DNA of 64,000 nucleotides from Acidicapsa ligni (GTDB taxonomy: Bacteria > Acidobacteriota > Terriglobia > Terriglobales > Acidobacteriaceae): assembly GCF_025685655.1 (NCBI RefSeq), contig NZ_JAGSYG010000002.1:62001-126000 (forward strand). Direction: 5' to 3'. The first letter of the stretch is position 1, and each line of letters opens with the position of its first letter. Both the position numbers and the translations under genes were made by a program. Under the pieces are notes generated by a model that was given only the letters and a program-made list of their open reading frames with translations, made no database searches and was not told the origin of the DNA. Of the stretch, positions 1 to 64,000 are shown one piece after another.

Positions 1-389
1 GATTCTCCTTGTGTTGTAATTCTGATCTTGCGATACATCTCGTGATTGATTCACGATATATCTTAAGATATATCTAAGATTGTCTAACTGATCAAGAAGA
101 TTCATGGAAATGTTGGAATTTGTTGCATAATCCGGCGGGAAACTTTATTCCCCATTCGGATGTGGGGTGAAATTGCCGGCTGCAAGCGGGATTTTGGGAA
201 AAGCGAATGGATGACGAATTTTACCGGGGGTGGGGGCTATGTAGATTTTTCTACAGGCCTGCGCGTCGAACTGGATTCTTTGATTGTGCGCGTGGGGAAG
301 GTAATTTTCGGCAAGGTGGGTGAGGCTGCCGGAGGGTATTTTGTAAACCTGAAGACTGTATTTGTAAGCCTGAAGTAGGATGATCGGTA
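1..389. other. left-edge intergenic region
   Basis: No convincing gene is seen. The first 110 bases are AT-rich and carry overlapping inverted repeats (one listed separately at 55-74). An open frame at 160-378 lacks a recognisable domain and a clear ribosome binding site, and I do not call it. The region probably holds the promoter of the esterase gene at 390 and possibly control sites for a gene beyond the left edge. Confidence 0.5.
55..74. promoter_or_regulatory. 20-bp perfect palindrome, operator candidate
   Basis: GATATATCTTAAGATATATC reads identically on both strands. Just upstream (about 40-56) a second inverted repeat, TCGTGA-5 nt-TCACGA, overlaps it. AT-rich perfect dyads of this form are typical of sites for dimeric winged-helix regulators such as PadR, which are abundant in Acidobacteria, but no regulator gene is in view, so the assignment is inference. 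It lies about 315 bp before the esterase gene and may instead serve a gene beyond the left edge. Confidence 0.4.
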
Positions 390-1331
390 ATGCATTCTAT
401 TGCCAGGCTACGATCGCTCATTTCGCTTATTCTTGTCGCGATATTCAGTCACATCCTGCTTGCTGAACGTATTCCATCCGAGAGCGGAATCATCTACGGC
501 GTTGCAGCTCGACAGCGGCTCACGATGGACTACTATGCCGGGCAGGGTGCGGGGCCGCATCCGGCGGTGATACTTGTGCATAGCGGCGGCTTTGTCGCTG
601 GCGATAGCAGAAGCAGTAGCGAAATCTACTGTGCTGATTTTCTTGTACCGGCTGGTTATGCGGTCTTCTCTATCAACTATCGCCTGGCTCCTGAATTTTT
701 CTATCCGGCTCCCATTCAAGATGTGGAGAGGGCGATCCGTTTTGTGCGCGCTAACGCTGGGCGCTGGGATGTCGATCCGGCGCGCCTTGCGCTGGTTGGC
801 GGATCGGCTGGCGGCTACATTGGAGCGATGGCTGGACTTGAGCAGGAGCTGGGAAATGAAGCAGCTTCTGACCCGGTGGAGCGCGCAAGTGCGAGGGTTC
901 AGGCTGTGGTTTCGTTGTATGGGCTAACTGGTTTTGAGGACGGCAAACTGAGTAAGAACGAACATCTTTTATTGGACCATCTCATCCGGCAGAAGGGGAA
1001 AGCGGCGGCTCTGCGCGAAGCTTCGCCTGCTCATCTTGTCTCGAAAACTTCTCCTCCTTTTCTGCAGATCATCGGAGATAAAGATGAGTATTTTGGATTG
1101 AGCAGTGTAACTGGATTCGACGAGAAGTTACGCGCTGCGGGAGTGTCCAGTACTGTCATTGTGATTCCTGGCGGAAGTCATGGAACCTATGATTGGCATC
1201 GTCTTCCGAATGTGCCTGACTGGGAGCGAAGGATGACGGAGTGGTTGAATGCGGAGCTCTCCCACTCAGGCCCGATAGGCGAAGGGATACGGAGACGGGA
1301 GCCTGTTGCAGAGGCTTCATCTTCGAGATAG
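390..1331 (+). CDS. exported alpha/beta hydrolase (esterase/lipase, BD-FAE/HSL-like)
   Basis: A 313-residue alpha/beta-hydrolase of the carboxylesterase type that probably hydrolyses ester bonds outside the cytoplasm. Residues 5-25 form a hydrophobic signal peptide (RLRSLISLILVAIFSHILLA). The oxyanion-hole motif HSGG is at 64-67, the nucleophile elbow GGSAGG at 137-142 (Ser139), the likely acid is Asp230 or Asp232 (IIGDKDEYF), and the base is His264 (GGSHGTYD). The layout matches family enzymes that deacylate plant polysaccharides or small esters, but the substrate cannot be read from sequence. It stands alone: the next gene is convergent, so it is probably monocistronic. Confidence 0.85.
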   Translation: MHSIARLRSLISLILVAIFSHILLAERIPSESGIIYGVAARQRLTMDYYAGQGAGPHPAVILVHSGGFVAGDSRSSSEIYCADFLVPAGYAVFSINYRLAPEFFYPAPIQDVERAIRFVRANAGRWDVDPARLALVGGSAGGYIGAMAGLEQELGNEAASDPVERASARVQAVVSLYGLTGFEDGKLSKNEHLLLDHLIRQKGKAAALREASPAHLVSKTSPPFLQIIGDKDEYFGLSSVTGFDEKLRAAGVSSTVIVIPGGSHGTYDWHRLPNVPDWERRMTEWLNAELSHSGPIGEGIRRREPVAEASSSR

Positions 1332-1643
1332 GCTCTCTGGGATTGTTGGGCTGAACTGGTTGTTTTTAAATGTCCATCGTTGATGCTGTATTGGGGCTAA
1401 TTTCTAATCTGAAATCAGCTTATTGGTAGTGCGTTCTCAGTGGCGATATGAGCACAGCGCAACCGGCGCAGTGTATGCGGTGAAACGGCCACTGCATTCA
1501 CAACATGCTGGGGCTATCAATAGTCGGTAGCACATCCTCAACTCATCGGGCAATTTCTCAGCCAGTTCATCGCCGCGGCCTTTGTATTCTCGGCCTCTGT
1601 ATCCGGCTTCTATATCTGCGGCTTCTATCAGCAACACCATCTT
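1332..1643. other. intergenic gap, no gene seen
   Basis: This stretch separates the convergent esterase and diguanylate cyclase genes. Short open frames on both strands have no recognisable motif, and the sequence near 1570-1630 is a loose pyrimidine-rich repeat (variants of CGGCTTCT). No strong rho-independent terminator was found. Confidence 0.4.
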
Positions 1644-3161
1644 TCATAAGTATGGATCGGACGTGCGCCAACAATCGCGTCCTGCGCTTTTTGCACTGTA
1701 AAGTGCTTTATCGGCGGCGCTGATCAAATCCTTTACAGTCTGGTGATGAAATTCAGTGCAACTCCCCACCCCCACGCTCACGCTGATTTTGCGTACGGTA
1801 GGCCCAGGAATTTCGATGCCAAGTATGTGAACCGCTTCCCAAAGCCTTTGCGCCACCACTTCGGCATCTTTCAAATTTGTGCTCGGCAGCACGGCCGCGA
1901 ACTCGTCTCCTCCATAGCGGCCCAGTATGTCTGTTTTGCGCAGCAAGACTGCCCGCAACGCCTGGGCAACTGACACAAGGCAGCCATCGCCTTCCTGATG
2001 GCCCAGCGTGTCATTCAATTGCTTGAACAAATCTATGTCGATCAAAATAAGCGAAAGCGGCGAACCTGAGCGCATACTGTGCTCCCATTCGGAATCAAGC
2101 GCTTCATTGAAAGCGCGGCGGTTCGCAATCCCGGTGAGCGCGTCCACATAGGACATCTCCCGCAGACGCATCTGTGCCTGCTCCAGAAATAATTGTGCCC
2201 GCTCAAAGCTGCGCTGGAAAAATGTGGCGCGAACCGCAAACAGCAGAAATGCCGTAGTCATTGCAGCAATCCCTATCCGATGAAAACGAGATTCAACAAC
2301 AATACCGAGCGTCAGCAGGGCGGCCGACGGCATCGCCGGGCTGGCGATGTTGATTAGATCCGCCAGCACACCTACCCTAAAAGGCGCTGCCTCGGAATCT
2401 TCGGCCGGGAGCAGAAGATAGATCGTCGGCGCGAGAAGGCTTACCAGGAGGCCAGCCACGTTATACAGGCTCTCTTGCGGATGGAGAGCAACGAGCCGAT
2501 TAAAGACGAGGCGGATAGGCAACGAAATGACGGCGTTGAGACTAACTGCCCCGAAAAACCATTTTTCATCACGGCCAACCGCGGCGAAGTAATGCAGCAG
2601 GTAAGCAGCCGTGACACACAGGCTCTCCAGAAACAGAAGGTGCATGAATGCCATTTCATCAATGGGCGCCACGGGGGCGGAAGTAAAAGGTAACTGGTGC
2701 AGCACCACGACATAGAAAAGGTATGCGGCCATCGCTACCAGAGCTAGATCGATCCATATTAAATGCCGGAAATATCGTCTGCCAGCGGGGAGTGAGATAA
2801 GCAGTACAGAAGGAATAGCGCTCGAGACCGCGATTACAAACTGACAAGATATAAGGTAGGCAACAGGAACACGTGGAAAGATCGCGCCAGCCCAAAGATC
2901 CCATAGCACGTAAACGATATACAGCCCAGAGACAGCGGAAAGCAGAAACCAGTGCGCCTTGAGGTGATCTGACCGCCTCGCGCGCCAAATCTCAATTGCC
3001 ATCAGGGCGGCTACATTGATCAAGAAAATATAGGCTAAGAGATGCTCTGCCGCTGCATGATTCGAACGGAGAAACAACTGTGTCGAGGCCTCGAACAAAA
3101 ATATCCCGGCTGCAAGTCCAACGATCCTGCGCGGTCTACCAGCCATCAGGTGCAAATCCAT
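1644..3161 (-). CDS. membrane-anchored diguanylate cyclase (GGDEF)
   Basis: A 505-residue protein expected to make cyclic di-GMP from two GTP. The first ~330 residues hold about ten hydrophobic segments, probably a membrane sensory region that matches no named domain I recognise. The C-terminal GGDEF domain (~340-500) begins with DALTGIANRRAF. The catalytic loop RYGGDEF is intact (GGDEF at 417-421). Five residues before it lies RKTD (408-411), the RxxD inhibitory site, so product feedback inhibition is expected. There is no EAL domain. The ATG start is preceded by AGAAGGA at good spacing. No neighbouring gene indicates the signal sensed. Confidence 0.92.
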   Translation of the reverse strand: MDLHLMAGRPRRIVGLAAGIFLFEASTQLFLRSNHAAAEHLLAYIFLINVAALMAIEIWRARRSDHLKAHWFLLSAVSGLYIVYVLWDLWAGAIFPRVPVAYLISCQFVIAVSSAIPSVLLISLPAGRRYFRHLIWIDLALVAMAAYLFYVVVLHQLPFTSAPVAPIDEMAFMHLLFLESLCVTAAYLLHYFAAVGRDEKWFFGAVSLNAVISLPIRLVFNRLVALHPQESLYNVAGLLVSLLAPTIYLLLPAEDSEAAPFRVGVLADLINIASPAMPSAALLTLGIVVESRFHRIGIAAMTTAFLLFAVRATFFQRSFERAQLFLEQAQMRLREMSYVDALTGIANRRAFNEALDSEWEHSMRSGSPLSLILIDIDLFKQLNDTLGHQEGDGCLVSVAQALRAVLLRKTDILGRYGGDEFAAVLPSTNLKDAEVVAQRLWEAVHILGIEIPGPTVRKISVSVGVGSCTEFHHQTVKDLISAADKALYSAKSAGRDCWRTSDPYL

Positions 3162-3716
3162 TATTTCCTTCTCTCTTCGTCAACGGACTTCCCGGAACGG
3201 TGGGCGAGCTACCGATCAATTAGAGATTTTGATAAATCGATAGAAGAACAATCATAATGAAGAACTCTCACGAAATGATGTAGTTAGCAATAATGAATTA
3301 TGGGTATGTTCTTCTGTGTTATCCGAAGCCTCATCGCTGTAGTCAGCGAGTAACGATACGATCTTCAAATCTGTGTGTCGTCTGATATCTAAACTGTGAT
3401 TGTTTTAATGCAAGGCCGCACATTACTCAATGCATTTGCGGCAACGAATTCGGCAACTAATTCATCGCTGAGTGCATTATCGTTGAGTCACTCATGGACG
3501 ATCAGAACCGGGACATAGGCTTGTTGGTGGTGATTAGGTGCAATTGGGATTGGGCTTTCTCGTTAAACGGTGTTTTGGGAATTTTGGTTTGGGTTGTTTC
3601 TTTGTTTTGATAATTCCTCTTTGTGTGACATGAAGGGGAATTGTCATGATGTTCTCTATGTTCAGTTGGTTTGGGTTCAGAGCCTGGATTTTGTTGGAGA
3701 TGTTTAGCTGGTGAAG
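3162..3716. other. intergenic gap, no gene seen
   Basis: About 555 bases upstream of the diguanylate cyclase and downstream of the reductase gene (both minus strand). It is more AT-rich than the neighbouring genes and has no open frame with recognisable motifs. A weak inverted repeat GCCGCA...TGCGGC occurs around 3417-3445. It may hold the cyclase promoter. Confidence 0.4.
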
Positions 3717-4298
3717 CTATGTGGTCTTTAATGGTCCGGCGGCTTTGTACGTGTTGACGAGGATGCCGGATGGCAATGCGTTTGTGTTGACCAGTTCGAA
3801 GGAGCGTGGTGGGGTTTGCGCTGCGAAGATGCGTTTTCCTGTGCCTAGCAGGACGGGATAGACGATGAGCAGGACTTCATCGGCTAGTTCGTGTTCGAGT
3901 AGCGTGGATGTCAGTGTGGAGCTGCCTGAGAGGATGAGGTCCGGGCCGTGCTGCGACTTGATGCGGCGAATGTCTTCTACGATGTTCGGTCCCACGCTCT
4001 CGAATGGGCCCCATTCGAGGCTTTCCGGGTGGTGGGTCGCTACATATTTTGTTGCTGCATTGAGGCGGTCCGCCAGCGGGCTGGATGGCGCTTTGGGCCA
4101 GAATCCTGACCAGATGTTGTAGGTGTGGCGGCCGAGCAGGAGATCGAAGCTTCCGCCGTATGCGGCGAGGACTGCTTCTCTGCCAGCGAGGGTTCGATAG
4201 GGCGCAGTCCAGTCGCTGTAGGGGAAATTGTCGTCATCGGCGGAGTGCTGGATTACACCGTCCAGCGAGATGTGTTCCATGATTCTGAGCTTTCTCAT
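3717..4298 (-). CDS. dihydrofolate reductase family protein (RibD C-terminal domain)
   Basis: A 193-residue single-domain protein of the RibD-C/DHFR-like fold, which binds NADPH. The N-terminus (MRKLRIMEHISLDGVIQ) and the GGSFDLLLGRHTYNIWSGFWP segment are typical of the YyaP/YwjB-like stand-alone group; DLILSGSSTLTSTLL and the VYPVLLGTGKRIF segment near residue 155 complete the fold. It lacks the deaminase half of true RibD, so a role in riboflavin synthesis is unlikely, and the substrate is unknown. The start is supported by GAGG five bases before the ATG. It is alone on its strand. Confidence 0.85.
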   Translation of the reverse strand: MRKLRIMEHISLDGVIQHSADDDNFPYSDWTAPYRTLAGREAVLAAYGGSFDLLLGRHTYNIWSGFWPKAPSSPLADRLNAATKYVATHHPESLEWGPFESVGPNIVEDIRRIKSQHGPDLILSGSSTLTSTLLEHELADEVLLIVYPVLLGTGKRIFAAQTPPRSFELVNTNALPSGILVNTYKAAGPLKTT

Positions 4299-4392
4299 TT
4301 GAGCCTCTTTGTCTGGGTTTCGTTCTCCTGGCGTAGCGGGTCTATGTTACGGCTTTGGGGTTGTTGTTGGTTGTGATTTTTTGGGGGGGAAT

Positions 4393-4420
4393 GAGATTCC
4401 CTTCGGGAATGACGGATAGA
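4393..4420 (+). repeat. dispersed hairpin repeat, copy a
   Basis: Core GATTCCCTTCGGGAATGAC followed by GGATAGA. The TTCCC/GGGAA arms form a 5-bp stem with a TTC loop. This is the most divergent of four copies in the window (loop TTC instead of TGC). Confidence 0.75.
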
Positions 4421-4563
4421 ACGGTAAGGGCAAGTGCAAATGCAACAGCAACGGCAAGTGCAACGGCAAATGCTAACAGCAGATTCCCTGCGGGAATGAC
4501 AGACAGAAAGGCAACAGCAACAGCAACGGCAACGGCAAGGGCAAGTACAAGTGCAACGGCAGG
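4421..4563 (+). repeat. degenerate hexamer tandem repeat flanking the hairpin copies
   Basis: Two blocks (about 4421-4480 and 4511-4563) are built from six-base units such as GCAACG, GCAAGT, GCAACA and GCAAAT. Each starts right after a hairpin copy. The pattern looks like slippage-derived DNA. No coding role is evident. Confidence 0.6.
4481..4510 (+). repeat. dispersed hairpin repeat, copy b
   Basis: Core GATTCCCTGCGGGAATGAC followed by AGACAGAAAG. Near identical to the copies at 38299-38330 and 59400-59429. The stem is TTCCC/GGGAA with a TGC loop. Confidence 0.8.
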
Positions 4564-4643
4564 GTGAGGGCGGTTTGGGTGGTGGGGGTATGTTTGATTC
4601 TCCCATCCTGCTGTTGGTGGTCAGGATGGGAGTTTGGGTGGTG

Positions 4644-6134
4644 TTATTCGGCGTTGTCGATTTGGGCGCGTTGCAGGGTGTCGCTGTAGTCGAAGTAGAC
4701 GGCTTTCCAGATGGTGTAGAAGTCGATTGCGCCGTTGCCTTCGCGGTGACCGTTGCCGGTTTGTTTTACGCCGCCGAAGGGTAGGTGGACTTCGGCGCCG
4801 ATGGTGGGGGCGTTGATGTAGGTGATGCCTGCTTCGAGGTCGCGCATTGCGGTGAAGGCGCGATTTACATCCCTGGAGTAGAGGGATGTTGAAAGGCCGT
4901 AGTCGATGCTGTTGGCTATCTCGATGGCTTCTTCGAAGGTGTTGAATTCTATGAGGGCGACTACGGGGCCGAAGACTTCTTCGCGGGCGATGCGCATGGA
5001 GGGTGTGACCGATCCGATGACGGTGGGGGCGAAGAAGGTTCCGTTGGCGTAGGGGGCTTCGGTGAGGGCTTTGCCGCCGGTGAGGATCTTTGCGCCTTCG
5101 GCTTCGGCGATGGCTACGTATTTGGTGGATGTTGCGATCTGGTCGGAGTTGACCTGGGGGCCTACTTCGATGCCTTCTTCGAGGCCGTTGCCGACTTTGA
5201 GAGCGGCTGCGCGGGCTACGAGTTTCTGCGTGAATTCGGCGGCGATGGACTTGTGCAGGAGGATGCGGCTGGTGGCTGTGCAGCGCTGGCCGGTGGTGCC
5301 GAATGCTCCCCAGAGCGCGCCTTCGAGGGCTAGTTCGAGGTTGGCGTCGTCCATGACGATCATGGCGTTTTTGCCGCCCATTTCCAATGAGACTGGCTTG
5401 AAGTTGGCGGAGGCGCGCTGGCCGATGATGGAGCCTACGGCGCTTGATCCGGTGAAGCTGATGGCGCGGACGTCGGGGTGCTCGACGAGCGGTGCTCCGG
5501 CCTCGGGACCGAAGCCGCTGACGATGTTGATTACCCCTGCGGGGACGCCTGCGTCGATGAGGGTCTGGACGAGGTTGTAGGTGGAGAGTGGTGTGTCCTC
5601 GGCGGGCTTGATGACGCAGGTGTTGCCGGAGACGAGGGCGGGGAAGAGCTTCCACGAGGGGATGGCCATGGGGAAGTTCCAGGGGGCGATCATGCCGACG
5701 ACGCCGACGGGCATGCGGACGGACATGGCGAATTTGTTGGCGAGTTCGGAGGGCGTGGTCTGGCCGAAGAGGCGTCGGCCTTCGCCGGCGACGTAGTAGG
5801 CTTCGTCGATTGCTTCCTGGACGTCGCCACGGGTTTCGGCGAGGACTTTGCCCATTTCGCGGGTCATTTCGCGGGCGAATTGTTCTTTGCGTTCGGCGAG
5901 GAGCTGGCCTGCGCGATAGAGGATTTCGGCGCGCTTGGGAGCGGGGACGAGGCGCCAGGTGGCGAAGGCTTTTTTGGCGGCGGCTACGGCGAGGGCGACG
6001 TCTTCGGCATTCGATGAAGGGAAGGTGCCCAGGATGTCGGAGTGATCGGCGGGGTTGATGTTCTGGAAGGTCTTACCGCTTACGGAGGGCAGCCATTGGC
6101 CGCCGATGAGGTTTTGATATTGCTTGTGTGCCAC
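4644..6134 (-). CDS. NAD(P)-dependent aldehyde/semialdehyde dehydrogenase
   Basis: An aldehyde dehydrogenase superfamily enzyme that oxidises an aldehyde to the acid. Counting from the GTG start used here, it has the PWNFP motif with the transition-state Asn (~153), the NAD-contacting Lys (~176), the general base Glu in SLEMGGK (~251) and the catalytic Cys in TTGQRC (~285). The sequence resembles ketoglutarate-semialdehyde/succinate-semialdehyde or aminoadipate-semialdehyde dehydrogenases; the exact substrate is not resolved. I place the start at GTG 6134 (496 residues) because GCGAGG lies five bases upstream; an in-frame ATG at 6179 adds 15 residues but has no ribosome binding site. It is divergent from the ADOP permease, with possible operators between them. 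Confidence 0.9.
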
Positions 6135-6222
6135 GGGTGCCTCGCTTTGTTTTCTGAAAAGGCTATTGATAGGCCACATGCGCAGGCAGGGGCCGACCTT
6201 TCAGCTTATCGCATAAAGCTTT

Positions 6223-6256
6223 GTCCATTTATGGACGGGCGTTTTCAATTATGGAC
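6223..6256. promoter_or_regulatory. operator-like repeats between divergent genes
   Basis: GTCCATTTATGGAC (6223-6236) is an inverted repeat with 6-bp arms and a 2-bp spacer. TTATGGAC recurs exactly 20 bp later (6249-6256). The sites lie in the ~250-bp gap between the aldehyde dehydrogenase and the ADOP permease, where a shared regulator could bind. No regulator gene is adjacent, so this rests on symmetry and spacing only. Confidence 0.35.
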
Positions 6257-6382
6257 AGATGTCGTGGATTCGCGGATGTTTGGGGCGGTGCATTTGCTTG
6301 AGAATGTGGAAGTTGCCCGATAAACTGATTGGCAGGTGACGTGCCGTTTGGTGGCAGGGCATTCAGTTTCAGGAGGATTTCA

Positions 6383-8866
6383 ATGCAGACCCTGTTCTAC
6401 GATTTGAGCTATGCTTTGCGGCAGTTACGGAAGACACCGGGGCTGGCGCTGCTGGCTATTTTGACCCTGGCCCTGGGAGTCGGGGCGAACACGGCGATCT
6501 TCACGGTGATTGAAAATGTTCTGCTGCGGCCGTTGCCTTATGCGAATTCAGATCGCCTGCTTTATATCGGGCCTGGGGACAAGACGGGTTTCGCGACTAC
6601 TTCGTGGTTGAACTACCGCGATATTCGCAATCAGTCGCAGCAGCTTGAGGCGGTGGCGGGCTACTCCGAGGATATTGGGGTGGTTGAAGGGCATGACAGC
6701 TCGCAGAGCGTGGTTGCGCCGCGTATCACTACGAATCTGATTGCCATGCTTGGCGCAAAGCCTTTGCTGGGGCGCTCTTTTACCGAGGCTGAGGGACAGG
6801 CTGGCGGTCCGCAGGTGGTGATGCTTTCCGAGGGGATCTGGCGGCAGGTTTTTCACGCCGACTCGGGCATCGTTGGGACGGCGATCAAGGTCAGCGGCAA
6901 GTCCTACACCGTTATTGGAGTCATGCCGGATTCGTTTCGCTTTCCTGAGCAGGTGGGGCCGGAGATGAGCAAAGGTGTATGGCTGCCGGTGCAGCCCACG
7001 GCGGAGATGCTGAAGGATCGGGGCTATCACTTTTTCAATGTCGTGGGTGAGCTGCGTCCGGGGATCAGCACGGCCCAGGAGCAGGGTGAGCTGGATTCGA
7101 TTGCGGCGCATATTGCGAAGACCGATTCTGGAAATTCTTATGCGTTTCGCGCAACGCTATATCAGGAGGTGTTGACGGGGTCGATGAAGCCTGTGCTCTA
7201 TGCGTTGTTTGCCGCGCTGGCGCTGGTGCTGTTGATTGCCTGTGCCAATGTGTCGAATCTACTGATTGCGCGGTGCCTGGGGCGTCAGCAGGAGTTTGCG
7301 GTGCGGGCGGCTCTGGGGGCCGGGCGGGTGCGGTTGATCCGGCAGTTGCTTTCCGAGGGAATTGTATTGAGCCTCTTCGGCTGCTTTGCCGGAGTCATGC
7401 TTGCTCAACTGGCTATGATGCTGGTGCATAAGCTGCCGGAGGGAACGATTCCGCGCGCGGAGTCGATCGGCATTCATTGGACGGTGGTGCTGGTGCTGGC
7501 GGCGATCGCGATTCTTACGACTTTGCTGTCTTCGCTGCTGCCTGCATTGCTGGTGGCGCGCTCCAATCCGCAGGCGGCATTGCAGGCTGCTTCACGGGGT
7601 ATTGGTTCACGCACGGTTAGCGGGAAGTTGAGCGGATGGCTGGTGATGGGCGAGGTTGCCCTTTCGGCGCTGCTGCTTGTTGGAACGGGTTTGCTCTTTC
7701 ACACGCTATGGAATCTTCAACAGTCGCGGCTTGGTTTCGAGGCGGCGCACATTACGGCTTTCAGCGTTATGCCGGAAAATTCCGCGGGTTTTTCCGGGAT
7801 GACGGTTTCGGAGGATACGGGAAACGCGCCGCCCTCGGTGGCTACGTTGACGTATCGGCCTGTGCTGGAAGCTGTGCGGAGCGTTCCTGGTGTGGAGAGT
7901 GCGGCGCTGGTCACGAGTCCGCCTCTTTCGGGCATGGATATCAATACAAGTTTTGAGGTGGTCGGCGAGGCAAAGGATAAGGCAGATAAAAAAGATGGAC
8001 GCATCTCTGCTGTCAGCGGCGATTATGCGCGCACGATGGGTACGCCGGTTCTGCGAGGCCGGATGATAGACGACAGCGATGTGGCGACTTCTCCTTTTGT
8101 CGTGGTGATCAACGACACGCTTGCAAAGAAGTATTTTGCGGGTAAGGATCCGCTGCAAAAGCAGATCGACCTGGGCGGCAAGAATACGGGGATGATCCGG
8201 CCGTACACGGTGGTCGGCGTGCTTGCAGACCAGGTGGATACCAGCGTTGGAGGTGATATTCAACCTTTCATCCTGGTGCCGCAGCAGCAGATTCCAACCA
8301 CGTCACTCTTTTACCAGGCGCTGTTAGAAACGAAGGTAAATTTTGTAGTGAAGACGCGGGGCCAGATACCGGTTGCGGCGGATATGCGTTCGGTTTTCCA
8401 TCGGGACGCTCCGGGGTTTGCGGTGGATGGATTTCAGACGATGCAGGAGGCGGTGGAGGGTAACACGTTCAGTCAGCGGCTGGGGCTGTACCTGGTGGGT
8501 TCCTTCGCGGGGCTGGCGGTGGCCATGGTGATTGCCGGGTTGTATGGGGTGCTGTCTCAACTGGTGAGTTATCGACGGCGCGAAATCGGGGTTCGCATGG
8601 CATTGGGTGCGACGCGGGGAAGTGTAGCTCAGCTTATTCTTCGGCAGGGTTTGATCCTGATTGGGGCGGGACTTGGCATTGGTCTTTTGCTGGCGTTTGC
8701 AACGGCGCGCCTGGTAAAGGGATTTTTGTACCAAGTGCAGCCATTGGATGCATGGACTTATGCGGCGGTGGTTCTGACGCTCTGTGTGATTGGAGTATTT
8801 GCGTCGCTGCTACCGGCGCGCAGAGCTGCTTCGATTGAGCCTATGGAGGCTCTGCGCATGGAATAG
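6383..8866 (+). CDS. ADOP-family ABC transporter permease (MacB-PCD plus two FtsX domains)
   Basis: A 827-residue membrane protein of the duplicated-permease (ADOP) family typical of Acidobacteria. It begins with the family signature DLSYALRQLRKTPG, then TM1 and a MacB-like periplasmic domain (~40-240). Next comes an FtsX permease unit (~270-400), a second TM with periplasmic domain (~420-690) and a second FtsX unit (~705-820). The end LLPARRAASIEPMEALR is the standard MacB/FtsX C-terminus. It has no ATPase domain and no ATPase gene is adjacent, so the partner must be elsewhere. The start was chosen at ATG 6383, seven bases after AGGAGG, rather than the longer frame from 6329. It probably takes part in MacB-like export or envelope mechanotransmission; the substrate is unknown. 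Confidence 0.9.
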   Translation: MQTLFYDLSYALRQLRKTPGLALLAILTLALGVGANTAIFTVIENVLLRPLPYANSDRLLYIGPGDKTGFATTSWLNYRDIRNQSQQLEAVAGYSEDIGVVEGHDSSQSVVAPRITTNLIAMLGAKPLLGRSFTEAEGQAGGPQVVMLSEGIWRQVFHADSGIVGTAIKVSGKSYTVIGVMPDSFRFPEQVGPEMSKGVWLPVQPTAEMLKDRGYHFFNVVGELRPGISTAQEQGELDSIAAHIAKTDSGNSYAFRATLYQEVLTGSMKPVLYALFAALALVLLIACANVSNLLIARCLGRQQEFAVRAALGAGRVRLIRQLLSEGIVLSLFGCFAGVMLAQLAMMLVHKLPEGTIPRAESIGIHWTVVLVLAAIAILTTLLSSLLPALLVARSNPQAALQAASRGIGSRTVSGKLSGWLVMGEVALSALLLVGTGLLFHTLWNLQQSRLGFEAAHITAFSVMPENSAGFSGMTVSEDTGNAPPSVATLTYRPVLEAVRSVPGVESAALVTSPPLSGMDINTSFEVVGEAKDKADKKDGRISAVSGDYARTMGTPVLRGRMIDDSDVATSPFVVVINDTLAKKYFAGKDPLQKQIDLGGKNTGMIRPYTVVGVLADQVDTSVGGDIQPFILVPQQQIPTTSLFYQALLETKVNFVVKTRGQIPVAADMRSVFHRDAPGFAVDGFQTMQEAVEGNTFSQRLGLYLVGSFAGLAVAMVIAGLYGVLSQLVSYRRREIGVRMALGATRGSVAQLILRQGLILIGAGLGIGLLLAFATARLVKGFLYQVQPLDAWTYAAVVLTLCVIGVFASLLPARRAASIEPMEALRME

Positions 8867-8972
8867 CGTGCGATGAGAAAAAGTGATATCACCACATTCC
8901 AAGATGGGTTTTTCGCAGCCCGCACTAGCGGCCTGATGGCCTTACAATTAGGCGTAGAGAGTTTATCCAAGA

Positions 8973-10037
8973 ATGTCATCTAACGGTTATCCATCGCGTA
9001 CATCGCGTTCGCACGGTTTTCGCTCGCTGTTCAGCATGTTTTCGAGTGATCTGGCGATCGATCTTGGCACAGCTAACACCCTCGTTTTTGCGGCGGGTAA
9101 AGGAATCGTGGTCAATGAGCCATCGATTGTCGCCATTAACAAAAATACCGGCGAAGTAGAAGCCGTGGGCAAAGAGGCCAAGGACATGCTCGGCAGGACG
9201 CCGGGCAATATCGTGGCTATCAAACCGATGAAAGACGGCGTCATCGCGGACTTCAAAGTCACCGAGAAGATGCTGAATTACTTCATCCAGAAGGCGCACA
9301 ACCGCAAGATGCTGGTGCATCCGCGAATTGTGATCGGTGTGCCTTCAGAGATTACGCAGGTGGAAAAGCGTGCGGTTGAGGATTCGGCGTACCGCGCCAA
9401 GGCCAGCGAAGTCTACCTGGTAGAGCAGGCGATGGTTGCGGCAATCGGTGCGGGATTGCCGATTACCGAGGCTTACGGCAACATGGTGGTCGATATCGGC
9501 GGCGGAACCAGTGATATCGCGGTGATTTCGCTTTCGGGCATTGTGTATTCGCGGTCGGTTCGCATGGCCGGGAACCAGATGGACGAGGCGATCACCAACT
9601 ATCTGAAACGCAAGTACAACCTGCTGATCGGTGAGCGTACGGCGGAGCAGATCAAGATCGAACTGGGGTCGGCTTATGTGCTGGACAAGCCGCTGACGAT
9701 GGAGATCAAGGGGCGCAACCTGATTGAGGGCGTGCCTAAGACGATCACCATCAACGACAGCGAGATTCGCGAGTCGCTGGCGGAGTGCATTGCGGTGATT
9801 ATCAATGCGATTCGCGTGGCACTGGAGCGGACGCCACCGGAGCTTTCCGCGGATATTTCAGATCGCGGTATTGTGCTGACGGGCGGCGGTGCGTTGATCA
9901 AGAATCTCGACAAGCGCATTCGCGAAGAAACGGGCTTGCCGGTTTCGGTAGCGGATGATCCGCTGGCGTCTGTGGTGCTGGGGACGGGGAAGATGTTGTC
10001 CGATTTCCGCCTGCTGCGCAAGATCAAGATCGACTAA
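8973..10037 (+). CDS. mreB: rod shape-determining protein MreB
   Basis: A 354-residue bacterial actin that polymerises under the membrane and directs lateral-wall synthesis. Actin-fold nucleotide motifs are clear: phosphate-1 ([11 protein letters not shown]), phosphate-2 ([15 protein letters not shown]) and the adenosine motif ([15 protein letters not shown]). The FSMFSSD segment before the core could help membrane binding. About 20 residues precede the usual MreB start, and an internal ATG at 9039 (MFSSD) is an alternative start. It is first in the mreBCD-mrdA-rodA cluster; the ~210-nt gap before mreC contains a hairpin. Confidence 0.98.
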
Positions 10038-10052
10038 TCCTGACTGGCTGGG

Positions 10053-10082
10053 CGGGTGAACGGGCTGTGGCCGGTTCACCCG
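10053..10082 (+). other. hairpin between mreB and mreC
   Basis: Perfect 9-bp arms CGGGTGAAC / GTTCACCCG enclose a GC-rich 12-nt loop. It lies 16 bases after the mreB stop and is not followed by a T-run. It could be a weak terminator, attenuator or mRNA-stabilising 3' structure that makes mreB more abundant than the downstream genes. Confidence 0.55.
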
Positions 10083-10246
10083 TTAGCCTGAACGAGCGTG
10101 GCCTTATTGAGATAGCCCGTATTCAGATTGATTCGGGTGCTCGATGAGTTTATTTGCTTTTGAAGGCAATCGCTGTAAATCGTGATCTTCTGTTATGCAA
10201 TTGAGGACAGTTTGTCCTTGGTTCAATCCTCCATTCTTGAGTCATC

Positions 10247-11551
10247 ATGGAATCCTTTTTCAGCCGCTATCGCAACCTGATCGTGCTGCTGGCGGCTCTT
10301 CTGCTGCAGGTGATCGGGCTGGCGGTGCAGGTGCGCAAACCTGCTCCGATTGCGGGCAGTGCAATGGCGGCGAATTCGCATGAGAATCGCGATGGGAGCG
10401 GTGTGCGCCTGATCCGGCTTTGGGCGTCGGGATTGGTGACTCCGTTTGAGCGGGCGATTCATGGGACGAGCTCGGGCGCGAGTGGGCTTTGGGGAAACTA
10501 TCTCGACCTGCGCCATACGCGTGAAGAGAATAAACAGTTGCAGGAGACGATCGACCGGCTACGGCTGGAGCAGGCTTCGCTGATCGAGGATGCGCGGCAG
10601 GGACAGCGGCTACAGGGATTGCTTGGTTTTAGCCAAAGCTATATTTATCAGACGGTTCCGGCGCAGGTGATTGGGACGAGCGGCAGCCTTGTGTCGCGCG
10701 TGATTGTGCTGGATAAGGGCTCGCTGGATGGGCTGAAGCCGGATATGGCGGTGATTACTCCGGATGGGATTGTGGGCAAGGTGCGCGATGTGTTTCAACA
10801 CTCGGCGCAGGTGCTGTTGATCAACGATCAGACCAGCGGGGCTGGGGTGATTCTGGAGACGACGCGTATTCGGGGAATTCTGCGTGGGAATGCGGCGGGG
10901 CAGCCTCAGGTGGTTAATATTCTTGCCGATCAGAGGATTCAGCCGGGCGAGAAGGTGCTGACGGCGGGTGGGGATCAGATTTTTCCGCGCGGTCTTCCGG
11001 TGGGCGTAGTGGAGCGAGTGGCGCGCGATCCGGACCGGGGATCATTTATCAATGTGATTATCAAGTCGTCGGCAAATTTGCAGCACCTGGATGAGGTGCT
11101 GGTGATTACGGCGCTGGATGCGCACCTGTCTCCGCAGCAGATGGCGGATTTGAAGACCAGCGAAGAGTTGAAGGGTGCGGAAGCGGCGGCGGATGCGGAG
11201 AGGAAAAAGGCTGCGCTGGAGATGTCGGAGCGGTTGCCGAGTTTGACTGATCCCAATGCTCCGGTTGATCCGAATGCTGCGAAGCAGGGGGCGAATGGGC
11301 AGCCGGATTCGGGTGTTCCTGTGCCTCCGCCAACGCCGAAACCACTGCCTGCTGCGCATGCGGATCGATTTTCGCCGGGGTCTACCGGTGCTGGAGCGCC
11401 TGCAACGGGAAGCGGCGATGCTGCGGATGGGGATGAGACGTTGACGAAGCCGGTTACGTCTAAGCCTGTTACGACCAAGCCTGCGACTTCTAAACCTGTC
11501 ACGCCGAAGCCTGTTACACCGAAGCCGGGAACGCAGGGAGGGGATCAGTAG
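10247..11551 (+). CDS. mreC: rod shape-determining protein MreC
   Basis: A 434-residue inner-membrane protein that links MreB to the periplasmic synthases. It has one N-terminal TM (NLIVLLAALLLQVIGLAVQV), a coiled coil (~85-120) and the beta-rich MreC core (~130-285) with motifs such as PDMAVITPDGIVGKV and FPRGLPVGVV. The family core ends near 290. The remaining ~145 residues are Ala/Pro-rich and disordered, ending in tandem KPVT-type repeats (TSKPVTTKPATSKPVTPKP) not usual for MreC. The ATG used has no strong ribosome binding site. It is followed by mreD after two bases. Confidence 0.95.
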   Translation: MESFFSRYRNLIVLLAALLLQVIGLAVQVRKPAPIAGSAMAANSHENRDGSGVRLIRLWASGLVTPFERAIHGTSSGASGLWGNYLDLRHTREENKQLQETIDRLRLEQASLIEDARQGQRLQGLLGFSQSYIYQTVPAQVIGTSGSLVSRVIVLDKGSLDGLKPDMAVITPDGIVGKVRDVFQHSAQVLLINDQTSGAGVILETTRIRGILRGNAAGQPQVVNILADQRIQPGEKVLTAGGDQIFPRGLPVGVVERVARDPDRGSFINVIIKSSANLQHLDEVLVITALDAHLSPQQMADLKTSEELKGAEAAADAERKKAALEMSERLPSLTDPNAPVDPNAAKQGANGQPDSGVPVPPPTPKPLPAAHADRFSPGSTGAGAPATGSGDAADGDETLTKPVTSKPVTTKPATSKPVTPKPVTPKPGTQGGDQ

Positions 11552-11553
11552 CG

Positions 11554-12075
11554 ATGCAGGTTCTGACACCCGATTACCGACGCGATCTGGAGACTCGCAG
11601 TTATCCCATCTATATTTATGTGCTGGTGCCGCTTGCTGCGCTGGTATTGCAGGCGTGGCTGCCGCGGGTACTTCGGAATTATTCGTACTTCGATTTGCCG
11701 TTACTGGTGACGATCTACTTTGCGTTGAACAGGCGTAGTCCGATTCATGGATCGTTGCTTGGGGCTGTGCTGGGTATGGCGCAGGATGGGCTGACGCAGG
11801 GAGCTATCGGTATTCATGGGATTGCGAATACGATCTGCGGATTTCTTGCTGCTTCGATAGGGGTTCGCATTGTGGTGGAAAACAATGCGATCCGGATGGT
11901 GTTGAATTTTTTGCTGGCATTACTTTCCAGCGCGGTGGTGGTCTTTATTACCAGGGTGCTGCTGGGATTGGGTTTGGAGTGGAACTGGCTGGACCAGGTT
12001 CTGAAGGCTGTGGGCAATGCGGTGATTGGGCTGGCGGTGTTTCCGTTGCTGGATCGTACGCAGGCCAGGGATTAG
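11554..12075 (+). CDS. mreD: rod shape-determining protein MreD
   Basis: A 173-residue polytopic membrane protein with about five hydrophobic segments, starting with IYIYVLVPLAALVLQAWLP, and the family pattern LPLLVTIYFAL...GSLLGAVLGMAQDGL. It sits between mreC and mrdA as in other rod-shape clusters. The start follows GGAGGGG at the end of mreC, with a two-base intergenic gap, so translation is probably coupled. MreD completes the MreBCD complex that positions PBP2-RodA. Confidence 0.93.
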   Translation: MQVLTPDYRRDLETRSYPIYIYVLVPLAALVLQAWLPRVLRNYSYFDLPLLVTIYFALNRRSPIHGSLLGAVLGMAQDGLTQGAIGIHGIANTICGFLAASIGVRIVVENNAIRMVLNFLLALLSSAVVVFITRVLLGLGLEWNWLDQVLKAVGNAVIGLAVFPLLDRTQARD

Positions 12076-12167
12076 GCGACGCAGTGAATCTGGTGTGAGT
12101 CTGTTTGAGTAAGGCTGGGCGAATCTGAATTGGCGCTATGTTTTTATAGACGGGATACGGGCGAATT

Positions 12168-14390
12168 ATGGCTTTCGATAAGATCGATCGCGTGAATCGA
12201 GATGAGAAGCTGCAGCCGCTGAAGTTGACGGTGGTGCAGTACGGCATTTTGCTCATGATGCTGGTGCTGGTTGGCGGTTTGTGGCGGTTGCAGGTGTTGG
12301 GCGGCGATAACTGGCGGGTGCTGGCGGAGCAGAACCGCATTCGCAAAGTTCCGGTGATGGCGGCTCGGGGCAAATTGCTCGATCGCGAAGGCCGCCTGCT
12401 GGTGGATAACTATCCTTCGGTCTCGTGCTTTCTTCTTCGGGAACAGAATCGCAATCTGGATGCCGATCTTCCGTTGATCGCGAAGGGGCTGAATCTCGAT
12501 CTGGACCAGTTGCGGAATACGCTGCATCGCTTCCGGCTGGCTCCGGGGTATCAGCCGATTCCGATCAAGCAGGATATTTCGCCGGATGAGCAAGCGTTCA
12601 TTGAGGCGCATCGGAATGAGCTTCCTGAGCTGGAGACGGTGGATGAGGAGCGAAGGCTGTATCCGCGCGATGGCTTTGCGGCGCATTTGATCGGGTATGT
12701 CGGCGAGGTGAGCGAGGAGATGCTCAACGATCCGAAATACGCCTATTACGAACCGGGCGATGTGGTGGGCCGAGCTGGCGTAGAGCAGACATACGACGAG
12801 TTGCTGCGCGGGCAGGATGGCTCGATGGATGTGGTGGTCGACAGCCACGGGCGTGAGGTTGGACGGCAGGGAATTCAATTGGCTACGCCGGGTCAGGATC
12901 TGAAGCTGACGCTCGATATCGATATTCAGCGTGCTGCTGAGCTGGCGCTGGGCACGGCCAATGGTGCGGTGGTGGCGATGGATCCGCGCAATGGCGAGAT
13001 TCTTGCGCTGGTTTCGCATCCGAGCTACGACCCCAATGCTTTTGCGGTGCGTATTGGGCGGTCGGATTGGAACAAGCTGATTACGGATCCGAATCACCCG
13101 CTGATGAACAAGGCTATTCAGGATCAACTTGCCCCGGGGTCTACTTTCAAAATCATCATGTCTGTGGCTGGATTGCAGGAGGGGATTGCGCAGAATCTCA
13201 AGGTTAATTGCGCGGGCGGCGGCACATTTTTTGGACACTTCTTCAAATGCGACCATCATCATGGTTTGCTGAGTATCCATGAGGCGATACCGGAATCCTG
13301 CGACACGTACTTTTACGATCTGGCCTCGAAGCTGGGGATCGACACGATTGCCAAGTACGCGACTGCGCTGGGAATCGGCTCGAAGACGGGTGTCGATCTG
13401 CCGAATGAGATGGCGGGTACGATGCCGTCCACACAGTGGAAGATGAAGAATTATCACGAGAAATGGTATGCGGGCGAGGTCATTTCCGTGGGCATTGGGC
13501 AGGGGGCGGTCGCGGTTACGCCGATCCAGTTGGTGCGCGCGCTGAGCGGTATTGCTTCGAATGGACACCTGGTGCGGCCGCATGTGGTGAATAGCGAGCA
13601 GCTTCCGGCGCAGTTCAAGCAGGCGGTGCTGGACACGTATTCGGGATCGGGAGTGAAGGATGTTTCGCTGAACTCCGATACGTGGATGACGGTGACCGAG
13701 GGCATGGCGCAGACGACTCAGCCGGGGCTTTATCACACGGCGCAGGCTTCGCGGCTTGAGGGGATCGATTTTGCGGGCAAGACGGGCACGGCGCAGGTGG
13801 TGGGCGGCGGCGATACGCATAATCGAGGCGGCGTGCGTACTCCGAATGCGTGGTTTGTAGGGATGGTTCCGCGACGCAATCCGGAGATTGCTGTGGTGGT
13901 TTTGCAGGAGCATGGCGATTTCGGATCGGGATCGGCGAAGCTGGCTGCACAGATTATTACGGCGTATGTGAACAAGAAGCGCAGGCAGGAAGGAAATCTG
14001 CTGTTGCAAGCGAATAAGCCATCGACGCCGGTGGAGATGGGGGCGGTCTGGTCGACGCCTAAGCCGGAGGCGCATCGGGCTGGTTCGCGAGCTGGTTCAA
14101 AGGCTGATTCGAATGGCAAGGGCGATGAGCAGGCAGATGGGCTACAGGTTGCGGGGATGAGTGGTGGGCATTTTCTGATCGATACGGGTTCGCCTTACTC
14201 GTCTCCGAAGATGGCTTCGGTGCCTTTTCCGAGCAGGCCTCGGCCGGTGCCGAAGGATCCTATTGAGCCGAAGGATCCTATGGAGCCGGTGAATGCGGAT
14301 GCGATGAAGGCTGGTCTGGCTGGTGCGGGTTCCGGTGAGTCTGCTGGTGCAGGGGCGCTGGCTGCGCGTTTTCGCAGAGTGATTAACTGA
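12168..14390 (+). CDS. mrdA: penicillin-binding protein 2 (peptidoglycan transpeptidase)
   Basis: A 740-residue class B PBP that cross-links lateral-wall peptidoglycan together with RodA. It has one N-terminal TM (~22-45), a pedestal domain beginning at KVPVMAARGKLLDREGRLL, and a transpeptidase domain (~250-610). The nucleophile is Ser325 in PGSTFK (Lys328), the SxD motif is in ESCDTYFYD as usual for PBP2, and KTGTA has Lys538. About 120 residues after the domain are low complexity (Ala/Gly/Pro, with PKDPIEPKDPMEP) and appear disordered, longer than in typical PBP2. The last stop base overlaps the rodA start (TGATG). Confidence 0.97.
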   Translation: MAFDKIDRVNRDEKLQPLKLTVVQYGILLMMLVLVGGLWRLQVLGGDNWRVLAEQNRIRKVPVMAARGKLLDREGRLLVDNYPSVSCFLLREQNRNLDADLPLIAKGLNLDLDQLRNTLHRFRLAPGYQPIPIKQDISPDEQAFIEAHRNELPELETVDEERRLYPRDGFAAHLIGYVGEVSEEMLNDPKYAYYEPGDVVGRAGVEQTYDELLRGQDGSMDVVVDSHGREVGRQGIQLATPGQDLKLTLDIDIQRAAELALGTANGAVVAMDPRNGEILALVSHPSYDPNAFAVRIGRSDWNKLITDPNHPLMNKAIQDQLAPGSTFKIIMSVAGLQEGIAQNLKVNCAGGGTFFGHFFKCDHHHGLLSIHEAIPESCDTYFYDLASKLGIDTIAKYATALGIGSKTGVDLPNEMAGTMPSTQWKMKNYHEKWYAGEVISVGIGQGAVAVTPIQLVRALSGIASNGHLVRPHVVNSEQLPAQFKQAVLDTYSGSGVKDVSLNSDTWMTVTEGMAQTTQPGLYHTAQASRLEGIDFAGKTGTAQVVGGGDTHNRGGVRTPNAWFVGMVPRRNPEIAVVVLQEHGDFGSGSAKLAAQIITAYVNKKRRQEGNLLLQANKPSTPVEMGAVWSTPKPEAHRAGSRAGSKADSNGKGDEQADGLQVAGMSGGHFLIDTGSPYSSPKMASVPFPSRPRPVPKDPIEPKDPMEPVNADAMKAGLAGAGSGESAGAGALAARFRRVIN

Positions 14391-15505
14391 TGCCGCGTGC
14401 GACAGGATCCAGGGGTTTTGGCGGGCTTGGCGATTTTGACTGGGCGCTGCTGGGGATGGTGGTGACGCTTTGCACCATTTCTGTCTTTGAAATTTACTCG
14501 GCCACGCTGCATACGAAGTACTCCGGCTTTCATACCAAGCAGATGTATTGGATTGGCGGGGGCATCGTGGTGATGTTTGTGATGTCCAAGATCGACTATC
14601 ACCGCCTGCTGGATGTCGCTTATTGGGCGTATGGATTTTGCCTGCTGTCGCTGGTGGCGGTCAAACTGGTGGGCAGCAAGGTGCTGGGTGCTCGACGGTG
14701 GATCAAGATTGGGCCGATGCATTTTCAGCCGTCGGAGTGGGTGAAGCTGGTGCTGATTGTGCTGGTGGCGCACTACTTTGCCAATCTGGGTGGAAAGCGG
14801 CTGACGTGGGGCGATGTGTTCAAAGCGATTGGGCTGGTCGGCATTCCGATGCTGCTGGTGCTTTCGCAGCCTGATTTGGGAACGGCTTTGACGTACACGC
14901 CGATTTTGCTCGCTGGGTTATTTCTGGGCGGCATTCACTGGAAGCAGGCGGCGATTTTGTGTACGGTGGGGCTGGTGGCGATTGTCGGAGTCTGGTCGAG
15001 CGGCAAGATTCTCAAGCCGTATCAGAAGGCGCGGTTGACGAGTTTTATCAATCCGGATAACGACCCGAAGGGATCGGGATACCAGATTCGGCAGTCGCTG
15101 ATTGCGGTGGGTTCGGGCGGAATCTGGGGCCAGGGAGCGGAACAGGGGACGCAGACGCAGGGGGATTTTCTGCCGATTCCTCATGCGGACTTCATTTTTG
15201 CTGCTTTTAGTGAGGAGCATGGGTTTACGGGCGCGTTTGTTGTTCTGCTGCTATACTTCGTGATATTGATGCGTTTGATTCAGAACGCTCAAACGGCCGC
15301 AGACATGTCCGGCTCGCTCCTGGTTATGGGAGTTGTCGCCGTGTTGACCTTTCAAATTGCGGTCAACGTTGGCATGGTCATCGGTTTTATGCCAGTCACC
15401 GGAATTCCTTTACCGTTAATGAGTTACGGCGGATCTTCGGTGTTGTTCACGTTTCTGGCGCTGGGTGTGGTTATGAATGTCCGTATGCGCCGTTTTGTGA
15501 ACTAG
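14390..15505 (+). CDS. rodA: RodA, SEDS peptidoglycan glycosyltransferase
   Basis: A 371-residue polytopic SEDS protein that polymerises lipid II during elongation and pairs with PBP2. About ten TM segments are visible. Family motifs are present: GARRWIKIGPMHFQPSE, the QPDLGTAL segment with the functional Asp, the DFIFAAFSEEHGF loop, and VTGIPLPLMSYGGSS near the end. The start overlaps the mrdA stop by one base, which predicts translational coupling. It is last in the rod cluster; a G-U-containing hairpin follows. Confidence 0.97.
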   Translation: MPRATGSRGFGGLGDFDWALLGMVVTLCTISVFEIYSATLHTKYSGFHTKQMYWIGGGIVVMFVMSKIDYHRLLDVAYWAYGFCLLSLVAVKLVGSKVLGARRWIKIGPMHFQPSEWVKLVLIVLVAHYFANLGGKRLTWGDVFKAIGLVGIPMLLVLSQPDLGTALTYTPILLAGLFLGGIHWKQAAILCTVGLVAIVGVWSSGKILKPYQKARLTSFINPDNDPKGSGYQIRQSLIAVGSGGIWGQGAEQGTQTQGDFLPIPHADFIFAAFSEEHGFTGAFVVLLLYFVILMRLIQNAQTAADMSGSLLVMGVVAVLTFQIAVNVGMVIGFMPVTGIPLPLMSYGGSSVLFTFLALGVVMNVRMRRFVN

Positions 15506-16060
15506 GTCTGGCAACAGAGGTAGTATCAAAGGTTTTCACTTTTAGCCGGAGATTGGGCTGAAAGTTCGTAGTTGTTAAGAATCAATCACTTCGCCGGCAG
15601 GTTTCGATTGCAAACAGCCCCGGCAGGATTGGGTGAATGAGCACGCAGAGACGGGTAGACCGTGTGCAGCGCTTCCTAAGTACGAAACTCACCGGAACCG
15701 GGATTCCATTGTCGATTAACGACGGTGGCACGGATCAGGAGAATCAGTTTCGTCGCGTTGCTACTGGCTTAACGGCATTTGCCACAAACTCTCTGAGCTC
15801 AAGCAGTTGCTGTAAATGGCGTTTTCGCCATGGGTACTATGAATCCGGGTGTGCAGGCTTTTCCTTTTCAGGGTTGAGCGGCGTGCCTGATTCTTCTCCG
15901 GTACAGATGGGGTCCTCGATTGGATCTTATTCTGGATATAAAGCCGGATTCCTTCCCGAGCAGCTTCCTTCCTATTCTCCTCTCCTGGTACGTGTGTCTC
16001 CCTTGCATTCGGCCTTGCCGCAGGTCTCGACGAGCTCAGGCTCCGGGACGGAAAGGCAAC
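15506..16060 (+). other. rodA-rng intergenic region / long rng leader
   Basis: 555 bases with no gene I can support. A hairpin at 15538-15565 (ACTTTTAGCC / GGCTGAAAGT, one G-U pair) follows rodA but lacks a T-run. The rest is pyrimidine-rich near 15955-16015. If the rng promoter is close to rodA, the mRNA leader would be about 450 nt; enteric rne also has a long leader used for autoregulation, so a similar role is possible but unproven. Confidence 0.4.
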
Positions 16061-19000
16061 ATGGCCAAGGAAATATGTATCTCCAGCACGCCGCACGAAA
16101 CGCGGCTTGCGATATTGGAAGATGATCAGCTCGCAGAGATTTACTACGAGCGGGAAAATGAATATACACTCGCAGGCTCGGTTTACAAGGGCCGCGTAAC
16201 CCGGGTTCTTCCGGGCATGCAATCCGCGTTTGTGGATATAGGGCTGGAACGCGATGCGTTTCTCTATGTCACGGACTTTCTGGAGATGGAAGACCAGGAA
16301 GATACGGACGAGGTAGAGAGAGCAGCGGCGAACGGGGACACGCATCGTCCGCAGATGGCAGCGCCTGTGGCTCAACAGGGACAGCAGGCACAGGCTGCAC
16401 AGCGCGCGCCTCGCAATGAGGAGCAGCGTGGGGAGCGAGAGGGCCGCGGTGGCCGGGATGGCCGTCCACGGCGCGGAGAGCCTCGGCTGGCAGAGCCACG
16501 GCAGGCAACTCCAGTAGAGACAGAGGGGCAGACTGCTGCTCAATTTTCAGTAACTTCGGCTGTGTCTTCAACTGCGCAGGCAGGTGCGCAGGCGGATGAG
16601 TTTGCGATTCCGGCGTCGGTTGCGGATGCTGCCGCTCAGCAGGATGAGGCCGAGGATCAGGGTGCTCGCCGTTTGCGCGGGCGTCGTCGACGACGCGGCG
16701 GACGCGGACGGGATGAGGCGGGTCAGGCTGCCGGTGCTGTTGCGCCTGCCGGCGAACCTACGGAAGAGCTTATTGTTGCGGATGAGGAAGAGGAAGCGGA
16801 GACTCCTCGGTTGGAGTTTGAGGCTGCGGCTTCTGCGCCACGAGCGGTTAGTTCTCGGGAGGCTGCTCCGGAGCGGCATAGGCAGAGGTCGGCTGAGCCG
16901 GTTCAGACTTCGGCGGCTACCACGCCATTTCTGCTGCCGGGTGAGTCGCTGGGAAAATATGGCTCGGCACCGATCGTTCCTACTCCGAGCCGGTTGGTTC
17001 TGAGCGAGCTTCCGCCGGATACTTCCGATCCATTGCCGGAGCGGACGGCGGCGAAGCCATCCACCTTGATTGAGCATGAGATTGCCTGGGACGGCAAGGG
17101 GCTGATGCCTGGCGAGTCGATTGCCCGCCATCGCAGGGCTGAGCCGGAGGTCAAGGTTAGCCACGATATTCCGGTCAACATTCCGGTTAAGGCTGAGGCG
17201 GAAATCGCTGCAGAGCCTGTCAGTGTTGCAGAACCTGTGAGTGCCCTGGCGGATCATTCCGGTGAGATTTCGGAGCCGGTGGTTGAGGCTGCTGAAGGGT
17301 TTGAGGAAGTTCATGCGTTGCCGGTGGCTGAAATTTCGAGCGGAATACCGAGCGGAATGCATGAGGAAGAGTTCGAAGAAGAAGAGCTTGAGTTCTCGGA
17401 CGAAGACGCGGTAGCTGAAGTTGGCGCGGAAGAAGAGGCGAATGCCGCTGAGCAGTTTACTGAGGCTGAAAGCGAGCATGCTCATGAAGGTCATGATGGC
17501 GACATCTCTGCGAGCCACAATGTAGACCCGTTGCCTCCGAGCGGCTTCCGGCTTAAGGATCTTTTTGGTTCGCGTAAGAAAGAGGAAGAAGTTGAGCCTC
17601 CTGCGCCTGTGCAGAAGACGGTGACTGCGGTTTCTGCGTATGCTCCCGGTGCGGGATTGGTGGAAGAAGAAGTTATCGAGGATGAGGAGTACGAGTTCAC
17701 TCCGCTGAAGGCGCATCACGGCGAAGAGCACGATCTCGAAGAGCTGGAAGAAGAGACGCTGCAGCAGCAGATTCGCTCAGGGGCATTGGGCGAGATGTTG
17801 CAGGAAGCGCACATGGATCATCGCATCCTGATCGATTCGGATGACGAAGAGGATGCAGAGGAAGAGGGTGCGCCTGCGGTTGGAGGCGGCCGTTCGGCGG
17901 CTGCACCGGGTCGGGATCGCGGGGACAGGAGTGGCGGCCGCGGTCGTCGCGGTGGCCGCGGACCGGGCGGAGCTGGTAGCTCCGGTGGTTCGGGCGGCGA
18001 TGGCCGTCGCGGGCCTTCGCGGCGCTCGGCGCAGACTTCGGACCTGCCGATTATCAGCGATCTGTTGAAGCCGGGGCAGGAGATCCTGGTTCAAATTGCC
18101 AAAGAGCCAATCGCCAAGAAGGGCGCGCGGATCACGAGCCATATTGCGCTGCCGGGGCGGTTCCTGGTGTTCATGCCGACGGTCAGCCATATTGGTGTGA
18201 GCCGCAAGATTGCTTCGGATGAGGAGCGTCAGCGGCTGAAGCGGATCCTGGTGAGTGAGAAGGGCGATGCGACCGGCGGATTTATTGTTCGCACGGCTGC
18301 CGAGGGAGCGACCGAAGAGGAGCTTCGCGCGGATCTGCGGTTCCTGATCAATCTTTGGAACGACATCAAGCAACGCGCGGATACGTCGAAGTCGCCAGCG
18401 TTGATCTATCACGATCTCAACCTGATCGAGCGTATTCTGCGCGACCAGGTGAGCGATAACTTCTCGCACATATGGGTTGATTCCGAGGCGGATTACGAGC
18501 GGATTGTTCGCTTCCTGAATCGCTTCTCGCCGGACCTGGTGCGGCGTGTGAAGCTGTACACGAAGGAAATTCCGCTGTTTGAGCACTTCGGCATTCAGGA
18601 TGAGATTTCGAAGGCGCTGCGCTCGAAGGTTTGGCTGAAGAGCGGTGGTTCCATCGTGATCAACCAGACGGAAGCGCTGGTCGCAATCGATATCAACACC
18701 GGCAAATATGTGGGCAAGACGGCGCGGCTTGAGGACACGATTCTCAAGACTAACCTGGATTCGATTCCGGAGATTGTGCGGCAGATTCGACTGCGCGATC
18801 TTGGCGGCATCATCGTGATCGACTTTATCGATATGGATGAGCGCAAGAATCGTACTCGCGTGATGGCTGCTCTCGAAGAGGCACTGAAGCAGGATCGTGC
18901 GCCGACGAAGGTATTGCAGTTCAATGATTTTGGCCTGGTGGCGATTACGCGCAAGCGCGTGAAGCAGTCACTAGAGCGAACTCTCAGTGTGCCGTGCCCT

Positions 19001-19249
19001 GTTTGCCAGGCGACCGGCATGGTGAAGTCCGCGGCGACGGTTGCCAACGAAATCTACATTGAAGTGCGCAAGATGCGGAAGCATTTTGACCAGACCGAAG
19101 TGTTGTTGCGCGTCAATCCTGAGACGGCGAAGGCACTGAAGGCGAACAATGCGCGCTGGTTGACGGAGCTTGAAGATCTCGCGGGCAAGAATGTGTTGAT
19201 CAAGAGCGATGCAACGCTGCATCCGGAGCAGTTCGATATTCAAGGGTAA
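16061..19249 (+). CDS. rng: ribonuclease E/G with a long insertion in the S1 domain
   Basis: A 1062-residue endoribonuclease that cuts single-stranded AU-rich RNA in mRNA decay and rRNA processing. The S1 domain begins normally (GSVYKGRVTRVLPGMQSAFV) and breaks near residue 76. It resumes near 660 (LLKPGQEILVQIAKEPIAKK), so about 580 low-complexity acidic residues with RG-rich patches are inserted. The catalytic region is intact: AIDINTGKYVG and VIDFIDMD supply the two metal-binding Asp, and CPVCQATG (~978) is the Zn-link motif. Start: ATG 16061 after GGAAAGG, where family homology begins; the frame is open further upstream but unconserved. A strong terminator follows. Confidence 0.95.
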   Translation: MAKEICISSTPHETRLAILEDDQLAEIYYERENEYTLAGSVYKGRVTRVLPGMQSAFVDIGLERDAFLYVTDFLEMEDQEDTDEVERAAANGDTHRPQMAAPVAQQGQQAQAAQRAPRNEEQRGEREGRGGRDGRPRRGEPRLAEPRQATPVETEGQTAAQFSVTSAVSSTAQAGAQADEFAIPASVADAAAQQDEAEDQGARRLRGRRRRRGGRGRDEAGQAAGAVAPAGEPTEELIVADEEEEAETPRLEFEAAASAPRAVSSREAAPERHRQRSAEPVQTSAATTPFLLPGESLGKYGSAPIVPTPSRLVLSELPPDTSDPLPERTAAKPSTLIEHEIAWDGKGLMPGESIARHRRAEPEVKVSHDIPVNIPVKAEAEIAAEPVSVAEPVSALADHSGEISEPVVEAAEGFEEVHALPVAEISSGIPSGMHEEEFEEEELEFSDEDAVAEVGAEEEANAAEQFTEAESEHAHEGHDGDISASHNVDPLPPSGFRLKDLFGSRKKEEEVEPPAPVQKTVTAVSAYAPGAGLVEEEVIEDEEYEFTPLKAHHGEEHDLEELEEETLQQQIRSGALGEMLQEAHMDHRILIDSDDEEDAEEEGAPAVGGGRSAAAPGRDRGDRSGGRGRRGGRGPGGAGSSGGSGGDGRRGPSRRSAQTSDLPIISDLLKPGQEILVQIAKEPIAKKGARITSHIALPGRFLVFMPTVSHIGVSRKIASDEERQRLKRILVSEKGDATGGFIVRTAAEGATEEELRADLRFLINLWNDIKQRADTSKSPALIYHDLNLIERILRDQVSDNFSHIWVDSEADYERIVRFLNRFSPDLVRRVKLYTKEIPLFEHFGIQDEISKALRSKVWLKSGGSIVINQTEALVAIDINTGKYVGKTARLEDTILKTNLDSIPEIVRQIRLRDLGGIIVIDFIDMDERKNRTRVMAALEEALKQDRAPTKVLQFNDFGLVAITRKRVKQSLERTLSVPCPVCQATGMVKSAATVANEIYIEVRKMRKHFDQTEVLLRVNPETAKALKANNARWLTELEDLAGKNVLIKSDATLHPEQFDIQG

Positions 19250-19268
19250 TTTTTAAAAAGATGGAGAC

Positions 19269-19297
19269 GGGCTGAGGCGAAAGCTTCAGCCCTTTTT
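19269..19297 (+). terminator. rho-independent terminator after rng
   Basis: A 10-bp stem GGGCTGAGGC / GCTTCAGCCC (one G-U pair) closes a GAAA tetraloop and is followed by TTTTT. It lies 19 bases after the rng stop. Confidence 0.93.
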
Positions 19298-19452
19298 CAT
19301 GCGCTGAATACGAAATCGTGAATGGATTCGCAGTGATTGCGATGCGTATCGCCAAGGGGCAACTTTTTTGAGAGAGATGTGTCTAATGTTGCAACGAGAG
19401 CGATGCACGACTCTCTGGTGGAAGCAATTTAGCTCATTTGAGGTCACAACGT

Positions 19453-20304
19453 ATGTTCATTCACAAAGCTGCGTCGCCTGCGCGACGCGTCCTTTACTTT
19501 GCATTCGCAACTGTTTGCGCTATCTCGGTAAGCGTATTTCCAGCGATGGCACAGACGGAATCTTCCCACTCCTCCAACGATGGTTTCAGCGATGGTTTTT
19601 CCCACGCGAACTTCTCCAGTTCAACAGATGGTTTGAGCCCTGCAGCGACGGAAGGATACGTGGCTGCTCCTCCTGCGCTTTATGGAGCGGCGGAGCGGCA
19701 TGATGTCAGCTATGGGTATCACGATCATAGTTGGACTAACCGGATCGCTTTTGAGGCCGGCGGCGGATTCAATGCACCGATCGGCAACGATGAGCCATTC
19801 ATTACATGGGGTGGCAACTTTACGGTAGGCGCCGGGCTGCATCTGCAGCGTCATTTGAGTTTGCTGGCTGAGTATCAATTCATGGATAACAAGCTGCCTG
19901 GCGCACTTATCTCGGATGCTGGCGCGCAAGGCGGGCATGCGCATATCTGGTCGTTGACGCTTGATCCTGTGGTTGATCTTTTTCCTGCGCGCAAGAACGA
20001 TGTCTATGTGACGGGCGGTGGCGGATTCTATCGTAAGGTCACGAGCTTTACCGATCCTGAGGAAGTTATACAGTGCTATTACTTCTGCGAAGTCGGCGTT
20101 GTGGATGTTGTGGTGAGCCACTTCTCCAGCAACCAGGGCGGGTTGAATTTCGGTGTAGGTTTTACGCGCAAGTTGAGCAGCGATAGCAATCTGAAGGCTT
20201 TCGCAGAGGCTCGCTATGTGTGGATTAACACGCCGGGACTTGGTGAGCAGGATGGTTTAGGTACGACAGGACTGATTCCGGTTACGTTCGGTCTTCGCTG
20301 GTAG
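19453..20304 (+). CDS. outer-membrane beta-barrel protein
   Basis: A 283-residue exported protein. The signal peptide covers ~1-30 and ends with an AMA-Q cleavage site (FPAMAQ). A Ser-rich linker follows, then a region of alternating beta strands (RIAFEAGGGFNAPIG, LLAEYQFMD, FGVGFTRKLS, AFAEARYVWINTPG) that ends in the aromatic FGLRW, the usual terminal signal for barrel assembly. It fits an OmpA-like/OmpW-like small-barrel fold without an OmpA peptidoglycan domain. Function is unknown. ATG 19453 is preceded by GAGGT; the longer frame from a TTG lacks support. Flanked by terminators on both sides, so monocistronic. Confidence 0.8.
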   Translation: MFIHKAASPARRVLYFAFATVCAISVSVFPAMAQTESSHSSNDGFSDGFSHANFSSSTDGLSPAATEGYVAAPPALYGAAERHDVSYGYHDHSWTNRIAFEAGGGFNAPIGNDEPFITWGGNFTVGAGLHLQRHLSLLAEYQFMDNKLPGALISDAGAQGGHAHIWSLTLDPVVDLFPARKNDVYVTGGGGFYRKVTSFTDPEEVIQCYYFCEVGVVDVVVSHFSSNQGGLNFGVGFTRKLSSDSNLKAFAEARYVWINTPGLGEQDGLGTTGLIPVTFGLRW

Positions 20305-20322
20305 ATTTAATTCTGCCTTGTC

Positions 20323-20361
20323 GATAGGTCCACATCTTGATGATGTGGACCTATCTGTTTT
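20323..20361 (+). terminator. terminator after the beta-barrel gene
   Basis: A perfect 14-bp stem GATAGGTCCACATC / GATGTGGACCTATC with a TTGAT loop, followed by TGTTTT. It lies between the plus-strand barrel gene and the convergent end of the small gene at 20374. Confidence 0.9.
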
Positions 20362-20373
20362 AGCGAGCAATAT

Positions 20374-20730
20374 TCATCGCAACCGGCTTCCGCCAATTTC
20401 AGCCAAGAAGGCTCGTGCAAGCCTTGGCTCGCCGGGGTCGCTTTCGCCGTGGATGGAGCAGAGATCGAGGAACTGATCGCAGAGCGGATCGGATTCTTCG
20501 GATTGCGCGAGGATTGACTGAAGCGCGAAGGCCAGCTCGCGAAGGAGTTCTGCCTCGGGCCATGCTTTATGTTTTGATGCTTCTCCCAGATAATCCTGAC
20601 TGCTGAAAAGACCGTGCCGGCCTGCGGAGCACTCTTCAAGGCAGGCTATGAGCTGATCTCGAAATGCCTGCGTCAGTGGCTGTAATTGTTCGGGTGCGAG
20701 GCGATCATTGAGGCGATCATCGAGAGACAT
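20374..20730 (-). CDS. hypothetical protein downstream of aminopeptidase P
   Basis: A 118-residue acidic, soluble, mainly helical protein with four Cys and no signal peptide. I do not recognise the family. The ATG has a good ribosome binding site (AAGGAG, six bases upstream), and the gene begins eight bases after the aminopeptidase P stop on the same strand, so it is almost certainly the last gene of that operon. It is a real gene by context and start signal; the function is not known. Confidence 0.7.
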   Translation of the reverse strand: MSLDDRLNDRLAPEQLQPLTQAFRDQLIACLEECSAGRHGLFSSQDYLGEASKHKAWPEAELLRELAFALQSILAQSEESDPLCDQFLDLCSIHGESDPGEPRLARAFLAEIGGSRLR

Positions 20731-20738
20731 GCTTCTCC

Positions 20739-22130
20739 TTACTTTGCGTCGCCAGAGTCTGATCGCATGGCTGCTTCGACTTCATCTGCGGTGTGTGGAA
20801 GAGTGGCGATCATATCAAGGAGTTTGCCATCTGCGCCGACGACGAAAACATCTTCGATGCGCACGCCGATTTTTTCCTGTGGGATATAGACGCCGGGTTC
20901 GATGGTGAAGACCATGCCCGGTTTCAACACGGCGGGATAGATGGCTGGATCATGCACGGCGATGCCGACCATGTGCCCGAGGCCATGAATCCAATAGTCG
21001 CTGAGGGGCTCGCCATGCAGGCCTTTGCCGTGAGTGTTGATGTAGTTCCACGCAGCGGTATCGAGTGAGTTTGGGTCTCTATGATACGGATCGTTAATGG
21101 TGGACTTGCCTGCGACGAAGGCTGCGATTGCAGCGCGTTGTGCGCCAAGGACGACGTCGTAGACTTCGCGTTGACGTGGTGTGAAGTGTCCGTTGACGGG
21201 GACAGTGCGCGTGATGTCTGAGGCATACATGCTGTATTCTCCGGCGGCATCGACGACCATGACATCGCCATCGGCGAGTGTTGCTGAGTTATCGGAGTAG
21301 TGCAGTGTGGTGGAGTTGATACCAGTGCCGACGATGGGAGCGTATGAGGGGCGTTCGCAGCCGTCTTCCATCAGCTTTGCGAGAATCTTGCCTGCGATGG
21401 CGCGTTCAGTAACGCCGGGCCTGGCGGAGCGCATCATGACGCGTTGAGCAGCGATGGAGGCGTCGCTGGCTTTCTTCAGCAATGCAAGCTCGCCTTCATC
21501 CTTGGTCATGCGTAGCTGCATCGTGAGGCTTGTTACGTCATGTTCCGGTAGAGCGGCATCCTCGCCAAGCGTTGTTCCTGTCCAGCCAGCCAGGGATTTG
21601 GCCTGGGATGCGAGTGGCTGTGTCCAGACTTGATTCCTGATGCGGCGATCTGTCGTGATCAGTTTGTCGAGCTCTGCGGGTAATTCAGCCATGGGTAAGA
21701 CTTCGTCGACGCCTGCGATTTGTGCAGCGTTGGGAGTAGCTGCGTCGAGCTTGGTGCCGGTGTATTTTTCCATGCGCAGGTTACGGGCAGGGAGTAAGAG
21801 GACTTCGCGATATTTGCGTGGGGAGGATGCGGAGGCCGCATCTGCGACGATCATCAATGCTGCGCCTGGCTCTGTCCAGCCGGTGAGATAGAAGAAGTCT
21901 TCATCCTGGCGATAGGGCATAAAGTCCAGAAGAGGTTCTTCTGCAGCGAACAGAATGGCGACTCCACCTTGCAGCGTCTGCGAGAGAGCGACTCGACGCG
22001 CGTGATATGTCGAGGGCGATTGTTTCTCCAATGCATGCGCGTGTTGGACGAAGAATGTAAAGAGCAACATGGTGGCACATGCAATGCGAAGAGATATGCG
22101 TGTCGGATGCAGTCGCGAAAGGTAGATCAT
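20739..22130 (-). CDS. exported Xaa-Pro aminopeptidase (M24, aminopeptidase P type)
   Basis: A 463-residue metallopeptidase that removes an N-terminal residue preceding proline. A signal peptide spans ~1-35 (LRIACATMLLFTFFVQHAHA), so it acts in the periplasm or outside. The N-terminal creatinase-like domain (~36-180) contains FMPYRQDEDFFYLTGW. The pita-bread domain (~190-450) keeps the metal ligands: two Asp (VVDAAGEYSMYASDITRT), His (HGLGHMVGIAVHD) and two Glu (FTIEPGVYIP, GVRIEDVF). The frame is open far upstream, but that part overlaps the aminotransferase; ATG 22130, at the signal peptide, is the sensible start. It lies 65 bases after the aminotransferase, probably in the same transcript. 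Confidence 0.92.
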   Translation of the reverse strand: MIYLSRLHPTRISLRIACATMLLFTFFVQHAHALEKQSPSTYHARRVALSQTLQGGVAILFAAEEPLLDFMPYRQDEDFFYLTGWTEPGAALMIVADAASASSPRKYREVLLLPARNLRMEKYTGTKLDAATPNAAQIAGVDEVLPMAELPAELDKLITTDRRIRNQVWTQPLASQAKSLAGWTGTTLGEDAALPEHDVTSLTMQLRMTKDEGELALLKKASDASIAAQRVMMRSARPGVTERAIAGKILAKLMEDGCERPSYAPIVGTGINSTTLHYSDNSATLADGDVMVVDAAGEYSMYASDITRTVPVNGHFTPRQREVYDVVLGAQRAAIAAFVAGKSTINDPYHRDPNSLDTAAWNYINTHGKGLHGEPLSDYWIHGLGHMVGIAVHDPAIYPAVLKPGMVFTIEPGVYIPQEKIGVRIEDVFVVGADGKLLDMIATLPHTADEVEAAMRSDSGDAK

Positions 22131-22195
22131 AAGTATTTGCCTTTGCAATGTGGTGTGGCTACGGATGAGTTTACTACCGCACGATTGGGAAGCAG

Positions 22196-23335
22196 CTATT
22201 CTTTTTGGCCTGCACTTACTTCGGCTATTGCGGAGGTAAGTGATGAGACTACAGATTCTGCGTCGTCTTCTGACAGGCGATTGAAGAATGGGAGTGCGAG
22301 TGTGCGCTGCGAGATTGACTCTGTGACGGGAAGTATCGCGTGTTGTGCCTGGTGCAGCGATTGATATGCAGGTTGAAGATGAATGGGTGCAAAGTATCGG
22401 GCGCATGCGATACCTTGCTTGATCATGATGTCGAGAAGGATGTCGCGCGTGCCTATGGGCAGTGAAGAAGACAAGCGCAGGACATATACGAACCAACTGA
22501 TCGTGCGGTGCTTGATCTGTAATGGTGGGCGTTCGATCAATGGGTTCAGGACAAGGAGTTTGTCGTAGCGCTCCGCTACGGATTGTCTCTCGACTAGGAT
22601 TTGATCGAGGCGGCTTAGTTGCACAATGCCCAGCGCACAGGCCATTTCAGAGAGGCGATAGTTATAGCCAAGCTCTGCGTGTTGTAGCCAATCGCCTGAT
22701 GGATAGCGGCCCTGATTGCGAAGAGCGCGCATGCGATCGGCTAATTGCGAGTCGCGCGTCAGGATTGCTCCGCCTTCGCCGGTTGTGATTTGTTTATTGG
22801 GATAGAAGGCGAAGACGGAGATATCACCGAAGCTTCCTACATGCTGGTTCTTGTAAGTTGCGCCGATGGCTTCGCAGGCGTCCTCAATCACAAAGAGGTG
22901 GTGGCGGCGAGCGAGCGCCATGAGTGCTTCCATCTCTGCGGGCACACCGAAGTTATGAACGATGATGATGGCTCGAGTGCGGGAAGAGATTGCTGCTTCA
23001 ACAGATGCCGGGTCCATGTTCAATGTCGCGGGATCTATATCTACGAAGACAGGAGTGGCGCTTTCATAACGCACGGCATTTGCAACGGCAATGAAGGTGA
23101 AGGAAGGAACGATCACTTCGTCGCCGGGGCCGATGCCCAATGCATGAATCGCCAGATGTAGAGCGGCTGTTCCTGAACTGACGGCGATAGCGTGCGGCAT
23201 TTGATGAAAGGATGCCAGTGCGGATTCAAATGCTTCGAGCTTCGGTCCGAGGCTGAGCGTGTTGGTTCGCAGGACTGCGGTAACAGCGTCGATCTCTGCG
23301 TCGGTAATGTCTGGAGATGAGAGCGGTATGCGCAG
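22196..23335 (-). CDS. DegT/DnrJ/EryC1-type sugar aminotransferase, apparent CTG start
   Basis: A PLP-dependent enzyme that probably aminates a 4-keto UDP-sugar. The first ATG (23200) falls inside the conserved fold. Reading upstream in frame gives 45 more residues with the usual family N-terminus (IPLSSPDITDAEIDAV, LSLGPKLEAFE). No ATG, GTG or TTG occurs in that stretch; CTG at 23335 lies eight bases after AAGGAG and two bases after the preceding gene's stop. From there the length is 379 residues, normal for the family. The PLP Lys is ~181 in YPNKQITTGEGG, and IEDACEAIGA holds the PLP-contacting Asp. It resembles LegC/PglE-type enzymes; the exact sugar is inferred from neighbours. Confidence 0.88.
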   Translation of the reverse strand: MRIPLSSPDITDAEIDAVTAVLRTNTLSLGPKLEAFESALASFHQMPHAIAVSSGTAALHLAIHALGIGPGDEVIVPSFTFIAVANAVRYESATPVFVDIDPATLNMDPASVEAAISSRTRAIIIVHNFGVPAEMEALMALARRHHLFVIEDACEAIGATYKNQHVGSFGDISVFAFYPNKQITTGEGGAILTRDSQLADRMRALRNQGRYPSGDWLQHAELGYNYRLSEMACALGIVQLSRLDQILVERQSVAERYDKLLVLNPLIERPPLQIKHRTISWFVYVLRLSSSLPIGTRDILLDIMIKQGIACARYFAPIHLQPAYQSLHQAQHAILPVTESISQRTLALPFFNRLSEDDAESVVSSLTSAIAEVSAGQKE

Positions 23336-23337
23336 GG

Positions 23338-24507
23338 TTAGTGCTCCTTCGATTCATCCGAGATAGGTGCGGGAGCTTTGATGAGCAGGCTATTGAGTGG
23401 AGTGGTTGCGAGTATATCGACTATTATTTCTGCGGCATTGCCGTGTCCGTAGGGGTTGGTCATGCCTGCGAGGCTATCGCGAAACTCTGAGGTTTGCGCG
23501 TGCTCGATTGCGGCGACTATGTCCTCTGCATTTGCAGGCACATCTAATACATTGCGGGCGCGTTCTCTGCCTTGCTGGCGCATGCCTACGTTGACGGTGG
23601 GTAGTGCGTAGGATGCGGTTTCCATGATGCCGCTGGAGGAATTGCCTACGAGTACGTTGACGTGGCGTAACAGGCTCCAATAGGTGAGAGCACTCAGGTT
23701 CACAAATATGTTTGTGTTTGGGCGCTCTGCAGCGAAGGCTTTTGTACGTGCGATCAATTCATAGCTGCCTGAGTCGGAATTGGGATAGATGAAGATAATC
23801 TGTTCGGAGACGCGACTCAGGGCAGCAAAGAGCGCATCGGCTTCGCGTGTCGTATCGCGATGAATGGTTACGGGATGATATGCGACGAGGATGGTTGGTT
23901 GTTGCAGGTCGATCGACAGTAAATGTTCAAGCGCTTCCTGGGTCAATAGCGAGCTGCGCCGCAAATGGTCCAGGGATGGAGCGCCTGCGTGATGTACGCG
24001 CCAGGGCTCTTCGCCCATAGAGATGACTCGCCTGCGCGCTGTTGCTGTCGAAGTGAAATGGATATGGGCCAGCTTGGTGAGGGAGTTGCGTACTGCATCG
24101 TCGATGGCTCCCTGACTGACTTCTCCGCCTTCAATGTGGGCGATTGGAATACGCAATGCGAGCGCTACTGAAGCAGGTGCGAGCATCTCGTAGCGGTCGG
24201 CGATCAGCAGTATTAGATCCGGCCGCCAGGCGCCCATTGCATCTGCAAGGCTGAGTGTTGCAAGGCCGATTGTTTTGGCCATTCCTATATCTGTGTCGGA
24301 GCTGATGAGGCACTCTATGCGGGCGATGATGGGAAAGCCATCTTTTTCTATTTCTCGAATGGTGTGGCCGAACTCGGGGGAAAGATGTGCGCCGAGTGCG
24401 ATGATGCCGAGTTCAATCTCTGAATGGCGGGATAACTCAAACAGAGGCCAGTAGAGGTGGCTGTAGTCTGCGCGTGAGGTGGTGACTACTGCGATGCGGC
24501 GCTTCAT
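23338..24507 (-). CDS. UDP-GlcNAc 2-epimerase (hydrolysing), NeuC/LegG-like
   Basis: A 389-residue enzyme of the epimerase_2 fold that releases UDP while inverting C2 of a UDP-N-acetyl amino sugar. Family landmarks: TTSRADYSHLYWPL at the N-terminus, LLIADRYEMLA, HIEGGEVSQGAIDD, and the C-terminal VGNSSSGIMETASYALPTVNVG with the UDP-binding loop. The NeuC/LegG subgroup is indicated by SRADY rather than the GTRPE motif of the non-hydrolysing WecB group. It starts within the dehydratase stop (ATGA overlap of four bases) and ends two bases before the aminotransferase. A nonulosonic-acid type product is plausible, but the synthase is not in the window. Confidence 0.9.
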   Translation of the reverse strand: MKRRIAVVTTSRADYSHLYWPLFELSRHSEIELGIIALGAHLSPEFGHTIREIEKDGFPIIARIECLISSDTDIGMAKTIGLATLSLADAMGAWRPDLILLIADRYEMLAPASVALALRIPIAHIEGGEVSQGAIDDAVRNSLTKLAHIHFTSTATARRRVISMGEEPWRVHHAGAPSLDHLRRSSLLTQEALEHLLSIDLQQPTILVAYHPVTIHRDTTREADALFAALSRVSEQIIFIYPNSDSGSYELIARTKAFAAERPNTNIFVNLSALTYWSLLRHVNVLVGNSSSGIMETASYALPTVNVGMRQQGRERARNVLDVPANAEDIVAAIEHAQTSEFRDSLAGMTNPYGHGNAAEIIVDILATTPLNSLLIKAPAPISDESKEH

Positions 24508-25679
24508 TGTGAGATCGCTTTCAGATTGGATTGTTGCGCAAGGCTTCGTATGGTATCGCTGGGCACATAGGTGGGAACGAGTTGCTGAATCACTTCCATG
24601 GCGCGTGAGAGATCACGTTCTTTGACGGCTTGTTGCATCTGATCCAATGCGTGGACAAGCCGCGCGGTGCCTGGGGTAGAGGGTGCAAGTTGCAGCACTC
24701 CCGGCAGCGGTATGGATGTCGAGTTTTGCAAGGGGCATTCGCTTGCAGTCCACAGGATTTCGTGCGCCTTATCTCCAGGGCGAGGGCAGGTAAATGTAAT
24801 TGAAATGGAGCGGTTCATTGCTTGCGTAGTTATCAAAAATTCAGCGAGAGAAAGGATGTTATGAGAGCGATCTAACTGGGGTACGAAGATGCTTGCGGAG
24901 CCTGCCTCAATAGAGCATGTGAGGAGCAGATCGACCGCTTCGTCTCTTGTGAGAAAGTATCGACTTGCATTTCGGTCAGTGACTGTAACGGGGCCATCGG
25001 ACGCTATCTGCTGAAGGAAGAGTTCTACTACGCTGCCATCGCTTTCGAGGACGTTGCCGAGCCTTAGCACGACTCCTTTATATGCGAGAGTGATCTGCTC
25101 TGCTATGCGCTTGGTTGCGCCCAGTATGCTCGCGGGGTCTGCGGCCTTGTCCGTTGAGAGAAGTATGACACGCTCGGCGCCATGCTTACGAGCAAGCAAA
25201 ACTAGCGTATTGGTGCCGAGTATGTTGTTTGCTATGGCTGCAAGAGGATGGCTCTCAAGCAGGGGAACGTGTTTGTGGGCTGCAGCGTGAAAGACAATTT
25301 GCGGGCTATGTATTGCGAAGGTTTCATCGAGCAGAAGCGCGTCCGTTACGCTGCCCAGGACTATGTGTGTATCTTTGCAGAGCCCGATGTTTTTCAGCTT
25401 TGACTGAAGAGAGTAGAGTGCCTGCTCTGAAGAGTCCAGCAGGACTAGTTTCTTCGGATGGAGGTGTGCGAGTTGGAGGCTCAGTGAGCTGCCGATGGAG
25501 CCGCCTGCTCCGGTGATCAGAATGGATTTTTCACGAAGCTGCTGCAGGGTTTTCTGCGAGGGCGAGGGAAGTCGCGGACGATTGAGGAAGGCGTGCCAAT
25601 CAATCTGCCTGTGCGGAAATCCTGCGTCGGGGCGTTCGTTCACGGACTTAGTATAGATGCTTCGCAGTAGGATTGGCAT
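24504..25679 (-). CDS. CapD/FlaA1-type UDP-sugar 4,6-dehydratase / epimerase
   Basis: A 391-residue extended short-chain dehydrogenase acting on UDP-GlcNAc-type sugars. The Rossmann NAD(P) motif is TGAGGSIGS (~57-65). The active-site region reads LSTDKAADPASILGATKR, the STDKA...K arrangement of FlaA1/CapD dehydratases rather than the SYK triad of GalE. It is the soluble short type without the membrane helices of WbpM. The first ~45 residues are unusual and the ATG has no clear ribosome binding site, so the true start could be slightly downstream. First gene of the minus-strand sugar operon; it would provide the 4-keto sugar for the aminotransferase. Confidence 0.88.
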   Translation of the reverse strand: MPILLRSIYTKSVNERPDAGFPHRQIDWHAFLNRPRLPSPSQKTLQQLREKSILITGAGGSIGSSLSLQLAHLHPKKLVLLDSSEQALYSLQSKLKNIGLCKDTHIVLGSVTDALLLDETFAIHSPQIVFHAAAHKHVPLLESHPLAAIANNILGTNTLVLLARKHGAERVILLSTDKAADPASILGATKRIAEQITLAYKGVVLRLGNVLESDGSVVELFLQQIASDGPVTVTDRNASRYFLTRDEAVDLLLTCSIEAGSASIFVPQLDRSHNILSLAEFLITTQAMNRSISITFTCPRPGDKAHEILWTASECPLQNSTSIPLPGVLQLAPSTPGTARLVHALDQMQQAVKERDLSRAMEVIQQLVPTYVPSDTIRSLAQQSNLKAISQ

Positions 25680-25859
25680 GGGAACGGCAGGGTTCGAGTT
25701 GACTAAAGAATAGGGAAGTAATGTTGATTGCGTCGCATGGAGATGAGCCGTCTATAGTAATCAATTCGGTTTTGTGGGTGCGCGCGGGTCGCTGAATTTG
25801 AGACACTGTTGCTGCGCGTTACGGAGCATTTTGTCTGGCGCGAGTCAGGAATCCCGTAC

Positions 25860-28800
25860 ATGCAAATCTGGAAGACCACAACTGTCCCCGTATTGTTTGT
25901 TATAGGGACTCTTATTCTTGGTAACAGCCTTTCTGCTGCTGCTATCGAGCATGATTCGCAGGCGGTGCGGCTCAATAACAACGGCGTGGCTCTGATGAAT
26001 CAGCAGCAGACGGAGCGGGCGGAGGCTGCGTTCGCGGAGGCCTTTGGTAAAGACAAGGCGCTGGCTGAAGCTGCGTTGAATGATGGCATCGCGCTGCTCT
26101 ATTTGCAGAAGCTGCCGGAGGCGCAGGCTGCGCTGAAAAGTGCGATTGCGCTGGAGCCGAAGAATCCTCGTGCATGGTACAACCTGGGGCTCGTGCAGCG
26201 AGCCAATAACGATGTGTCGGCGGCACTTATGAGCTTTCAACATGCGGTTGAGCTTGATGCCGGGGATGCGGATTCCTACTATTTCGAAGGCGTTTGTTTG
26301 CAGGATGAGAAGCAGACGGACCAAGCGATTGCGGCCTTTCGCAAGGCACTCGAAACGAATCCTCAACATGCTTCTTCAGAGTTTGCATTGGCTCGTACTT
26401 TGCAGCGAGCAGGACGAGCGGATGAAGCGAAGATACACTTTCAGCGATTCCAGCATCTTACGAGCGCCAAGATTTCGAGCGCGATTGGTTTGAGTTATGG
26501 AGACCAGGGGCACTACTCGACGGCTGTGGCTGTCTCTGAGGCGGTGCAGCCAAAGAAGCCGATGATTGCTGTTCGCTTTACGAAACAGGCTTTATCGGCC
26601 GGGCAATCTGGAGATCATGCGGGGAGCGGCGGTAGCTGCATGATGGATGTGGATGGCGATGGGTTGTTTGACCTAGTGCTGATGGAGTCAGGCGATTCTG
26701 CGATTCGCGTGTTGCGGAATTCCGGCAATGGGAGTTTTGCGCAACTGGGTGCGGAGCAAACGGGGTTGCGTGCGAATGGGCGAGCTATCTCCTGTGCTGT
26801 TGGGGACTATGATGGCGACGGACTTTCGGATCTTGTTGTGGCGCTGGAGGATCGGCTGGAGTTATTTCACAACCTGGGGCATGGGCATTTTGAGGATAGA
26901 TCGCAGCTTGCGGGCCTTGTGTCGCGCAATCATCCTGCGGGCATATCGTTTGTGGATTATGACCACGACGGGGACCTGGATTTATTTGTAACGGGTGCTG
27001 GTTTGAAGCCTGGAGATGCGCCGAATGTATTGTGGCGGAATAACGGCAACGGCACTTTTACGGAGTGGACGGAGGCTGCGGGATTTGGCGGAACAGGCCG
27101 TACTCACTCCGTGATTCTCTCCGATATAAATAATGACCGTGCTGTCGATCTGGCTGTAACTGGAGATAGCAATGCTCCTGTGTTGTATCTCAATCCGCGG
27201 GAGGGTAAATATCCAGCGAAGCCTCTTTATGTGGGCGATGAGTTATCGGGCACGGAAGGTATCACTGTGCTTGATTTCAACAAAGATGGCTGGATGGATG
27301 TTGCGGTTACGCATTCGGGAGCGCCGGGTGTGACGCTTTGGCGCAATCGGGATGGGAAGAGTTTTGAGCGCGAGGACCTGCCGATTCATGACGCGATTCG
27401 TGCGTGGGGAATTACTCCGATTGATTTTGATAATGATGGCTGGATTGATCTGGCTGCGATTGTTGAGACGCGGCGTGGAGCGGAGGTACGCGTCTTTCGC
27501 AATCGCGGCGATGGTGGCTTTGATGATGTGAGTAAGACGCTTGGATTGGATGGGATTTTTCTTGCTGCTCCGCGTGCGTTGATTGCATTGGATGTGGATG
27601 GGGATGGAGATGCGGATCTGATTGTCACTTCAGCAACGGGGCAGCCGGTTCTGCTGCGCAATGATGGAGGGAACAAGAATCACTCGGTGCGATTGAAGCT
27701 GACGGGCTTTGCGGATAACAAGACGTCGATTGGAACCAAGGTGGAGATCTTCTCTGACGGTAACTGGCAGAAGTGGGAAGTGGCTGGAGCGTCGGGTTAT
27801 CTTAGCCAGGGTCCGCCGGAGATTCTGGCGGGACTTGGGGATGCGGAAGGCATCGATCTGCTGCGCATGTTATGGCCTACGGGGGTACCTCAGGATGAGA
27901 TCAATGTTGCGCGGAAGCAGGTTGTTTCCTACACGGAAGCGGATCGCCGAGGCAGCTCCTGCCCTGTGTTGTTCGCGTGGGACGGCAAGCATTATTCGCT
28001 GGTGACGGATACGATCGGCGCGGGTGTTGTGGGACATTGGTTCACACCTGCGCGACGTAATATCTCCGATCCGGATGAGTGGATCAAGGTCGATGGTTCG
28101 CAGTTGGCCACGGTGAATGGGCGATTGAGCCTGCGCTTTACAGAGCCGATGGAAGAGGTGAATTACATCGATCAACTACGGCTGCGGGCGGTGGATCATC
28201 CTGAAGGCACGGAGGTTTATCCGGACGAGCGGTTTTTGGATGAGCCGCCGTTTGCATCGGGTCGTGTCGTGGTAAGTGCTGCGGCGCATTTGCCGGTTGG
28301 TGCGTGGGATGATCATGGGCGCGATGTGATGGCGTTGCTTTTGGCGCGCGATCACAGGTTCGCGAGCGACTTTATCAAGGCTCCGTATGATGGGTTTGCG
28401 AATCAGCATGTACTTACCGTGGACATTGGTAAGTGGCAGGCTGCGAATCCGCTGCGGCTGTTGTTGACGGGGTATGTCGAGTACTTCAGCGCGAGCTCGT
28501 TGTATGCAGCGTGGCAGGCTGGCGTTGCGCCGGTGTCACCGTATATCGAGGCGCAGTCAGCCGATGGATCGTGGAAGCGGATCGATAAGGAAATGGGATT
28601 TCCTGCGGGACTGCAGAGAACGATTGTTGTGGATCTTAGCGGTAAGTTGCCGATCGGTACGCGGCGTATTCGCATCGTGACGAATCTACAGATTTATTGG
28701 GATCAGTTGCTGGTCGATAACGGGACTGAGAAGAAAGGCGTGGTCCGTGAGACAGAGATTCCGCTGGCGCATGCGGGGTTGCGTTTTCATGGTTATCCGC

Positions 28801-29291
28801 GGCAGATTGATGGTGTGAGTTCTGGAGATTTGAGCTATAACTACGACGAAGTCAGTCTTACCGGGCCGTTTCAACGGCAGCGGGGAAGTTATACGCATTT
28901 TGGGGATGTTACTCCGCTGGTTAAGGGCGTTGATAATGAGTTCGCTATCTTTGGCAGTGGGGAAGAGATTGCGACGGAGTTCGATGCGAGTGCTCTACCG
29001 GCGCTGCCGCCGCATTGGAAGCGGGATTACTTCTTCTATGCGAATGGATATGTGAAGGACATGGACTATTACGATGCTTCTCCGTTTACGGTTTCGCAGT
29101 TGCCGTTTCATGGGATGAGTGCGTATCCGTATCCTGCGGACGAGAAGTTTCCTGACGATGCGCGGTCGATTCAGTATCAGTTGGAGTGGAATGACCGCTT
29201 CGATAGCGGAGATCCTGCGCATTCCTTCCGATTTGATTATGAGCTGCGGCCATCGACTCCTGCTGCGGATGGCGAGGCGATGCAGAGGTGA
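25860..29291 (+). CDS. secreted TPR / FG-GAP / ASPIC-UnbV repeat protein
   Basis: A 1143-residue exported protein. A signal peptide (~1-28) is followed by five or so TPR motifs (~35-200). Then come seven VCBS/FG-GAP repeats with Ca-binding-type DxDxDG loops (DVDGDGLFD, DYDGDGLSD, DYDHDGDLD, DINNDRAVD, DFNKDGWMD, DFDNDGWID, DVDGDGDAD; ~255-600), which should fold as a propeller. An ASPIC/UnbV segment follows (~615-690). The last ~430 residues begin CPVLFAWDGKHYSLVTDTIG and match no domain I can name. The start at ATG 25860 fits the signal peptide; the longer TTG frame does not. Related proteins are numerous in Acidobacteria and poorly understood. It overlaps the amidase gene by four bases. Confidence 0.88.
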   Translation: MQIWKTTTVPVLFVIGTLILGNSLSAAAIEHDSQAVRLNNNGVALMNQQQTERAEAAFAEAFGKDKALAEAALNDGIALLYLQKLPEAQAALKSAIALEPKNPRAWYNLGLVQRANNDVSAALMSFQHAVELDAGDADSYYFEGVCLQDEKQTDQAIAAFRKALETNPQHASSEFALARTLQRAGRADEAKIHFQRFQHLTSAKISSAIGLSYGDQGHYSTAVAVSEAVQPKKPMIAVRFTKQALSAGQSGDHAGSGGSCMMDVDGDGLFDLVLMESGDSAIRVLRNSGNGSFAQLGAEQTGLRANGRAISCAVGDYDGDGLSDLVVALEDRLELFHNLGHGHFEDRSQLAGLVSRNHPAGISFVDYDHDGDLDLFVTGAGLKPGDAPNVLWRNNGNGTFTEWTEAAGFGGTGRTHSVILSDINNDRAVDLAVTGDSNAPVLYLNPREGKYPAKPLYVGDELSGTEGITVLDFNKDGWMDVAVTHSGAPGVTLWRNRDGKSFEREDLPIHDAIRAWGITPIDFDNDGWIDLAAIVETRRGAEVRVFRNRGDGGFDDVSKTLGLDGIFLAAPRALIALDVDGDGDADLIVTSATGQPVLLRNDGGNKNHSVRLKLTGFADNKTSIGTKVEIFSDGNWQKWEVAGASGYLSQGPPEILAGLGDAEGIDLLRMLWPTGVPQDEINVARKQVVSYTEADRRGSSCPVLFAWDGKHYSLVTDTIGAGVVGHWFTPARRNISDPDEWIKVDGSQLATVNGRLSLRFTEPMEEVNYIDQLRLRAVDHPEGTEVYPDERFLDEPPFASGRVVVSAAAHLPVGAWDDHGRDVMALLLARDHRFASDFIKAPYDGFANQHVLTVDIGKWQAANPLRLLLTGYVEYFSASSLYAAWQAGVAPVSPYIEAQSADGSWKRIDKEMGFPAGLQRTIVVDLSGKLPIGTRRIRIVTNLQIYWDQLLVDNGTEKKGVVRETEIPLAHAGLRFHGYPRQIDGVSSGDLSYNYDEVSLTGPFQRQRGSYTHFGDVTPLVKGVDNEFAIFGSGEEIATEFDASALPALPPHWKRDYFFYANGYVKDMDYYDASPFTVSQLPFHGMSAYPYPADEKFPDDARSIQYQLEWNDRFDSGDPAHSFRFDYELRPSTPAADGEAMQR

Positions 29292-30703
29292 GTGAGTTAG
29301 TGCTGGAATCAGCGACGCGCCAATTAGCTCGATTGCGATCGGGGGAGATATCGGTCGTTGAGTTAGCCGAGGCGCACATACGGCAGATTGAGCGTTTGAA
29401 TCCTGCGATCAATGCGTTGGTGGATTTTGATGCGGAGAGAGTGCGGTTGCAGGCTCGCGCGTTGGATGAGACCACGAATGCGATTGGGCCGTTGCATGGA
29501 TTGCCGGTTACTGTGAAGTCGTCTATCGCGACGGCTGGATATCTGTGTGAGATCGGCAGCACGATCAATCGAGGGAGCGTTGCGAGAGAGGATGCGGCCG
29601 TGGTGGCGAGGCTTCGCGCTGCGGGTGCGTTGATTCTTGGGACTACGAATTGTCCTGAATTTTTGATGGCGTATGAGACGGACAATCTGCTGCATGGGCG
29701 AACGAGTAATCCGTGGGATCTGGGGCGCTCGCCGGGTGGTTCGAGTGGTGGTGAATCGGCTGCGATTGCGGCTGGCATGTCGGCGGGTGGATTGGGTAGC
29801 GATAGTGGCGGGTCGGTGCGGCTGCCTGCTCATTTCACAGGGATTTGTGCGCTGAAGCCGACGCCGGGACGGGTGCCGGGGCGAGGACATTTGCCTCCGT
29901 GCGTGGGACCGTTTTCTGTCCTTGGTGCGATTGGGCCTATGGCTCGTACGATTGCGGATGTTTCGTTGTTGTTCGAGACGCTTTCCGGACAGGATGCTAT
30001 CGATCCAGTGAGTGCTCCGATTGGTTTTCGCAGGCTGGATCCAGTGAGTCTGCGTGAAAAGACGATTGGGTATTTTGAGGAGGATGGCCGCGTCGGAGTG
30101 ACGGAAGAAACGCGCATGGCTATTCGGGATTCGGTGCGTGTGTTGCGGGATGCAGGCTTTCGTATGGAACCGTTTCGTCCGCGTACGCTGGAGTTGTTGC
30201 GGCAGTTGTGGTGGAAGTTTTTTGTGCAGTGCGGAGCTATGTTTTATGAGCCTGCGATTCGTGGGAAACACGATCAGCTTAGTCCAATCTTTCGCGAGTT
30301 TCTATCGTTTGCGGAGAAGGCTGGGCCACTGAGTGCGACTGAGTTATTGAACGCGTGGGCAGAGCTTGATTTATTGCGCAGCAGGATGCTTGAGGAGATG
30401 GAGAGCCATCCCATTCTGCTTTGTCCGGTGGCGAGTATTCCTGCGTTTCGACATGGAGAGCGAAGCTGGAGGATTGGCGAGAGCCAGGTGGATTATCTTG
30501 ACGCGGTGCGGCATACGCAGTGGTTCAATGTGCTGGCTGCTCCGGCTGTTGTGGTGCCGGTGGGGAGATCGCCTGAGGGGTTGCCGATCGGGGTGCAGAT
30601 TGTGGCGCGGCCTTATGAGGATGAGTTGGCGTTGGGTGTCGCGGTTGTGCTGGATGAGGCTTTTGGTTATCGGCCTCCGCCAATGGCAACTAACATCGAC
30701 TGA
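29288..30703 (+). CDS. amidase signature family hydrolase
   Basis: A 471-residue cytoplasmic amidase that cleaves a carboxamide bond. The Ser-cisSer-Lys triad is present: Lys in PVTVKSS (~80), and the signature GRSPGGSSGGESAAIAAG (~150-170) with the cis-Ser, followed by LGSDSGGSVRLPA with the nucleophile Ser. It resembles GatA/FAAH-like enzymes, but without gatB or gatC nearby it is more likely a catabolic amidase than the tRNA amidotransferase subunit. The GTG start overlaps the stop of the preceding FG-GAP gene, so the two are translationally coupled. It converges with the glycosyltransferase, with one base between the stops. Confidence 0.9.
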   Translation: MSELVLESATRQLARLRSGEISVVELAEAHIRQIERLNPAINALVDFDAERVRLQARALDETTNAIGPLHGLPVTVKSSIATAGYLCEIGSTINRGSVAREDAAVVARLRAAGALILGTTNCPEFLMAYETDNLLHGRTSNPWDLGRSPGGSSGGESAAIAAGMSAGGLGSDSGGSVRLPAHFTGICALKPTPGRVPGRGHLPPCVGPFSVLGAIGPMARTIADVSLLFETLSGQDAIDPVSAPIGFRRLDPVSLREKTIGYFEEDGRVGVTEETRMAIRDSVRVLRDAGFRMEPFRPRTLELLRQLWWKFFVQCGAMFYEPAIRGKHDQLSPIFREFLSFAEKAGPLSATELLNAWAELDLLRSRMLEEMESHPILLCPVASIPAFRHGERSWRIGESQVDYLDAVRHTQWFNVLAAPAVVVPVGRSPEGLPIGVQIVARPYEDELALGVAVVLDEAFGYRPPPMATNID

Positions 30704-30704
30704 G

Positions 30705-32453
30705 TTATACGCCGACGGGAAAGGGTTTGGGGCTGGACTCGTCTGTATTGGCGTCGGGGCTGGCACCGGATTTCCAGCGCTCGAAGCGGCCTTGCAACAG
30801 GCTCATCAGGCCGGTGTACCAGTATCCCAGGACGAACAACAACAGAAACGGCGCGGTGAAGAAGTTGTTGTTGGTAAAGGTGTATACGATGGCCAGCGCG
30901 AAGTAGGTGCCGATAGCGAGTTCGATCCAGGGAGTGAGAAGCAGGCGCTTGCGGTATTTTGCGGCCTTGGACTTTTCGCCCTTCTTGGCAACACTGTATT
31001 TTGGCGTGCGGGCGAAGGCGGACTTGATTCCGAAAAGCGCTTCCATCACGGCCTTGGTATTGGTGATGGTAAGTCCGATGCCGAGGGCCATCAGAATTGG
31101 CAGATAGAGAAATGTCTTGAGCCAGTTTTTGGGGAATAGCTCACGTTGACTGATCACGTAGAAGGTGGCGATGGATAACGTGGATGCGGTGAAGAGGGGA
31201 ACGTCGATCAGCAGCATCTGGAACCAGCCCTGATAAAAACGCACGATCATCGCGGGGATGAGAAGCGCGGTCATCAGGACCATCAACGGATAACTGAGGT
31301 TGGCGGTGAGGTGATAGACGGCCTCGATCTTGATGCGCCGGGGGACATTGGATTTGAAGATGAGAGGCAGGACTTTGATCGAGGTTTGAATCAGACCTTT
31401 AGCCCAGCGCGCCTGCTGCGTTTTGAAGGCGGTCATCTCGATGGGTAGTTCGGCGGGGCATTCGATATCGGGAAGGTATTTGAACTTCCATCCGGCGAGC
31501 TGCGAACGATAACTGAGGTCGGTGTCTTCGGTGAGGGTATCGTGCTGCCAGCCTCCGGCATCGGTGATGGCCTGGCGACGCCACATACCGGCGGTGCCGT
31601 TGAAGTTGAAGAAATCGCCAGAGCGGGCGCGTGCGCCGTGTTCGAGGACGAAGTGGCCGTCGAGCAGGATGGCCTCTACCTGCGTGAGCAGGCTGTAGTC
31701 GCGGTTGAGATGCGTCCAGCGGGTTTGCACCATGCCGATGGCTGGGTCGTAGAAGTGATGCACGACTTTCATCAGCCAGTCGTGCGGAGGCACGAAGTCA
31801 GCGTCAAAGATGGCGATCAGATCGCCTTTGGCTACTTTGAGCCCAGCATCGAGAGCGCCGGCTTTGAAGCCGTGGCGGTTTTCGCGATGCATGTAAACGA
31901 TGGGATGGCCGAGCGCTGCGTAGCGGGCAACGATGGCCGCTGCGACCTGCTGGGTTTCGTCGGTGGAGTCGTCGAGGAGCTGAATCTCCAGCTTGTCCTG
32001 GGGATAGTCCATTGCGCAGATGGCTTCGAGCAGGCGGTCGATGACGAACTGCTCGTTGTAGATGGGCAACTGGACGGTGATGCGGGGCAGTTCGGTGAAC
32101 TTGCCGGGTGGTTCCGGGTGGTAGTCCTTGCGGTGCTTGAAGTAGAGATAGACCAACTGGTAGCGATGCACACCGTAGATGGCCAGCACGATCATGACGG
32201 CGAAGTAGGGCAGGAGCAGCGCGGCGTCAAAGCCGTTCCAAGTATAGAGGCCTTTGAAGGTCTGGTCGGCGTACTGTGTTTTGAGAAAGTGACGAAAACC
32301 GCTCTGGGGAGCGAAGGCAAGGCTGGCGGTCCAGTGTGGCAGACTGCTGGGCAGGCCGCTAAACAGGCCGGAGCACAGACTGGAGATCGAGGCGAGACTC
32401 GACTGGATTTGGCTTGCTTCGAGAACGGAAAACAGGGGGAAACCTCCAGACAA
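30705..32453 (-). CDS. processive family 2 glycosyltransferase (CslA/cellulose-synthase-like)
   Basis: A 582-residue membrane glycosyltransferase. An N-terminal TM (~75-95) precedes the GT2 domain (~120-340) with the D,D,D,QxxRW pattern: DDSTDET, DAD ([10 protein letters not shown]), TED ([11 protein letters not shown]) and QQARW. Four or more TM helices follow, as in synthases that extrude a beta-linked polymer. It resembles bacterial glucomannan/CslA-like enzymes more than BcsA, because no PilZ domain is present. The frame starts at TTG 32453 with weak ribosome binding; GGAGG seven bases before an in-frame CTG six codons later is a competing signal. A role in exopolysaccharide production is inferred. 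Confidence 0.9.
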
Positions 32454-32593
32454 GGGTCCTATGCGATTGTAAGCGATTGAGCGGTCCGCATTTGGGACTT
32501 GATTCTTAGTGATGGGAAGCGGATTAACACGCCATTGGTTGCCTGGGCAGGCGCTGGGGGCGTAAGGTGGCGATGCCGGGAGGATTTGCCGCT

Positions 32594-34417
32594 ATGTCCA
32601 GCTCTACTTTATCCGCCACATCTTCGATTGTTGCCGCAGCCGGGGGCAGTTTTCTGCTGGAGGATCGTCTGCCGGGAGAGGTTTTTACGCCGGAGGATCT
32701 GAGCGAGGAGCAGCGGCAGATTGCCGATACGGCCGGGCGGTTTGTGCGGGAGCAGGTGCTGCCGATGGTCGCGAAGGTCGAGGCGAAAGAGCCGGGCGTC
32801 ATGCGGGAGCTGCTGCGAGCGGCGGCGGATCTGGGGTTTACGGCTGTCGATGTTGCGGAGGAATACGGCGGGCTGGGGTTGGACAAGACGACTTCGGCGG
32901 TGGTGGCTGACCATCTTTCGGGGCTGGCGAGTTTTGCGACGGCATTCGGTGCGCATGCGGGGATTGGGACGCTACCGCTGGTCTGGTATGGGACGGAAGA
33001 GCAAAAGCAGCGGTACCTGCCCAAGCTGGTTTCGTTGGAGTGGGCGGCGGCGTATGCCTTGTCCGAGGCGACTTCGGGATCGGATGCGATGAATATCCGG
33101 ACGAAGGCGGTGCTTTCTGCGGATGGCGCGAGTTATGTGCTGAATGGCGAAAAGATGTGGATCACGAATGCCGGGTTTGCGGATCTTTTCACGGTGTTTG
33201 CGAAGGTCGATGGGGAGAAATTTTCCGCGTTCCTGGTGGAGCGTGAGACGCCAGGGCTTACGGTTGGCAAGGAGGAGCACAAGCTGGGGATTCGCGGCTC
33301 GTCGACCTGCGCGCTGGTGCTGGCCGATTGCAGGATTCCGGTTGGGAATCTGCTGGGCGAGGTGGGTAAGGGGCATCACATCGCTTTCAACATTTTGAAT
33401 GTGGGGCGGTTCAAGCTGGGAGTGGCCTGTGTTGGCGGGGCCCGGATGGCGATCGAGCACCAGATTCGGTATGCGAAGGAGCGTCGTGCTTTTGGCAAGC
33501 CGATCGCGGAGTTTGGGCTTATTCAGCGGAAGATTGCTGCGAGTGTTACACGCTTGTTTGTTACGGAGAGCATGACGTATCGGACGGCGGGGATGATGGA
33601 CGCGGCGCTGGCGCAGATGGCGCCGGAGGTGGCTGGTTCTTCGCGTGAGATTCAGAAGCGTATCGAGGAATATGCGGTTGAATGTTCGATTTTGAAGGTT
33701 TTTGGGTCGGAGATGATGGGGTTTGTCGCGGACGAACTGGTGCAGATCATGGGCGGGTATGGATATGTTGAGGATTATCCTGCGGAGCGCCTGTACCGGG
33801 ATGCCCGGATCAACCGGATTTTTGAGGGAACGAACGAAATCAACCGGATGATCATTACCGGCTGGCTGATGAAGCGGGCGATGAATGGGCAGCTTCCTCT
33901 GCTGGCTGCGATCAAGCAACTTATGGACGAAATCACGCAGCCGCCGAGCTTTGCCTCCGATGAGGAGGGTGAGATGGTTTTGGGCAGGGAAGCAAAGGTG
34001 CTTGGGAATCTGCGCAAGATCACGTTGCTGGCTGCGGGGGCGGCATCGCAGCGGTTTATGGCGGGATTGCAGGAGCAGCAGGAGATCATGGCCGATCTTG
34101 CGGACTGCATTATGGCTGTCTTTGCGCTGGAGTCGGCGCTGCTCCGGGCACGCAAGCTGGTGGCCAGTAAATTAGTGGGCAGCAAGGGCGGCGGAAGTGA
34201 CCTGGCGGTGGCGATTACTTCGGCTTTTGCGGATGAGGCACTGGGGTCGGTGGAGCAGGCGGCGCGGCGGGTTCTGGCGGCATCGAGCGAGGGGGATGCC
34301 CTGGCCATTCAACTGACGGTGTTGCGCCGGTTCGTCAAGGTGGTTCCGGTGGATGTGGTGGCGCTGAGCAGGACGATTGCGAGCTTTTCGCTTGACGCGG
34401 GAAGGTACCGCTTCTAG
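32594..34417 (+). CDS. acyl-CoA dehydrogenase (long-chain/VLCAD-like)
   Basis: A 607-residue FAD enzyme that introduces the alpha-beta double bond in acyl-CoA during beta-oxidation. N-terminal helical domain ~45-160; middle beta domain with YALSEATSGSD and KMWITNAGFADLFTVFAK; C-terminal helical domain with RRAFGKPIAEFGLIQ, QIMGGYGYVEDYPAER and the catalytic Glu in RIFEGTNEINR. About 170 residues beyond this resemble the C-terminal extension of VLCAD/FadE-like dehydrogenases. The start at ATG 32594 follows GGGAGG; the longer frame from GTG 32567 adds nine unconserved residues. No other beta-oxidation gene is adjacent. Confidence 0.93.
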   Translation: MSSSTLSATSSIVAAAGGSFLLEDRLPGEVFTPEDLSEEQRQIADTAGRFVREQVLPMVAKVEAKEPGVMRELLRAAADLGFTAVDVAEEYGGLGLDKTTSAVVADHLSGLASFATAFGAHAGIGTLPLVWYGTEEQKQRYLPKLVSLEWAAAYALSEATSGSDAMNIRTKAVLSADGASYVLNGEKMWITNAGFADLFTVFAKVDGEKFSAFLVERETPGLTVGKEEHKLGIRGSSTCALVLADCRIPVGNLLGEVGKGHHIAFNILNVGRFKLGVACVGGARMAIEHQIRYAKERRAFGKPIAEFGLIQRKIAASVTRLFVTESMTYRTAGMMDAALAQMAPEVAGSSREIQKRIEEYAVECSILKVFGSEMMGFVADELVQIMGGYGYVEDYPAERLYRDARINRIFEGTNEINRMIITGWLMKRAMNGQLPLLAAIKQLMDEITQPPSFASDEEGEMVLGREAKVLGNLRKITLLAAGAASQRFMAGLQEQQEIMADLADCIMAVFALESALLRARKLVASKLVGSKGGGSDLAVAITSAFADEALGSVEQAARRVLAASSEGDALAIQLTVLRRFVKVVPVDVVALSRTIASFSLDAGRYRF

Positions 34418-34650
34418 GCTTCCGGGTGATAGGACATGACCTATAGGTTGGATTGTCTTGACTTCGATGGCGCACTACTCTAAACCTTGACGTATCAAAG
34501 CGTACCCTCAAAGAGCTGCCTCTGCCGGGATTAACCCCTCGATGGAGGCTGTGCGAGGGCGCCAAGAGCCGTTTCATTTCATTCCGGGGTTATTGCGTAC
34601 CCGGCAACTCAATCGCGGTTCGTTCCGCTTTGCCTCCCCTGAGGTTCGTT

Positions 34651-37600
34651 ATGAATGCCTTACTCTCCCCCATCTCTCGTGTTGTTCGTTCCTTGTTTCT
34701 TTCTGGTTCAGGAGTTGCGCTGACGGCTGGGATGCTTTTGCCCGGAGTGGTTTTACATGCGCAATCCAGTAAGCCTGCTCTTGTTACCGAATCGGTAAAC
34801 GAGGCCCATCGTGTTGTTCTCAAGGGCAATACGCACCCGTTGGCTACGAAGGCGGCGGATCGTGGAGCAGTGCCTGATTCCATGCAGGAGAGCGATCTGC
34901 TGCTGGTATTGCAGCGCAGTCCGGAGCGGGAGTCGGCGCTTCGAGCTTCGATTGAATCGCTGCATGACAGCACGTCGCCTAATTTTCACAAGTGGCTTAC
35001 CCCGGCGCAGTTTGCGGCGCAGTGGGGCGCGGCGGACTCGGATATCGCTGCGGCGACGGCCTGGTTGCAATCGCACGGCATGACGGTGACGGGGCCGAAT
35101 GAGGGGCATACGGCGATCCAGTTTTCTGGAACGGCGGGGCAGATCGGAGAGGCGTTTCACACTTCGATTCACACGTTTGTTGTGAATGGAGAGACGCATC
35201 ACGCGAATGTGAGCGATCCTCAGATTCCAGCGGCTTTGGCTCCGCTGGTGGCGGGTGTCAGCACTCTGAACGATTTTCATCTGAAGTCGATGGCCAAGGC
35301 TGGGCCTCGGGGTATCTATGACACGAAGACGCACCAGGTTCGTCCGGATGCTGCTTCGCTGAGCAAGCTTCGTCCGAATCAATCAATCGCGTCCGGCGGG
35401 GAGTTTCTTTATGTTGGGCCAGCCGATGCAGCGACCATTTATGACACGCCGAACGGGGCATTGAATGCCAACTATCTTGGCAACGGCACGTTTGATGGAA
35501 CCGGAGTGAAGATCGGTATCGTTGGCGACTCCTTTATCGATATCACGCAGAACGCCAACTATCGCACGTTGTTTGATCTTGCTCCTTTGGCACCGATCGT
35601 GAAGCTGGCCAATGGCACAGATCCGGGAACGAATGGAGATGCTATCGAGGGGTATATCGATACGCAAATCGCCAGTGCAATTGCGCCTGGTGCGAACGTT
35701 TATTTCTACTATGCGGGTGGTGACAACGGAATTCAGGATGCTGTCAAATTCGCTATCGATAAGAATGCCGTGGATGTTCTCAGCATTAGTTTTGGTGAGT
35801 GCGAGGGGCAATTGGGAGCCTCGGGTAATGCAATGTTCGAGACCTTCTGGGAGCAGGCGACGGCACAGGGAATTTCGGTTGTAGCTGCGACTGGAGATTC
35901 CGGTTCCGCTAATTGCGACGATCCCAATGCGGTGACTGAGGCGAGTTATGGATTGCAGGTCAATGGCGTGGCCTCGACAGCTTACGATATTGCGGTCGGT
36001 GGAACAGACTTCTATGCGTTGCTGGGACCGGATGGCAATGGGGCTAACTATCCTAACTATGTTTTGCCAGTGAATGCGAATCGGCTTCGTACAGCGAATA
36101 CGTATATTCCTGAATCTCCCTGGAATGATACTTATGATGCGGATACCTATCCGCCGGCAAGTTACTCCGCTAACAAGGTTAGTACGCTCGGGTATGATCA
36201 GCTTTCCGCAGCGGGTGGAGGCAGGAGCAATTGCACTGTAGGAACGATAAATGCCGACAGCTCGCTCGATTGCAAATCCGGTTACGTGAAACCTGCATGG
36301 CAGGTGGCATCGGGAGTGCCTGCAGATAACGCGCGCGATATCCCCGATCTTTCCCTGTTCGCAGGCAATGGACATGCACTCGCAACCTGGGCTGTTTGCA
36401 CGGACCAGGATACGGATGCGAACGGTAATCCAGTTACAGATTGCGTGCCGTTTGGAGCTGATAGCGACGAGGTCTATGTCTCTGGTTATGGCGGTACATC
36501 GGCATCGGCTCCGGCGTTTGCGGGTGTTCTCGCGCTGGTGAAGCAGGCGACCGGGCAGCGGCAGGGACAGGCTGATTATGTGCTCTATAACCTCGCACGG
36601 AATGCCAGTCTTGCACCCTCGGTCTTTCATGATGTAACTGTGGGCAATAACTCTGTGCCTTGCGCTACCAATTCGCCAGATTGTGCGAATGACTCGGCGG
36701 GGTACTACTTTCTGAAGGGCTACAATACGACGGCGGGTTATGACTTAGCTTCCGGGCTGGGCAGTGTGGATGTCGCCAACATGATTACGAGCTGGTCGAG
36801 CGTAGCGCTTGGATCAACAACGACGCAGTTGATGGCTTCTCCTACTTCGATTCAACATGGACAGACGGTTACGGCCAATGTCAATGTCACGAATGAAGGC
36901 GATACTGCTACGGGGAAAGTTACTCTATCCGCAAGCACAACTCCGCAGGCACTTACGCTGGGCAGTTTTCCCCTGATGTTAGGCGGAGTTACAGGCAACA
37001 TTACTCTCGCCGATCTTCCAGGTGGAAGCTACAACTTGTCAGCGACTTACCAGGGCATCGCAAGTCTTTCGCAGAGCGTATCCAATACCGTTGCGATCAC
37101 GGTTGCTCCGGAGCCGAGTACGACGACGGTTACGGTGAAGGAGCTGAACCCCACTTCGGGTGGGGTGGATGGCGCGGCCAGCACTCCTTATGGCTACTTT
37201 GCCGATCTGACGGCTGCGCCTGTTGGAAATAGCAAAGTCGGCGTTCCTACCGGAACAGTTGTTTTCACTGTTGATGATAAGACATTGGGCGGCCCGGTCT
37301 CTCTTGGGACGACCGGCACTGCCACTGTCAATCACACGATACTGCCGGTGGGTGAGTACGCTGTCAGAGCGGCTTATAGTGGAGACGCGAGTTTCCAGGC
37401 TAGTTCCGGACAAGCTGTCGTCGATGTGGTGAAGGCGACAACGAAGTTGCAGCTTACCTCATCCGCGACGAGTTATAACGGGCAGGCCATTACTTTCACG
37501 GTCAACCTCAGCACGAATAGTGCTGGTGCTGCTCCGACCGGCGAGGTAGAGCTGCAGGATGGATCGACGGTTCTGGGTGAGGTTCATCTGGAGGGCGTTG

Positions 37601-38283
37601 CTGCCTCTGGGACTACTCTGGCGAGCGGGTCGGCGACTTTTTCCGTCTCGAACTTTGCCGTGAATCAGGTTAACAGCATCAGGGCTGTCTATGTGGGAGA
37701 TGCCAACTACAGCGGGTCAACGTCGAACGCGATCAAGGTTACGGACCTGGTTGCGATCTTTACTTTGAATGACCTTAACCTCACCCTCTCTTCAGAGCAC
37801 TCGACGCAGGTGGGGAATATCGTCGCTACTTCTGTGGGAGGCTATGCGGGTACGGTGAATCTTGCCTGCAAGCTGACCAGCAATACGACGATGTCGACGT
37901 CTACTCCGGCGGAGTGCGCGATGGATCCGGGCACTGCAACCGTTGCGGCACATGGAACGGGAGGCAGCTTAATCCTGATCTTCGGCAATGGAACAAAGCT
38001 GCCGACGGGAATTACGGCTTCAGGTGTTGCGGGACGGTGGCTGGGTGCGGGCAGTGCGATATTGGCATTTGCCTTGTTCTTTGGCATTCCGGCACGACGG
38101 CGTGGATGGAAGAATATGCTGACGGCGGTCCTGCTGCTTGTCTCCATGTCAGGCTTTACGGCGTGCGTGTCGCAGCCGAAGTTTGTCTCTGCGGGGACAT
38201 ATGTCTTCCAGGTAACGGGTGTCGACTCGAAGAATCCTGCGCTGACGGCGACAAGTACTGTAACGGTGAATGTGCCGCAGTAG
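34651..38283 (+). CDS. secreted S53 peptidase (sedolisin/kumamolisin) with Ig-like repeats
   Basis: A 1210-residue acid-type serine-carboxyl peptidase. Signal peptide ~1-38; activation pro-domain ~70-200 (LHDSTSPNFHKWLTP, EAFHTSIHTF); catalytic domain ~240-720. The triad fits Glu333 and Asp337 (AIEGYIDTQIA) with Ser617 (GYGGTSASAP), and Asp375 (DVLSISFGE) as oxyanion Asp. The Ca-site signature GYDLASGLGSVD is near 700. Three Ig-like repeats follow (~725-1040), then a last beta region interrupted by a hydrophobic hairpin (AILAFALFFGIPARRRGW, LTAVLLLVSMSGFTAC). The start at ATG 34651 has GAGG upstream. It probably degrades external protein at low pH. A hairpin repeat and terminator follow. Confidence 0.93.
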   Translation: MNALLSPISRVVRSLFLSGSGVALTAGMLLPGVVLHAQSSKPALVTESVNEAHRVVLKGNTHPLATKAADRGAVPDSMQESDLLLVLQRSPERESALRASIESLHDSTSPNFHKWLTPAQFAAQWGAADSDIAAATAWLQSHGMTVTGPNEGHTAIQFSGTAGQIGEAFHTSIHTFVVNGETHHANVSDPQIPAALAPLVAGVSTLNDFHLKSMAKAGPRGIYDTKTHQVRPDAASLSKLRPNQSIASGGEFLYVGPADAATIYDTPNGALNANYLGNGTFDGTGVKIGIVGDSFIDITQNANYRTLFDLAPLAPIVKLANGTDPGTNGDAIEGYIDTQIASAIAPGANVYFYYAGGDNGIQDAVKFAIDKNAVDVLSISFGECEGQLGASGNAMFETFWEQATAQGISVVAATGDSGSANCDDPNAVTEASYGLQVNGVASTAYDIAVGGTDFYALLGPDGNGANYPNYVLPVNANRLRTANTYIPESPWNDTYDADTYPPASYSANKVSTLGYDQLSAAGGGRSNCTVGTINADSSLDCKSGYVKPAWQVASGVPADNARDIPDLSLFAGNGHALATWAVCTDQDTDANGNPVTDCVPFGADSDEVYVSGYGGTSASAPAFAGVLALVKQATGQRQGQADYVLYNLARNASLAPSVFHDVTVGNNSVPCATNSPDCANDSAGYYFLKGYNTTAGYDLASGLGSVDVANMITSWSSVALGSTTTQLMASPTSIQHGQTVTANVNVTNEGDTATGKVTLSASTTPQALTLGSFPLMLGGVTGNITLADLPGGSYNLSATYQGIASLSQSVSNTVAITVAPEPSTTTVTVKELNPTSGGVDGAASTPYGYFADLTAAPVGNSKVGVPTGTVVFTVDDKTLGGPVSLGTTGTATVNHTILPVGEYAVRAAYSGDASFQASSGQAVVDVVKATTKLQLTSSATSYNGQAITFTVNLSTNSAGAAPTGEVELQDGSTVLGEVHLEGVAASGTTLASGSATFSVSNFAVNQVNSIRAVYVGDANYSGSTSNAIKVTDLVAIFTLNDLNLTLSSEHSTQVGNIVATSVGGYAGTVNLACKLTSNTTMSTSTPAECAMDPGTATVAAHGTGGSLILIFGNGTKLPTGITASGVAGRWLGAGSAILAFALFFGIPARRRGWKNMLTAVLLLVSMSGFTACVSQPKFVSAGTYVFQVTGVDSKNPALTATSTVTVNVPQ

Positions 38284-38298
38284 AGGCTAAGGGCAGAA

Positions 38299-38330
38299 GC
38301 AGATTCCCTGCGGGAATGACAGACAGAAAA
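38299..38330 (+). repeat. dispersed hairpin repeat, copy c
   Basis: AGATTCCCTGCGGGAATGAC followed by AGACAGAAAA, 16 bases after the S53 peptidase stop. The flank is AGCAAAAGC-type A-rich repeats rather than the GCAACG hexamers of copies a and b. Confidence 0.8.
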
Positions 38331-38397
38331 GCAAAAGCCAGAAAACAGAAAAGCAAAAGCAAGAAAACGAATGTACCGCGGTAAAATCGGGCAATTT

Positions 38398-38441
38398 ACG
38401 CAAACGGCCATCCTAAACGGGGTGGCCGTTTGCGTTGCTTT
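38398..38441 (+). terminator. rho-independent terminator downstream of the S53 peptidase
   Basis: A perfect 13-bp stem ACGCAAACGGCCA / TGGCCGTTTGCGT with a 12-nt loop, followed by TGCTTTT. Confidence 0.88.
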
Positions 38442-38463
38442 TGAGGCTGGTATCAGAGGCGGG

Positions 38464-38533
38464 CAATGCAGGACTGACAATGCAGGACTGGCAATGCAGG
38501 ACTGGCAATGTCGGACTGGAGTGTTCGGACTGG
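38464..38533 (+). repeat. 14-bp tandem repeat, five units
   Basis: Five consecutive 14-base units, consensus CAATGCAGGACTGG. The first three are nearly identical, the fourth has TCGG for CAGG, and the fifth starts AGTGTTCGG. There are no spacers, so this is a minisatellite and not a CRISPR array. Confidence 0.75.
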
Positions 38534-38760
38534 GTGTGTGGCAAATGCCTGGGCTGGCCTGATCCTGTGTGGGCTAATCTTGCTCTAAGCGAGGGATGAG
38601 CCCTTTGGGGCAACTTCAATCTGCAAGTTAGCGTCCAATGGGGTGAGTCAGGATTAAGTTTTCGATTACACTGGGAGCTTGCCAGTGCAACAGGCTTAAT
38701 GCACTCACGGGATTGGGTAATATCGGTCCTACTTCATGTGTTACGAAAGGAGTTTCCTTT

Positions 38761-39156
38761 ATGGCGACAGATAATCAGCAGGCATTCGGATGGTTCCTTG
38801 CAGGTTTGGGACTTGGAGCACTCGTTGGAATTTTGTATGCACCTAAGAGTGGGCGCGAAACACGTGAAGACCTTCTGACTTCAGCGAAGGATGGATCGGA
38901 GTATGTGCGTGTTCGCGCACGTGAGGTGGTTGATCAGGCCGGTCATCTGGTGGATACGGGCAAGGTCAAGGCATCGGAGTATGTTCAGCGTGGACGTGGT
39001 GTGGTTGATCAGGGCCGCGCGCAGTGGGAAGAGTTTGTCGATAAGGGCAAAGGCTTCGTCAATGATCAGACGGTGAAAGTATCGGCTGCGGTCGATGCGG
39101 GTCGCCAGGCTTATCAAACCACTACCGCTGCACCGGGTGAAGGTCCGCTCTCCTAA
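38761..39156 (+). CDS. YtxH domain-containing envelope/stress protein
   Basis: A 131-residue protein. The N-terminal glycine-rich TM (FGWFLAGLGLGALVGILYAPKSGRETRE) is the YtxH signature, followed by a long amphipathic helix with repeated VVDQ, VDTGKVKASEYV and VVDQGRAQWEEFVDKGK units (~40-125). YtxH-like proteins are associated with general stress in Firmicutes and are common, small and uncharacterised elsewhere. The start at ATG 38761 follows AAAGGAG; the longer frame from 38713 is unlikely. It lies ~107 bases before a DUF948-like gene and the two are probably co-transcribed. Confidence 0.85.
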   Translation: MATDNQQAFGWFLAGLGLGALVGILYAPKSGRETREDLLTSAKDGSEYVRVRAREVVDQAGHLVDTGKVKASEYVQRGRGVVDQGRAQWEEFVDKGKGFVNDQTVKVSAAVDAGRQAYQTTTAAPGEGPLS

Positions 39157-39263
39157 TCGGACAGCCTGCGTTTTTAGCCGAGGCGCAGGGCATGCATGTG
39201 CCCTGCGTTTCCTTATTTTGAGGCGGGATTTGTAGTCCTGCCTGAGTGAACGAGATTCGACTT

Positions 39264-39785
39264 ATGGATACCCAGACAATTCTGATCGTGTTCGTCGCAT
39301 TCACAGGTTTGTCTGTGCTTTTGCAGGCATGTGTGCTCTTTGGCATATTTCTTTCGCTCAAGAAAACCGCGAAGTCTGTGCTGGATGTGACCGAGGATAT
39401 AAGGGTCAATGTCATGCCGATGGTGCGCCAATCGCGGGATTTAATGGAGCGGGTTGGGCCACAACTGGTTACGGTTACTGCGGATCTTGCAGAACTTACA
39501 CAGGGATTGCGCAAGGAAACGGCGTCCGTGCGTGTTTCTGTTTCGGAGATCGTGGACCGCGTGAATCGGCAGACAAAGCATATCGACGCGATGCTGACGT
39601 CCGGACTTAATTCAGTTGAGCGAGCAGGAGTGGTCCTGGAGTCTGCGGTGGCTGCGCCGGTGCGCCAGGTCAACGGTATATTGGCTGCTGTAAGGGCGGT
39701 AATCGATACATATCGCCATGTCGATCCGCGTGATCCATTGCGAAAGCCTACTCATTCCGCTGCTGACAAAGATATGTTCATCTAG
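39264..39785 (+). CDS. membrane-anchored coiled-coil protein (DUF948-like)
   Basis: A 173-residue protein with one N-terminal TM (ILIVFVAFTGLSVLLQACVLF), then a long helical region resembling the DUF948/methyl-accepting-like stalk (VTEDIRVNVMPMVRQSRDLM through VNRQTKHIDAMLTSG). DUF948 and YtxH genes are often paired, which supports the assignment. A GTG six codons upstream is an alternative start. The function is unknown; a structural role at the cytoplasmic membrane is inferred. It converges with mnmA. Confidence 0.75.
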   Translation: MDTQTILIVFVAFTGLSVLLQACVLFGIFLSLKKTAKSVLDVTEDIRVNVMPMVRQSRDLMERVGPQLVTVTADLAELTQGLRKETASVRVSVSEIVDRVNRQTKHIDAMLTSGLNSVERAGVVLESAVAAPVRQVNGILAAVRAVIDTYRHVDPRDPLRKPTHSAADKDMFI

Positions 39786-39837
39786 CAGGGATTATGTTTA
39801 TCTAGTCTTCGCTGCGGCGTCGGCTAGTCCCATGAGG

Positions 39838-40971
39838 CTAGCTGAATGTTTCGTGAATCCATGCGCCACCGACTACTTCGTCGCCGTCGTAAAAAACAGC
39901 GCACTGACCGGGCGTGACGGCGCGCTGCGGCTCGTCAAACGTGGCGAGCGCAAAGCCTTCGCCATCGGGCTGGAGCCATGCCCATGCCGGGTCGTGACGA
40001 TGGCGGATTTTTGCCTGGACACGAATCGGTTCGGTCAGATCGGGAATGCTGATCCAGTTGAGATCTTTGACGCGGAAGGATTTTGAGTTCAGCTCGGACT
40101 CTTCGCCTACGGTTACGCGATGGCTTGCGGAGTCGATTTGGAGGACGTAGAGCGGGTTGGGAGAGGTGACGCCGAGCCCCTTGCGCTGCCCTATGGTGAA
40201 GTTGTGGATACCTTCGTGGGCGCCGAGGCGCTCTCCCGTGGCGGTGACCAGATCGCCGGCGGAATCAGGAACCTGCTGGCCCTGCTCCTCCAGGTAATTG
40301 GTGATGAACTGCTTGTAGTCGCCGCCGGGGATGAAGCAGATCTCCTGCGAATCCGGTTTGTCGGCGAGGGCCAGGTGGCTTTGACGCGCGATTTCGCGCA
40401 CCTCGGGCTTTTGCAGATGCCCGAGAGGGAAGAGCGTGTGAGCGAGCTGCTCCTGGGTGAGTCCGCCTAGAAACCAGGTCTGATCTTTGGCGAGGTCGGA
40501 TGGACGCTTCAGAATCCAGCGATCGCGGATTGGGTCGTACTCGTTGCGCGCGTAGTGGCCGGTGGCGATGCGATCCGCGCCGATCTGCCGGGCGGTGCGC
40601 AGAAGCTGGTCGAACTTGAGGTGATTGTTGCAGAGGGAGCAGGGAATCGGCGTGCGTCCGGCAAGATATTCGTTGACGAAGGGCTTGACTACATCCTGCT
40701 CGAAGCGCTCCTGCTGATTGACGACATAGTAGGGGATGTCGAGGGTTTCGGCGACGCGGCGGGCGTCATAGACATCGTCCAGCGAGCAGCAGCGGCCGGT
40801 TGACCGGGTGGGAACGCCAGCTTTGCCAGCCAGCCGGTTCTGATCCCAGAGCTGGAGGGTGAGGCCGATGACTTCGGCTCCCTCGGCGCGGAGCATGGCT
40901 GCGACGGTGGAGGAGTCTACGCCGCCGGACATGGCGACTGCGATGGTCGTGTTTACGCTGGTGACGGGCAT
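39838..40971 (-). CDS. mnmA: tRNA-specific 2-thiouridylase MnmA
   Basis: A 377-residue enzyme that thiolates U34 of tRNA-Lys, -Glu and -Gln at C2 using ATP and persulfide sulfur. The PP-loop AMSGGVDSST (~13-22) binds ATP. The two catalytic cysteines are in PIPCSLCNNHLKFD (~107) and DSQEICFIPGGDY (~205), and the tRNA-binding central and C-terminal beta domains follow, with TIGQRKGLGVTSPNPLYV. It starts three bases after the stop of the cysteine desulfurase gene, so the sulfur donor and user form one operon. Confidence 0.97.
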   Translation of the reverse strand: MPVTSVNTTIAVAMSGGVDSSTVAAMLRAEGAEVIGLTLQLWDQNRLAGKAGVPTRSTGRCCSLDDVYDARRVAETLDIPYYVVNQQERFEQDVVKPFVNEYLAGRTPIPCSLCNNHLKFDQLLRTARQIGADRIATGHYARNEYDPIRDRWILKRPSDLAKDQTWFLGGLTQEQLAHTLFPLGHLQKPEVREIARQSHLALADKPDSQEICFIPGGDYKQFITNYLEEQGQQVPDSAGDLVTATGERLGAHEGIHNFTIGQRKGLGVTSPNPLYVLQIDSASHRVTVGEESELNSKSFRVKDLNWISIPDLTEPIRVQAKIRHRHDPAWAWLQPDGEGFALATFDEPQRAVTPGQCAVFYDGDEVVGGAWIHETFS

Positions 40972-40974
40972 GGG

Positions 40975-42141
40975 TTAACCAGCCGTTCCGGCCAGGACAG
41001 GGGAGAGTTCGCGGAGGCGGTCGACGGCGGAGGGAACGACTTCGAGAACGTAATCGATATCCTCGTCGGTGGCGGTCTTCATCAGGCTGAAGCGAAGACT
41101 GGCACGGGCGCGATTTTTGTCCACGCCCATAGCCATCAGGACGTGCGATGGCTCGGTGGCACCGGAGTGACAGGCGGAGCCGCCGGAGATGGCGATGCCC
41201 TTCAGGTCGAGCGCGATGACGAGCGCCTCGCCCTCAAGCTGATCGAACCAGATATTGGAGGTGTTGGCGGCGCGTGGCGCTCCTGCTCCGTTGACGCCGG
41301 TGCCGGGGATTCGATCCAGCAAGCCGGTTTCAAGGCGGTCGCGCAGGGAGGCCAGGCGGTGCATGGCTCCTGTTTCAAGGCTATGCATGGCCAGTTCTGC
41401 GGCTTTGCCGAGGCCAACGATGCCGGGGACGTTTTCGGTTCCGGCGCGACGGCGGCGCTCATGGCTGCCTCCGACAGAGGTGGCTTCGAGGGGCGTGCCC
41501 TTGCGCACGAACATGGCTCCGATGCCCTTGGGTCCGTGCATTTTGTGGCCGCTGATCGAGAGGAGGTGGCAGCCTATCCTGCTTACATTGATGGGGACTT
41601 TGCCTGCGCCTTGTACGGCATCAATGTGAAAGAAGACGCCGGTCTGGGCAGCGATTTTGCCAATCTCTTCGACTGGCTGTACGACGCCGGTCTCGTTGTT
41701 GGCGAACATTACGCTGATCAGGCGTGTTTCCGGGCGGATGGCGCGGAGAATATCCATCGGATCGATGAGGCCGTTGGGACGCGGATCGACTTTGGTGGTC
41801 GTAATACTACCTTGAGCTGCCAGCCGGTCGGCGGCGGCGAGGACGGCGGAGTGTTCGATCGAGGTGGTGATGAGGTGATCGCCGGGGTGCAGGAGGCCGA
41901 AGAGAGCGGTGTTATCGCCCTCGGTACCGCCGGAGTTGAAGACGACCTCAGCCGGGTGACAGCCAAAAAACTCAGCGATGGTTTCGCGGGCCTGATCGAC
42001 GGCGGTGCGGGCGCGCTGGCCCTGCTGGTGAATTGAGGAAGCGTTACCGAAGTGTTCCATCCAGAATGGGCGCATAGCCTCCATCACCTCCGGTAGAAGT
42101 GGGGTGGTGGCATTGGCATCCATGTAGACGGTTCGGCGCAT
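40975..42141 (-). CDS. iscS: cysteine desulfurase (NifS/IscS family)
   Basis: A 388-residue PLP enzyme that takes sulfur from cysteine as a persulfide. The N-terminus (VYMDANATTPLLPEVMEAM) is diagnostic, the PLP Lys is in SISGHKMHGPKG (~205), and the active-site Cys is in ISGGSACHSGATEPSHVL (~327) on the long loop of group I enzymes, which suits transfer to MnmA. There is no iscU, iscA or iscR next to it, so its evident local role is tRNA thiolation, though it may also serve Fe-S assembly. The symbol is assigned at family level; nifS would be equally defensible. Confidence 0.95.
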   Translation of the reverse strand: MRRTVYMDANATTPLLPEVMEAMRPFWMEHFGNASSIHQQGQRARTAVDQARETIAEFFGCHPAEVVFNSGGTEGDNTALFGLLHPGDHLITTSIEHSAVLAAADRLAAQGSITTTKVDPRPNGLIDPMDILRAIRPETRLISVMFANNETGVVQPVEEIGKIAAQTGVFFHIDAVQGAGKVPINVSRIGCHLLSISGHKMHGPKGIGAMFVRKGTPLEATSVGGSHERRRRAGTENVPGIVGLGKAAELAMHSLETGAMHRLASLRDRLETGLLDRIPGTGVNGAGAPRAANTSNIWFDQLEGEALVIALDLKGIAISGGSACHSGATEPSHVLMAMGVDKNRARASLRFSLMKTATDEDIDYVLEVVPSAVDRLRELSPVLAGTAG

Positions 42142-42344
42142 TGGACAATTCTCCTTATTGCCATTCTACGTAAAGTTATGCTTGCCGGATACACGGTTGC
42201 GTTAAGAGGGGATGTCGTAACGGCTGGCGGTCAAAAACGGAGGTTGGATTGGGAGAAGCGCGGCCTGATAGAGTCAATGCGCGGCTGGACAACAGTTGGA
42301 GAACAGGAAAGCTGATTTGAAAGCCGCTCAGGAGGGTTTGTTGT

Positions 42345-42917
42345 ATGCGCAAGTCTTTTCGTTTCACATCGCTTAATCTGATCGGTTGTTGTCTTTTGGC
42401 GGCGACTTCCACTTTTGCAATTGCCCAGGCAGCACCGGCAAAGCCGGCCGTGGGTACGGTGATATCTCCGGCTCAAATGTATGACAGGCAGCTTTCGGGT
42501 ATGGAGAAAGAAATTGTCGGCGCGGCAGAGGCTATGCCTGCGGATAAATTCAATTTTGCACCGACGCAAGGCGAGTTTAAGGGCGTTCGGACATTTGCCG
42601 GGCAGGTGAAGCATCTGGCAGCGGCGAACTACTACTTTTTCCATGACACAACGAAGCCGTTCAAGGATCCGGAAGCGGATATTGAGAAGCTGACCTCCAA
42701 GGAAGATATTGTGAAGGCGCTCAAGGATTCCTTTGCCGTTGCGCATGCGTATATCAGCGGAATCACGGTGGCCAATGCATTTGTGATGACCGAGAATGGA
42801 ACCAGGAGCGGCACGGCGACGATGGCTCTTGCGCACTCGATGGATCATTACGGGCAGATGGTGGAGTATCTGCGCATGAATGGCATTGTGCCTCCGGCGA
42901 GCCGCGGCGGGATGTAG
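42345..42917 (+). CDS. exported DinB-fold protein
   Basis: A 190-residue protein with a signal peptide (~1-28, ending FAIAQ) and a DinB-like four-helix domain. His residues that could bind metal are in VKHLAAANYYFF and in ALAHSMDHYGQMVEYLRMNG near the C-terminus, the usual DinB positions. Many DinB-fold proteins are thiol-dependent transferases, and this organism has bacillithiol genes, but export makes that link uncertain. A strong ribosome binding site (AGGAGGG) precedes the ATG. A strong terminator follows. Confidence 0.82.
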   Translation: MRKSFRFTSLNLIGCCLLAATSTFAIAQAAPAKPAVGTVISPAQMYDRQLSGMEKEIVGAAEAMPADKFNFAPTQGEFKGVRTFAGQVKHLAAANYYFFHDTTKPFKDPEADIEKLTSKEDIVKALKDSFAVAHAYISGITVANAFVMTENGTRSGTATMALAHSMDHYGQMVEYLRMNGIVPPASRGGM

Positions 42918-42939
42918 TTTTCAGTTTGAATGCAAACGC

Positions 42940-42968
42940 GAGAGGGTGCCGATTGGCACCCTCTCTTT
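42940..42968 (+). terminator. terminator after the DinB-fold gene
   Basis: A perfect 11-bp stem GAGAGGGTGCC / GGCACCCTCTC with a GATT loop, followed by TTTGATTT. It lies 22 bases after the DinB stop and just before the convergent end of citrate synthase. Confidence 0.9.
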
Positions 42969-42988
42969 GATTTCAGTAATGAAGATTG

Positions 42989-44125
42989 TCAGGTGCGGTC
43001 TGCAATCGGGACGTAGGGTGAAGGATACTCGGGTCCGATGTACTCCGCGCGAGGGCGAATGAGGCGGTTGTCGTCCAACTGCTCGATGACGTGGGCGGAC
43101 CATCCGGCGATGCGGCTGACGGCGAAGATGGGCGTGAAGAGATCGACGTCGATGCCCAGGGTGGTGTAGGTCGAGGCCGAGTAAAAGTCCACGTTGGCGT
43201 TGAGCTTCTTCTCGGTGTTGATGTAGATCTCGATTTCGCGGGACCAGTCGTACCACTTGCTGATGCCGGAATCTTTGGACAACTGCTCGCTCATGGCGCG
43301 GAGATGCGTGGCGCGCGGATCTTCAGTCTTGTAGACACGATGGCCGAAGCCGGAGATTTTTTTCTTGGCGGCCAGCATTTCGGTTACATATTCAACGGGA
43401 TCCGCTCCGGCCTTGTCGATGGCGAAGAGCATACGCATGACGGCTTCATTGGCGCCGCCGTGCAGAGGGCCTTTGAGTGCGCCGATTGCGCCGGTGACTG
43501 CGGAGTGAATGTCGGAGAGCGTTGCGGCGATGACGCGAGCGGCGAAGGTGGAGGCGTTCAACTCGTGGTCGGCGTGCAGGATGAGTGCGACATCCAGAGT
43601 TCTCGCGGCGGTTTCCGAGGGCTTTTCGCCGTTGAGCATCCACAGGAAGTTGGCTGCGTGGCTCAGGGTCGGGTCGGAGGGAATGACCGGGAGGCTTTTG
43701 CGCAGACGATCGTAAACGGCCACGATCATGCCGACTTGCGAGGTGAGGCGGTAAGCCTTGCGGACATTGGCGTCGTGGGTGTTGTCCTTCTCGTCGGCAT
43801 CGTAGAAGCTGAGCGCGGAGACGGCGGTGCGCAGTACTTCCATGGGTGTGGCGCTGGCAGGGAAGCTCTTCAGGAGGTCGATGATCTGGGGAGCGAGAAC
43901 GCGCGACTCGGCCAGTGCAGCCTGAAATGCTGCGAGTTCTGCTTCTGTGGGCAGGTGGCCATTCCAGAGCAGGTAGGTCGTTTCTTCAAAGGTTGAATGA
44001 ACTGCCAGTTCATGGATGTCGATGCCACGATAGGAGAGAATTCCGGCATCGCCGTCAATCCAGCAAATTCCCGAGTTCGCGGCGACAATGCCTTCCAGTC
44101 CTTTTCCAGCTACTGCAGTCGACAT
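42989..44125 (-). CDS. citrate synthase
   Basis: A 378-residue short (type II-like) citrate synthase that condenses acetyl-CoA with oxaloacetate. Active-site motifs are clear: His in LHADHELNASTFAARV, GPLHGGANEAVM, and GFGHRVYKTEDPRA with the second His; the N-terminal GLEGIVAANSGICWIDG is standard. Short enzymes of this type are hard to separate from 2-methylcitrate synthase by motif alone, but no prp genes are near, so citrate synthase is favoured. It is alone on its strand, with a long gap upstream. Confidence 0.93.
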   Translation of the reverse strand: MSTAVAGKGLEGIVAANSGICWIDGDAGILSYRGIDIHELAVHSTFEETTYLLWNGHLPTEAELAAFQAALAESRVLAPQIIDLLKSFPASATPMEVLRTAVSALSFYDADEKDNTHDANVRKAYRLTSQVGMIVAVYDRLRKSLPVIPSDPTLSHAANFLWMLNGEKPSETAARTLDVALILHADHELNASTFAARVIAATLSDIHSAVTGAIGALKGPLHGGANEAVMRMLFAIDKAGADPVEYVTEMLAAKKKISGFGHRVYKTEDPRATHLRAMSEQLSKDSGISKWYDWSREIEIYINTEKKLNANVDFYSASTYTTLGIDVDLFTPIFAVSRIAGWSAHVIEQLDDNRLIRPRAEYIGPEYPSPYVPIADRT

Positions 44126-44295
44126 ATTTTCTAGGTGCTCCCAGTCTGTGTAGATGAGTTATGCAGCATGGACGTTTGTTGCTGCTGGGCCATGCAATTT
44201 TGAAAAGAGAACAAAACTCTTTATAGCGCAGCGATTCCATTGTTGTCACTTCTGAACGGCCAGTCCGGGGGGTGAAAAGCCGTTGTTGTCCCGCT

Positions 44296-44309
44296 TCCTG
44301 AATTCAGGA
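44296..44309. promoter_or_regulatory. palindrome overlapping a Shine-Dalgarno sequence
   Basis: TCCTGAATTCAGGA is a perfect 14-bp palindrome. Its right arm contains most of the AGGAGG (44306-44311) that would serve the small ORF at 44317. In RNA the site could pair within or between transcripts, or as DNA it could be an operator. Confidence 0.4.
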
Positions 44310-44316
44310 GGCAAAA

Positions 44317-44400
44317 ATGCATCGAAATGGGAGTGTAACCGACTGGGGAGAGATTCAAGATGTGCAGGAATTCGATATTTCGGTGACATCAAAAAGTTAG
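44317..44400 (+). CDS. possible 27-residue small protein or leader peptide
   Basis: An ATG five bases after a perfect AGGAGG opens a 27-codon frame (MHRNGSVTDWGEIQ...SVTSKS) ending in TAG, 147 bases before the coiled-coil gene. The quality of the ribosome binding site is the main evidence; the peptide has no recognisable motif or membrane segment. It may be a regulatory leader peptide, a small protein or chance. Confidence 0.35.
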   Translation: MHRNGSVTDWGEIQDVQEFDISVTSKS

Positions 44401-44547
44401 TTCACGGGTAGAGTTTTCAGTATGCTAGTACGCACCCGGAGTTTGACCTGACCGGTACCGCGAAACATGGAAGAAAAGAATGTCTCGCACAATCGCACGG
44501 CTTGCAGAAGATGCTACGCAGGATCGTAGCCAATGAAAGGCAAAAGT

Positions 44548-45378
44548 ATGAGCGAATTTGACACCCCTCCGTCTCGATCTATTTCTGGAGCGCTGATTGG
44601 CGTGATTGCCGCGGCCCTCCTTCTCGCAGTGGGAGGATTGGCGTGGAGCTATGTGCTTTCCACCCATCTCAATCGGGAGGATGCAGCTTTGCGAGAGGCG
44701 ACCCAGCAGAATACGAAACTGGCCGCGGAACTACGCGAAACCAACGCGCGTCTCAAGGTGACTTCAGAGGAGATGGGGCAGTCGCTTGGACTTACCCAGA
44801 AGCAACTGGAAGCGAAGGCGCAGAATCTGATGGAGCGCGAAGCGGCTGACAACAGGCGGCTGGAGAGTGCGCAGAAGGCAAATTCTCAGCAGATTACGGC
44901 TGTTTCGAGCGCGGTATCCGATGTCAAGACCGATGTTGGTGGAGTGAAGACGGATGTTGCCAAGACGCAGAGCGACCTGGCGAGTGCTGTGGGTCAACTG
45001 CAGTCGATGAAGGGTGATTTGAGCGGTCATAGCAGCTTGATTGCGCGCAATCATGACGAGCTGGAGTTGCTGAAGCATAAGGGTGACCGCAATTATTACG
45101 AATTTACTTTGAATAAGGGCGATCGGAAGCCGGTTTCTACGGTGAGCCTTGAGTTGAAAAAAGCAGACCCGAAGAAGAGCCGGTTCACGCTTGAGGTATA
45201 TGCGGACGACAAGAAGTATGAGAAGAAGGACCGGAACATCAACGAGCCGCTGCAGTTTTATACGGGTAAAGAGCCGATGCTGTACGAGATTGTGGTGAAT
45301 AATCTCAACTCGAAGAACCAGATCACCGGATATATTTCGACGCCCAAGAGTGCGCCGGTACCGCCAACAGTTCAGTAG
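44548..45378 (+). CDS. membrane-anchored coiled-coil protein of unknown function
   Basis: A 276-residue protein with a short cytoplasmic N-terminus, one TM (~18-40, LIGVIAAALLLAVGGLAWSY), and a long coiled coil (~45-175) that includes tandem heptad-like units VKTDVGG-VKTDVAK. A C-terminal beta-rich domain follows (~180-265; YYEFTLNKGDRKPVSTVSLEL, LQFYTGKEPMLYEIVVNN). I do not recognise the C-terminal family. ATG 44548 has AAAGG upstream; ATG 44533 is five codons earlier. It ends 12 bases before a convergent gene. Confidence 0.75.
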   Translation: MSEFDTPPSRSISGALIGVIAAALLLAVGGLAWSYVLSTHLNREDAALREATQQNTKLAAELRETNARLKVTSEEMGQSLGLTQKQLEAKAQNLMEREAADNRRLESAQKANSQQITAVSSAVSDVKTDVGGVKTDVAKTQSDLASAVGQLQSMKGDLSGHSSLIARNHDELELLKHKGDRNYYEFTLNKGDRKPVSTVSLELKKADPKKSRFTLEVYADDKKYEKKDRNINEPLQFYTGKEPMLYEIVVNNLNSKNQITGYISTPKSAPVPPTVQ

Positions 45379-45390
45379 TCAGGCTGTAAA

Positions 45391-46017
45391 TTATTGCTCG
45401 GTAATCCCGGCCTTGGATGTTAGCACAAGGCTGGGGTGGTTTTTGAACTGGAAGGTGAAGTTTAGATCTTTGCGTGCGGCCCATTCCTCTTTTGAAACAC
45501 GGAAGGCGGAGACGATCATTCCATCCAGCACCTGATTGGGTTGGAGGATGGTGTCTGGCTGCAGCGTTTTTGCATGCAGGCTTTTCAGCGCAGGGTAGGC
45601 AATAAAGATGCGTTCGTAGTCGGTTGGACCGGCTGCATAGCTGGAGTGAATGCCATCCGCCAGGGTGATGTTGCTTAGCATTTCCTTCAACACAATGGGC
45701 TGATCGCTCTGGTTGACGAGATGGATGTTGGCGAAGACGAGCACCTGGTCAAAGGCCCGGGCTGTGCTCTGAACGCCATTGGCATCGGTGGGCGTGGTGA
45801 TGGTGTGGACTGGATGAACCCAGACCTGAGTGACTTCTCCTGCGGCTACCGGAGGCTTGTGAATTGCGACCAGGAAAAGCGCGATCCCCAGCGAGAGAAC
45901 CACGAAGGCGATGATGGTTGTCCAGATGAGATGGCCGCTGCCCTTGGCGTAATCTTCGCCGTGGGAGCTGGCGTCGTCCGAATTGATCGTGTCCGGTTGC
46001 AACTGAAGCAAGCTCAT
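45391..46017 (-). CDS. single-pass membrane protein of unknown function
   Basis: A 208-residue protein. A short polar N-terminus precedes one TM (~32-53, TTIIAFVVLSLGIALFLVAI), then an extracytoplasmic beta-rich domain (~60-205) with segments FDQVLVFANIHLVNQSDQPI and LNFTFQFKNHPSLVL that suggest an Ig-like sandwich. I do not recognise a named family. It lies 88 bases after the polX stop on the same strand and may be co-transcribed. Confidence 0.75.
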   Translation of the reverse strand: MSLLQLQPDTINSDDASSHGEDYAKGSGHLIWTTIIAFVVLSLGIALFLVAIHKPPVAAGEVTQVWVHPVHTITTPTDANGVQSTARAFDQVLVFANIHLVNQSDQPIVLKEMLSNITLADGIHSSYAAGPTDYERIFIAYPALKSLHAKTLQPDTILQPNQVLDGMIVSAFRVSKEEWAARKDLNFTFQFKNHPSLVLTSKAGITEQ

Positions 46018-46105
46018 AGCGAGCTAATACTACTCCGATTTGTGGAAAGCCGTTGCGGAAAAATCGAGGATTTTTCCGGCGGGGAACGTAGATTTACCTC
46101 ACGGT

Positions 46106-47866
46106 TTACGGGCGCGGGCGCAGTGCGGCGAGGAATTCGCCGGGGGCGAGCGTGTTCAGCACATCGTCACGAGTGAGCCATGCGCGTCGCAACTGGCGGA
46201 TGCCGTAGCGCATTTTTTCAAGATGGCGAGTGTCGTGCGCGTCGGTGTTGACGATGATTTTGCAGCCGAGTTCCTTGGCCAGGCGCAGGTCGCGGTCGCT
46301 TAAATCGAGGCGCTCGGGGGCTGCGTTGTGTTCTACCGCGACTCCGAGTTCGGAGGCACGGCGCAGCACGGTGGGCATATCGATGGCAAAGGGCTCGCGA
46401 CGCAGCAGGAGGCGGCCGGTGGGGTGGCCGAGGATGCGCACGTAGGGGTTCTCGATGGCGCGGAGCACGCGGGCGGTCATCTCTTCGCGCGTCTGATTGA
46501 AGAGGGTATGAACGCTGGCGATGACGACATCCATCTCGGCGAGGACTTCGTCGGGCAGGTCCAATTCGCCGTCGCCGAGTATATCTACTTCAATGCCGGG
46601 AAAGATGCGGATGCGGCCTTCCATCTCGCGATCGACCTGCCGGATGTGGTGAACGTGCTCCAGTGCGCGGGCTGCGTCCAGACCGTTGGTCATGGCGAGA
46701 TTTTTGGAGTGATCGGTGATGGCGATGTACTGATAGCCGCGAGCCAGCGCGGCGTCCGCCATTTCGCGGATGGAGTTGCGGCCATCGGTGGCGAAGGTGT
46801 GCATGTGTACATCGCCACGAAGATCGGCCTGTTCAATGACGCGGGGAAGCCGTCCGTGGCCGCTCTGAGGATTGCGTATGGCAGCCTCAATTTCGCCGAG
46901 ATTTTCGCGCATCTCGGGCGGCATCCAGTCCATGCCGAGAGCTTCGTAGATGGATTCTTCGGTTTCGGCTGCGACGGTGGAGTTATCGTCGAGCCGGGCC
47001 AGAGCCCATTCGCTTAAGGTGTAGCCGAGCTTGAGGGCGCGCTGACGCAGCGCGACGTTATGCATTTTTGAGCCGGTGAAGTATTGCAAGGCCGCGCCGT
47101 AGGAACCGCTCGGGAGCAGGCGGACGTCGACCTGGAGGCTGTTCGCGAGGTAGAAGCTGACCTTGTTTTCGCCTCTGGCGATCAGGTCGCGAATACCGGG
47201 GAAGGCAGCGGTGTAAGCCACGGCTGCGGCGGCCTGATCGGGTTCACAGGCTGGGCCGGTGACGAGGAGATCGAGATCGCCGGCAGTTTCTCGTCCACGG
47301 CGAAGCGAACCTGCGGGGGTGACGCGATCGATGCCTTCGAAGGCGAGCAGGTAGGCGATGATGCGATCGGCGGATTCCTCGGCTTCGTCGATGCGGAAGC
47401 GGCCGGCGCTTTTGCGGAAGTCGTCGATGCCTTTGCGGAGTTTTTCAATCTGCTTGACGCCCATGCGCGGCAAGCAGTCGAGTCGGCCCTGCTCGATGGC
47501 CTCGGCGAGCTGGTCGATGCTGGAGATTTTCGATGCGTCCCAGAGCAGGGCAACGGTTTTGGGGCCCATGCCGGGCAGTTTGAGCAGGTCGAGGATTCCG
47601 GCAGAGTAGCGAGCCAGCAGCTCGTCGCGAAGGGGAATGGAGCCGGTGGCGACGGCAGCCTGAATGTTGGCGGCCATGCCCTTGCCGATGCCCGGAACTT
47701 CGAGCAGTTTGGCTGTGTCCGCGGCGACTGCGGCGAGATCGACGGTGCTTTGTTCGGCTGCCTCAGCGGCACGCCGGTAGCTGCGAATGCGAAAGGTGTC
47801 GCCACCGCTGATTTCCAGCAGATCGCCGGTTTCCGCTAACAGATGAGCAAGGGTTGCGTTGTCCAT
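46106..47866 (-). CDS. polX: DNA polymerase X family with PHP domain (PolX)
   Basis: A 586-residue DNA repair polymerase that fills short gaps; the PHP domain supplies 3'-5' exonuclease or phosphatase activity. The N-terminal helix-hairpin-helix region (~1-130; LLEVPGIGKGMAANIQAAV, LLKLPGMGPKTVALLWD) precedes the nucleotidyltransferase motif AGSLRRGRETAGDLDLLV with the two metal-binding Asp (~197 and 199). The C-terminal PHP domain starts at GDVHMHTFATDG (~350) and keeps ITDHSKNLAM, GIEVDILGDGELD and VNTDAHD. The start at ATG 47866 coincides with family homology; the longer frame adds 27 unsupported residues. Confidence 0.95.
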   Translation of the reverse strand: MDNATLAHLLAETGDLLEISGGDTFRIRSYRRAAEAAEQSTVDLAAVAADTAKLLEVPGIGKGMAANIQAAVATGSIPLRDELLARYSAGILDLLKLPGMGPKTVALLWDASKISSIDQLAEAIEQGRLDCLPRMGVKQIEKLRKGIDDFRKSAGRFRIDEAEESADRIIAYLLAFEGIDRVTPAGSLRRGRETAGDLDLLVTGPACEPDQAAAAVAYTAAFPGIRDLIARGENKVSFYLANSLQVDVRLLPSGSYGAALQYFTGSKMHNVALRQRALKLGYTLSEWALARLDDNSTVAAETEESIYEALGMDWMPPEMRENLGEIEAAIRNPQSGHGRLPRVIEQADLRGDVHMHTFATDGRNSIREMADAALARGYQYIAITDHSKNLAMTNGLDAARALEHVHHIRQVDREMEGRIRIFPGIEVDILGDGELDLPDEVLAEMDVVIASVHTLFNQTREEMTARVLRAIENPYVRILGHPTGRLLLRREPFAIDMPTVLRRASELGVAVEHNAAPERLDLSDRDLRLAKELGCKIIVNTDAHDTRHLEKMRYGIRQLRRAWLTRDDVLNTLAPGEFLAALRPRP

Positions 47867-48292
47867 GGGAAGGGATGTTCTCTCCCGGACAGTATCCGCT
47901 ATCTCAGGCGCAAGGCGCCACTGGTGACGGACACGTGAACGACGCAACCGCTTAGTTGTTCAAAAAAAGAGCGGCTATCACAGCCGTCACGACAGCGAGC
48001 GAAGGCACATGCTTTCTGTGTGTCTCAGCCAGTCGCGGTTAAGCGGCGCAGGGCAGAAACCGTACATCCACATCGTCACATCGTGTGGGGATGTGTCGGA
48101 ACTCAAAATCCAGAAACCTTCAAGATCCCAAAGCTATAGTCTTATTTAAGACAAACAGGATCGAATACGCCTTACTCCAACTGGAGTCGCAAATCTTTCA
48201 GCGGCTTCGCCGAGTTACGCGCAAAAATGAGTCATCGAGCATTTCCGCATGGATAGTGCTCGTTCAGCTAAATGAAAAATCTTCCTTTACCG
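47867..48292. other. intergenic gap, no gene seen
   Basis: Region between the polX start and the cold-shock protein stop, both on the minus strand. A frame at 48085-48339 on the plus strand overlaps the cold-shock gene and lacks a recognisable domain, so it is not called. A hairpin CGAGCA...TGCTCG at 48237-48263 could end the cold-shock transcript, with a short T-run on the minus strand some bases later. Confidence 0.4.
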
Positions 48293-48532
48293 CTATGCTG
48301 CGGCTGAGGTGGACGACGCTGCATCCTTTTGCCGAGTAACTGTATCGGCCTGAGGACCTTTTTGCCCGGTCACGATGTCGAATTCGACTTCGTCGCCTTC
48401 TTTGAGTGACTTGTACCCATCCACCTGAATGGCCGAGTAATGTACGAAGACGTCTGGACCATCTTCACGACCAATGAAGCCGAAACCTTTGGCGTTATTG
48501 AACCACTTGACTGTGCCTTTGTATTGAGCCAC
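48293..48532 (-). CDS. cold-shock protein (CspA family)
   Basis: A 79-residue single-stranded nucleic-acid binding protein of the OB fold that acts as an RNA chaperone. RNP1 (KGFGFIG, ~15-21) and RNP2 (VFVHYSA, ~28-34) are intact, and the N-terminus ([14 protein letters not shown]) and [15 protein letters not shown] are typical. The C-terminus carries an Ala/Ser tail (AASSTSAAA) beyond the usual ~67 residues. It starts with GTG preceded by AAGGAAGGA. The leader is short (under 115 nt to the upstream terminator). Confidence 0.95.
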
Positions 48533-48645
48533 CGGCTTTCATCCTTCCTTCTGCTTTAGCGATAACGGCGTCGGGGAACACCGCCCAATTTAAAGACGAA
48601 TGAGGAAGATGAAAAGTTGACAACAGACGCGGGAGCATGGCCGCA

Positions 48646-48686
48646 AGTAAAAAAGCAGAACTTTCCAGATGGGAAAGTTCTGCTTT
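48646..48686 (-). terminator. terminator of the NUDIX gene
   Basis: A perfect 15-bp stem AAAGCAGAACTTTCC / GGAAAGTTCTGCTTT with a five-base loop. On the minus strand it is followed by TTTTTT, so it ends the NUDIX transcript 18 bases after its stop. Confidence 0.93.
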
Positions 48687-48704
48687 GGGAATCCTCGAAT
48701 TGGT

Positions 48705-49556
48705 TTATTTCTTGCGCTTTACGCCTAGCTGCCGGGCATAGAGGAGGACGCTGGTCAGGGTCTTGCCGTCGATGATTTTTCCTTTTTCGACAAGATCGAG
48801 CAGGTCAGAAAGCTTTACCAGGCGGAAGTCGATGTGCTCGTCCTCCTCGGGGTGGGCATCGCCTGCGATCAGCCCTTCTGCGAGGAAGACCTTCATGGAT
48901 TCGCCGAGGAAGCCAGGGCTGGCGAAGTATTCGACCAGGAGCGACCACTTCTTTGCTCCGTAGCCGGTTTCTTCGGAGAGCTCGCGTTTGGCTCCGTCGA
49001 TTGGCTTTTCGCCTGCATCGAGCTTGCCAGCGGGGAGTTCCCATAGGAACTGGCCTGCGGCGTGGCGATACTGTCGCTCGATGACGATCCAGGGATCCTT
49101 CTTATGCTTGCCGGGATCGACGGCGAGAATGACAACCGAGCCGTTGTGCTTGATGATGTCGCGATGCGACTCGCGGCCACCGGGCTCAATCAGGTGGTCC
49201 TGCTGAACGCGAAAGAGCGGTCCCTGGTAGACGACCTTGGTGTCCAGAACCTTGGCCACATCCTGAGCCGGAACCTGGACAGCCCCATTTTCTGTAGCTT
49301 CGGTCTGAGCCGGTGCGGTGCCTGCTGGCGCGGCCTTTTCTAATTGCTTGTCACTGCGTATCTTTTTGCCAAGCTTTTTGGCGCTGGCCACTTTCTCGTT
49401 TTTTCCCGACTTCTTGGCCAGTGTCGCTTTTGCGGTCTTCGTCGTACCGGTTTTTGCGCGGGTCTTCTTTGCGGAGGGGGTCTTTCGCGGCGCTTTTTGC
49501 GGTGTTTCGGAGGGGACCTGGCTGGTCGCTTCGACTTTACTCTTGCGGGTTGTCAT
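48705..49556 (-). CDS. NUDIX hydrolase (ADP-ribose pyrophosphatase type) with Lys/Ala-rich N-terminal tail
   Basis: A 283-residue protein. Residues ~105-280 form an ADP-ribose-pyrophosphatase-like NUDIX domain with a perfect NUDIX box (GKLDAGEKPIDGAK then RELSEETGY) and the downstream FASPGFLGESMKVFLAEGL segment. Residues 1-~80 are basic and low complexity (PQKAPRKTPSAKKTRAKTGT, ATLAKKSGKNEKVASAKK), like histone-H1-type or polyLys tails that bind nucleic acid; a Pro/Ala linker follows. Such a tail is not usual on NudF-type enzymes. The start at ATG 49556 has GGAGAG at good spacing; the longer frame to 49652 is unsupported. Likely substrate ADP-ribose or another nucleoside diphosphate. Confidence 0.9.
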   Translation of the reverse strand: MTTRKSKVEATSQVPSETPQKAPRKTPSAKKTRAKTGTTKTAKATLAKKSGKNEKVASAKKLGKKIRSDKQLEKAAPAGTAPAQTEATENGAVQVPAQDVAKVLDTKVVYQGPLFRVQQDHLIEPGGRESHRDIIKHNGSVVILAVDPGKHKKDPWIVIERQYRHAAGQFLWELPAGKLDAGEKPIDGAKRELSEETGYGAKKWSLLVEYFASPGFLGESMKVFLAEGLIAGDAHPEEDEHIDFRLVKLSDLLDLVEKGKIIDGKTLTSVLLYARQLGVKRKK

Positions 49557-49842
49557 TTCAATCTCTCCAGAATCAGGAATACATGTTCGTGTAGCAGGCG
49601 CGGCCTGTAACCGGAAGTCTTCCAGAAATACCGTAACACTCATCCGCATCATGACATAGTGTTGTTCCGCTCCGATTTTTTGCTGGAGGCTGCAATCCTC
49701 TCATCCGCGATATTGTCCTGCATCTCCGAGCGGGTTAAAAGCATCCTAAACTCGACCCTGTAAGGCGAAAATAACATGCGAGGCATTAGACTCAGACAGG
49801 GCGAGAGTTGCCATTACTACTCCGGAAGCCAGAGAGCACGAA

Positions 49843-51447
49843 TTGAATAGTGAATGTTTCCCAATCTCCGCGGTGCCTGGACTGAGCCGCATTTTCCTGG
49901 ACTATTGTTCGGGGCAACTTGGCGTGCGCGCCTGGTATGGGGCGGCTCCCCGCGATCGTAACTGGCAACAGACGCAGCATGCGCAGAGCGAAGCGCATCG
50001 GGAAGAGCTTGCGCAACTGCTGGCGGTTCAGAATCCGCAGGCGACGGCGGCGATTGATCGGATTCGCCAGGGCGTGCCTGTGGTGGTAACCGGGCAGCAG
50101 GTCGGCCTCTTCGGCGGCCCTGCATTCACTCCCTATAAGGCCGCTACGGCGATTGCACTGGCTCGTGAAGCTACCGATGCCGGGCATGCACATCTGCCGA
50201 TCTTTTGGCTGGCCAGCGAAGACCACGATTTTGCCGAGGTGAATCACGTTACCTTTCCTGCTCGCCGCGAACTGACGAAGCTGTCTTACGAGGCTGCGCC
50301 ATCATCGGCGGTTCCGGTTGGCAGTGTGGTGCTGGATGAATCGATTACACCGCTGATCGATCAGGCATGGGAGTTGCTTGGCTATTCCGATGCGATGGAG
50401 TCGCTGGCGGCGGCGTATCGACCGGGGCAGACACTTGCGGGCGCGTTTGCGGAATTTTATGGCAAGGTTTTTGCGGCGCAGGGGCTGCTGGTGCTGGATG
50501 CCTCCGGACGCGAAGCACATCGTCTCGGAGCGCCTGTGCTGCGGGCGGCAATTGAGCGAGCGGACGAATTGCACGCGGCCTTGCTGGAGCGCAACAAGGA
50601 GATGGTGGCTGCGGGCTATCATGCGCAGGTTGCAGTTGCAGATCGTGGCAGTCTGTTGTTTTTACTGGATGAGCAGACGGGTGCGCGTGTCGCGCTGAGG
50701 CGGACGGCAGCGAGTGTTTCGGAACCGGGTGGAAGCTGGCAGGCGGGCTGGCAGAATTATTCGACAGAGGAACTGCTTGGAATTCTGGAGAGCGCGCCGG
50801 AACGGATTTCTCCTTCGGCTCTGCTGCGACCGGTCTTTCAGGATCAGATCCTGCCGACTTCGGCTTATATTGGCGGACCGGCGGAGATCGCGTATTTCGC
50901 GCAGTCAGCGGTGCTCTATGAGCGGATTCTGGGTCGGCTGACGCCGGTATTGCCGCGGCTTTCTGCGACGCTGGTAGAGCCGTCGATCGGGGAACTGCTG
51001 GATCGGCATGAGCTGACTGCCGAGGCGGTTTTTCAGCATACGGAGCAGACGCTGGCGCAACAACTGGCTGCGCGTGCGATGCCGGTTACAGGCAAGCGAC
51101 GGTTGGCTGCGGCGGGCAACGCTCTCGATGAGGAGCTCACCAGGCTGACGGAATACATGGGTTCTCTGGATGAGGGACTTGGCCAGTCGGCTGGGGTCTC
51201 CGCGAGCAAGATGCGCTACCAGATGAATCGGCTGCGGCGTATGGTTGCGAATTTTCAGCTTCAGAAAGAAGCCTCTCTTGGACGACATGCGCAGGCGCTG
51301 GCGCACGCACTCTATCCGCATGGCGGCTTGCAGGAGCGGTTGATTGGGGCGGGATATTTTCTGGCTCGTTATGGGGATGGGCTGATCGAACGCCTGGTCG
51401 CTGAGGCTGCTGACCAGTGTCCGGGACATAGGATTATTCGACTGTAA
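49843..51447 (+). CDS. bshC: bacillithiol biosynthesis cysteine-adding enzyme BshC
   Basis: A 534-residue putative cysteine ligase that adds Cys to GlcN-malate as the last step of bacillithiol synthesis. Family landmarks: VVTGQQVGLFGGPAFTPYKA near the N-terminus, LPIFWLASEDHDFAEVNHV, QDQILPTSAYIGGPAEIAYFAQ, the long coiled coil (~385-480) and the end QERLIGAGYFLARYGDGLI. Length is typical (~530-540). The start is TTG with only a weak ribosome binding site, but homology covers the whole frame. bshA and bshB are not in the window. It is divergent from the NUDIX gene. Confidence 0.93.
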   Translation: MNSECFPISAVPGLSRIFLDYCSGQLGVRAWYGAAPRDRNWQQTQHAQSEAHREELAQLLAVQNPQATAAIDRIRQGVPVVVTGQQVGLFGGPAFTPYKAATAIALAREATDAGHAHLPIFWLASEDHDFAEVNHVTFPARRELTKLSYEAAPSSAVPVGSVVLDESITPLIDQAWELLGYSDAMESLAAAYRPGQTLAGAFAEFYGKVFAAQGLLVLDASGREAHRLGAPVLRAAIERADELHAALLERNKEMVAAGYHAQVAVADRGSLLFLLDEQTGARVALRRTAASVSEPGGSWQAGWQNYSTEELLGILESAPERISPSALLRPVFQDQILPTSAYIGGPAEIAYFAQSAVLYERILGRLTPVLPRLSATLVEPSIGELLDRHELTAEAVFQHTEQTLAQQLAARAMPVTGKRRLAAAGNALDEELTRLTEYMGSLDEGLGQSAGVSASKMRYQMNRLRRMVANFQLQKEASLGRHAQALAHALYPHGGLQERLIGAGYFLARYGDGLIERLVAEAADQCPGHRIIRL

Positions 51448-51561
51448 GGCCTGGGTATTCAGTCTGGTCTAACGTGTTCGGTATAAGGTAACAGCTATAA
51501 TTTGCCCGGGCGCGACTGTGCTGTTGACTGTGTGGCCAGGCCGGCGCGAACCGGGAGGTTC

Positions 51562-52524
51562 ATGTTGAAACTGCTCTCATCTGTTGCCTTTGCTGTTGCT
51601 CTTGCCGTGGTGGCTTTGTCTACTGTTTACGCGGGCGCACAGGCTTCGGCGGCATCTGTCCCCTGCACTGAGACGAACAGCAGCAATGCTTATCTTGGGA
51701 TTACAACGGTGCGCCTGTGGCCGGGCGATGCTCCTGAGGCCAAGGGCGTCGGGTGTGAGGATATTCCGACGCTGTCGGTATTGAGGCCACAGCCGGGCAA
51801 GGGAAACGGCAGCGCTGTGCTGGTCTTTCCTGGCGGTGCATACATGGGGCTGGCGTCGATTCTGGAAGGCAGGGAAGTCGCCGATTGGTTCACGGCGCAT
51901 GGCTTTACCGCCTTTGTGCTGCGCTATCGGCTGGGTAAGAAATATCTGCTGCCCGTTCCTCTGATCGACGCACGACGCGCGGTGCAACTGGTGCGGGCGA
52001 GGGCATTGGATTATCACATCTCGCCGGATCGGATTGTGGTGATCGGGTTCTCTGCCGGCGGGCATCTGGCTGGTCTCTCCGGAACGCAATTTGTACCGGG
52101 GAAGCCGGATGCCGATGATCCGATTGAGCGGGTATCCAGCCGACCGAATGCACTGGTTCTCGGCTATCCCTGGATCGGCGGTATCTCGCCGAATACGGCG
52201 CATCTGACTTACTGCAAGTTAGTGGATGTTATGGATCGGTGCGAGGAGTTACAAAAAGCCTATTCGCCAAATCTGTATGTCACCAAAGATACGCCGCCAA
52301 CATTTATCTACCATACGACGGATGATAAGACTGTTCCGGTAGAACAGGCGCTCAGCTTTTACACGGCGCTGTTGCAGGCGGGCGTTTCCGGGGAGATTCA
52401 TATCTTTGCGCATGGCGCGCATGGAAGCGGGTTGGGCGCGGGAGATGCATCGCTCGATCAATGGCCTAGTCTGCTTGAAAACTGGCTGCGGGCGCAGGGC
52501 TTTCTCGCGCCCGATCAGCGGTAA
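51562..52524 (+). CDS. exported alpha/beta hydrolase (acetyl esterase/xylan esterase-like)
   Basis: A 320-residue hydrolase with a signal peptide (~1-30, LSSVAFAVALAVVALSTVYA). VFPGGAYMGLA carries the oxyanion-hole motif, GFSAGGHLAG the nucleophile Ser (~160), TTDDKTVPVEQA the acid Asp and AHGAHGSGL the base His. This arrangement is typical of esterases acting on acetylated plant polysaccharides, related to but distinct from the esterase at 390. ATG 51562 follows GGGAGG closely; the longer frame is unsupported. It follows bshC on the same strand by ~115 bases and is probably independent. Confidence 0.88.
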   Translation: MLKLLSSVAFAVALAVVALSTVYAGAQASAASVPCTETNSSNAYLGITTVRLWPGDAPEAKGVGCEDIPTLSVLRPQPGKGNGSAVLVFPGGAYMGLASILEGREVADWFTAHGFTAFVLRYRLGKKYLLPVPLIDARRAVQLVRARALDYHISPDRIVVIGFSAGGHLAGLSGTQFVPGKPDADDPIERVSSRPNALVLGYPWIGGISPNTAHLTYCKLVDVMDRCEELQKAYSPNLYVTKDTPPTFIYHTTDDKTVPVEQALSFYTALLQAGVSGEIHIFAHGAHGSGLGAGDASLDQWPSLLENWLRAQGFLAPDQR

Positions 52525-52669
52525 CGAGAGGTTAGTTTGATTGGGTAAAGTGCTGTATTTCGCTAACACCCAGCCAGCAGCGGGCTTTTCCTGTGTTACT
52601 GTCAACCGCAAGCTATGTTGGAGTCTATTGAGACGGATTGTAGCTATAGGGTTGTGACGAGTACTTAAG

Positions 52670-53074
52670 TCAATCCAATTTTTTCCCAGTATAAATCGTA
52701 ATGAGCCAAGCAATAACCGCCCAAGCACCTGGAAGCGCAGTCAATATCATTGAAAAGATAAGTCCTGTTTTATAAAGCATCCTGCGGGGTTGGCCTTTGT
52801 ACAAGGCCGTATCGATCATCCAGCCCAGCGTGTAGAAGAGATTTGCCCCTATTCCATAGAAGATGGGGCCGAAGATCATGACGATTGGTTCTTCAAAATC
52901 TACACCAGGTTTAACGGCAGCGGATCCCGCGATCTCAACCAGTAACCACGTCACGACTCCGACTGCACCAATTCGAAGGTTATAGCTAAACCTCCGAGAT
53001 TCCCACCATCGAAGGATGTCGTGACGCGAGATCCTTCGATCATCTTCGAAGAGTGAAACGGGTGCTTCTGGCAC
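52670..53074 (-). CDS. small membrane protein of unknown function
   Basis: A 134-residue protein with a charged N-terminus (SLFEDDRRISRHDILRWWE) and three hydrophobic segments (~35-55, ~65-90, ~100-125). No family is recognised. It starts with GTG right after AGGAGAGAGC, a good ribosome binding site. It follows mqnC by ~35 bases on the same strand and is probably in its operon; no functional link to menaquinone synthesis can be claimed. Confidence 0.72.
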   Translation of the reverse strand: MPEAPVSLFEDDRRISRHDILRWWESRRFSYNLRIGAVGVVTWLLVEIAGSAAVKPGVDFEEPIVMIFGPIFYGIGANLFYTLGWMIDTALYKGQPRRMLYKTGLIFSMILTALPGAWAVIAWLITIYTGKKLD

Positions 53075-53109
53075 GCTCTCTCCTGTTTAACATGGAGACG
53101 GCTGTTTTT

Positions 53110-54171
53110 CTAATTCAGGAACATGGTGCGATAAAGAGTATCGCGCTGGACTGGTTTGAAGCCGGCGTCGCGGATGATTCTGCGTAACTCTTCTTCGGTG
53201 GTGTGATTGCTGGTGCCGGCTGCTTTGACTACGTTCTCTTCTAACATGACGGAGCCTACGTCGTTGCCGCCGAAGTGCAGGCCTAACTCCAGAACCTTTA
53301 GGCCCTGAGTTACCCAGCTTGCCTGCACGTTCTCGATGTTATCCAGATACAGGCGTGAGATAGCCAGAACCTTTAAGTATTCGACGGAGGTAGCTTCTTC
53401 CCATCCGCGGCCGCCGAGGGCGGTGTGGTTGGGCTGGAAGCTCCAGGGAATGAAGGCTGTAAATCCGCCGGTTTCTTCCTGGAGATTGCGCACTACTTCG
53501 AAGTGGTTGATGCGCTGGTCAAAATTTTCGCCTACGCCGAACATCATGGTCGCCGTGGTTCTCATGCCGAGTTGGTGGGCGGTGCGATGCACGTCGACCC
53601 AGTCCTGTGTCTTGCATTTCAGGCGGGCGATGCGGTGGCGTACGTCGTCGTCGAGAATCTCTGCGCCGCCGCCGGGAATGGAATCCAGTCCGGCATCGCG
53701 AAGTCGTGCGATGGTGTCGCGCAGTGATAGCTCGGAGTACTCGGCGATAGCCAGGATTTCGCTGGCGGACAGGCAGTGCAGCCAGATATTCGGGAAGCGC
53801 TGCTTGATGCCGGTGAAGAGCTTCTCGAACCAGTCGATCTTGAGGTCGGGATGGAGGCCGCCCTGCATCAGTACACCGGTGCCGCCTAGTTCCTGCGTCT
53901 CTGCGATCTTTTCGTAGATCTTTTCAAAGTCGAGGATGTAACCTTCCTCGGCCCTGGGATTTTTGACGCCCTCTTTGGGAAGCGGGCGATAGAAGGCGCA
54001 GAAGGTGCAGTATTCCGTGCAGAAATTGGTGTAGTTGATGTTGCGATCAATGATGTAGGTGACGACGCGTTCGGGATGAAGACGGCGACGGACTGCATCT
54101 GCTTCCATGCCAAGGCCAATCAGGTCATCGGAGTGGAAGTAGTCGAGAGCCTGCTGGCGTGTAATCGGCAT
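53110..54171 (-). CDS. mqnC: cyclic dehypoxanthinyl futalosine synthase MqnC
   Basis: A 353-residue radical-SAM enzyme that cyclises dehypoxanthine futalosine in the futalosine route to menaquinone. The CxxxCxxC cluster motif is in NFCTEYCTFCAFYR (~51-58). The family segments GVLMQGGLHPDLKIDWFE, SASEILAIAEYS, GLDSIPGGGAEILDD and IPWSFQPNHTALGG are present, and the length is typical. It implies that menaquinone is made without MenB-type enzymes. mqnA, B, D and E are not in view. A possible small ORF lies 86 bases upstream. Confidence 0.96.
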   Translation of the reverse strand: MPITRQQALDYFHSDDLIGLGMEADAVRRRLHPERVVTYIIDRNINYTNFCTEYCTFCAFYRPLPKEGVKNPRAEEGYILDFEKIYEKIAETQELGGTGVLMQGGLHPDLKIDWFEKLFTGIKQRFPNIWLHCLSASEILAIAEYSELSLRDTIARLRDAGLDSIPGGGAEILDDDVRHRIARLKCKTQDWVDVHRTAHQLGMRTTATMMFGVGENFDQRINHFEVVRNLQEETGGFTAFIPWSFQPNHTALGGRGWEEATSVEYLKVLAISRLYLDNIENVQASWVTQGLKVLELGLHFGGNDVGSVMLEENVVKAAGTSNHTTEEELRRIIRDAGFKPVQRDTLYRTMFLN

Positions 54172-54257
54172 GACTCTATTGTAGCTATTCTGCTGGATTT
54201 TGGCTGGGCCAGATCCGATTGAGAGTGGTCAGGCGTAAATTCGCCGTGCAGATTCGG

Positions 54258-54383
54258 CTATTCGGGCTTGGCCGGGGGAATGGCGGGGGCTTCCTGCGGC
54301 TTGGGCTTCCGGGCATAGGTGGAGACTCCCATGCTCATCAGGAAAAAGGTGAAACCCTTGCGGAGTTGATCGGCCATGCTCAT
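54258..54383 (-). CDS. possible 41-residue small protein
   Basis: A short frame upstream of mqnC encodes MSMADQLRKGFTFFLMSMGV followed by STYARKPKPQEAPAIPPAKPE. It combines an amphipathic or hydrophobic N-terminal helix with a Pro/Lys-rich tail, a composition unlike random out-of-frame translation and like small membrane-associated proteins. No clear ribosome binding site is seen and it may be missed by length cut-offs. Support comes from composition and from its place in a run of minus-strand genes only. Confidence 0.45.
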   Translation of the reverse strand: MSMADQLRKGFTFFLMSMGVSTYARKPKPQEAPAIPPAKPE

Positions 54384-54463
54384 CTTTGCGTCTCATTTCC
54401 TGAACTGTCGTTGGGTGTCTTGATTCGTATGATACCCCGAGGAAGGCACGCGCAGAGTGAGGC

Positions 54464-54925
54464 TTAAAAGGAGACGTCGGCGGGCTGCGTGACTTTGAGT
54501 ACGGATTGATCGCCGGTAAGTTTTTTCCACGCTACGCGGATGGCTTCGATTTTGGCTTCGGTCTGTGGGCTTTCCTGATAGTCGATGACCAGCAGTTTGG
54601 AGCGGATACGTTCCGGCGTAGTGGCGTTCCGGCCCTGCCACTGTCCGTAGACGTCGATCACGCTCAGGCCATCGGGAAATCTAGGCGTGACTTCCTTATC
54701 CAGAAATGCGCGCCATCTGGCTTCGGTAATGCCTTTCTCCGGTGCATCCGAGGGGCCGAGGCCAAAGTACAGTTTGGTATCGACCCAGCCTTGTGTCCGG
54801 GCGGGATGAGCTGCATCCCCATGCAGGGTTGGGCTCACCGGCGCTTGCGAGGACAGGGAATAACGGCCAATGCCGAGCAGGGACAGCGATAGTAGAGCGA
54901 CGAAAAGGAGAGACTTCATCTTCAT
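54464..54925 (-). CDS. exported DUF3574 family protein
   Basis: A 153-residue protein with a signal peptide (~1-25, MKMKSLLFVALLSLSLLGIG). The rest matches DUF3574: LYFGLGPSDAPEKGITEARW, FLDKEVTPRFPDGLSVIDVY, GQWQGRN, and a C-terminal SVLKVTQPADVSF, where relatives commonly have a Cys in place of the Asp. The function of this domain is not established. The start at ATG 54925 follows AAGGA at eight bases; a longer frame to 54949 is unlikely. It lies between the cytochrome c gene and mqnC on the same strand. Confidence 0.85.
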   Translation of the reverse strand: MKMKSLLFVALLSLSLLGIGRYSLSSQAPVSPTLHGDAAHPARTQGWVDTKLYFGLGPSDAPEKGITEARWRAFLDKEVTPRFPDGLSVIDVYGQWQGRNATTPERIRSKLLVIDYQESPQTEAKIEAIRVAWKKLTGDQSVLKVTQPADVSF

Positions 54926-54998
54926 CGAAGGAATCCTTACAGGTAACAATTTGGGCAGGTAACGATTTTGTGCCGAGGGGGACTTTTTCTGGTTGAAA

Positions 54999-55580
54999 CT
55001 ACTTTACGGCACTGGACTGGTTGCCGGGTTGATTAACGGGCTGGCCGGGCGTGAAGTTCAGAGGCTCCTTCAGCAAGGTTATTGCTTCGGGAGGCAGAGG
55101 CTTGTCGGCATTGGCGAGCAGCACGCTGACCTGCCACATCTGCGTTTCGGACAGGACGCCTTTGTAGGCAGGCATCCCGGAGAGGCGAATGCCATTGGAG
55201 ACTTTCCAATAGGTTTCTCCGGCCGGGTCGTCGCTCACGCCTACGACTTCGCCATGATGCTTTTCCCAAAGCGGGGGCGCGTCGGGAAACATGTGTCCGC
55301 CGGCTGCGGAGGGGGTGCTGGAGACTCCGTGACAGAAGGCGCATTGCTCGCGGTAGATATGGGCTCCGGCGATGAAATTTGCTTCGTTCGGCTCGATCGG
55401 CACTGTGCGGGGTATCTCTCTGTCGATCCGATTGTGGAGGGCAATTTCGGCGAGTTGCCGTTCAAAGGGCAGCGCGTCATCGCTTGCCGCAACCGGGGGA
55501 TGGCCGTGATGGAACCAGACAAATGCCACTGCGGGAAGAAGCAGGATTCCGATGATAATTCCCAGGAAAATTCGCATCAT
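54999..55580 (-). CDS. membrane-anchored or exported mono-heme cytochrome c
   Basis: A 193-residue class I cytochrome c. N-terminal TM or uncleaved signal (~1-25, MMRIFLGIIIGILLLPAVAF); heme attachment motif CAFCH (~110); axial Met in GIRLSGMPAYKG (~163). The domain from NFIAGAHIYREQCAFCHG to MWQVSVLLANADKPLP is compact and single-heme, so it is probably a periplasmic electron carrier. The start at ATG 55580 (or the adjacent ATG 55577) has GGAGG ten bases upstream; the frame is open to 55610. It begins a co-directional run that ends at 52670. Confidence 0.9.
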   Translation of the reverse strand: MMRIFLGIIIGILLLPAVAFVWFHHGHPPVAASDDALPFERQLAEIALHNRIDREIPRTVPIEPNEANFIAGAHIYREQCAFCHGVSSTPSAAGGHMFPDAPPLWEKHHGEVVGVSDDPAGETYWKVSNGIRLSGMPAYKGVLSETQMWQVSVLLANADKPLPPEAITLLKEPLNFTPGQPVNQPGNQSSAVK

Positions 55581-55813
55581 CTGAAACGGAACCTCCAGTT
55601 TCTCAACCATACTAGCGGACTATCAACCCGATGGCGAACCTGGTGCGGCTACTGATTTATTTATGACCTGCAGTTTGTCCCGATCTGGATGCCGGGTTTT
55701 TTCTGCAGGTTTTCCGCATAGGGGAATTAGTATTCATTGCACTACTCCATTTGTATCGGCTGGTTGATGAATTCGGTGAGTCTGGCGGAGAGATTGGAAA
55801 GAGGGATATTGCA

Positions 55814-56563
55814 ATGGCAGATCACACAAACATGAAGCTGGGCCGCAAGTCCATTCGGACGGACAGCCGCACCCTGCAACTTGGGAAATATATCGGGGCC
55901 GGGCTGCCGGCTGCTCCTGCTGCTGCTGACTGGACCAAGGGCATTCAGAAGTGGGGCATGATGCTCAATGACAAACTGGGCGACTGCACGATTGCCAGTG
56001 TGGCCCATGCGGTCCAGGTCTGGTCGGCGAATACAGCGGGCGAGATTACGGTGCCTGATGCGCAGGTGTTGGAATACTTCGAGCAATGGGATGGATACAA
56101 GCCGAGCGATCCCAGCACTGATGCTGGCGGAGTTGAGCTGAATGTGTTGACCCGATGGCGAAAGGGGGCTTTCGATACGCACAAACTGATCGCTTTTGCC
56201 GATGTGGCGATTACCAATCTGGAAGAGGTGCGACAGGCGATTCACCTCTTTGGCGGTGTGTACATCGGCGTTGGTCTGCCTATTACGGCGCAGACGCAGG
56301 ATGTCTGGGACGTTGTGAAGGATGGCGGGGCGCACGCAAAGGCGGGTAGCTGGGGCGGCCATGCTGTCTTTGTGCCCAAGTATGATGCTCACGGCTTTAC
56401 CTGCATCACGTGGGGAGCAACCAAGACGATGACCAATGCGTTCTGGGAAAAATATGTCGATGAGGCGCATGCTTTGCTGAGCCATGACTGGCTGGCGCGT
56501 AAGGGTGCTCCTTCGGGGTTCAAACTGGATGAGCTGAAGGCAGATCTGGCGCTGATTCACTAA
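55814..56563 (+). CDS. papain-like fold protein, possible cysteine peptidase
   Basis: A 249-residue cytoplasmic protein (no signal peptide). A likely nucleophile is in LNDKLGDCTIASVAHAVQVW (Cys ~60), a catalytic-type His in SWGGHAVFVPKYD, and a following THR/Trp strand (FTCITWGATKTMTNAFWEKY) where papain-like enzymes carry the third residue. I recognise the pattern but not a named family, so activity is inferred. The start at ATG 55814 follows GAGGG; the frame opens further upstream at 55751. It has no obvious partner genes. Confidence 0.7.
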   Translation: MADHTNMKLGRKSIRTDSRTLQLGKYIGAGLPAAPAAADWTKGIQKWGMMLNDKLGDCTIASVAHAVQVWSANTAGEITVPDAQVLEYFEQWDGYKPSDPSTDAGGVELNVLTRWRKGAFDTHKLIAFADVAITNLEEVRQAIHLFGGVYIGVGLPITAQTQDVWDVVKDGGAHAKAGSWGGHAVFVPKYDAHGFTCITWGATKTMTNAFWEKYVDEAHALLSHDWLARKGAPSGFKLDELKADLALIH

Positions 56564-56917
56564 GCTGATTCGGGAAATCGGGTCGGGCGGAATTGGGCTG
56601 GATGGCGCCTGGGCGCAGGATATTCAATGGTTTCCGGAAGGGTTTCTGGAATTCGCGATACCGAAACGGTAGTTGAAACCGTCTTACCGCTGTCACTCTT
56701 TGTTGTTGCATCTGCGATGAAGGGCTCGAACCAGAAGACGCGCTATACGTGTGTGCGGAGTGGCTGTTCGCGTGGACCTGATCTGCTTTCGGGTCTTCTT
56801 TCGGAGCCTCTTTCAGGTTCTGGCAATACGGGGCTGGCCCCTAAGGTGATTTAATACGAAAGGGGCTGCTGCCATATTGGCGCGGTTCTCGATCGCTGTG
56901 GAGGAATCCCGATACCG
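56564..56917. other. intergenic gap, no gene seen
   Basis: A frame at 56627-56854 has no recognisable motif or good start signal. The short palindrome GGGGCTGGCCCC lies near 56830. The promoter and leader of the beta-barrel gene at 56918 are expected here; GGAGG is 13 bases before its ATG. Confidence 0.4.
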
Positions 56918-57667
56918 ATGTTTTCGTTTAAAAATTCTGTTCTTTTGCTTGTTCTTACCGCGTCTGCAACCCTGGGTTTACAGGCACAAGACAGCAGCTC
57001 ACAACCGCAGCAGCCTGCTGCCGCCGCACCAACGCCGACTCAGCAGTCCATGACCGTTCAGGCGCGTATTCGCGCTCGCAGGGAACAGCGTCGCGCTACG
57101 GCTATCCATGATGTATACAGCCATCTGTACGAGGTGTATCTCGGTGGAGGGTATACGCGCACGATTCCTGGGCCTGGCGCGGTACCGGGAAAGGGTCTGC
57201 AACATCTGAATGAGTACGGCTGGAATCTGGGCGTTAGCCGCTATTACACCGAAAAGTTCGGCGTTACGCTGGATGGACGTGGATTGTATGGACCGGCCTA
57301 CGTTGGACCGAACGCGATTTCGGGAAGCTCCATTACGGAGCCGCGCATCAGCCAGTATGAGGCCCTGATCGGACCGACTTACCGCTTCGTGCTCCACCCC
57401 AAATACTCGATCTCCGGCAGGATCATGGGTGGTATCGCTTATGGGAATTTCTCCAGCGATACGGCGACTTTTGGCCCCACTGCACTGGGGCTTTATGGAA
57501 ATGGACCAGCGGGTGCCTTCAGCGCCAGCGTTCCATTTGAGTACAACGTGAATCCGAGTGTCGGTATTCGTATCGCGCCGGAGTATCTGCTGACTACTTT
57601 TGGTTCGTCGATTCAGAATGGCCGTGGAGTTACTGCCGGTGTAGTCGTTCGTTTTGGCAAGCTATAA
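56918..57667 (+). CDS. outer-membrane beta-barrel protein
   Basis: A 249-residue exported protein with a signal peptide (~1-23, LLLVLTASATLGLQAQ), a Gln/Pro/Ala-rich linker, and a barrel region (~65-249) of alternating strands: YEVYLGGGYTRTIPGPG, NLGVSRYYTEKFGVTLDGRG, YRFVLHPKYSISGRIMGGI and VGIRIAPEYLLTTF. It ends in VVVRFGKL. A small OmpW/OmpA-like barrel is likely; the substrate or role is unknown. It is a different family member from the barrel gene at 19453. A very strong terminator follows. Confidence 0.8.
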   Translation: MFSFKNSVLLLVLTASATLGLQAQDSSSQPQQPAAAAPTPTQQSMTVQARIRARREQRRATAIHDVYSHLYEVYLGGGYTRTIPGPGAVPGKGLQHLNEYGWNLGVSRYYTEKFGVTLDGRGLYGPAYVGPNAISGSSITEPRISQYEALIGPTYRFVLHPKYSISGRIMGGIAYGNFSSDTATFGPTALGLYGNGPAGAFSASVPFEYNVNPSVGIRIAPEYLLTTFGSSIQNGRGVTAGVVVRFGKL

Positions 57668-57699
57668 GGTTCAGCATCTTCGGGTAGTTATCGAGTTAT

Positions 57700-57748
57700 A
57701 AGCATAAGGCGCGAACAGATTGAATCCTGTTCGCGCCTTATGCTTTTT
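57700..57748 (+). terminator. terminator after the beta-barrel gene
   Basis: A perfect 19-bp stem AAGCATAAGGCGCGAACAG / CTGTTCGCGCCTTATGCTT with an eight-base loop and a following TTTC. It is the strongest hairpin in the window. It also lies 15 bases from the convergent fumarase end. Confidence 0.93.
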
Positions 57749-57763
57749 CAATTTGCGGAGGAG

Positions 57764-59275
57764 TTATTGCAGGATGGGAACTCCGGCAATTCGCTGTTGC
57801 CACTCGGCTGGGCCAGTGTTGTGAACGCTTGTTCCTTTGGAATCGACGGCGACGGTGACAGGCATATTTTCTACGTCGAATTCGTAGATTGCTTCCATGC
57901 CCAGGTCTTCAAAGGCCAGTAATTTTGAGCCGCGAATCGCCTTTGACACCAGGTAGGCTGCGCCGCCTACAGCCATGAGATAGACGGCTCCGAATTCGCG
58001 AATAGCTTCAATGGCTGTCGGGCCGCGCTCGGCCTTGCCAACCATGCCCAGCAGACCGGTTTCGGCGAGCATCTGGCGGGTGAACTTGTCCATGCGCGTG
58101 GCGGTGGTTGGGCCAGCCGGGCCAACGACTTCTTCGCGGACGGGATCTACCGGGCCTACGTAGTAGATGAAACGGTCCTTGAAGTCGACGGGCAGTTTTT
58201 CACCGCGATTGAGGATGTCGGTCATGCGTTTATGCGCGGCGTCGCGTCCTGTGAGCAGCTTGCCGCTGAGGAGGAGTACTTCGCCGGGCTTCCATGACTC
58301 AGCTTCGGCGCGAGTCACCGTGTTGAGGTTTACCGGGCGCGCTTTGGAGACATCGTAAGTCAGCCTGGGCCAGTCCTCGAGAGACGGTGGATCGAGATAC
58401 ACGGGACCGGAGCCATCGAGTACGAAGTGTGCGTGGCGGGTTGCCGCGCAGTTGGGAATCATGGCTACAGGCAGATTGGCGGCGTGGCAGGGGGAATCCA
58501 GCACTTTCACGTCGAGAACGGTAGTTAGACCGCCCAGACCCTGGGCACCGATGCCGAGACGGTTTACCTTGTCATACAACTCGATGCGCAGTTCTTCGGC
58601 ACGGTTTTTGGGGCCACGCGCGATGAGCTGTTGTATGTCGATGTCATCCATCAGAGATCGCTTGGCGAGCAGCATTGCCTTCTCCGCAGTGCCGCCGATG
58701 CCGATACCCAGCATGCCTGGCGGGCACCAGCCTGCGCCCATTGTGGGGACAGTCTTAAGCACCCATTCAACGACAGAGTCGGACGGATTGAGCATGACGA
58801 ATTTGCTCTTGGCCTCGGAGCCGCCGCCTTTGGCTGCTACGGTTATATCGACCGTGTTGCCGCGCACCAGTTCAACATTTACGACGCTCGGGGTGTTGTC
58901 TCTGGTGTTCTTGCGGGCTCCCGCAGGATCGGCCAGAATGGAGCCGCGCAGCTTGTTATCTGGATCGAGATAGGCCCGCCGGACGCCTTCGTCACACATG
59001 GCCTGTAGATCGAGTTCTGAATCGAAGCGTACGTCCATCCCGACCTTGAGGAAGACATTCACGATGCCTGTGTCCTGGCAGATGGGCCGATGACCTTCGG
59101 CGCACATGCGGCTGTTGATCAGGATCTGCGCCATCGCATCCTTGGCCGCGTGAGATTGCTCCTTTTCATAGGCAGCGGCGAGGCTGGTGATGTAGTGTAC
59201 TGGATGGTAGTAGCTGATGTACTGCAATGCGCCTGCAACACTCGCAATAAAATCTTCCTGCCGAATGACCGTCAT
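57764..59275 (-). CDS. fumA: fumarate hydratase class I
   Basis: A 503-residue iron-sulfur fumarase that interconverts fumarate and malate. Cluster Cys residues are in MCAEGHRPICQDTGI (~105) and MIPNCAATRHAHF (~280); the third is probably upstream of MLGIGIGGTAEKAM. The N-terminal alpha domain and C-terminal beta domain (YYVGPVDPVREEVVGPAGPTTATRMD) are fused in one chain, as in the E. coli FumA/FumB type rather than two-subunit enzymes. The ATG follows GGAG at eight bases. No other TCA gene is adjacent. Confidence 0.94.
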   Translation of the reverse strand: MTVIRQEDFIASVAGALQYISYYHPVHYITSLAAAYEKEQSHAAKDAMAQILINSRMCAEGHRPICQDTGIVNVFLKVGMDVRFDSELDLQAMCDEGVRRAYLDPDNKLRGSILADPAGARKNTRDNTPSVVNVELVRGNTVDITVAAKGGGSEAKSKFVMLNPSDSVVEWVLKTVPTMGAGWCPPGMLGIGIGGTAEKAMLLAKRSLMDDIDIQQLIARGPKNRAEELRIELYDKVNRLGIGAQGLGGLTTVLDVKVLDSPCHAANLPVAMIPNCAATRHAHFVLDGSGPVYLDPPSLEDWPRLTYDVSKARPVNLNTVTRAEAESWKPGEVLLLSGKLLTGRDAAHKRMTDILNRGEKLPVDFKDRFIYYVGPVDPVREEVVGPAGPTTATRMDKFTRQMLAETGLLGMVGKAERGPTAIEAIREFGAVYLMAVGGAAYLVSKAIRGSKLLAFEDLGMEAIYEFDVENMPVTVAVDSKGTSVHNTGPAEWQQRIAGVPILQ

Positions 59276-59399
59276 GAGAAAAGCTCCTCAAATCGCTACC
59301 CCACTAGGGTAAAGGATGTGGGCTATCGCTGGCATATTACGAAAATGTCGGTATTGGTTCAGTTTGGATAATTGTCCTTTTATGAAGAGCGGCAGAAGC

Positions 59400-59429
59400 A
59401 GATTCCCTGCGGGAATGATAGACAGAAAG
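59400..59429 (+). repeat. dispersed hairpin repeat, copy d
   Basis: GATTCCCTGCGGGAATGATA followed by GACAGAAAGG and CAACGG-type hexamers. It lies between the fumarase start and the vapC stop. It differs from copies b and c by one base in the AATGA(T/C)A segment. Confidence 0.8.
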
Positions 59430-59445
59430 GCAACGGCTAAGAGCA

Positions 59446-59835
59446 TTAGGGCTTGCGAATATCGGTGTGAATGAAGTCATTGCCTTTGTAGAGCAGCGGT
59501 TCTCGCTTGTCGCGAGCCAGTGCATAGGCAAAGCAGTCGCCGAAGTTGAGGTTAGCCCGGTGTCCGCTGCCGCGGCCGTAGTCGCGGTAGGCCTGGCGAG
59601 CGATTCGGGCCTGTTGAACGGTGAAAGGCTCAATCTCAATATGCGTTGCTTCGAGGATGGCATCGAAACGAGCTCGTAGTAATGGATCTTTATATCCGTC
59701 CACGACGATGCTGGCTTCGAGGTAAGTAGCTGCGGAGATTTTGACAGATCGCGATTCCAGTATTGCGGCCTTGAATGCCTGGGCCTCCGGTTCTTCTCTA
59801 AGTATTGCGATTAATGCCGAGGAGTCGAGGATCAT
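59446..59835 (-). CDS. vapC: VapC-type PIN-domain toxin
   Basis: A 129-residue PIN-domain ribonuclease, the toxin of a type II toxin-antitoxin module. Acidic residues of the active site are in MILDSSALIAIL (Asp4), the ATYLEASIV segment (Glu), and NFGDCFAYALARD with two conserved Asp. The C-terminus (EPLLYKGNDFIHTDI) is family typical. The start overlaps the antitoxin stop by four bases (ATGA), so expression is translationally coupled. The cleavage target (tRNA or mRNA) is not predictable from sequence. Confidence 0.92.
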   Translation of the reverse strand: MILDSSALIAILREEPEAQAFKAAILESRSVKISAATYLEASIVVDGYKDPLLRARFDAILEATHIEIEPFTVQQARIARQAYRDYGRGSGHRANLNFGDCFAYALARDKREPLLYKGNDFIHTDIRKP

Positions 59836-60086
59836 ATCGGGAGTCCCGTTTCCGGATCGTATAACGCGTCTATCAGCTCCGTGGAAGTGGGTCCGTCCTT
59901 CATCAAAACGGCGGTTTCACGCGTTACCTCATCCAGCCACTTCGCTAATTCAGCTTTTGGATTGGGCTGCTCCAGTTGCGCTTTTACTGCAAGGGTGATT
60001 GCACCAGTCATGCTTTGTCCAGTGCGCTTGCTCAGTTCTCTTACCAATCGAACCGTTTCTTCGTTCTTTATATTCAGGCTCGTCAT
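59832..60086 (-). CDS. vapB: VapB-type antitoxin
   Basis: An 84-residue small protein. The N-terminus (TSLNIKNEETVRLVRELSKR) is a ribbon-helix-helix-like DNA-binding segment of the PSK/Rv0623 type, followed by a helical part that should wrap the toxin. It is encoded first, overlapping vapC by four bases, as is normal for such modules. The ATG follows AAAGGTAGACA. Three repeated TCTACC sites upstream (60089-60123) may be its operator. It probably represses its own promoter. Confidence 0.88.
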   Translation of the reverse strand: MTSLNIKNEETVRLVRELSKRTGQSMTGAITLAVKAQLEQPNPKAELAKWLDEVTRETAVLMKDGPTSTELIDALYDPETGLPI

Positions 60087-60088
60087 TG

Positions 60089-60123
60089 TCTACCTTTCTA
60101 CCAGTATTATCTATAATTCTACC
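60089..60123. promoter_or_regulatory. TCTACC repeats in the vapB promoter region
   Basis: Three direct copies of TCTACC (60089-60094, 60097-60102, 60118-60123); on the minus strand GGTAGA. The outer pair are separated by 21 bp centre to centre from the middle copy, about two helical turns. GATAAT (minus strand, 60106-60111) between them could be a -10 box. Consistent with autoregulation by VapBC; the role is inferred. Confidence 0.45.
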
Positions 60124-60196
60124 ATCCGTGGTGTTTTCCTTAAGCTTGATGGGGGTTGTGCAGGTGAGAAATCCTGCAATGCCATAATCTAAGAGA

Positions 60197-61276
60197 ATGA
60201 GCGATGCCATTTTGGAATCGGGTGCGGGGCTGGCAGGCGGCGACACTCCCGGCGAAATTTACGATGTACTGGTCATTGGGGCGGGGCCGACGGGGCTTGC
60301 CTGCGCTATTGACGCGCAGAATGCAGGCTTTCGCGTGGTTCTGGTGGAGAAGGGCTGCATCTGCAATTCGCTCTACCATTACCCTTCGCACATGACTTTT
60401 TTCACCACGCCGGAGCTGCTGGAGATCGGCAACATTCCTTTTCCCAGCCCCAATCCCAAGCCCAACCGCAATGAGGCGCTGCAGTATTACCGGCAGGTCG
60501 CGGCGTATTACAAGCTGGAAGTGCGGCAGTATCATCGCGTGGAGCAGGTGACGGGTTCAGACGGACAGTTTGTTGTGCATACGCGCGACCGTTTTGAGCG
60601 TAGTGGACGAATCGTGGCGCGCAAGTTAGTGATCGCGACCGGTTATTACGATCTGCCGAATTACCTTGGAATTCCGGGGGAGAATCTCTCGAAGGTGATG
60701 CATTATTACGACGATCCGCATCCCTATTCCGACCTGGAGATTTTGGTGATTGGCGGTAAAAATTCTGCGGCGATTGCTGCCCTGGAGCTGTGGCGGCATG
60801 GGGCGCGTGTGACGCTTGTGCATCGCGGCCCGGATATTCATCGTCACGTGAAATACTGGATCAAGCCTGATATCGAAAATCGCATCAAGAATGGCGAGAT
60901 TACCGCTTATTTCGATTCGCAGGTAGCGGAGATCTCAATCGATTCTGTACGGCTGGAGACTCCATCGGGGGAGCGTATTCTTAGCAACGATTTTGTCTTT
61001 GCGCTGGTGGGCTATCATCCTGATTTTTCTTTTATAGAGAGCCTCGGAGTACGGTCGAAAGGGCCGGATCGGCTGCCGGTTTGCGATCCTGAGTCGCTGG
61101 AGAGCAATGTTCCCGGCATCTATCTGGCAGGGGTGATCGTGGCGGGAGCGCGCACCAATGAAATCTTTATCGAGAATGGCCGCTTTCACGGCGGACAAAT
61201 TACTGCAGATCTTGTGAAAAAGCGAGCCGCTGGGCCCTTTTCTACGTCACAATTGTTAAATATTCCAGTCCTATAA
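60197..61276 (+). CDS. ypdA: YpdA-family putative bacillithiol disulfide reductase
   Basis: A 359-residue flavin-dependent NADPH reductase proposed to reduce bacillithiol disulfide. Two dinucleotide-binding motifs are seen: VIGAGPTGLACAIDAQNAGF (~22-41) for FAD and VIGGKNSAAIAALELWRHG (~178) for NADPH. The segments NSLYHYPSHMTFFTTPELLE and ALVGYHPDFSFIESLG are diagnostic for YpdA. There is no CxxC redox pair of the thioredoxin-reductase kind, as is normal for the family. Together with bshC it supports a bacillithiol thiol system. The sensor kinase gene starts 18 bases downstream. Confidence 0.9.
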   Translation: MSDAILESGAGLAGGDTPGEIYDVLVIGAGPTGLACAIDAQNAGFRVVLVEKGCICNSLYHYPSHMTFFTTPELLEIGNIPFPSPNPKPNRNEALQYYRQVAAYYKLEVRQYHRVEQVTGSDGQFVVHTRDRFERSGRIVARKLVIATGYYDLPNYLGIPGENLSKVMHYYDDPHPYSDLEILVIGGKNSAAIAALELWRHGARVTLVHRGPDIHRHVKYWIKPDIENRIKNGEITAYFDSQVAEISIDSVRLETPSGERILSNDFVFALVGYHPDFSFIESLGVRSKGPDRLPVCDPESLESNVPGIYLAGVIVAGARTNEIFIENGRFHGGQITADLVKKRAAGPFSTSQLLNIPVL

Positions 61277-61294
61277 GCCGGGAGAGGGACAGCC

Positions 61295-63190
61295 ATGAGA
61301 GCTAGCGTGAGGGTCCGGGGATGGCCTCGTTCCATCAAGTTTCAGCTTCTGGCTGGACTGGTGCTTCTGGAGACGCTTTCTCTCCTGTTATTCGGGGTGC
61401 TGCTGATTCATCGCCAGTCGCGTGAGACTTATTTTCGCGCGCAACAGCGGTTAGGGCGTCAGTGCGACACGCTGGTTTTGCAAATCAGAGATGCACTGCA
61501 GGCCGGTCGTCCGGAGATGATTGGCGCCTCGCTGCATATGGTGGGTTCTGCGCCCAATGTTGCCATTGCCAAGGTGTCGGATGTCGATAACAAGATCCTC
61601 TATGTAAACAAAGGGGTGCCTGCGGGGCATGCGTTGACACCGGCAGAGCGCAGCCAGATTCCGCTGATGGTGCTCAATATATCCCATGTCTTCAAGATCG
61701 GCCCGGATGTATGGGAGTCGGCGAAGCCGATTTATTTCCAGGGCAAATTGTTTGGGTTCATCTGGGTGCAAATGGATCCGGCCTGGGATCGCGGCCAGTT
61801 GATCTTTTTGCTGCACTCCATCACACTGTTTGGCTTTATCTGGATCGCGACATCGGTTCTTATGGCATGGGGATTGGCCCGGTCGATTACCGGACCGCTT
61901 GCTGTGCTTCACCGGGGGACGCGGGCATTGATGGAATCTCCTGAAAGCCACACCAGCTTTCCGCTGCCGGTAACTGTGCATAACGAGATTGGGGACCTGA
62001 TTGAGGCGTTTAACCGCATGATGGCCTCAATCGAAGAACAGCGCTCCGGGCTGAGCGATACTCTCTCATTGCTTGATTCCATGCTGGCGAATGCGCCTAT
62101 TGGGTTGGCCTTTTTTGACCGCCGCTGCCGGTTTGTGCGGGTCAATCGGATTTTTGCCGACACTACGGGAATTCCGCTGAGCCGGCATCTTGGGCGGCCA
62201 CTGTCGGAGGTTTTGCCGGCCGCTGTTGCACTCCAATTGGAAAAGACGATTCTGGGTGTCTTTGAAAATGACGAGCCGGTACGCGATCTGGAGTTGACGG
62301 GGACGGCGTTGGGAACCACTCGTCCGTGGACATGGATTACCTCTGCGTATCCGATCCGCACCACGCCCAGCCAGGTTCGCTGGGTTGGGTTGATCGTGAT
62401 GGACGCGAGCGACCGCAAGCGCGGCGAGGAAGCGCTGCGTAAGACGGAGAAACTGGCTGCGACCGGCAGGCTGGCTGCCTCCATCGCACACGAAATCAAC
62501 AATCCTCTGGAGGCGATCACGAACCTGTTGTACCTGCTGATCAACTATTCGGGACTGGAAGAGCCAGCCCTGGGTTATGCGGTCATGGCGGATCACGAGG
62601 TTCGGCGCATCTCGGAGATCACCCAGCAGACGTTGCGGTTTTACCGGCAGTCCACGCTGCCTGCGTTGGCCAATCTCTCGGAATTGCTCGATTCGGTGCT
62701 GAGCCTGCACCAGGGACGGCTGCGCAACCTGGGGATTGAAGTCAAGCGGAAATATGATGCGAAGACCACGCTCTATTGTTTTGCAGGAGAACTGCGGCAG
62801 GTGTTTGCCAACCTGGTAGGCAACGCGATTGACGCGATGCCGGAGGGTGGGCGGTTGGAGGTTCGAGCGCGACGCTCCCGAGACTGGAGCAATCCGTCGC
62901 GCACCGGAGTTCGCTTCCAGGTGGCGGATACGGGGTCCGGTATGCAGCCAGAGGTGCGCAAGCATATCTTTGAGCCTTTTTTCACGACCAAGGAAGTGAC
63001 CGGAACAGGACTCGGGTTGTGGGTGAGTTGGGAGATCGTGGTCAAGCACCACGGTTCGATTCGCGTGCGAAGCAGGTCGAATGCAGATGGAGGCAAGTCC
63101 GGTACGGCCTTTGAGCTGTTCTTTCCGGATGAGCCAGAGTTGGTCACTGCGCAGGAAGTAGAACAGGCGGAGATATCCGCGCCTGCCTGA
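61295..63190 (+). CDS. sensor histidine kinase with HAMP and PAS domains
   Basis: A 631-residue membrane kinase. TM1 ~17-37, extracytoplasmic sensor ~38-165, TM2 ~168-193, HAMP ~195-247, a PAS domain ~255-375 (MLANAPIGLAFFDRRCRFVR), HisKA with His399 in AASIAHEINNPLEAI, and a HATPase domain with N-box (VFANLVGNAIDAMPEGG), G1 (DTGSGM), F-box (FEPFFTTK) and G2 (GTGLGL). It phosphorylates an unknown response regulator; none is adjacent. The ATG follows GGGAGAGGG. The close spacing behind ypdA suggests a shared transcript and perhaps a link to redox sensing, which is inference. Confidence 0.93.
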   Translation: MRASVRVRGWPRSIKFQLLAGLVLLETLSLLLFGVLLIHRQSRETYFRAQQRLGRQCDTLVLQIRDALQAGRPEMIGASLHMVGSAPNVAIAKVSDVDNKILYVNKGVPAGHALTPAERSQIPLMVLNISHVFKIGPDVWESAKPIYFQGKLFGFIWVQMDPAWDRGQLIFLLHSITLFGFIWIATSVLMAWGLARSITGPLAVLHRGTRALMESPESHTSFPLPVTVHNEIGDLIEAFNRMMASIEEQRSGLSDTLSLLDSMLANAPIGLAFFDRRCRFVRVNRIFADTTGIPLSRHLGRPLSEVLPAAVALQLEKTILGVFENDEPVRDLELTGTALGTTRPWTWITSAYPIRTTPSQVRWVGLIVMDASDRKRGEEALRKTEKLAATGRLAASIAHEINNPLEAITNLLYLLINYSGLEEPALGYAVMADHEVRRISEITQQTLRFYRQSTLPALANLSELLDSVLSLHQGRLRNLGIEVKRKYDAKTTLYCFAGELRQVFANLVGNAIDAMPEGGRLEVRARRSRDWSNPSRTGVRFQVADTGSGMQPEVRKHIFEPFFTTKEVTGTGLGLWVSWEIVVKHHGSIRVRSRSNADGGKSGTAFELFFPDEPELVTAQEVEQAEISAPA

Positions 63191-63223
63191 TGTTCCTGGC
63201 CTGATATTCCGGAAGAGATCTGT

Positions 63224-64000
63224 TTAGTTGGGGAGCTTGATCGTGTCCGGTAGCAGGTCCGGATAGGAGTTCTCGGCGGGGAGGGCTTTCTGCTGATGGC
63301 TGAAGCAGCTACCGGAGCTTTGCGACGGCGTTCCATGGGAACGCGTGACATGCAGGCGGTCCATCAGGATGACGCGAACGCGCTGCCCCTCGACTGATTC
63401 GGGTAGAGCGCTGCTTACCTTCTTACGATCCACAAAAAGGACGATCGCTGCGTCGCCGGGGTTATCCAGACTTTGCCCGACCCCTACGCCGAAGATTGCC
63501 GGGTTGGACTTCAGAAGCGTGGCTGCATTGCGCTGTTTGACAGCCAATACCTGGGCCAGAGACGCGGCATGCGGCTGTGGAGTGGCTGCGGCCGCTTCGT
63601 TGGGAATTACGAGTGTTGGAAGACCGCCGATGGTGGCTGGGGGAGTTCCAACATAGCCTGGCTCAACGTAGAAGGCTACGGCGCCTTCTTCCGGATGATC
63701 TTTGCTGGCGGCAGGGCCGACGCGCACGATTCCGGTAGAGGGGCCCTGGGACTGCTGGGCCAGCTGTTGAGCGAGCGGCAGGGCCGCCTCGACGCGCTCC
63801 AGTTCAATCGAACCCAGTTTGGCATAGCTTGCCGTTACTGAACTTGAGGTATCGTCCGAGAGTTTCTGGCTGCTGTAGCTGAGGCAGGAGACGGGGTGAT
63901 CCGGGCCTCCGACAAAACTGTAACTGGTCTGGCCGGCCACTCCGGGAACCTGGCTGTTCAGCGCGCCGAGTACATCTGAAACCGGATTCGCGATGGCGTG
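63224..64000 (-). CDS. 5'-truncated protein with two tandem similar modules, family unknown
   Basis: The frame is open from the right edge (259 codons visible; start outside the window) to a stop at 63224. Two repeated modules can be seen. The first (TGIVRVGPAASKDHPEEGAV through IGGLPTLVI) and the second (IFGVGVGQSLDNPGDAAIVL through VEGQRVRVI) share the pattern of a VG-rich turn, D(N)PxxxAxV, FV strand and a closing VI strand. The second module resembles segments of trypsin-like-fold or Nal1-like hypothetical proteins, but I cannot name the family. The C-terminus is basic and Ser-rich and ends LLPDTIKLPN. Confidence 0.6.
   Translation of the reverse strand, partial: HAIANPVSDVLGALNSQVPGVAGQTSYSFVGGPDHPVSCLSYSSQKLSDDTSSSVTASYAKLGSIELERVEAALPLAQQLAQQSQGPSTGIVRVGPAASKDHPEEGAVAFYVEPGYVGTPPATIGGLPTLVIPNEAAAATPQPHAASLAQVLAVKQRNAATLLKSNPAIFGVGVGQSLDNPGDAAIVLFVDRKKVSSALPESVEGQRVRVILMDRLHVTRSHGTPSQSSGSCFSHQQKALPAENSYPDLLPDTIKLPN

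Follow-up and report, generated by a model that had tools for sequence, protein, structure and literature searches.

RNA degradosomes are generally pictured as a catalytic core that ends in a disordered tail. In the RNase E of E. coli and Pseudomonas, this scaffold follows the catalytic half and is described as a long, disordered and fast-evolving chain that contains conserved short motifs along with patches rich in Arg (PMC4435900, PMC11964227); the scaffold motifs of the Pseudomonas enzyme are reported to bind RNA, PNPase and RhlB (PMC11964227). Disordered sequence is also reported inside the S1 RNA-binding domain, where the RNase E of alpha-proteobacteria and plants carries 50–150 such residues at the same site (PMC4245959). 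According to that source, the Caulobacter crescentus insert is charged, is predicted to be disordered and adjoins the RNA-binding surface; a helix of the insert occupies the RNA-binding location of the E. coli enzyme, the fragment 1–274 that contains the insert binds RhlB, and a C-terminal scaffold is retained. Deletion of the insert from Arabidopsis RNE is reported to lower activity (PMC4245959). Here we describe an RNase E/G of Acidicapsa ligni with ~590 residues in this S1 loop and no scaffold at its C-terminus.

Results

The gene lies on the plus strand of the window, by which we mean the whole stretch of 64,000 nucleotides that was analysed (Table 1). It runs without a break in frame from an ATG at 16061 to a stop codon ending at 19249 and encodes 1062 residues. 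The product belongs to the RNase E/G (Rne/Rng) family, as it scores 483 bits with TIGR00757 against a cut-off of 326; PF10150, the RNase_E_G domain, covers residues 697–967 (E 8.6e-104, 347 bits against a cut-off of 25.5) and PF20833 covers residues 978–1061. The top NCBIfam model was the RNase G equivalog NF008689, yet its score of 498.7 falls below the cut-off of 594. The insertion may itself depress this whole-protein score, and we do not class the protein as RNase G. It shares with E. coli RNase G (rng/cafA), which has no tail, a core ending in a small/thioredoxin-like domain, and to our knowledge RNase G is without an insert in S1. The catalytic Asp pair, the 5'-sensor Arg/Thr and the zinc-link cysteines of the family are all present: D877, D921, N879 and R744 are invariant and T745, C979 and C982 are at least 90% conserved in an alignment of 63 sequences, and both cysteines are invariant in a set of 37. 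We take D877, D921 and N879 to be D303, D346 and N305 of E. coli and, with the help of the alignment, R744-T745 to be R169-T170.

Upstream of the gene lies mreBCD-PBP2-rodA, an arrangement that resembles the mre-rng neighbourhood of E. coli. The same genome encodes PNPase and a TIGR00649 gene, which we take to be of the RNase J family, and nothing in it scored above the cut-off for RNase Y. Rfam gave no match between 15400 and 19500 at gathering scores and none in the leader of the gene at E values up to 1.

Table 1. Features of the RNase E/G gene, in window coordinates (residues refer to the 1062-residue protein)
Feature	Coordinates	Strand	Basis
RNase E/G (rng-like) gene	16061..19249	+	single ORF; PF10150, PF20833, TIGR00757
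S1 first half (residues 39-73, incl. F57, F67)	16175..16279	+	E. coli RNase E alignment; 1smx match from residue 39
Disordered S1 insertion (residues 74-660)	16280..18040	+	pLDDT <50 nearly throughout
Arginine-rich patch GARRLRGRRRRRGGRGRDE (residues 201-219), candidate RNA-binding	16661..16717	+	island in 20-sequence alignment
Motif copy 1, LLPGESLGKYG (residues 291-301)	16931..16963	+	motif in 38/38 family and 52/52 class-level inserts
Motif copy 2, IAWDGKGLMPGESIARHR (residues 341-358)	17081..17134	+	motif match; 20-sequence alignment
Conserved island HNVDPLPPSGFRLKDLFGSRKK (residues 486-507)	17516..17581	+	20-sequence alignment
Conserved acidic island VEEEVIEDEEYEFTPL (residues 534-549)	17660..17707	+	20-sequence alignment
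Island with two predicted helices (559-572, 575-585)	17732..17827	+	pLDDT ~71-74; conserved columns
RG-rich patch GRDRGDRSGGRGRRGGRGPGG (residues 617-637), close to S1 re-entry	17909..17971	+	sequence, composition, 20-sequence alignment
S1 second half (residues 664-703, incl. K687)	18050..18169	+	2bx2 alignment; model match to 1smx
5'-sensor R744-T745	18290..18295	+	R744 invariant, T745 >=90% (63 sequences); IVRTA aligned to E. coli RNase E
Catalytic Asp pair D877, D921 + N879	18689..18823	+	invariant in 63 sequences
Zinc-link CPVC (C979, C982)	18995..19006	+	>=90% in 63 sequences, invariant in 37

The first-pass annotation had placed a break in the S1 domain near residue 76 and its resumption near 660. 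This was borne out by a phmmer search against the PDB, in which E. coli RNase E (2bx2) aligned in two pieces, query residues 4–72 with chain residues 10–79 and 661–999 with 93–431; the S1 junction measures 588 residues in the acidobacterial enzyme versus 13 in E. coli. F57 and K687, one in each half, are invariant in the 63 sequences, and F67 is invariant in the 37, though missing from the conserved lists of the larger alignment. An AlphaFold2 model gave both S1 halves with confidence and nearly all of the insert with pLDDT below 50 (94–234, 236–506, 518–558 and 587–653); owing to this disorder its overall scores were modest (mean pLDDT 65.1, pTM 0.60). Structures were compared with VIA-align, which spanned the insert; Foldseek alone aligned ~400 columns, which is not enough for confident coverage of the two halves. 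In the comparison with 1smx, the S1 domain of E. coli, model residues 39..703 matched 78 of 81 positions (Z 12.3, rmsd 2.6), and with Caulobacter RNase E (4oxp) the two halves jointly matched 180 of 200 (Z 21.1). Other VIA-align matches, to FAU-1/RNase W (Z 17) and to exosome, RNase P, actin and MreB (Z no higher than 10), were left unused. The match to 1smx takes in both halves, neither side of the insert holds a complete S1 domain, and the joint folding raised as a question by the first-pass annotation is what the model predicts: an S1 (OB) barrel whose two halves are separated by ~590 residues of sequence.

A predicted joint fold would also suit a chain that is cut inside the insert in the cell, the enzyme then consisting of two chains whose S1 halves associate non-covalently, and the disordered regions of RNase E are reported to be protease-prone, with RNase E fragments found in pull-downs (PMC10783494). 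The coding constraint that appears to act on the whole insert (see below) argues against such cleavage, which we regard as very improbable.

The insert had been thought acidic and disordered, with RG-rich patches. Its composition (15.5% E, 14.6% A, 9.9% G, 8.4% R and 0.0% C), its place on the disordered side of a charge-hydropathy line, its low pLDDT and the patches at 201–219 and 617–637 agree with that description, and the AlphaFold2 model of a relative (L036) has a similarly disordered insert. Acidic blocks reach a net charge of −19 within 40 residues in one case, and two homologues, the A. ligni protein and L036, are predicted to share a conserved pair of helices (in L036 at 488–500 and 503–513, pLDDT ~65). 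Such acidic segments and helices might cover the RNA-binding face of S1 as a regulatory lid, displaced by substrate or partners, much as proposed for Caulobacter; the position of the Caulobacter insert helix and the effect of the Arabidopsis deletion would fit (PMC4245959). We consider a lid unlikely: it would have no need of ~590 residues that include distinct Arg-rich patches and motifs in repeated copies, the helix pair stands ~75–100 residues before S1 re-entry, with no docking read from the model, and insert length spans a roughly twofold range in the family.

Loci were paired by requiring a locus in both the N-half and the PF10150 best-match lists, which favours high scorers; in this way at least 104 loci were paired, in 103 of the 327 genomes searched. 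An N-half match occurred in 284 of these genomes and a PF10150 match in 281. One locus without the N half (L107) was left out. Among the matches listed, the insert is present in 40 of the 40 paired loci of the family, at a net ~400–850 residues, a roughly twofold variation. The labels Terriglobia and Acidobacteriaceae are taken from the nearest named loci (L032–L037). Elsewhere in the phylum insert lengths are graded, and the phylum as a whole runs from none via ~70 and ~200 to ~850 residues. N-terminal extensions in three insert-free loci (L044, L045 and L087) were judged by eye to be non-coding, stop-to-stop read-through. For E. coli RNase G the first-pass annotation had given a junction of ~25 residues. 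The junction measures 7–61 residues in 64 relatives not titled Acidobacteria (defined by record title, L048, L050 and L102 being titled just ‘bacterium’) and none of the 64 has the insert; since the 80 loci sampled include no plant and no locus titled as an alpha-proteobacterium, this count is silent on those groups. In a tree the sequences with a long insert group together as a single clade (local support 0.986), which would agree with the long insert having arisen once within Acidobacteriota; junction lengths and tree both include ~26–36 residues that are also present in insert-free Acidobacteriota.

This distribution bears on whether the split gene is an artefact, be it a frameshift, an assembly join of two genes, as the first-pass annotation had allowed, or an intein. 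Since many other genomes share the architecture, it cannot stem from a local assembly error; the gene is one open frame, Pfam found no intein or other domain within the insert at E 0.001, and Cys makes up 0.0% of 23,320 residues in 48 inserts. We therefore rule out an artefact, a two-gene fusion and an intein, whose probability we consider negligible.

Computed for six of seven relatives (all but L033), dN/dS was 0.12–0.24 in the insert versus 0.04–0.07 in the catalytic part, values that point to clear coding constraint on the insert. Among 20 relatives just 17.5% of the insert columns reach 80% conservation, and the conserved columns are clustered (68 windows versus a shuffled mean of 0.84; 0 of 2000 shuffles as high). 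The first-pass annotation had advised a search for short conserved motifs, and one such motif, [LM]PGE[STK][LIVM]x[KR][YH], was found in 38/38 family inserts and in 52/52 class-level inserts, with 0 in shuffles. The 52 represent 50 distinct genes, as L020/L123 and L021/L132 are each the same gene; L037–L040 were assigned to the class-level set by title and tree, and among clipped loci the insert could be extracted from 6 of 7 listed for the same family and 8 of 13 at order or class level. In the form LPGES[LI]xKY the motif occurs in one to three copies per insert. W[RK][GN]RR occurs in 29 of the 38 family inserts, where 0.05 would be expected, and in the A. ligni protein L replaces W. The few conserved columns, the widely differing lengths and the biased composition could reflect a tolerated loop that has lengthened largely neutrally, through low-complexity slippage, and holds few functional residues. 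The low dN/dS, the strong clustering of islands, the motif in every class-level insert and the lack of any insert-free locus among the 40 listed make this improbable.

None of the 17 inserts examined from beyond the class-level groups has the LPGE motif, which therefore lends no support to a partner common to the whole phylum. A scan of the genome with an 18-base pattern for the motif gave 12 matches versus 3 for a reversed control. One was copy 1; copy 2, with Met for Leu, escapes the pattern. Within open frames longer than 60 residues the other 11 gave at least seven LPGE peptides; none of those listed ends in x[KR][YH], the closest of them being LPGESLATH in L166. No second protein with the motif was thus found in the genome by this pattern in such frames.

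Discussion

The insert resembles the C-terminal RNase E scaffolds of E. coli and Pseudomonas in being long, fast-evolving and disordered, with conserved short motifs and Arg-rich patches, and differs in its place, within S1 instead of after the catalytic half. Nothing replaces it at the C-terminus, where the extension is 0–3 residues in every one of the 48 Acidobacteriota sequences whose junction reaches 90 residues. By eye, none of the known RNase E docking sites was recognised in the insert; the Arg-rich patch may resemble the PNPase-binding nonapeptide of cyanobacterial RNase E. In that enzyme a short conserved peptide of a disordered region is reported to recruit PNPase, but from the extreme C-terminus, unlike the internal acidobacterial motifs (PMC10989914).

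The first-pass annotation had taken the location inside S1 to be a departure from the C-terminal scaffold of E. coli RNase E. The interruption of S1 and the lack of a C-terminal scaffold stand, but the position is not unprecedented, given the published alpha-proteobacterial and plant inserts (PMC4245959). Compared with Caulobacter, the one such enzyme aligned here, the insertion falls in the same S1 loop (residues 91 and 152 of chain 4OXP flank it where residues 70 and 650 do in the query) and is likewise charged and disordered. It differs in length (~590 residues in A. ligni and up to ~850 in the family, against 50–150), in the missing C-terminal scaffold, and in the LPGES motif and Arg/Gly patches, which the portion of PMC4245959 available to us does not describe for the Caulobacter or Arabidopsis insert. 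Our literature search returned no paper joining RNase E, Acidobacteria, the S1 domain and insertion, and no report of partners, RNA binding or condensates for an acidobacterial RNase E/G; among the RNase E matches listed, the term acidobacteri occurred once, in PMC7074383 (Burkholderia). Relative to the literature found, much of it in partial text, the insert size, the absence of a C-terminal scaffold and the conserved islands with their motif are new, and we claim no absolute priority. Ait-Bara and Carpousis, who classified RNase E homologues in 2015, may mention internal noncatalytic regions.

We think it probable that this enzyme is an RNase G-type core whose S1 loop has grown into an internal degradosome scaffold for partners and RNA. 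That reading starts from what was computed, namely a split S1 domain, predicted disorder, coding constraint, motif islands, no C-terminal scaffold and a tree compatible with a single origin; from these we infer that the insert binds RNA and partners and supports assembly or condensates. The core would comprise RNase H-like, S1, 5'-sensor, DNase I-like, Zn-link and small domains, and the S1 connecting loop, grown in one acidobacterial lineage, would be its only large disordered region. Arg/Gly-rich patches would bind RNA or drive multivalent assembly, acidic spacers would compete with RNA and maintain an extended chain, and short conserved motifs, above all LPGES[LI]xKY, would dock partners, for which PNPase, RNase J and a DEAD-box helicase are possible candidates. 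Because the loop exits and re-enters at the S1 domain, partners and captured RNA would be held at the RNA-entry face instead of out at the tip of a C-terminal tail. Retention of the motif in every class relative examined suggests a relocation of the scaffold from the enzyme's end to the site of RNA entry. Against this reading, conservation among related genomes is not independent, given shared descent, the islands could regulate the enzyme itself instead of docking partners, and the LPGE motif is confined to the class-level groups among the inserts examined.

A more specific version, which we put forward tentatively and at slightly less than even chances, is that in Terriglobia the scaffold emerges from S1 at the RNA-entry face of each subunit and holds a dedicated partner through LPGES[LI]xKY, a repeated and previously undescribed docking motif, other acidobacterial lineages using the same internal site with different motifs (F[EQ]R[IV]xD). 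An entire scaffold inside the RNA-binding domain tests whether scaffold position matters, for instance whether partners are required at the RNA channel or could equally be tethered far from it. With its graded series of inserts, this one phylum allows the growth of the scaffold and the acquisition of motifs to be traced, and the conserved motif provides a direct handle on the identification of partners.

Gene assignment and predicted fold

The protein exceeds the TIGR00757 (Rne/Rng) cut-off; the best NCBIfam model is the RNase G equivalog, yet the score falls below that model's cut-off (498.7 vs 594). At E 0.001, Pfam found no domains in the 1062-residue protein beyond the two tabulated, and no other gene in the genome matches PF10150. 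A phmmer search against the PDB aligned E. coli RNase E (2bx2) in two pieces, chain residues 10–79 with query residues 4–72 and 93–431 with 661–999. In an alignment of 63 sequences, drawn solely from the window protein and relatives' loci, F57, K687, R744, D877, N879 and D921 are invariant and the Zn-link cysteines are kept in at least 90% of sequences. From the alignment and the E. coli numbering, we take the E. coli counterparts to be F57, K112, R169, D303, N305 and D346.

Features of the RNase E/G locus (window nucleotides or protein residues)
Feature	Position	Strand	Remark
mreB, mreC, mreD, PBP2, rodA	window 8973–15505	+	directly upstream, same strand as the RNase gene
Leader	window 15506–16060 (core 15580–15672)		555 nt between rodA and the RNase gene
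RNase E/G gene	window 16061–19249	+	single uninterrupted ORF, 1062 codons
Insert	residues 74–660	+	island order: Arg patch, LPGES copy 1 (291–301), WDG-LPGES copy 2 (341–358), VDPLPP, acidic island, helix pair, RG patch, S1 re-entry
RNase_E_G (PF10150)	residues 697–967	+	Pfam, E threshold 0.001
RNase E/G thioredoxin-like domain	residues 978–1061	+	Pfam, E threshold 0.001

With the 63-sequence alignment, AlphaFold2 gave pLDDT block means of 85–98 for residues 1–70 and 661–1062, and values below 50 for residues 94–234, 236–506, 518–558 and 587–653 (overall mean pLDDT 65.1, pTM 0.60). VIA-align spans both halves in its matches to two structures: 1smx, the S1 domain from E. coli (model residues 39..703, 78/81 residues, Z 12.3, rmsd 2.6), and 4oxp, a Caulobacter fragment comprising S1 and the 5'-sensor (35..787, 180/200, Z 21.1, rmsd 2.7). 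From these matches the two halves are predicted to form one S1 domain; comparison of the model with S1 structures revealed no complete S1 domain on either side of the insert. The first-pass annotation, which had described an S1 domain split by about 580 disordered residues, is thus borne out by phmmer, AlphaFold2 and VIA-align, and within the limits of prediction its view of the structure is correct. A model of a relative's enzyme (L036), from a 37-sequence alignment sharing most rows with ours, has the same ordered and disordered parts, and both models contain a late-insert helix pair (L036 488–500 and 503–513; window protein 559–572 and 575–585).

Spread, origin and constraint of the insert

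The distance measured is that between the first S1 half and PF10150; it is about 53–75 residues in insert-free sequences. Among the matches listed, 104 paired loci came from the 327 genomes searched: the window's own family spans 468–903 residues (median 664; 40 loci, 39 genomes), another family of the class 453 and 460 (two loci), and the remaining phylum 53–577 over 62 loci, with 45 above 100, 37 above 200, 22 above 300 and 16 at 80 or less. The junction is 7–61 residues in 64/64 named loci not titled Acidobacteria. A midpoint-rooted tree built from the catalytic part alone places all sequences with junctions of at least 144 residues in one clade (local support 0.986), whose sister has a 98-residue junction (0.891); insert-free Acidobacteriota (26–36 residues) branch immediately outside. 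The simplest reading of these sequences is a single gain followed by growth. One insert-free enzyme titled Acidobacteria (L087) clusters with non-acidobacterial sequences and is possibly a mislabelled MAG.

We rejected the alternative that the insert is an artefact, such as a frameshift or assembly error joining two genes: the gene is one open frame, the long insert is present in all 40 paired family loci, and dN/dS is 0.12–0.24 for the insert and 0.04–0.07 for the catalytic part (window gene vs six relatives), the insert values being rough because its dS exceeds 1.3 in every comparison. A relative's genome (G298) carries two insert-bearing RNase E/G genes, L113 (contig C26) and L124 (contig C71), whose junctions measure 568 and 767 residues; they may be paralogues or contamination.

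The C-terminal extension is 0–3 residues in 48/48 Acidobacteriota sequences with junctions of at least 90 residues, and a C-terminal scaffold is absent from the long-junction enzymes. Some insert-free relatives have long C-terminal regions, such as L053, a Clostridia record, with 648 residues beyond the catalytic match. The insertion site itself is already known, since excerpts from PMC4245959 describe charged, disordered S1-domain insertions of about 50–150 residues in alpha-proteobacteria and plants, as well as lowered activity on deletion of the Arabidopsis insert. For the size, the graded growth within the phylum, the missing C-terminal scaffold and the conserved motif, no prior description was found in the excerpted literature, which does not include the 2015 RNase E homologue classification.

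Conserved islands and the LPGES motif

Glu, Ala, Gly, Arg and Pro are abundant in the insert; Cys is at 0.0%, as it is in 23,320 residues from 48 inserts. Basic, RG-rich stretches (residues ~103–145, 193–235 and 613–655) alternate with acidic stretches reaching a net charge of −19 per 40 residues. Across 20 close relatives only 17.5% of insert columns are conserved, and these are clustered: 68 12-column windows hold at least seven conserved positions, vs a shuffled mean of 0.84 (0/2000 shuffles reached 68). Five marker strings keep their order wherever present; the exact VDP and EEET strings were not found in several of the 20 relatives.

The motif [LM]PGE[STK][LIVM]x[KR][YH] (LPGES) occurs in 38/38 family inserts (64 sites), in 6/6 clipped inserts from other genera of the family and in 8/8 from the order and class, the 52 motif-bearing inserts representing 50 distinct genes with two counted twice. 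Shuffled inserts gave 0.0, a control that corrects for composition and leaves shared descent in the counts. The motif is present in 0/70 short junctions and in 0/17 inserts elsewhere in the phylum; in 8 of those 17 inserts, F[EQ]R[IV]xD[DES] takes its place, repeated over 14 sites (e.g. L042, L144 and L145, relatives' loci). The short conserved motifs sought by the first-pass annotation are therefore present.

Leader and upstream genes

Leader stretches are 68–90% identical over 39–494 bases in 13/29 relative loci searched, several being clipped before the leader, and CGGCAGGATTGGG and ACGCAGAGACGGG are retained in most of 12 aligned loci. Both sides of a small hairpin change in 2/13 pairs. 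The leader folds no better than shuffles (z 0.04) and matched no Rfam family. E. coli rne has an autoregulatory leader; the region here could be one too, or could contain a short upstream ORF that begins MSTQRR. Of the 14 named Acidobacteriota loci L032–L045, which include enzymes with and without the insert, 12 have a RodA homologue upstream.

Possible function of the insert

Computation shows that the S1 fold, though split, is predicted to be complete, that the loop is disordered and carries short conserved islands, and that this loop is under constraint. We propose that the Arg/Gly patches may hold RNA, that LPGES and other islands may dock partners, and that acidic parts would serve as spacers or RNA competitors. 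In the Pseudomonas aeruginosa RNase E disordered region, as excerpted from PMC11964227, RNA is bound via Arg-rich and REER motifs, PNPase and RhlB are recruited via short motifs, and foci require RNA binding.

The internal scaffold role that had been suggested for the insert, strengthened by the motif evidence, is plausible by analogy. The genome encodes PNPase and an RNase J-family protein (TIGR00649), and no RNase Y over cut-off (a 20-bit partial match only); an RNase E/G-centred degradosome in this bacterium is therefore plausible.
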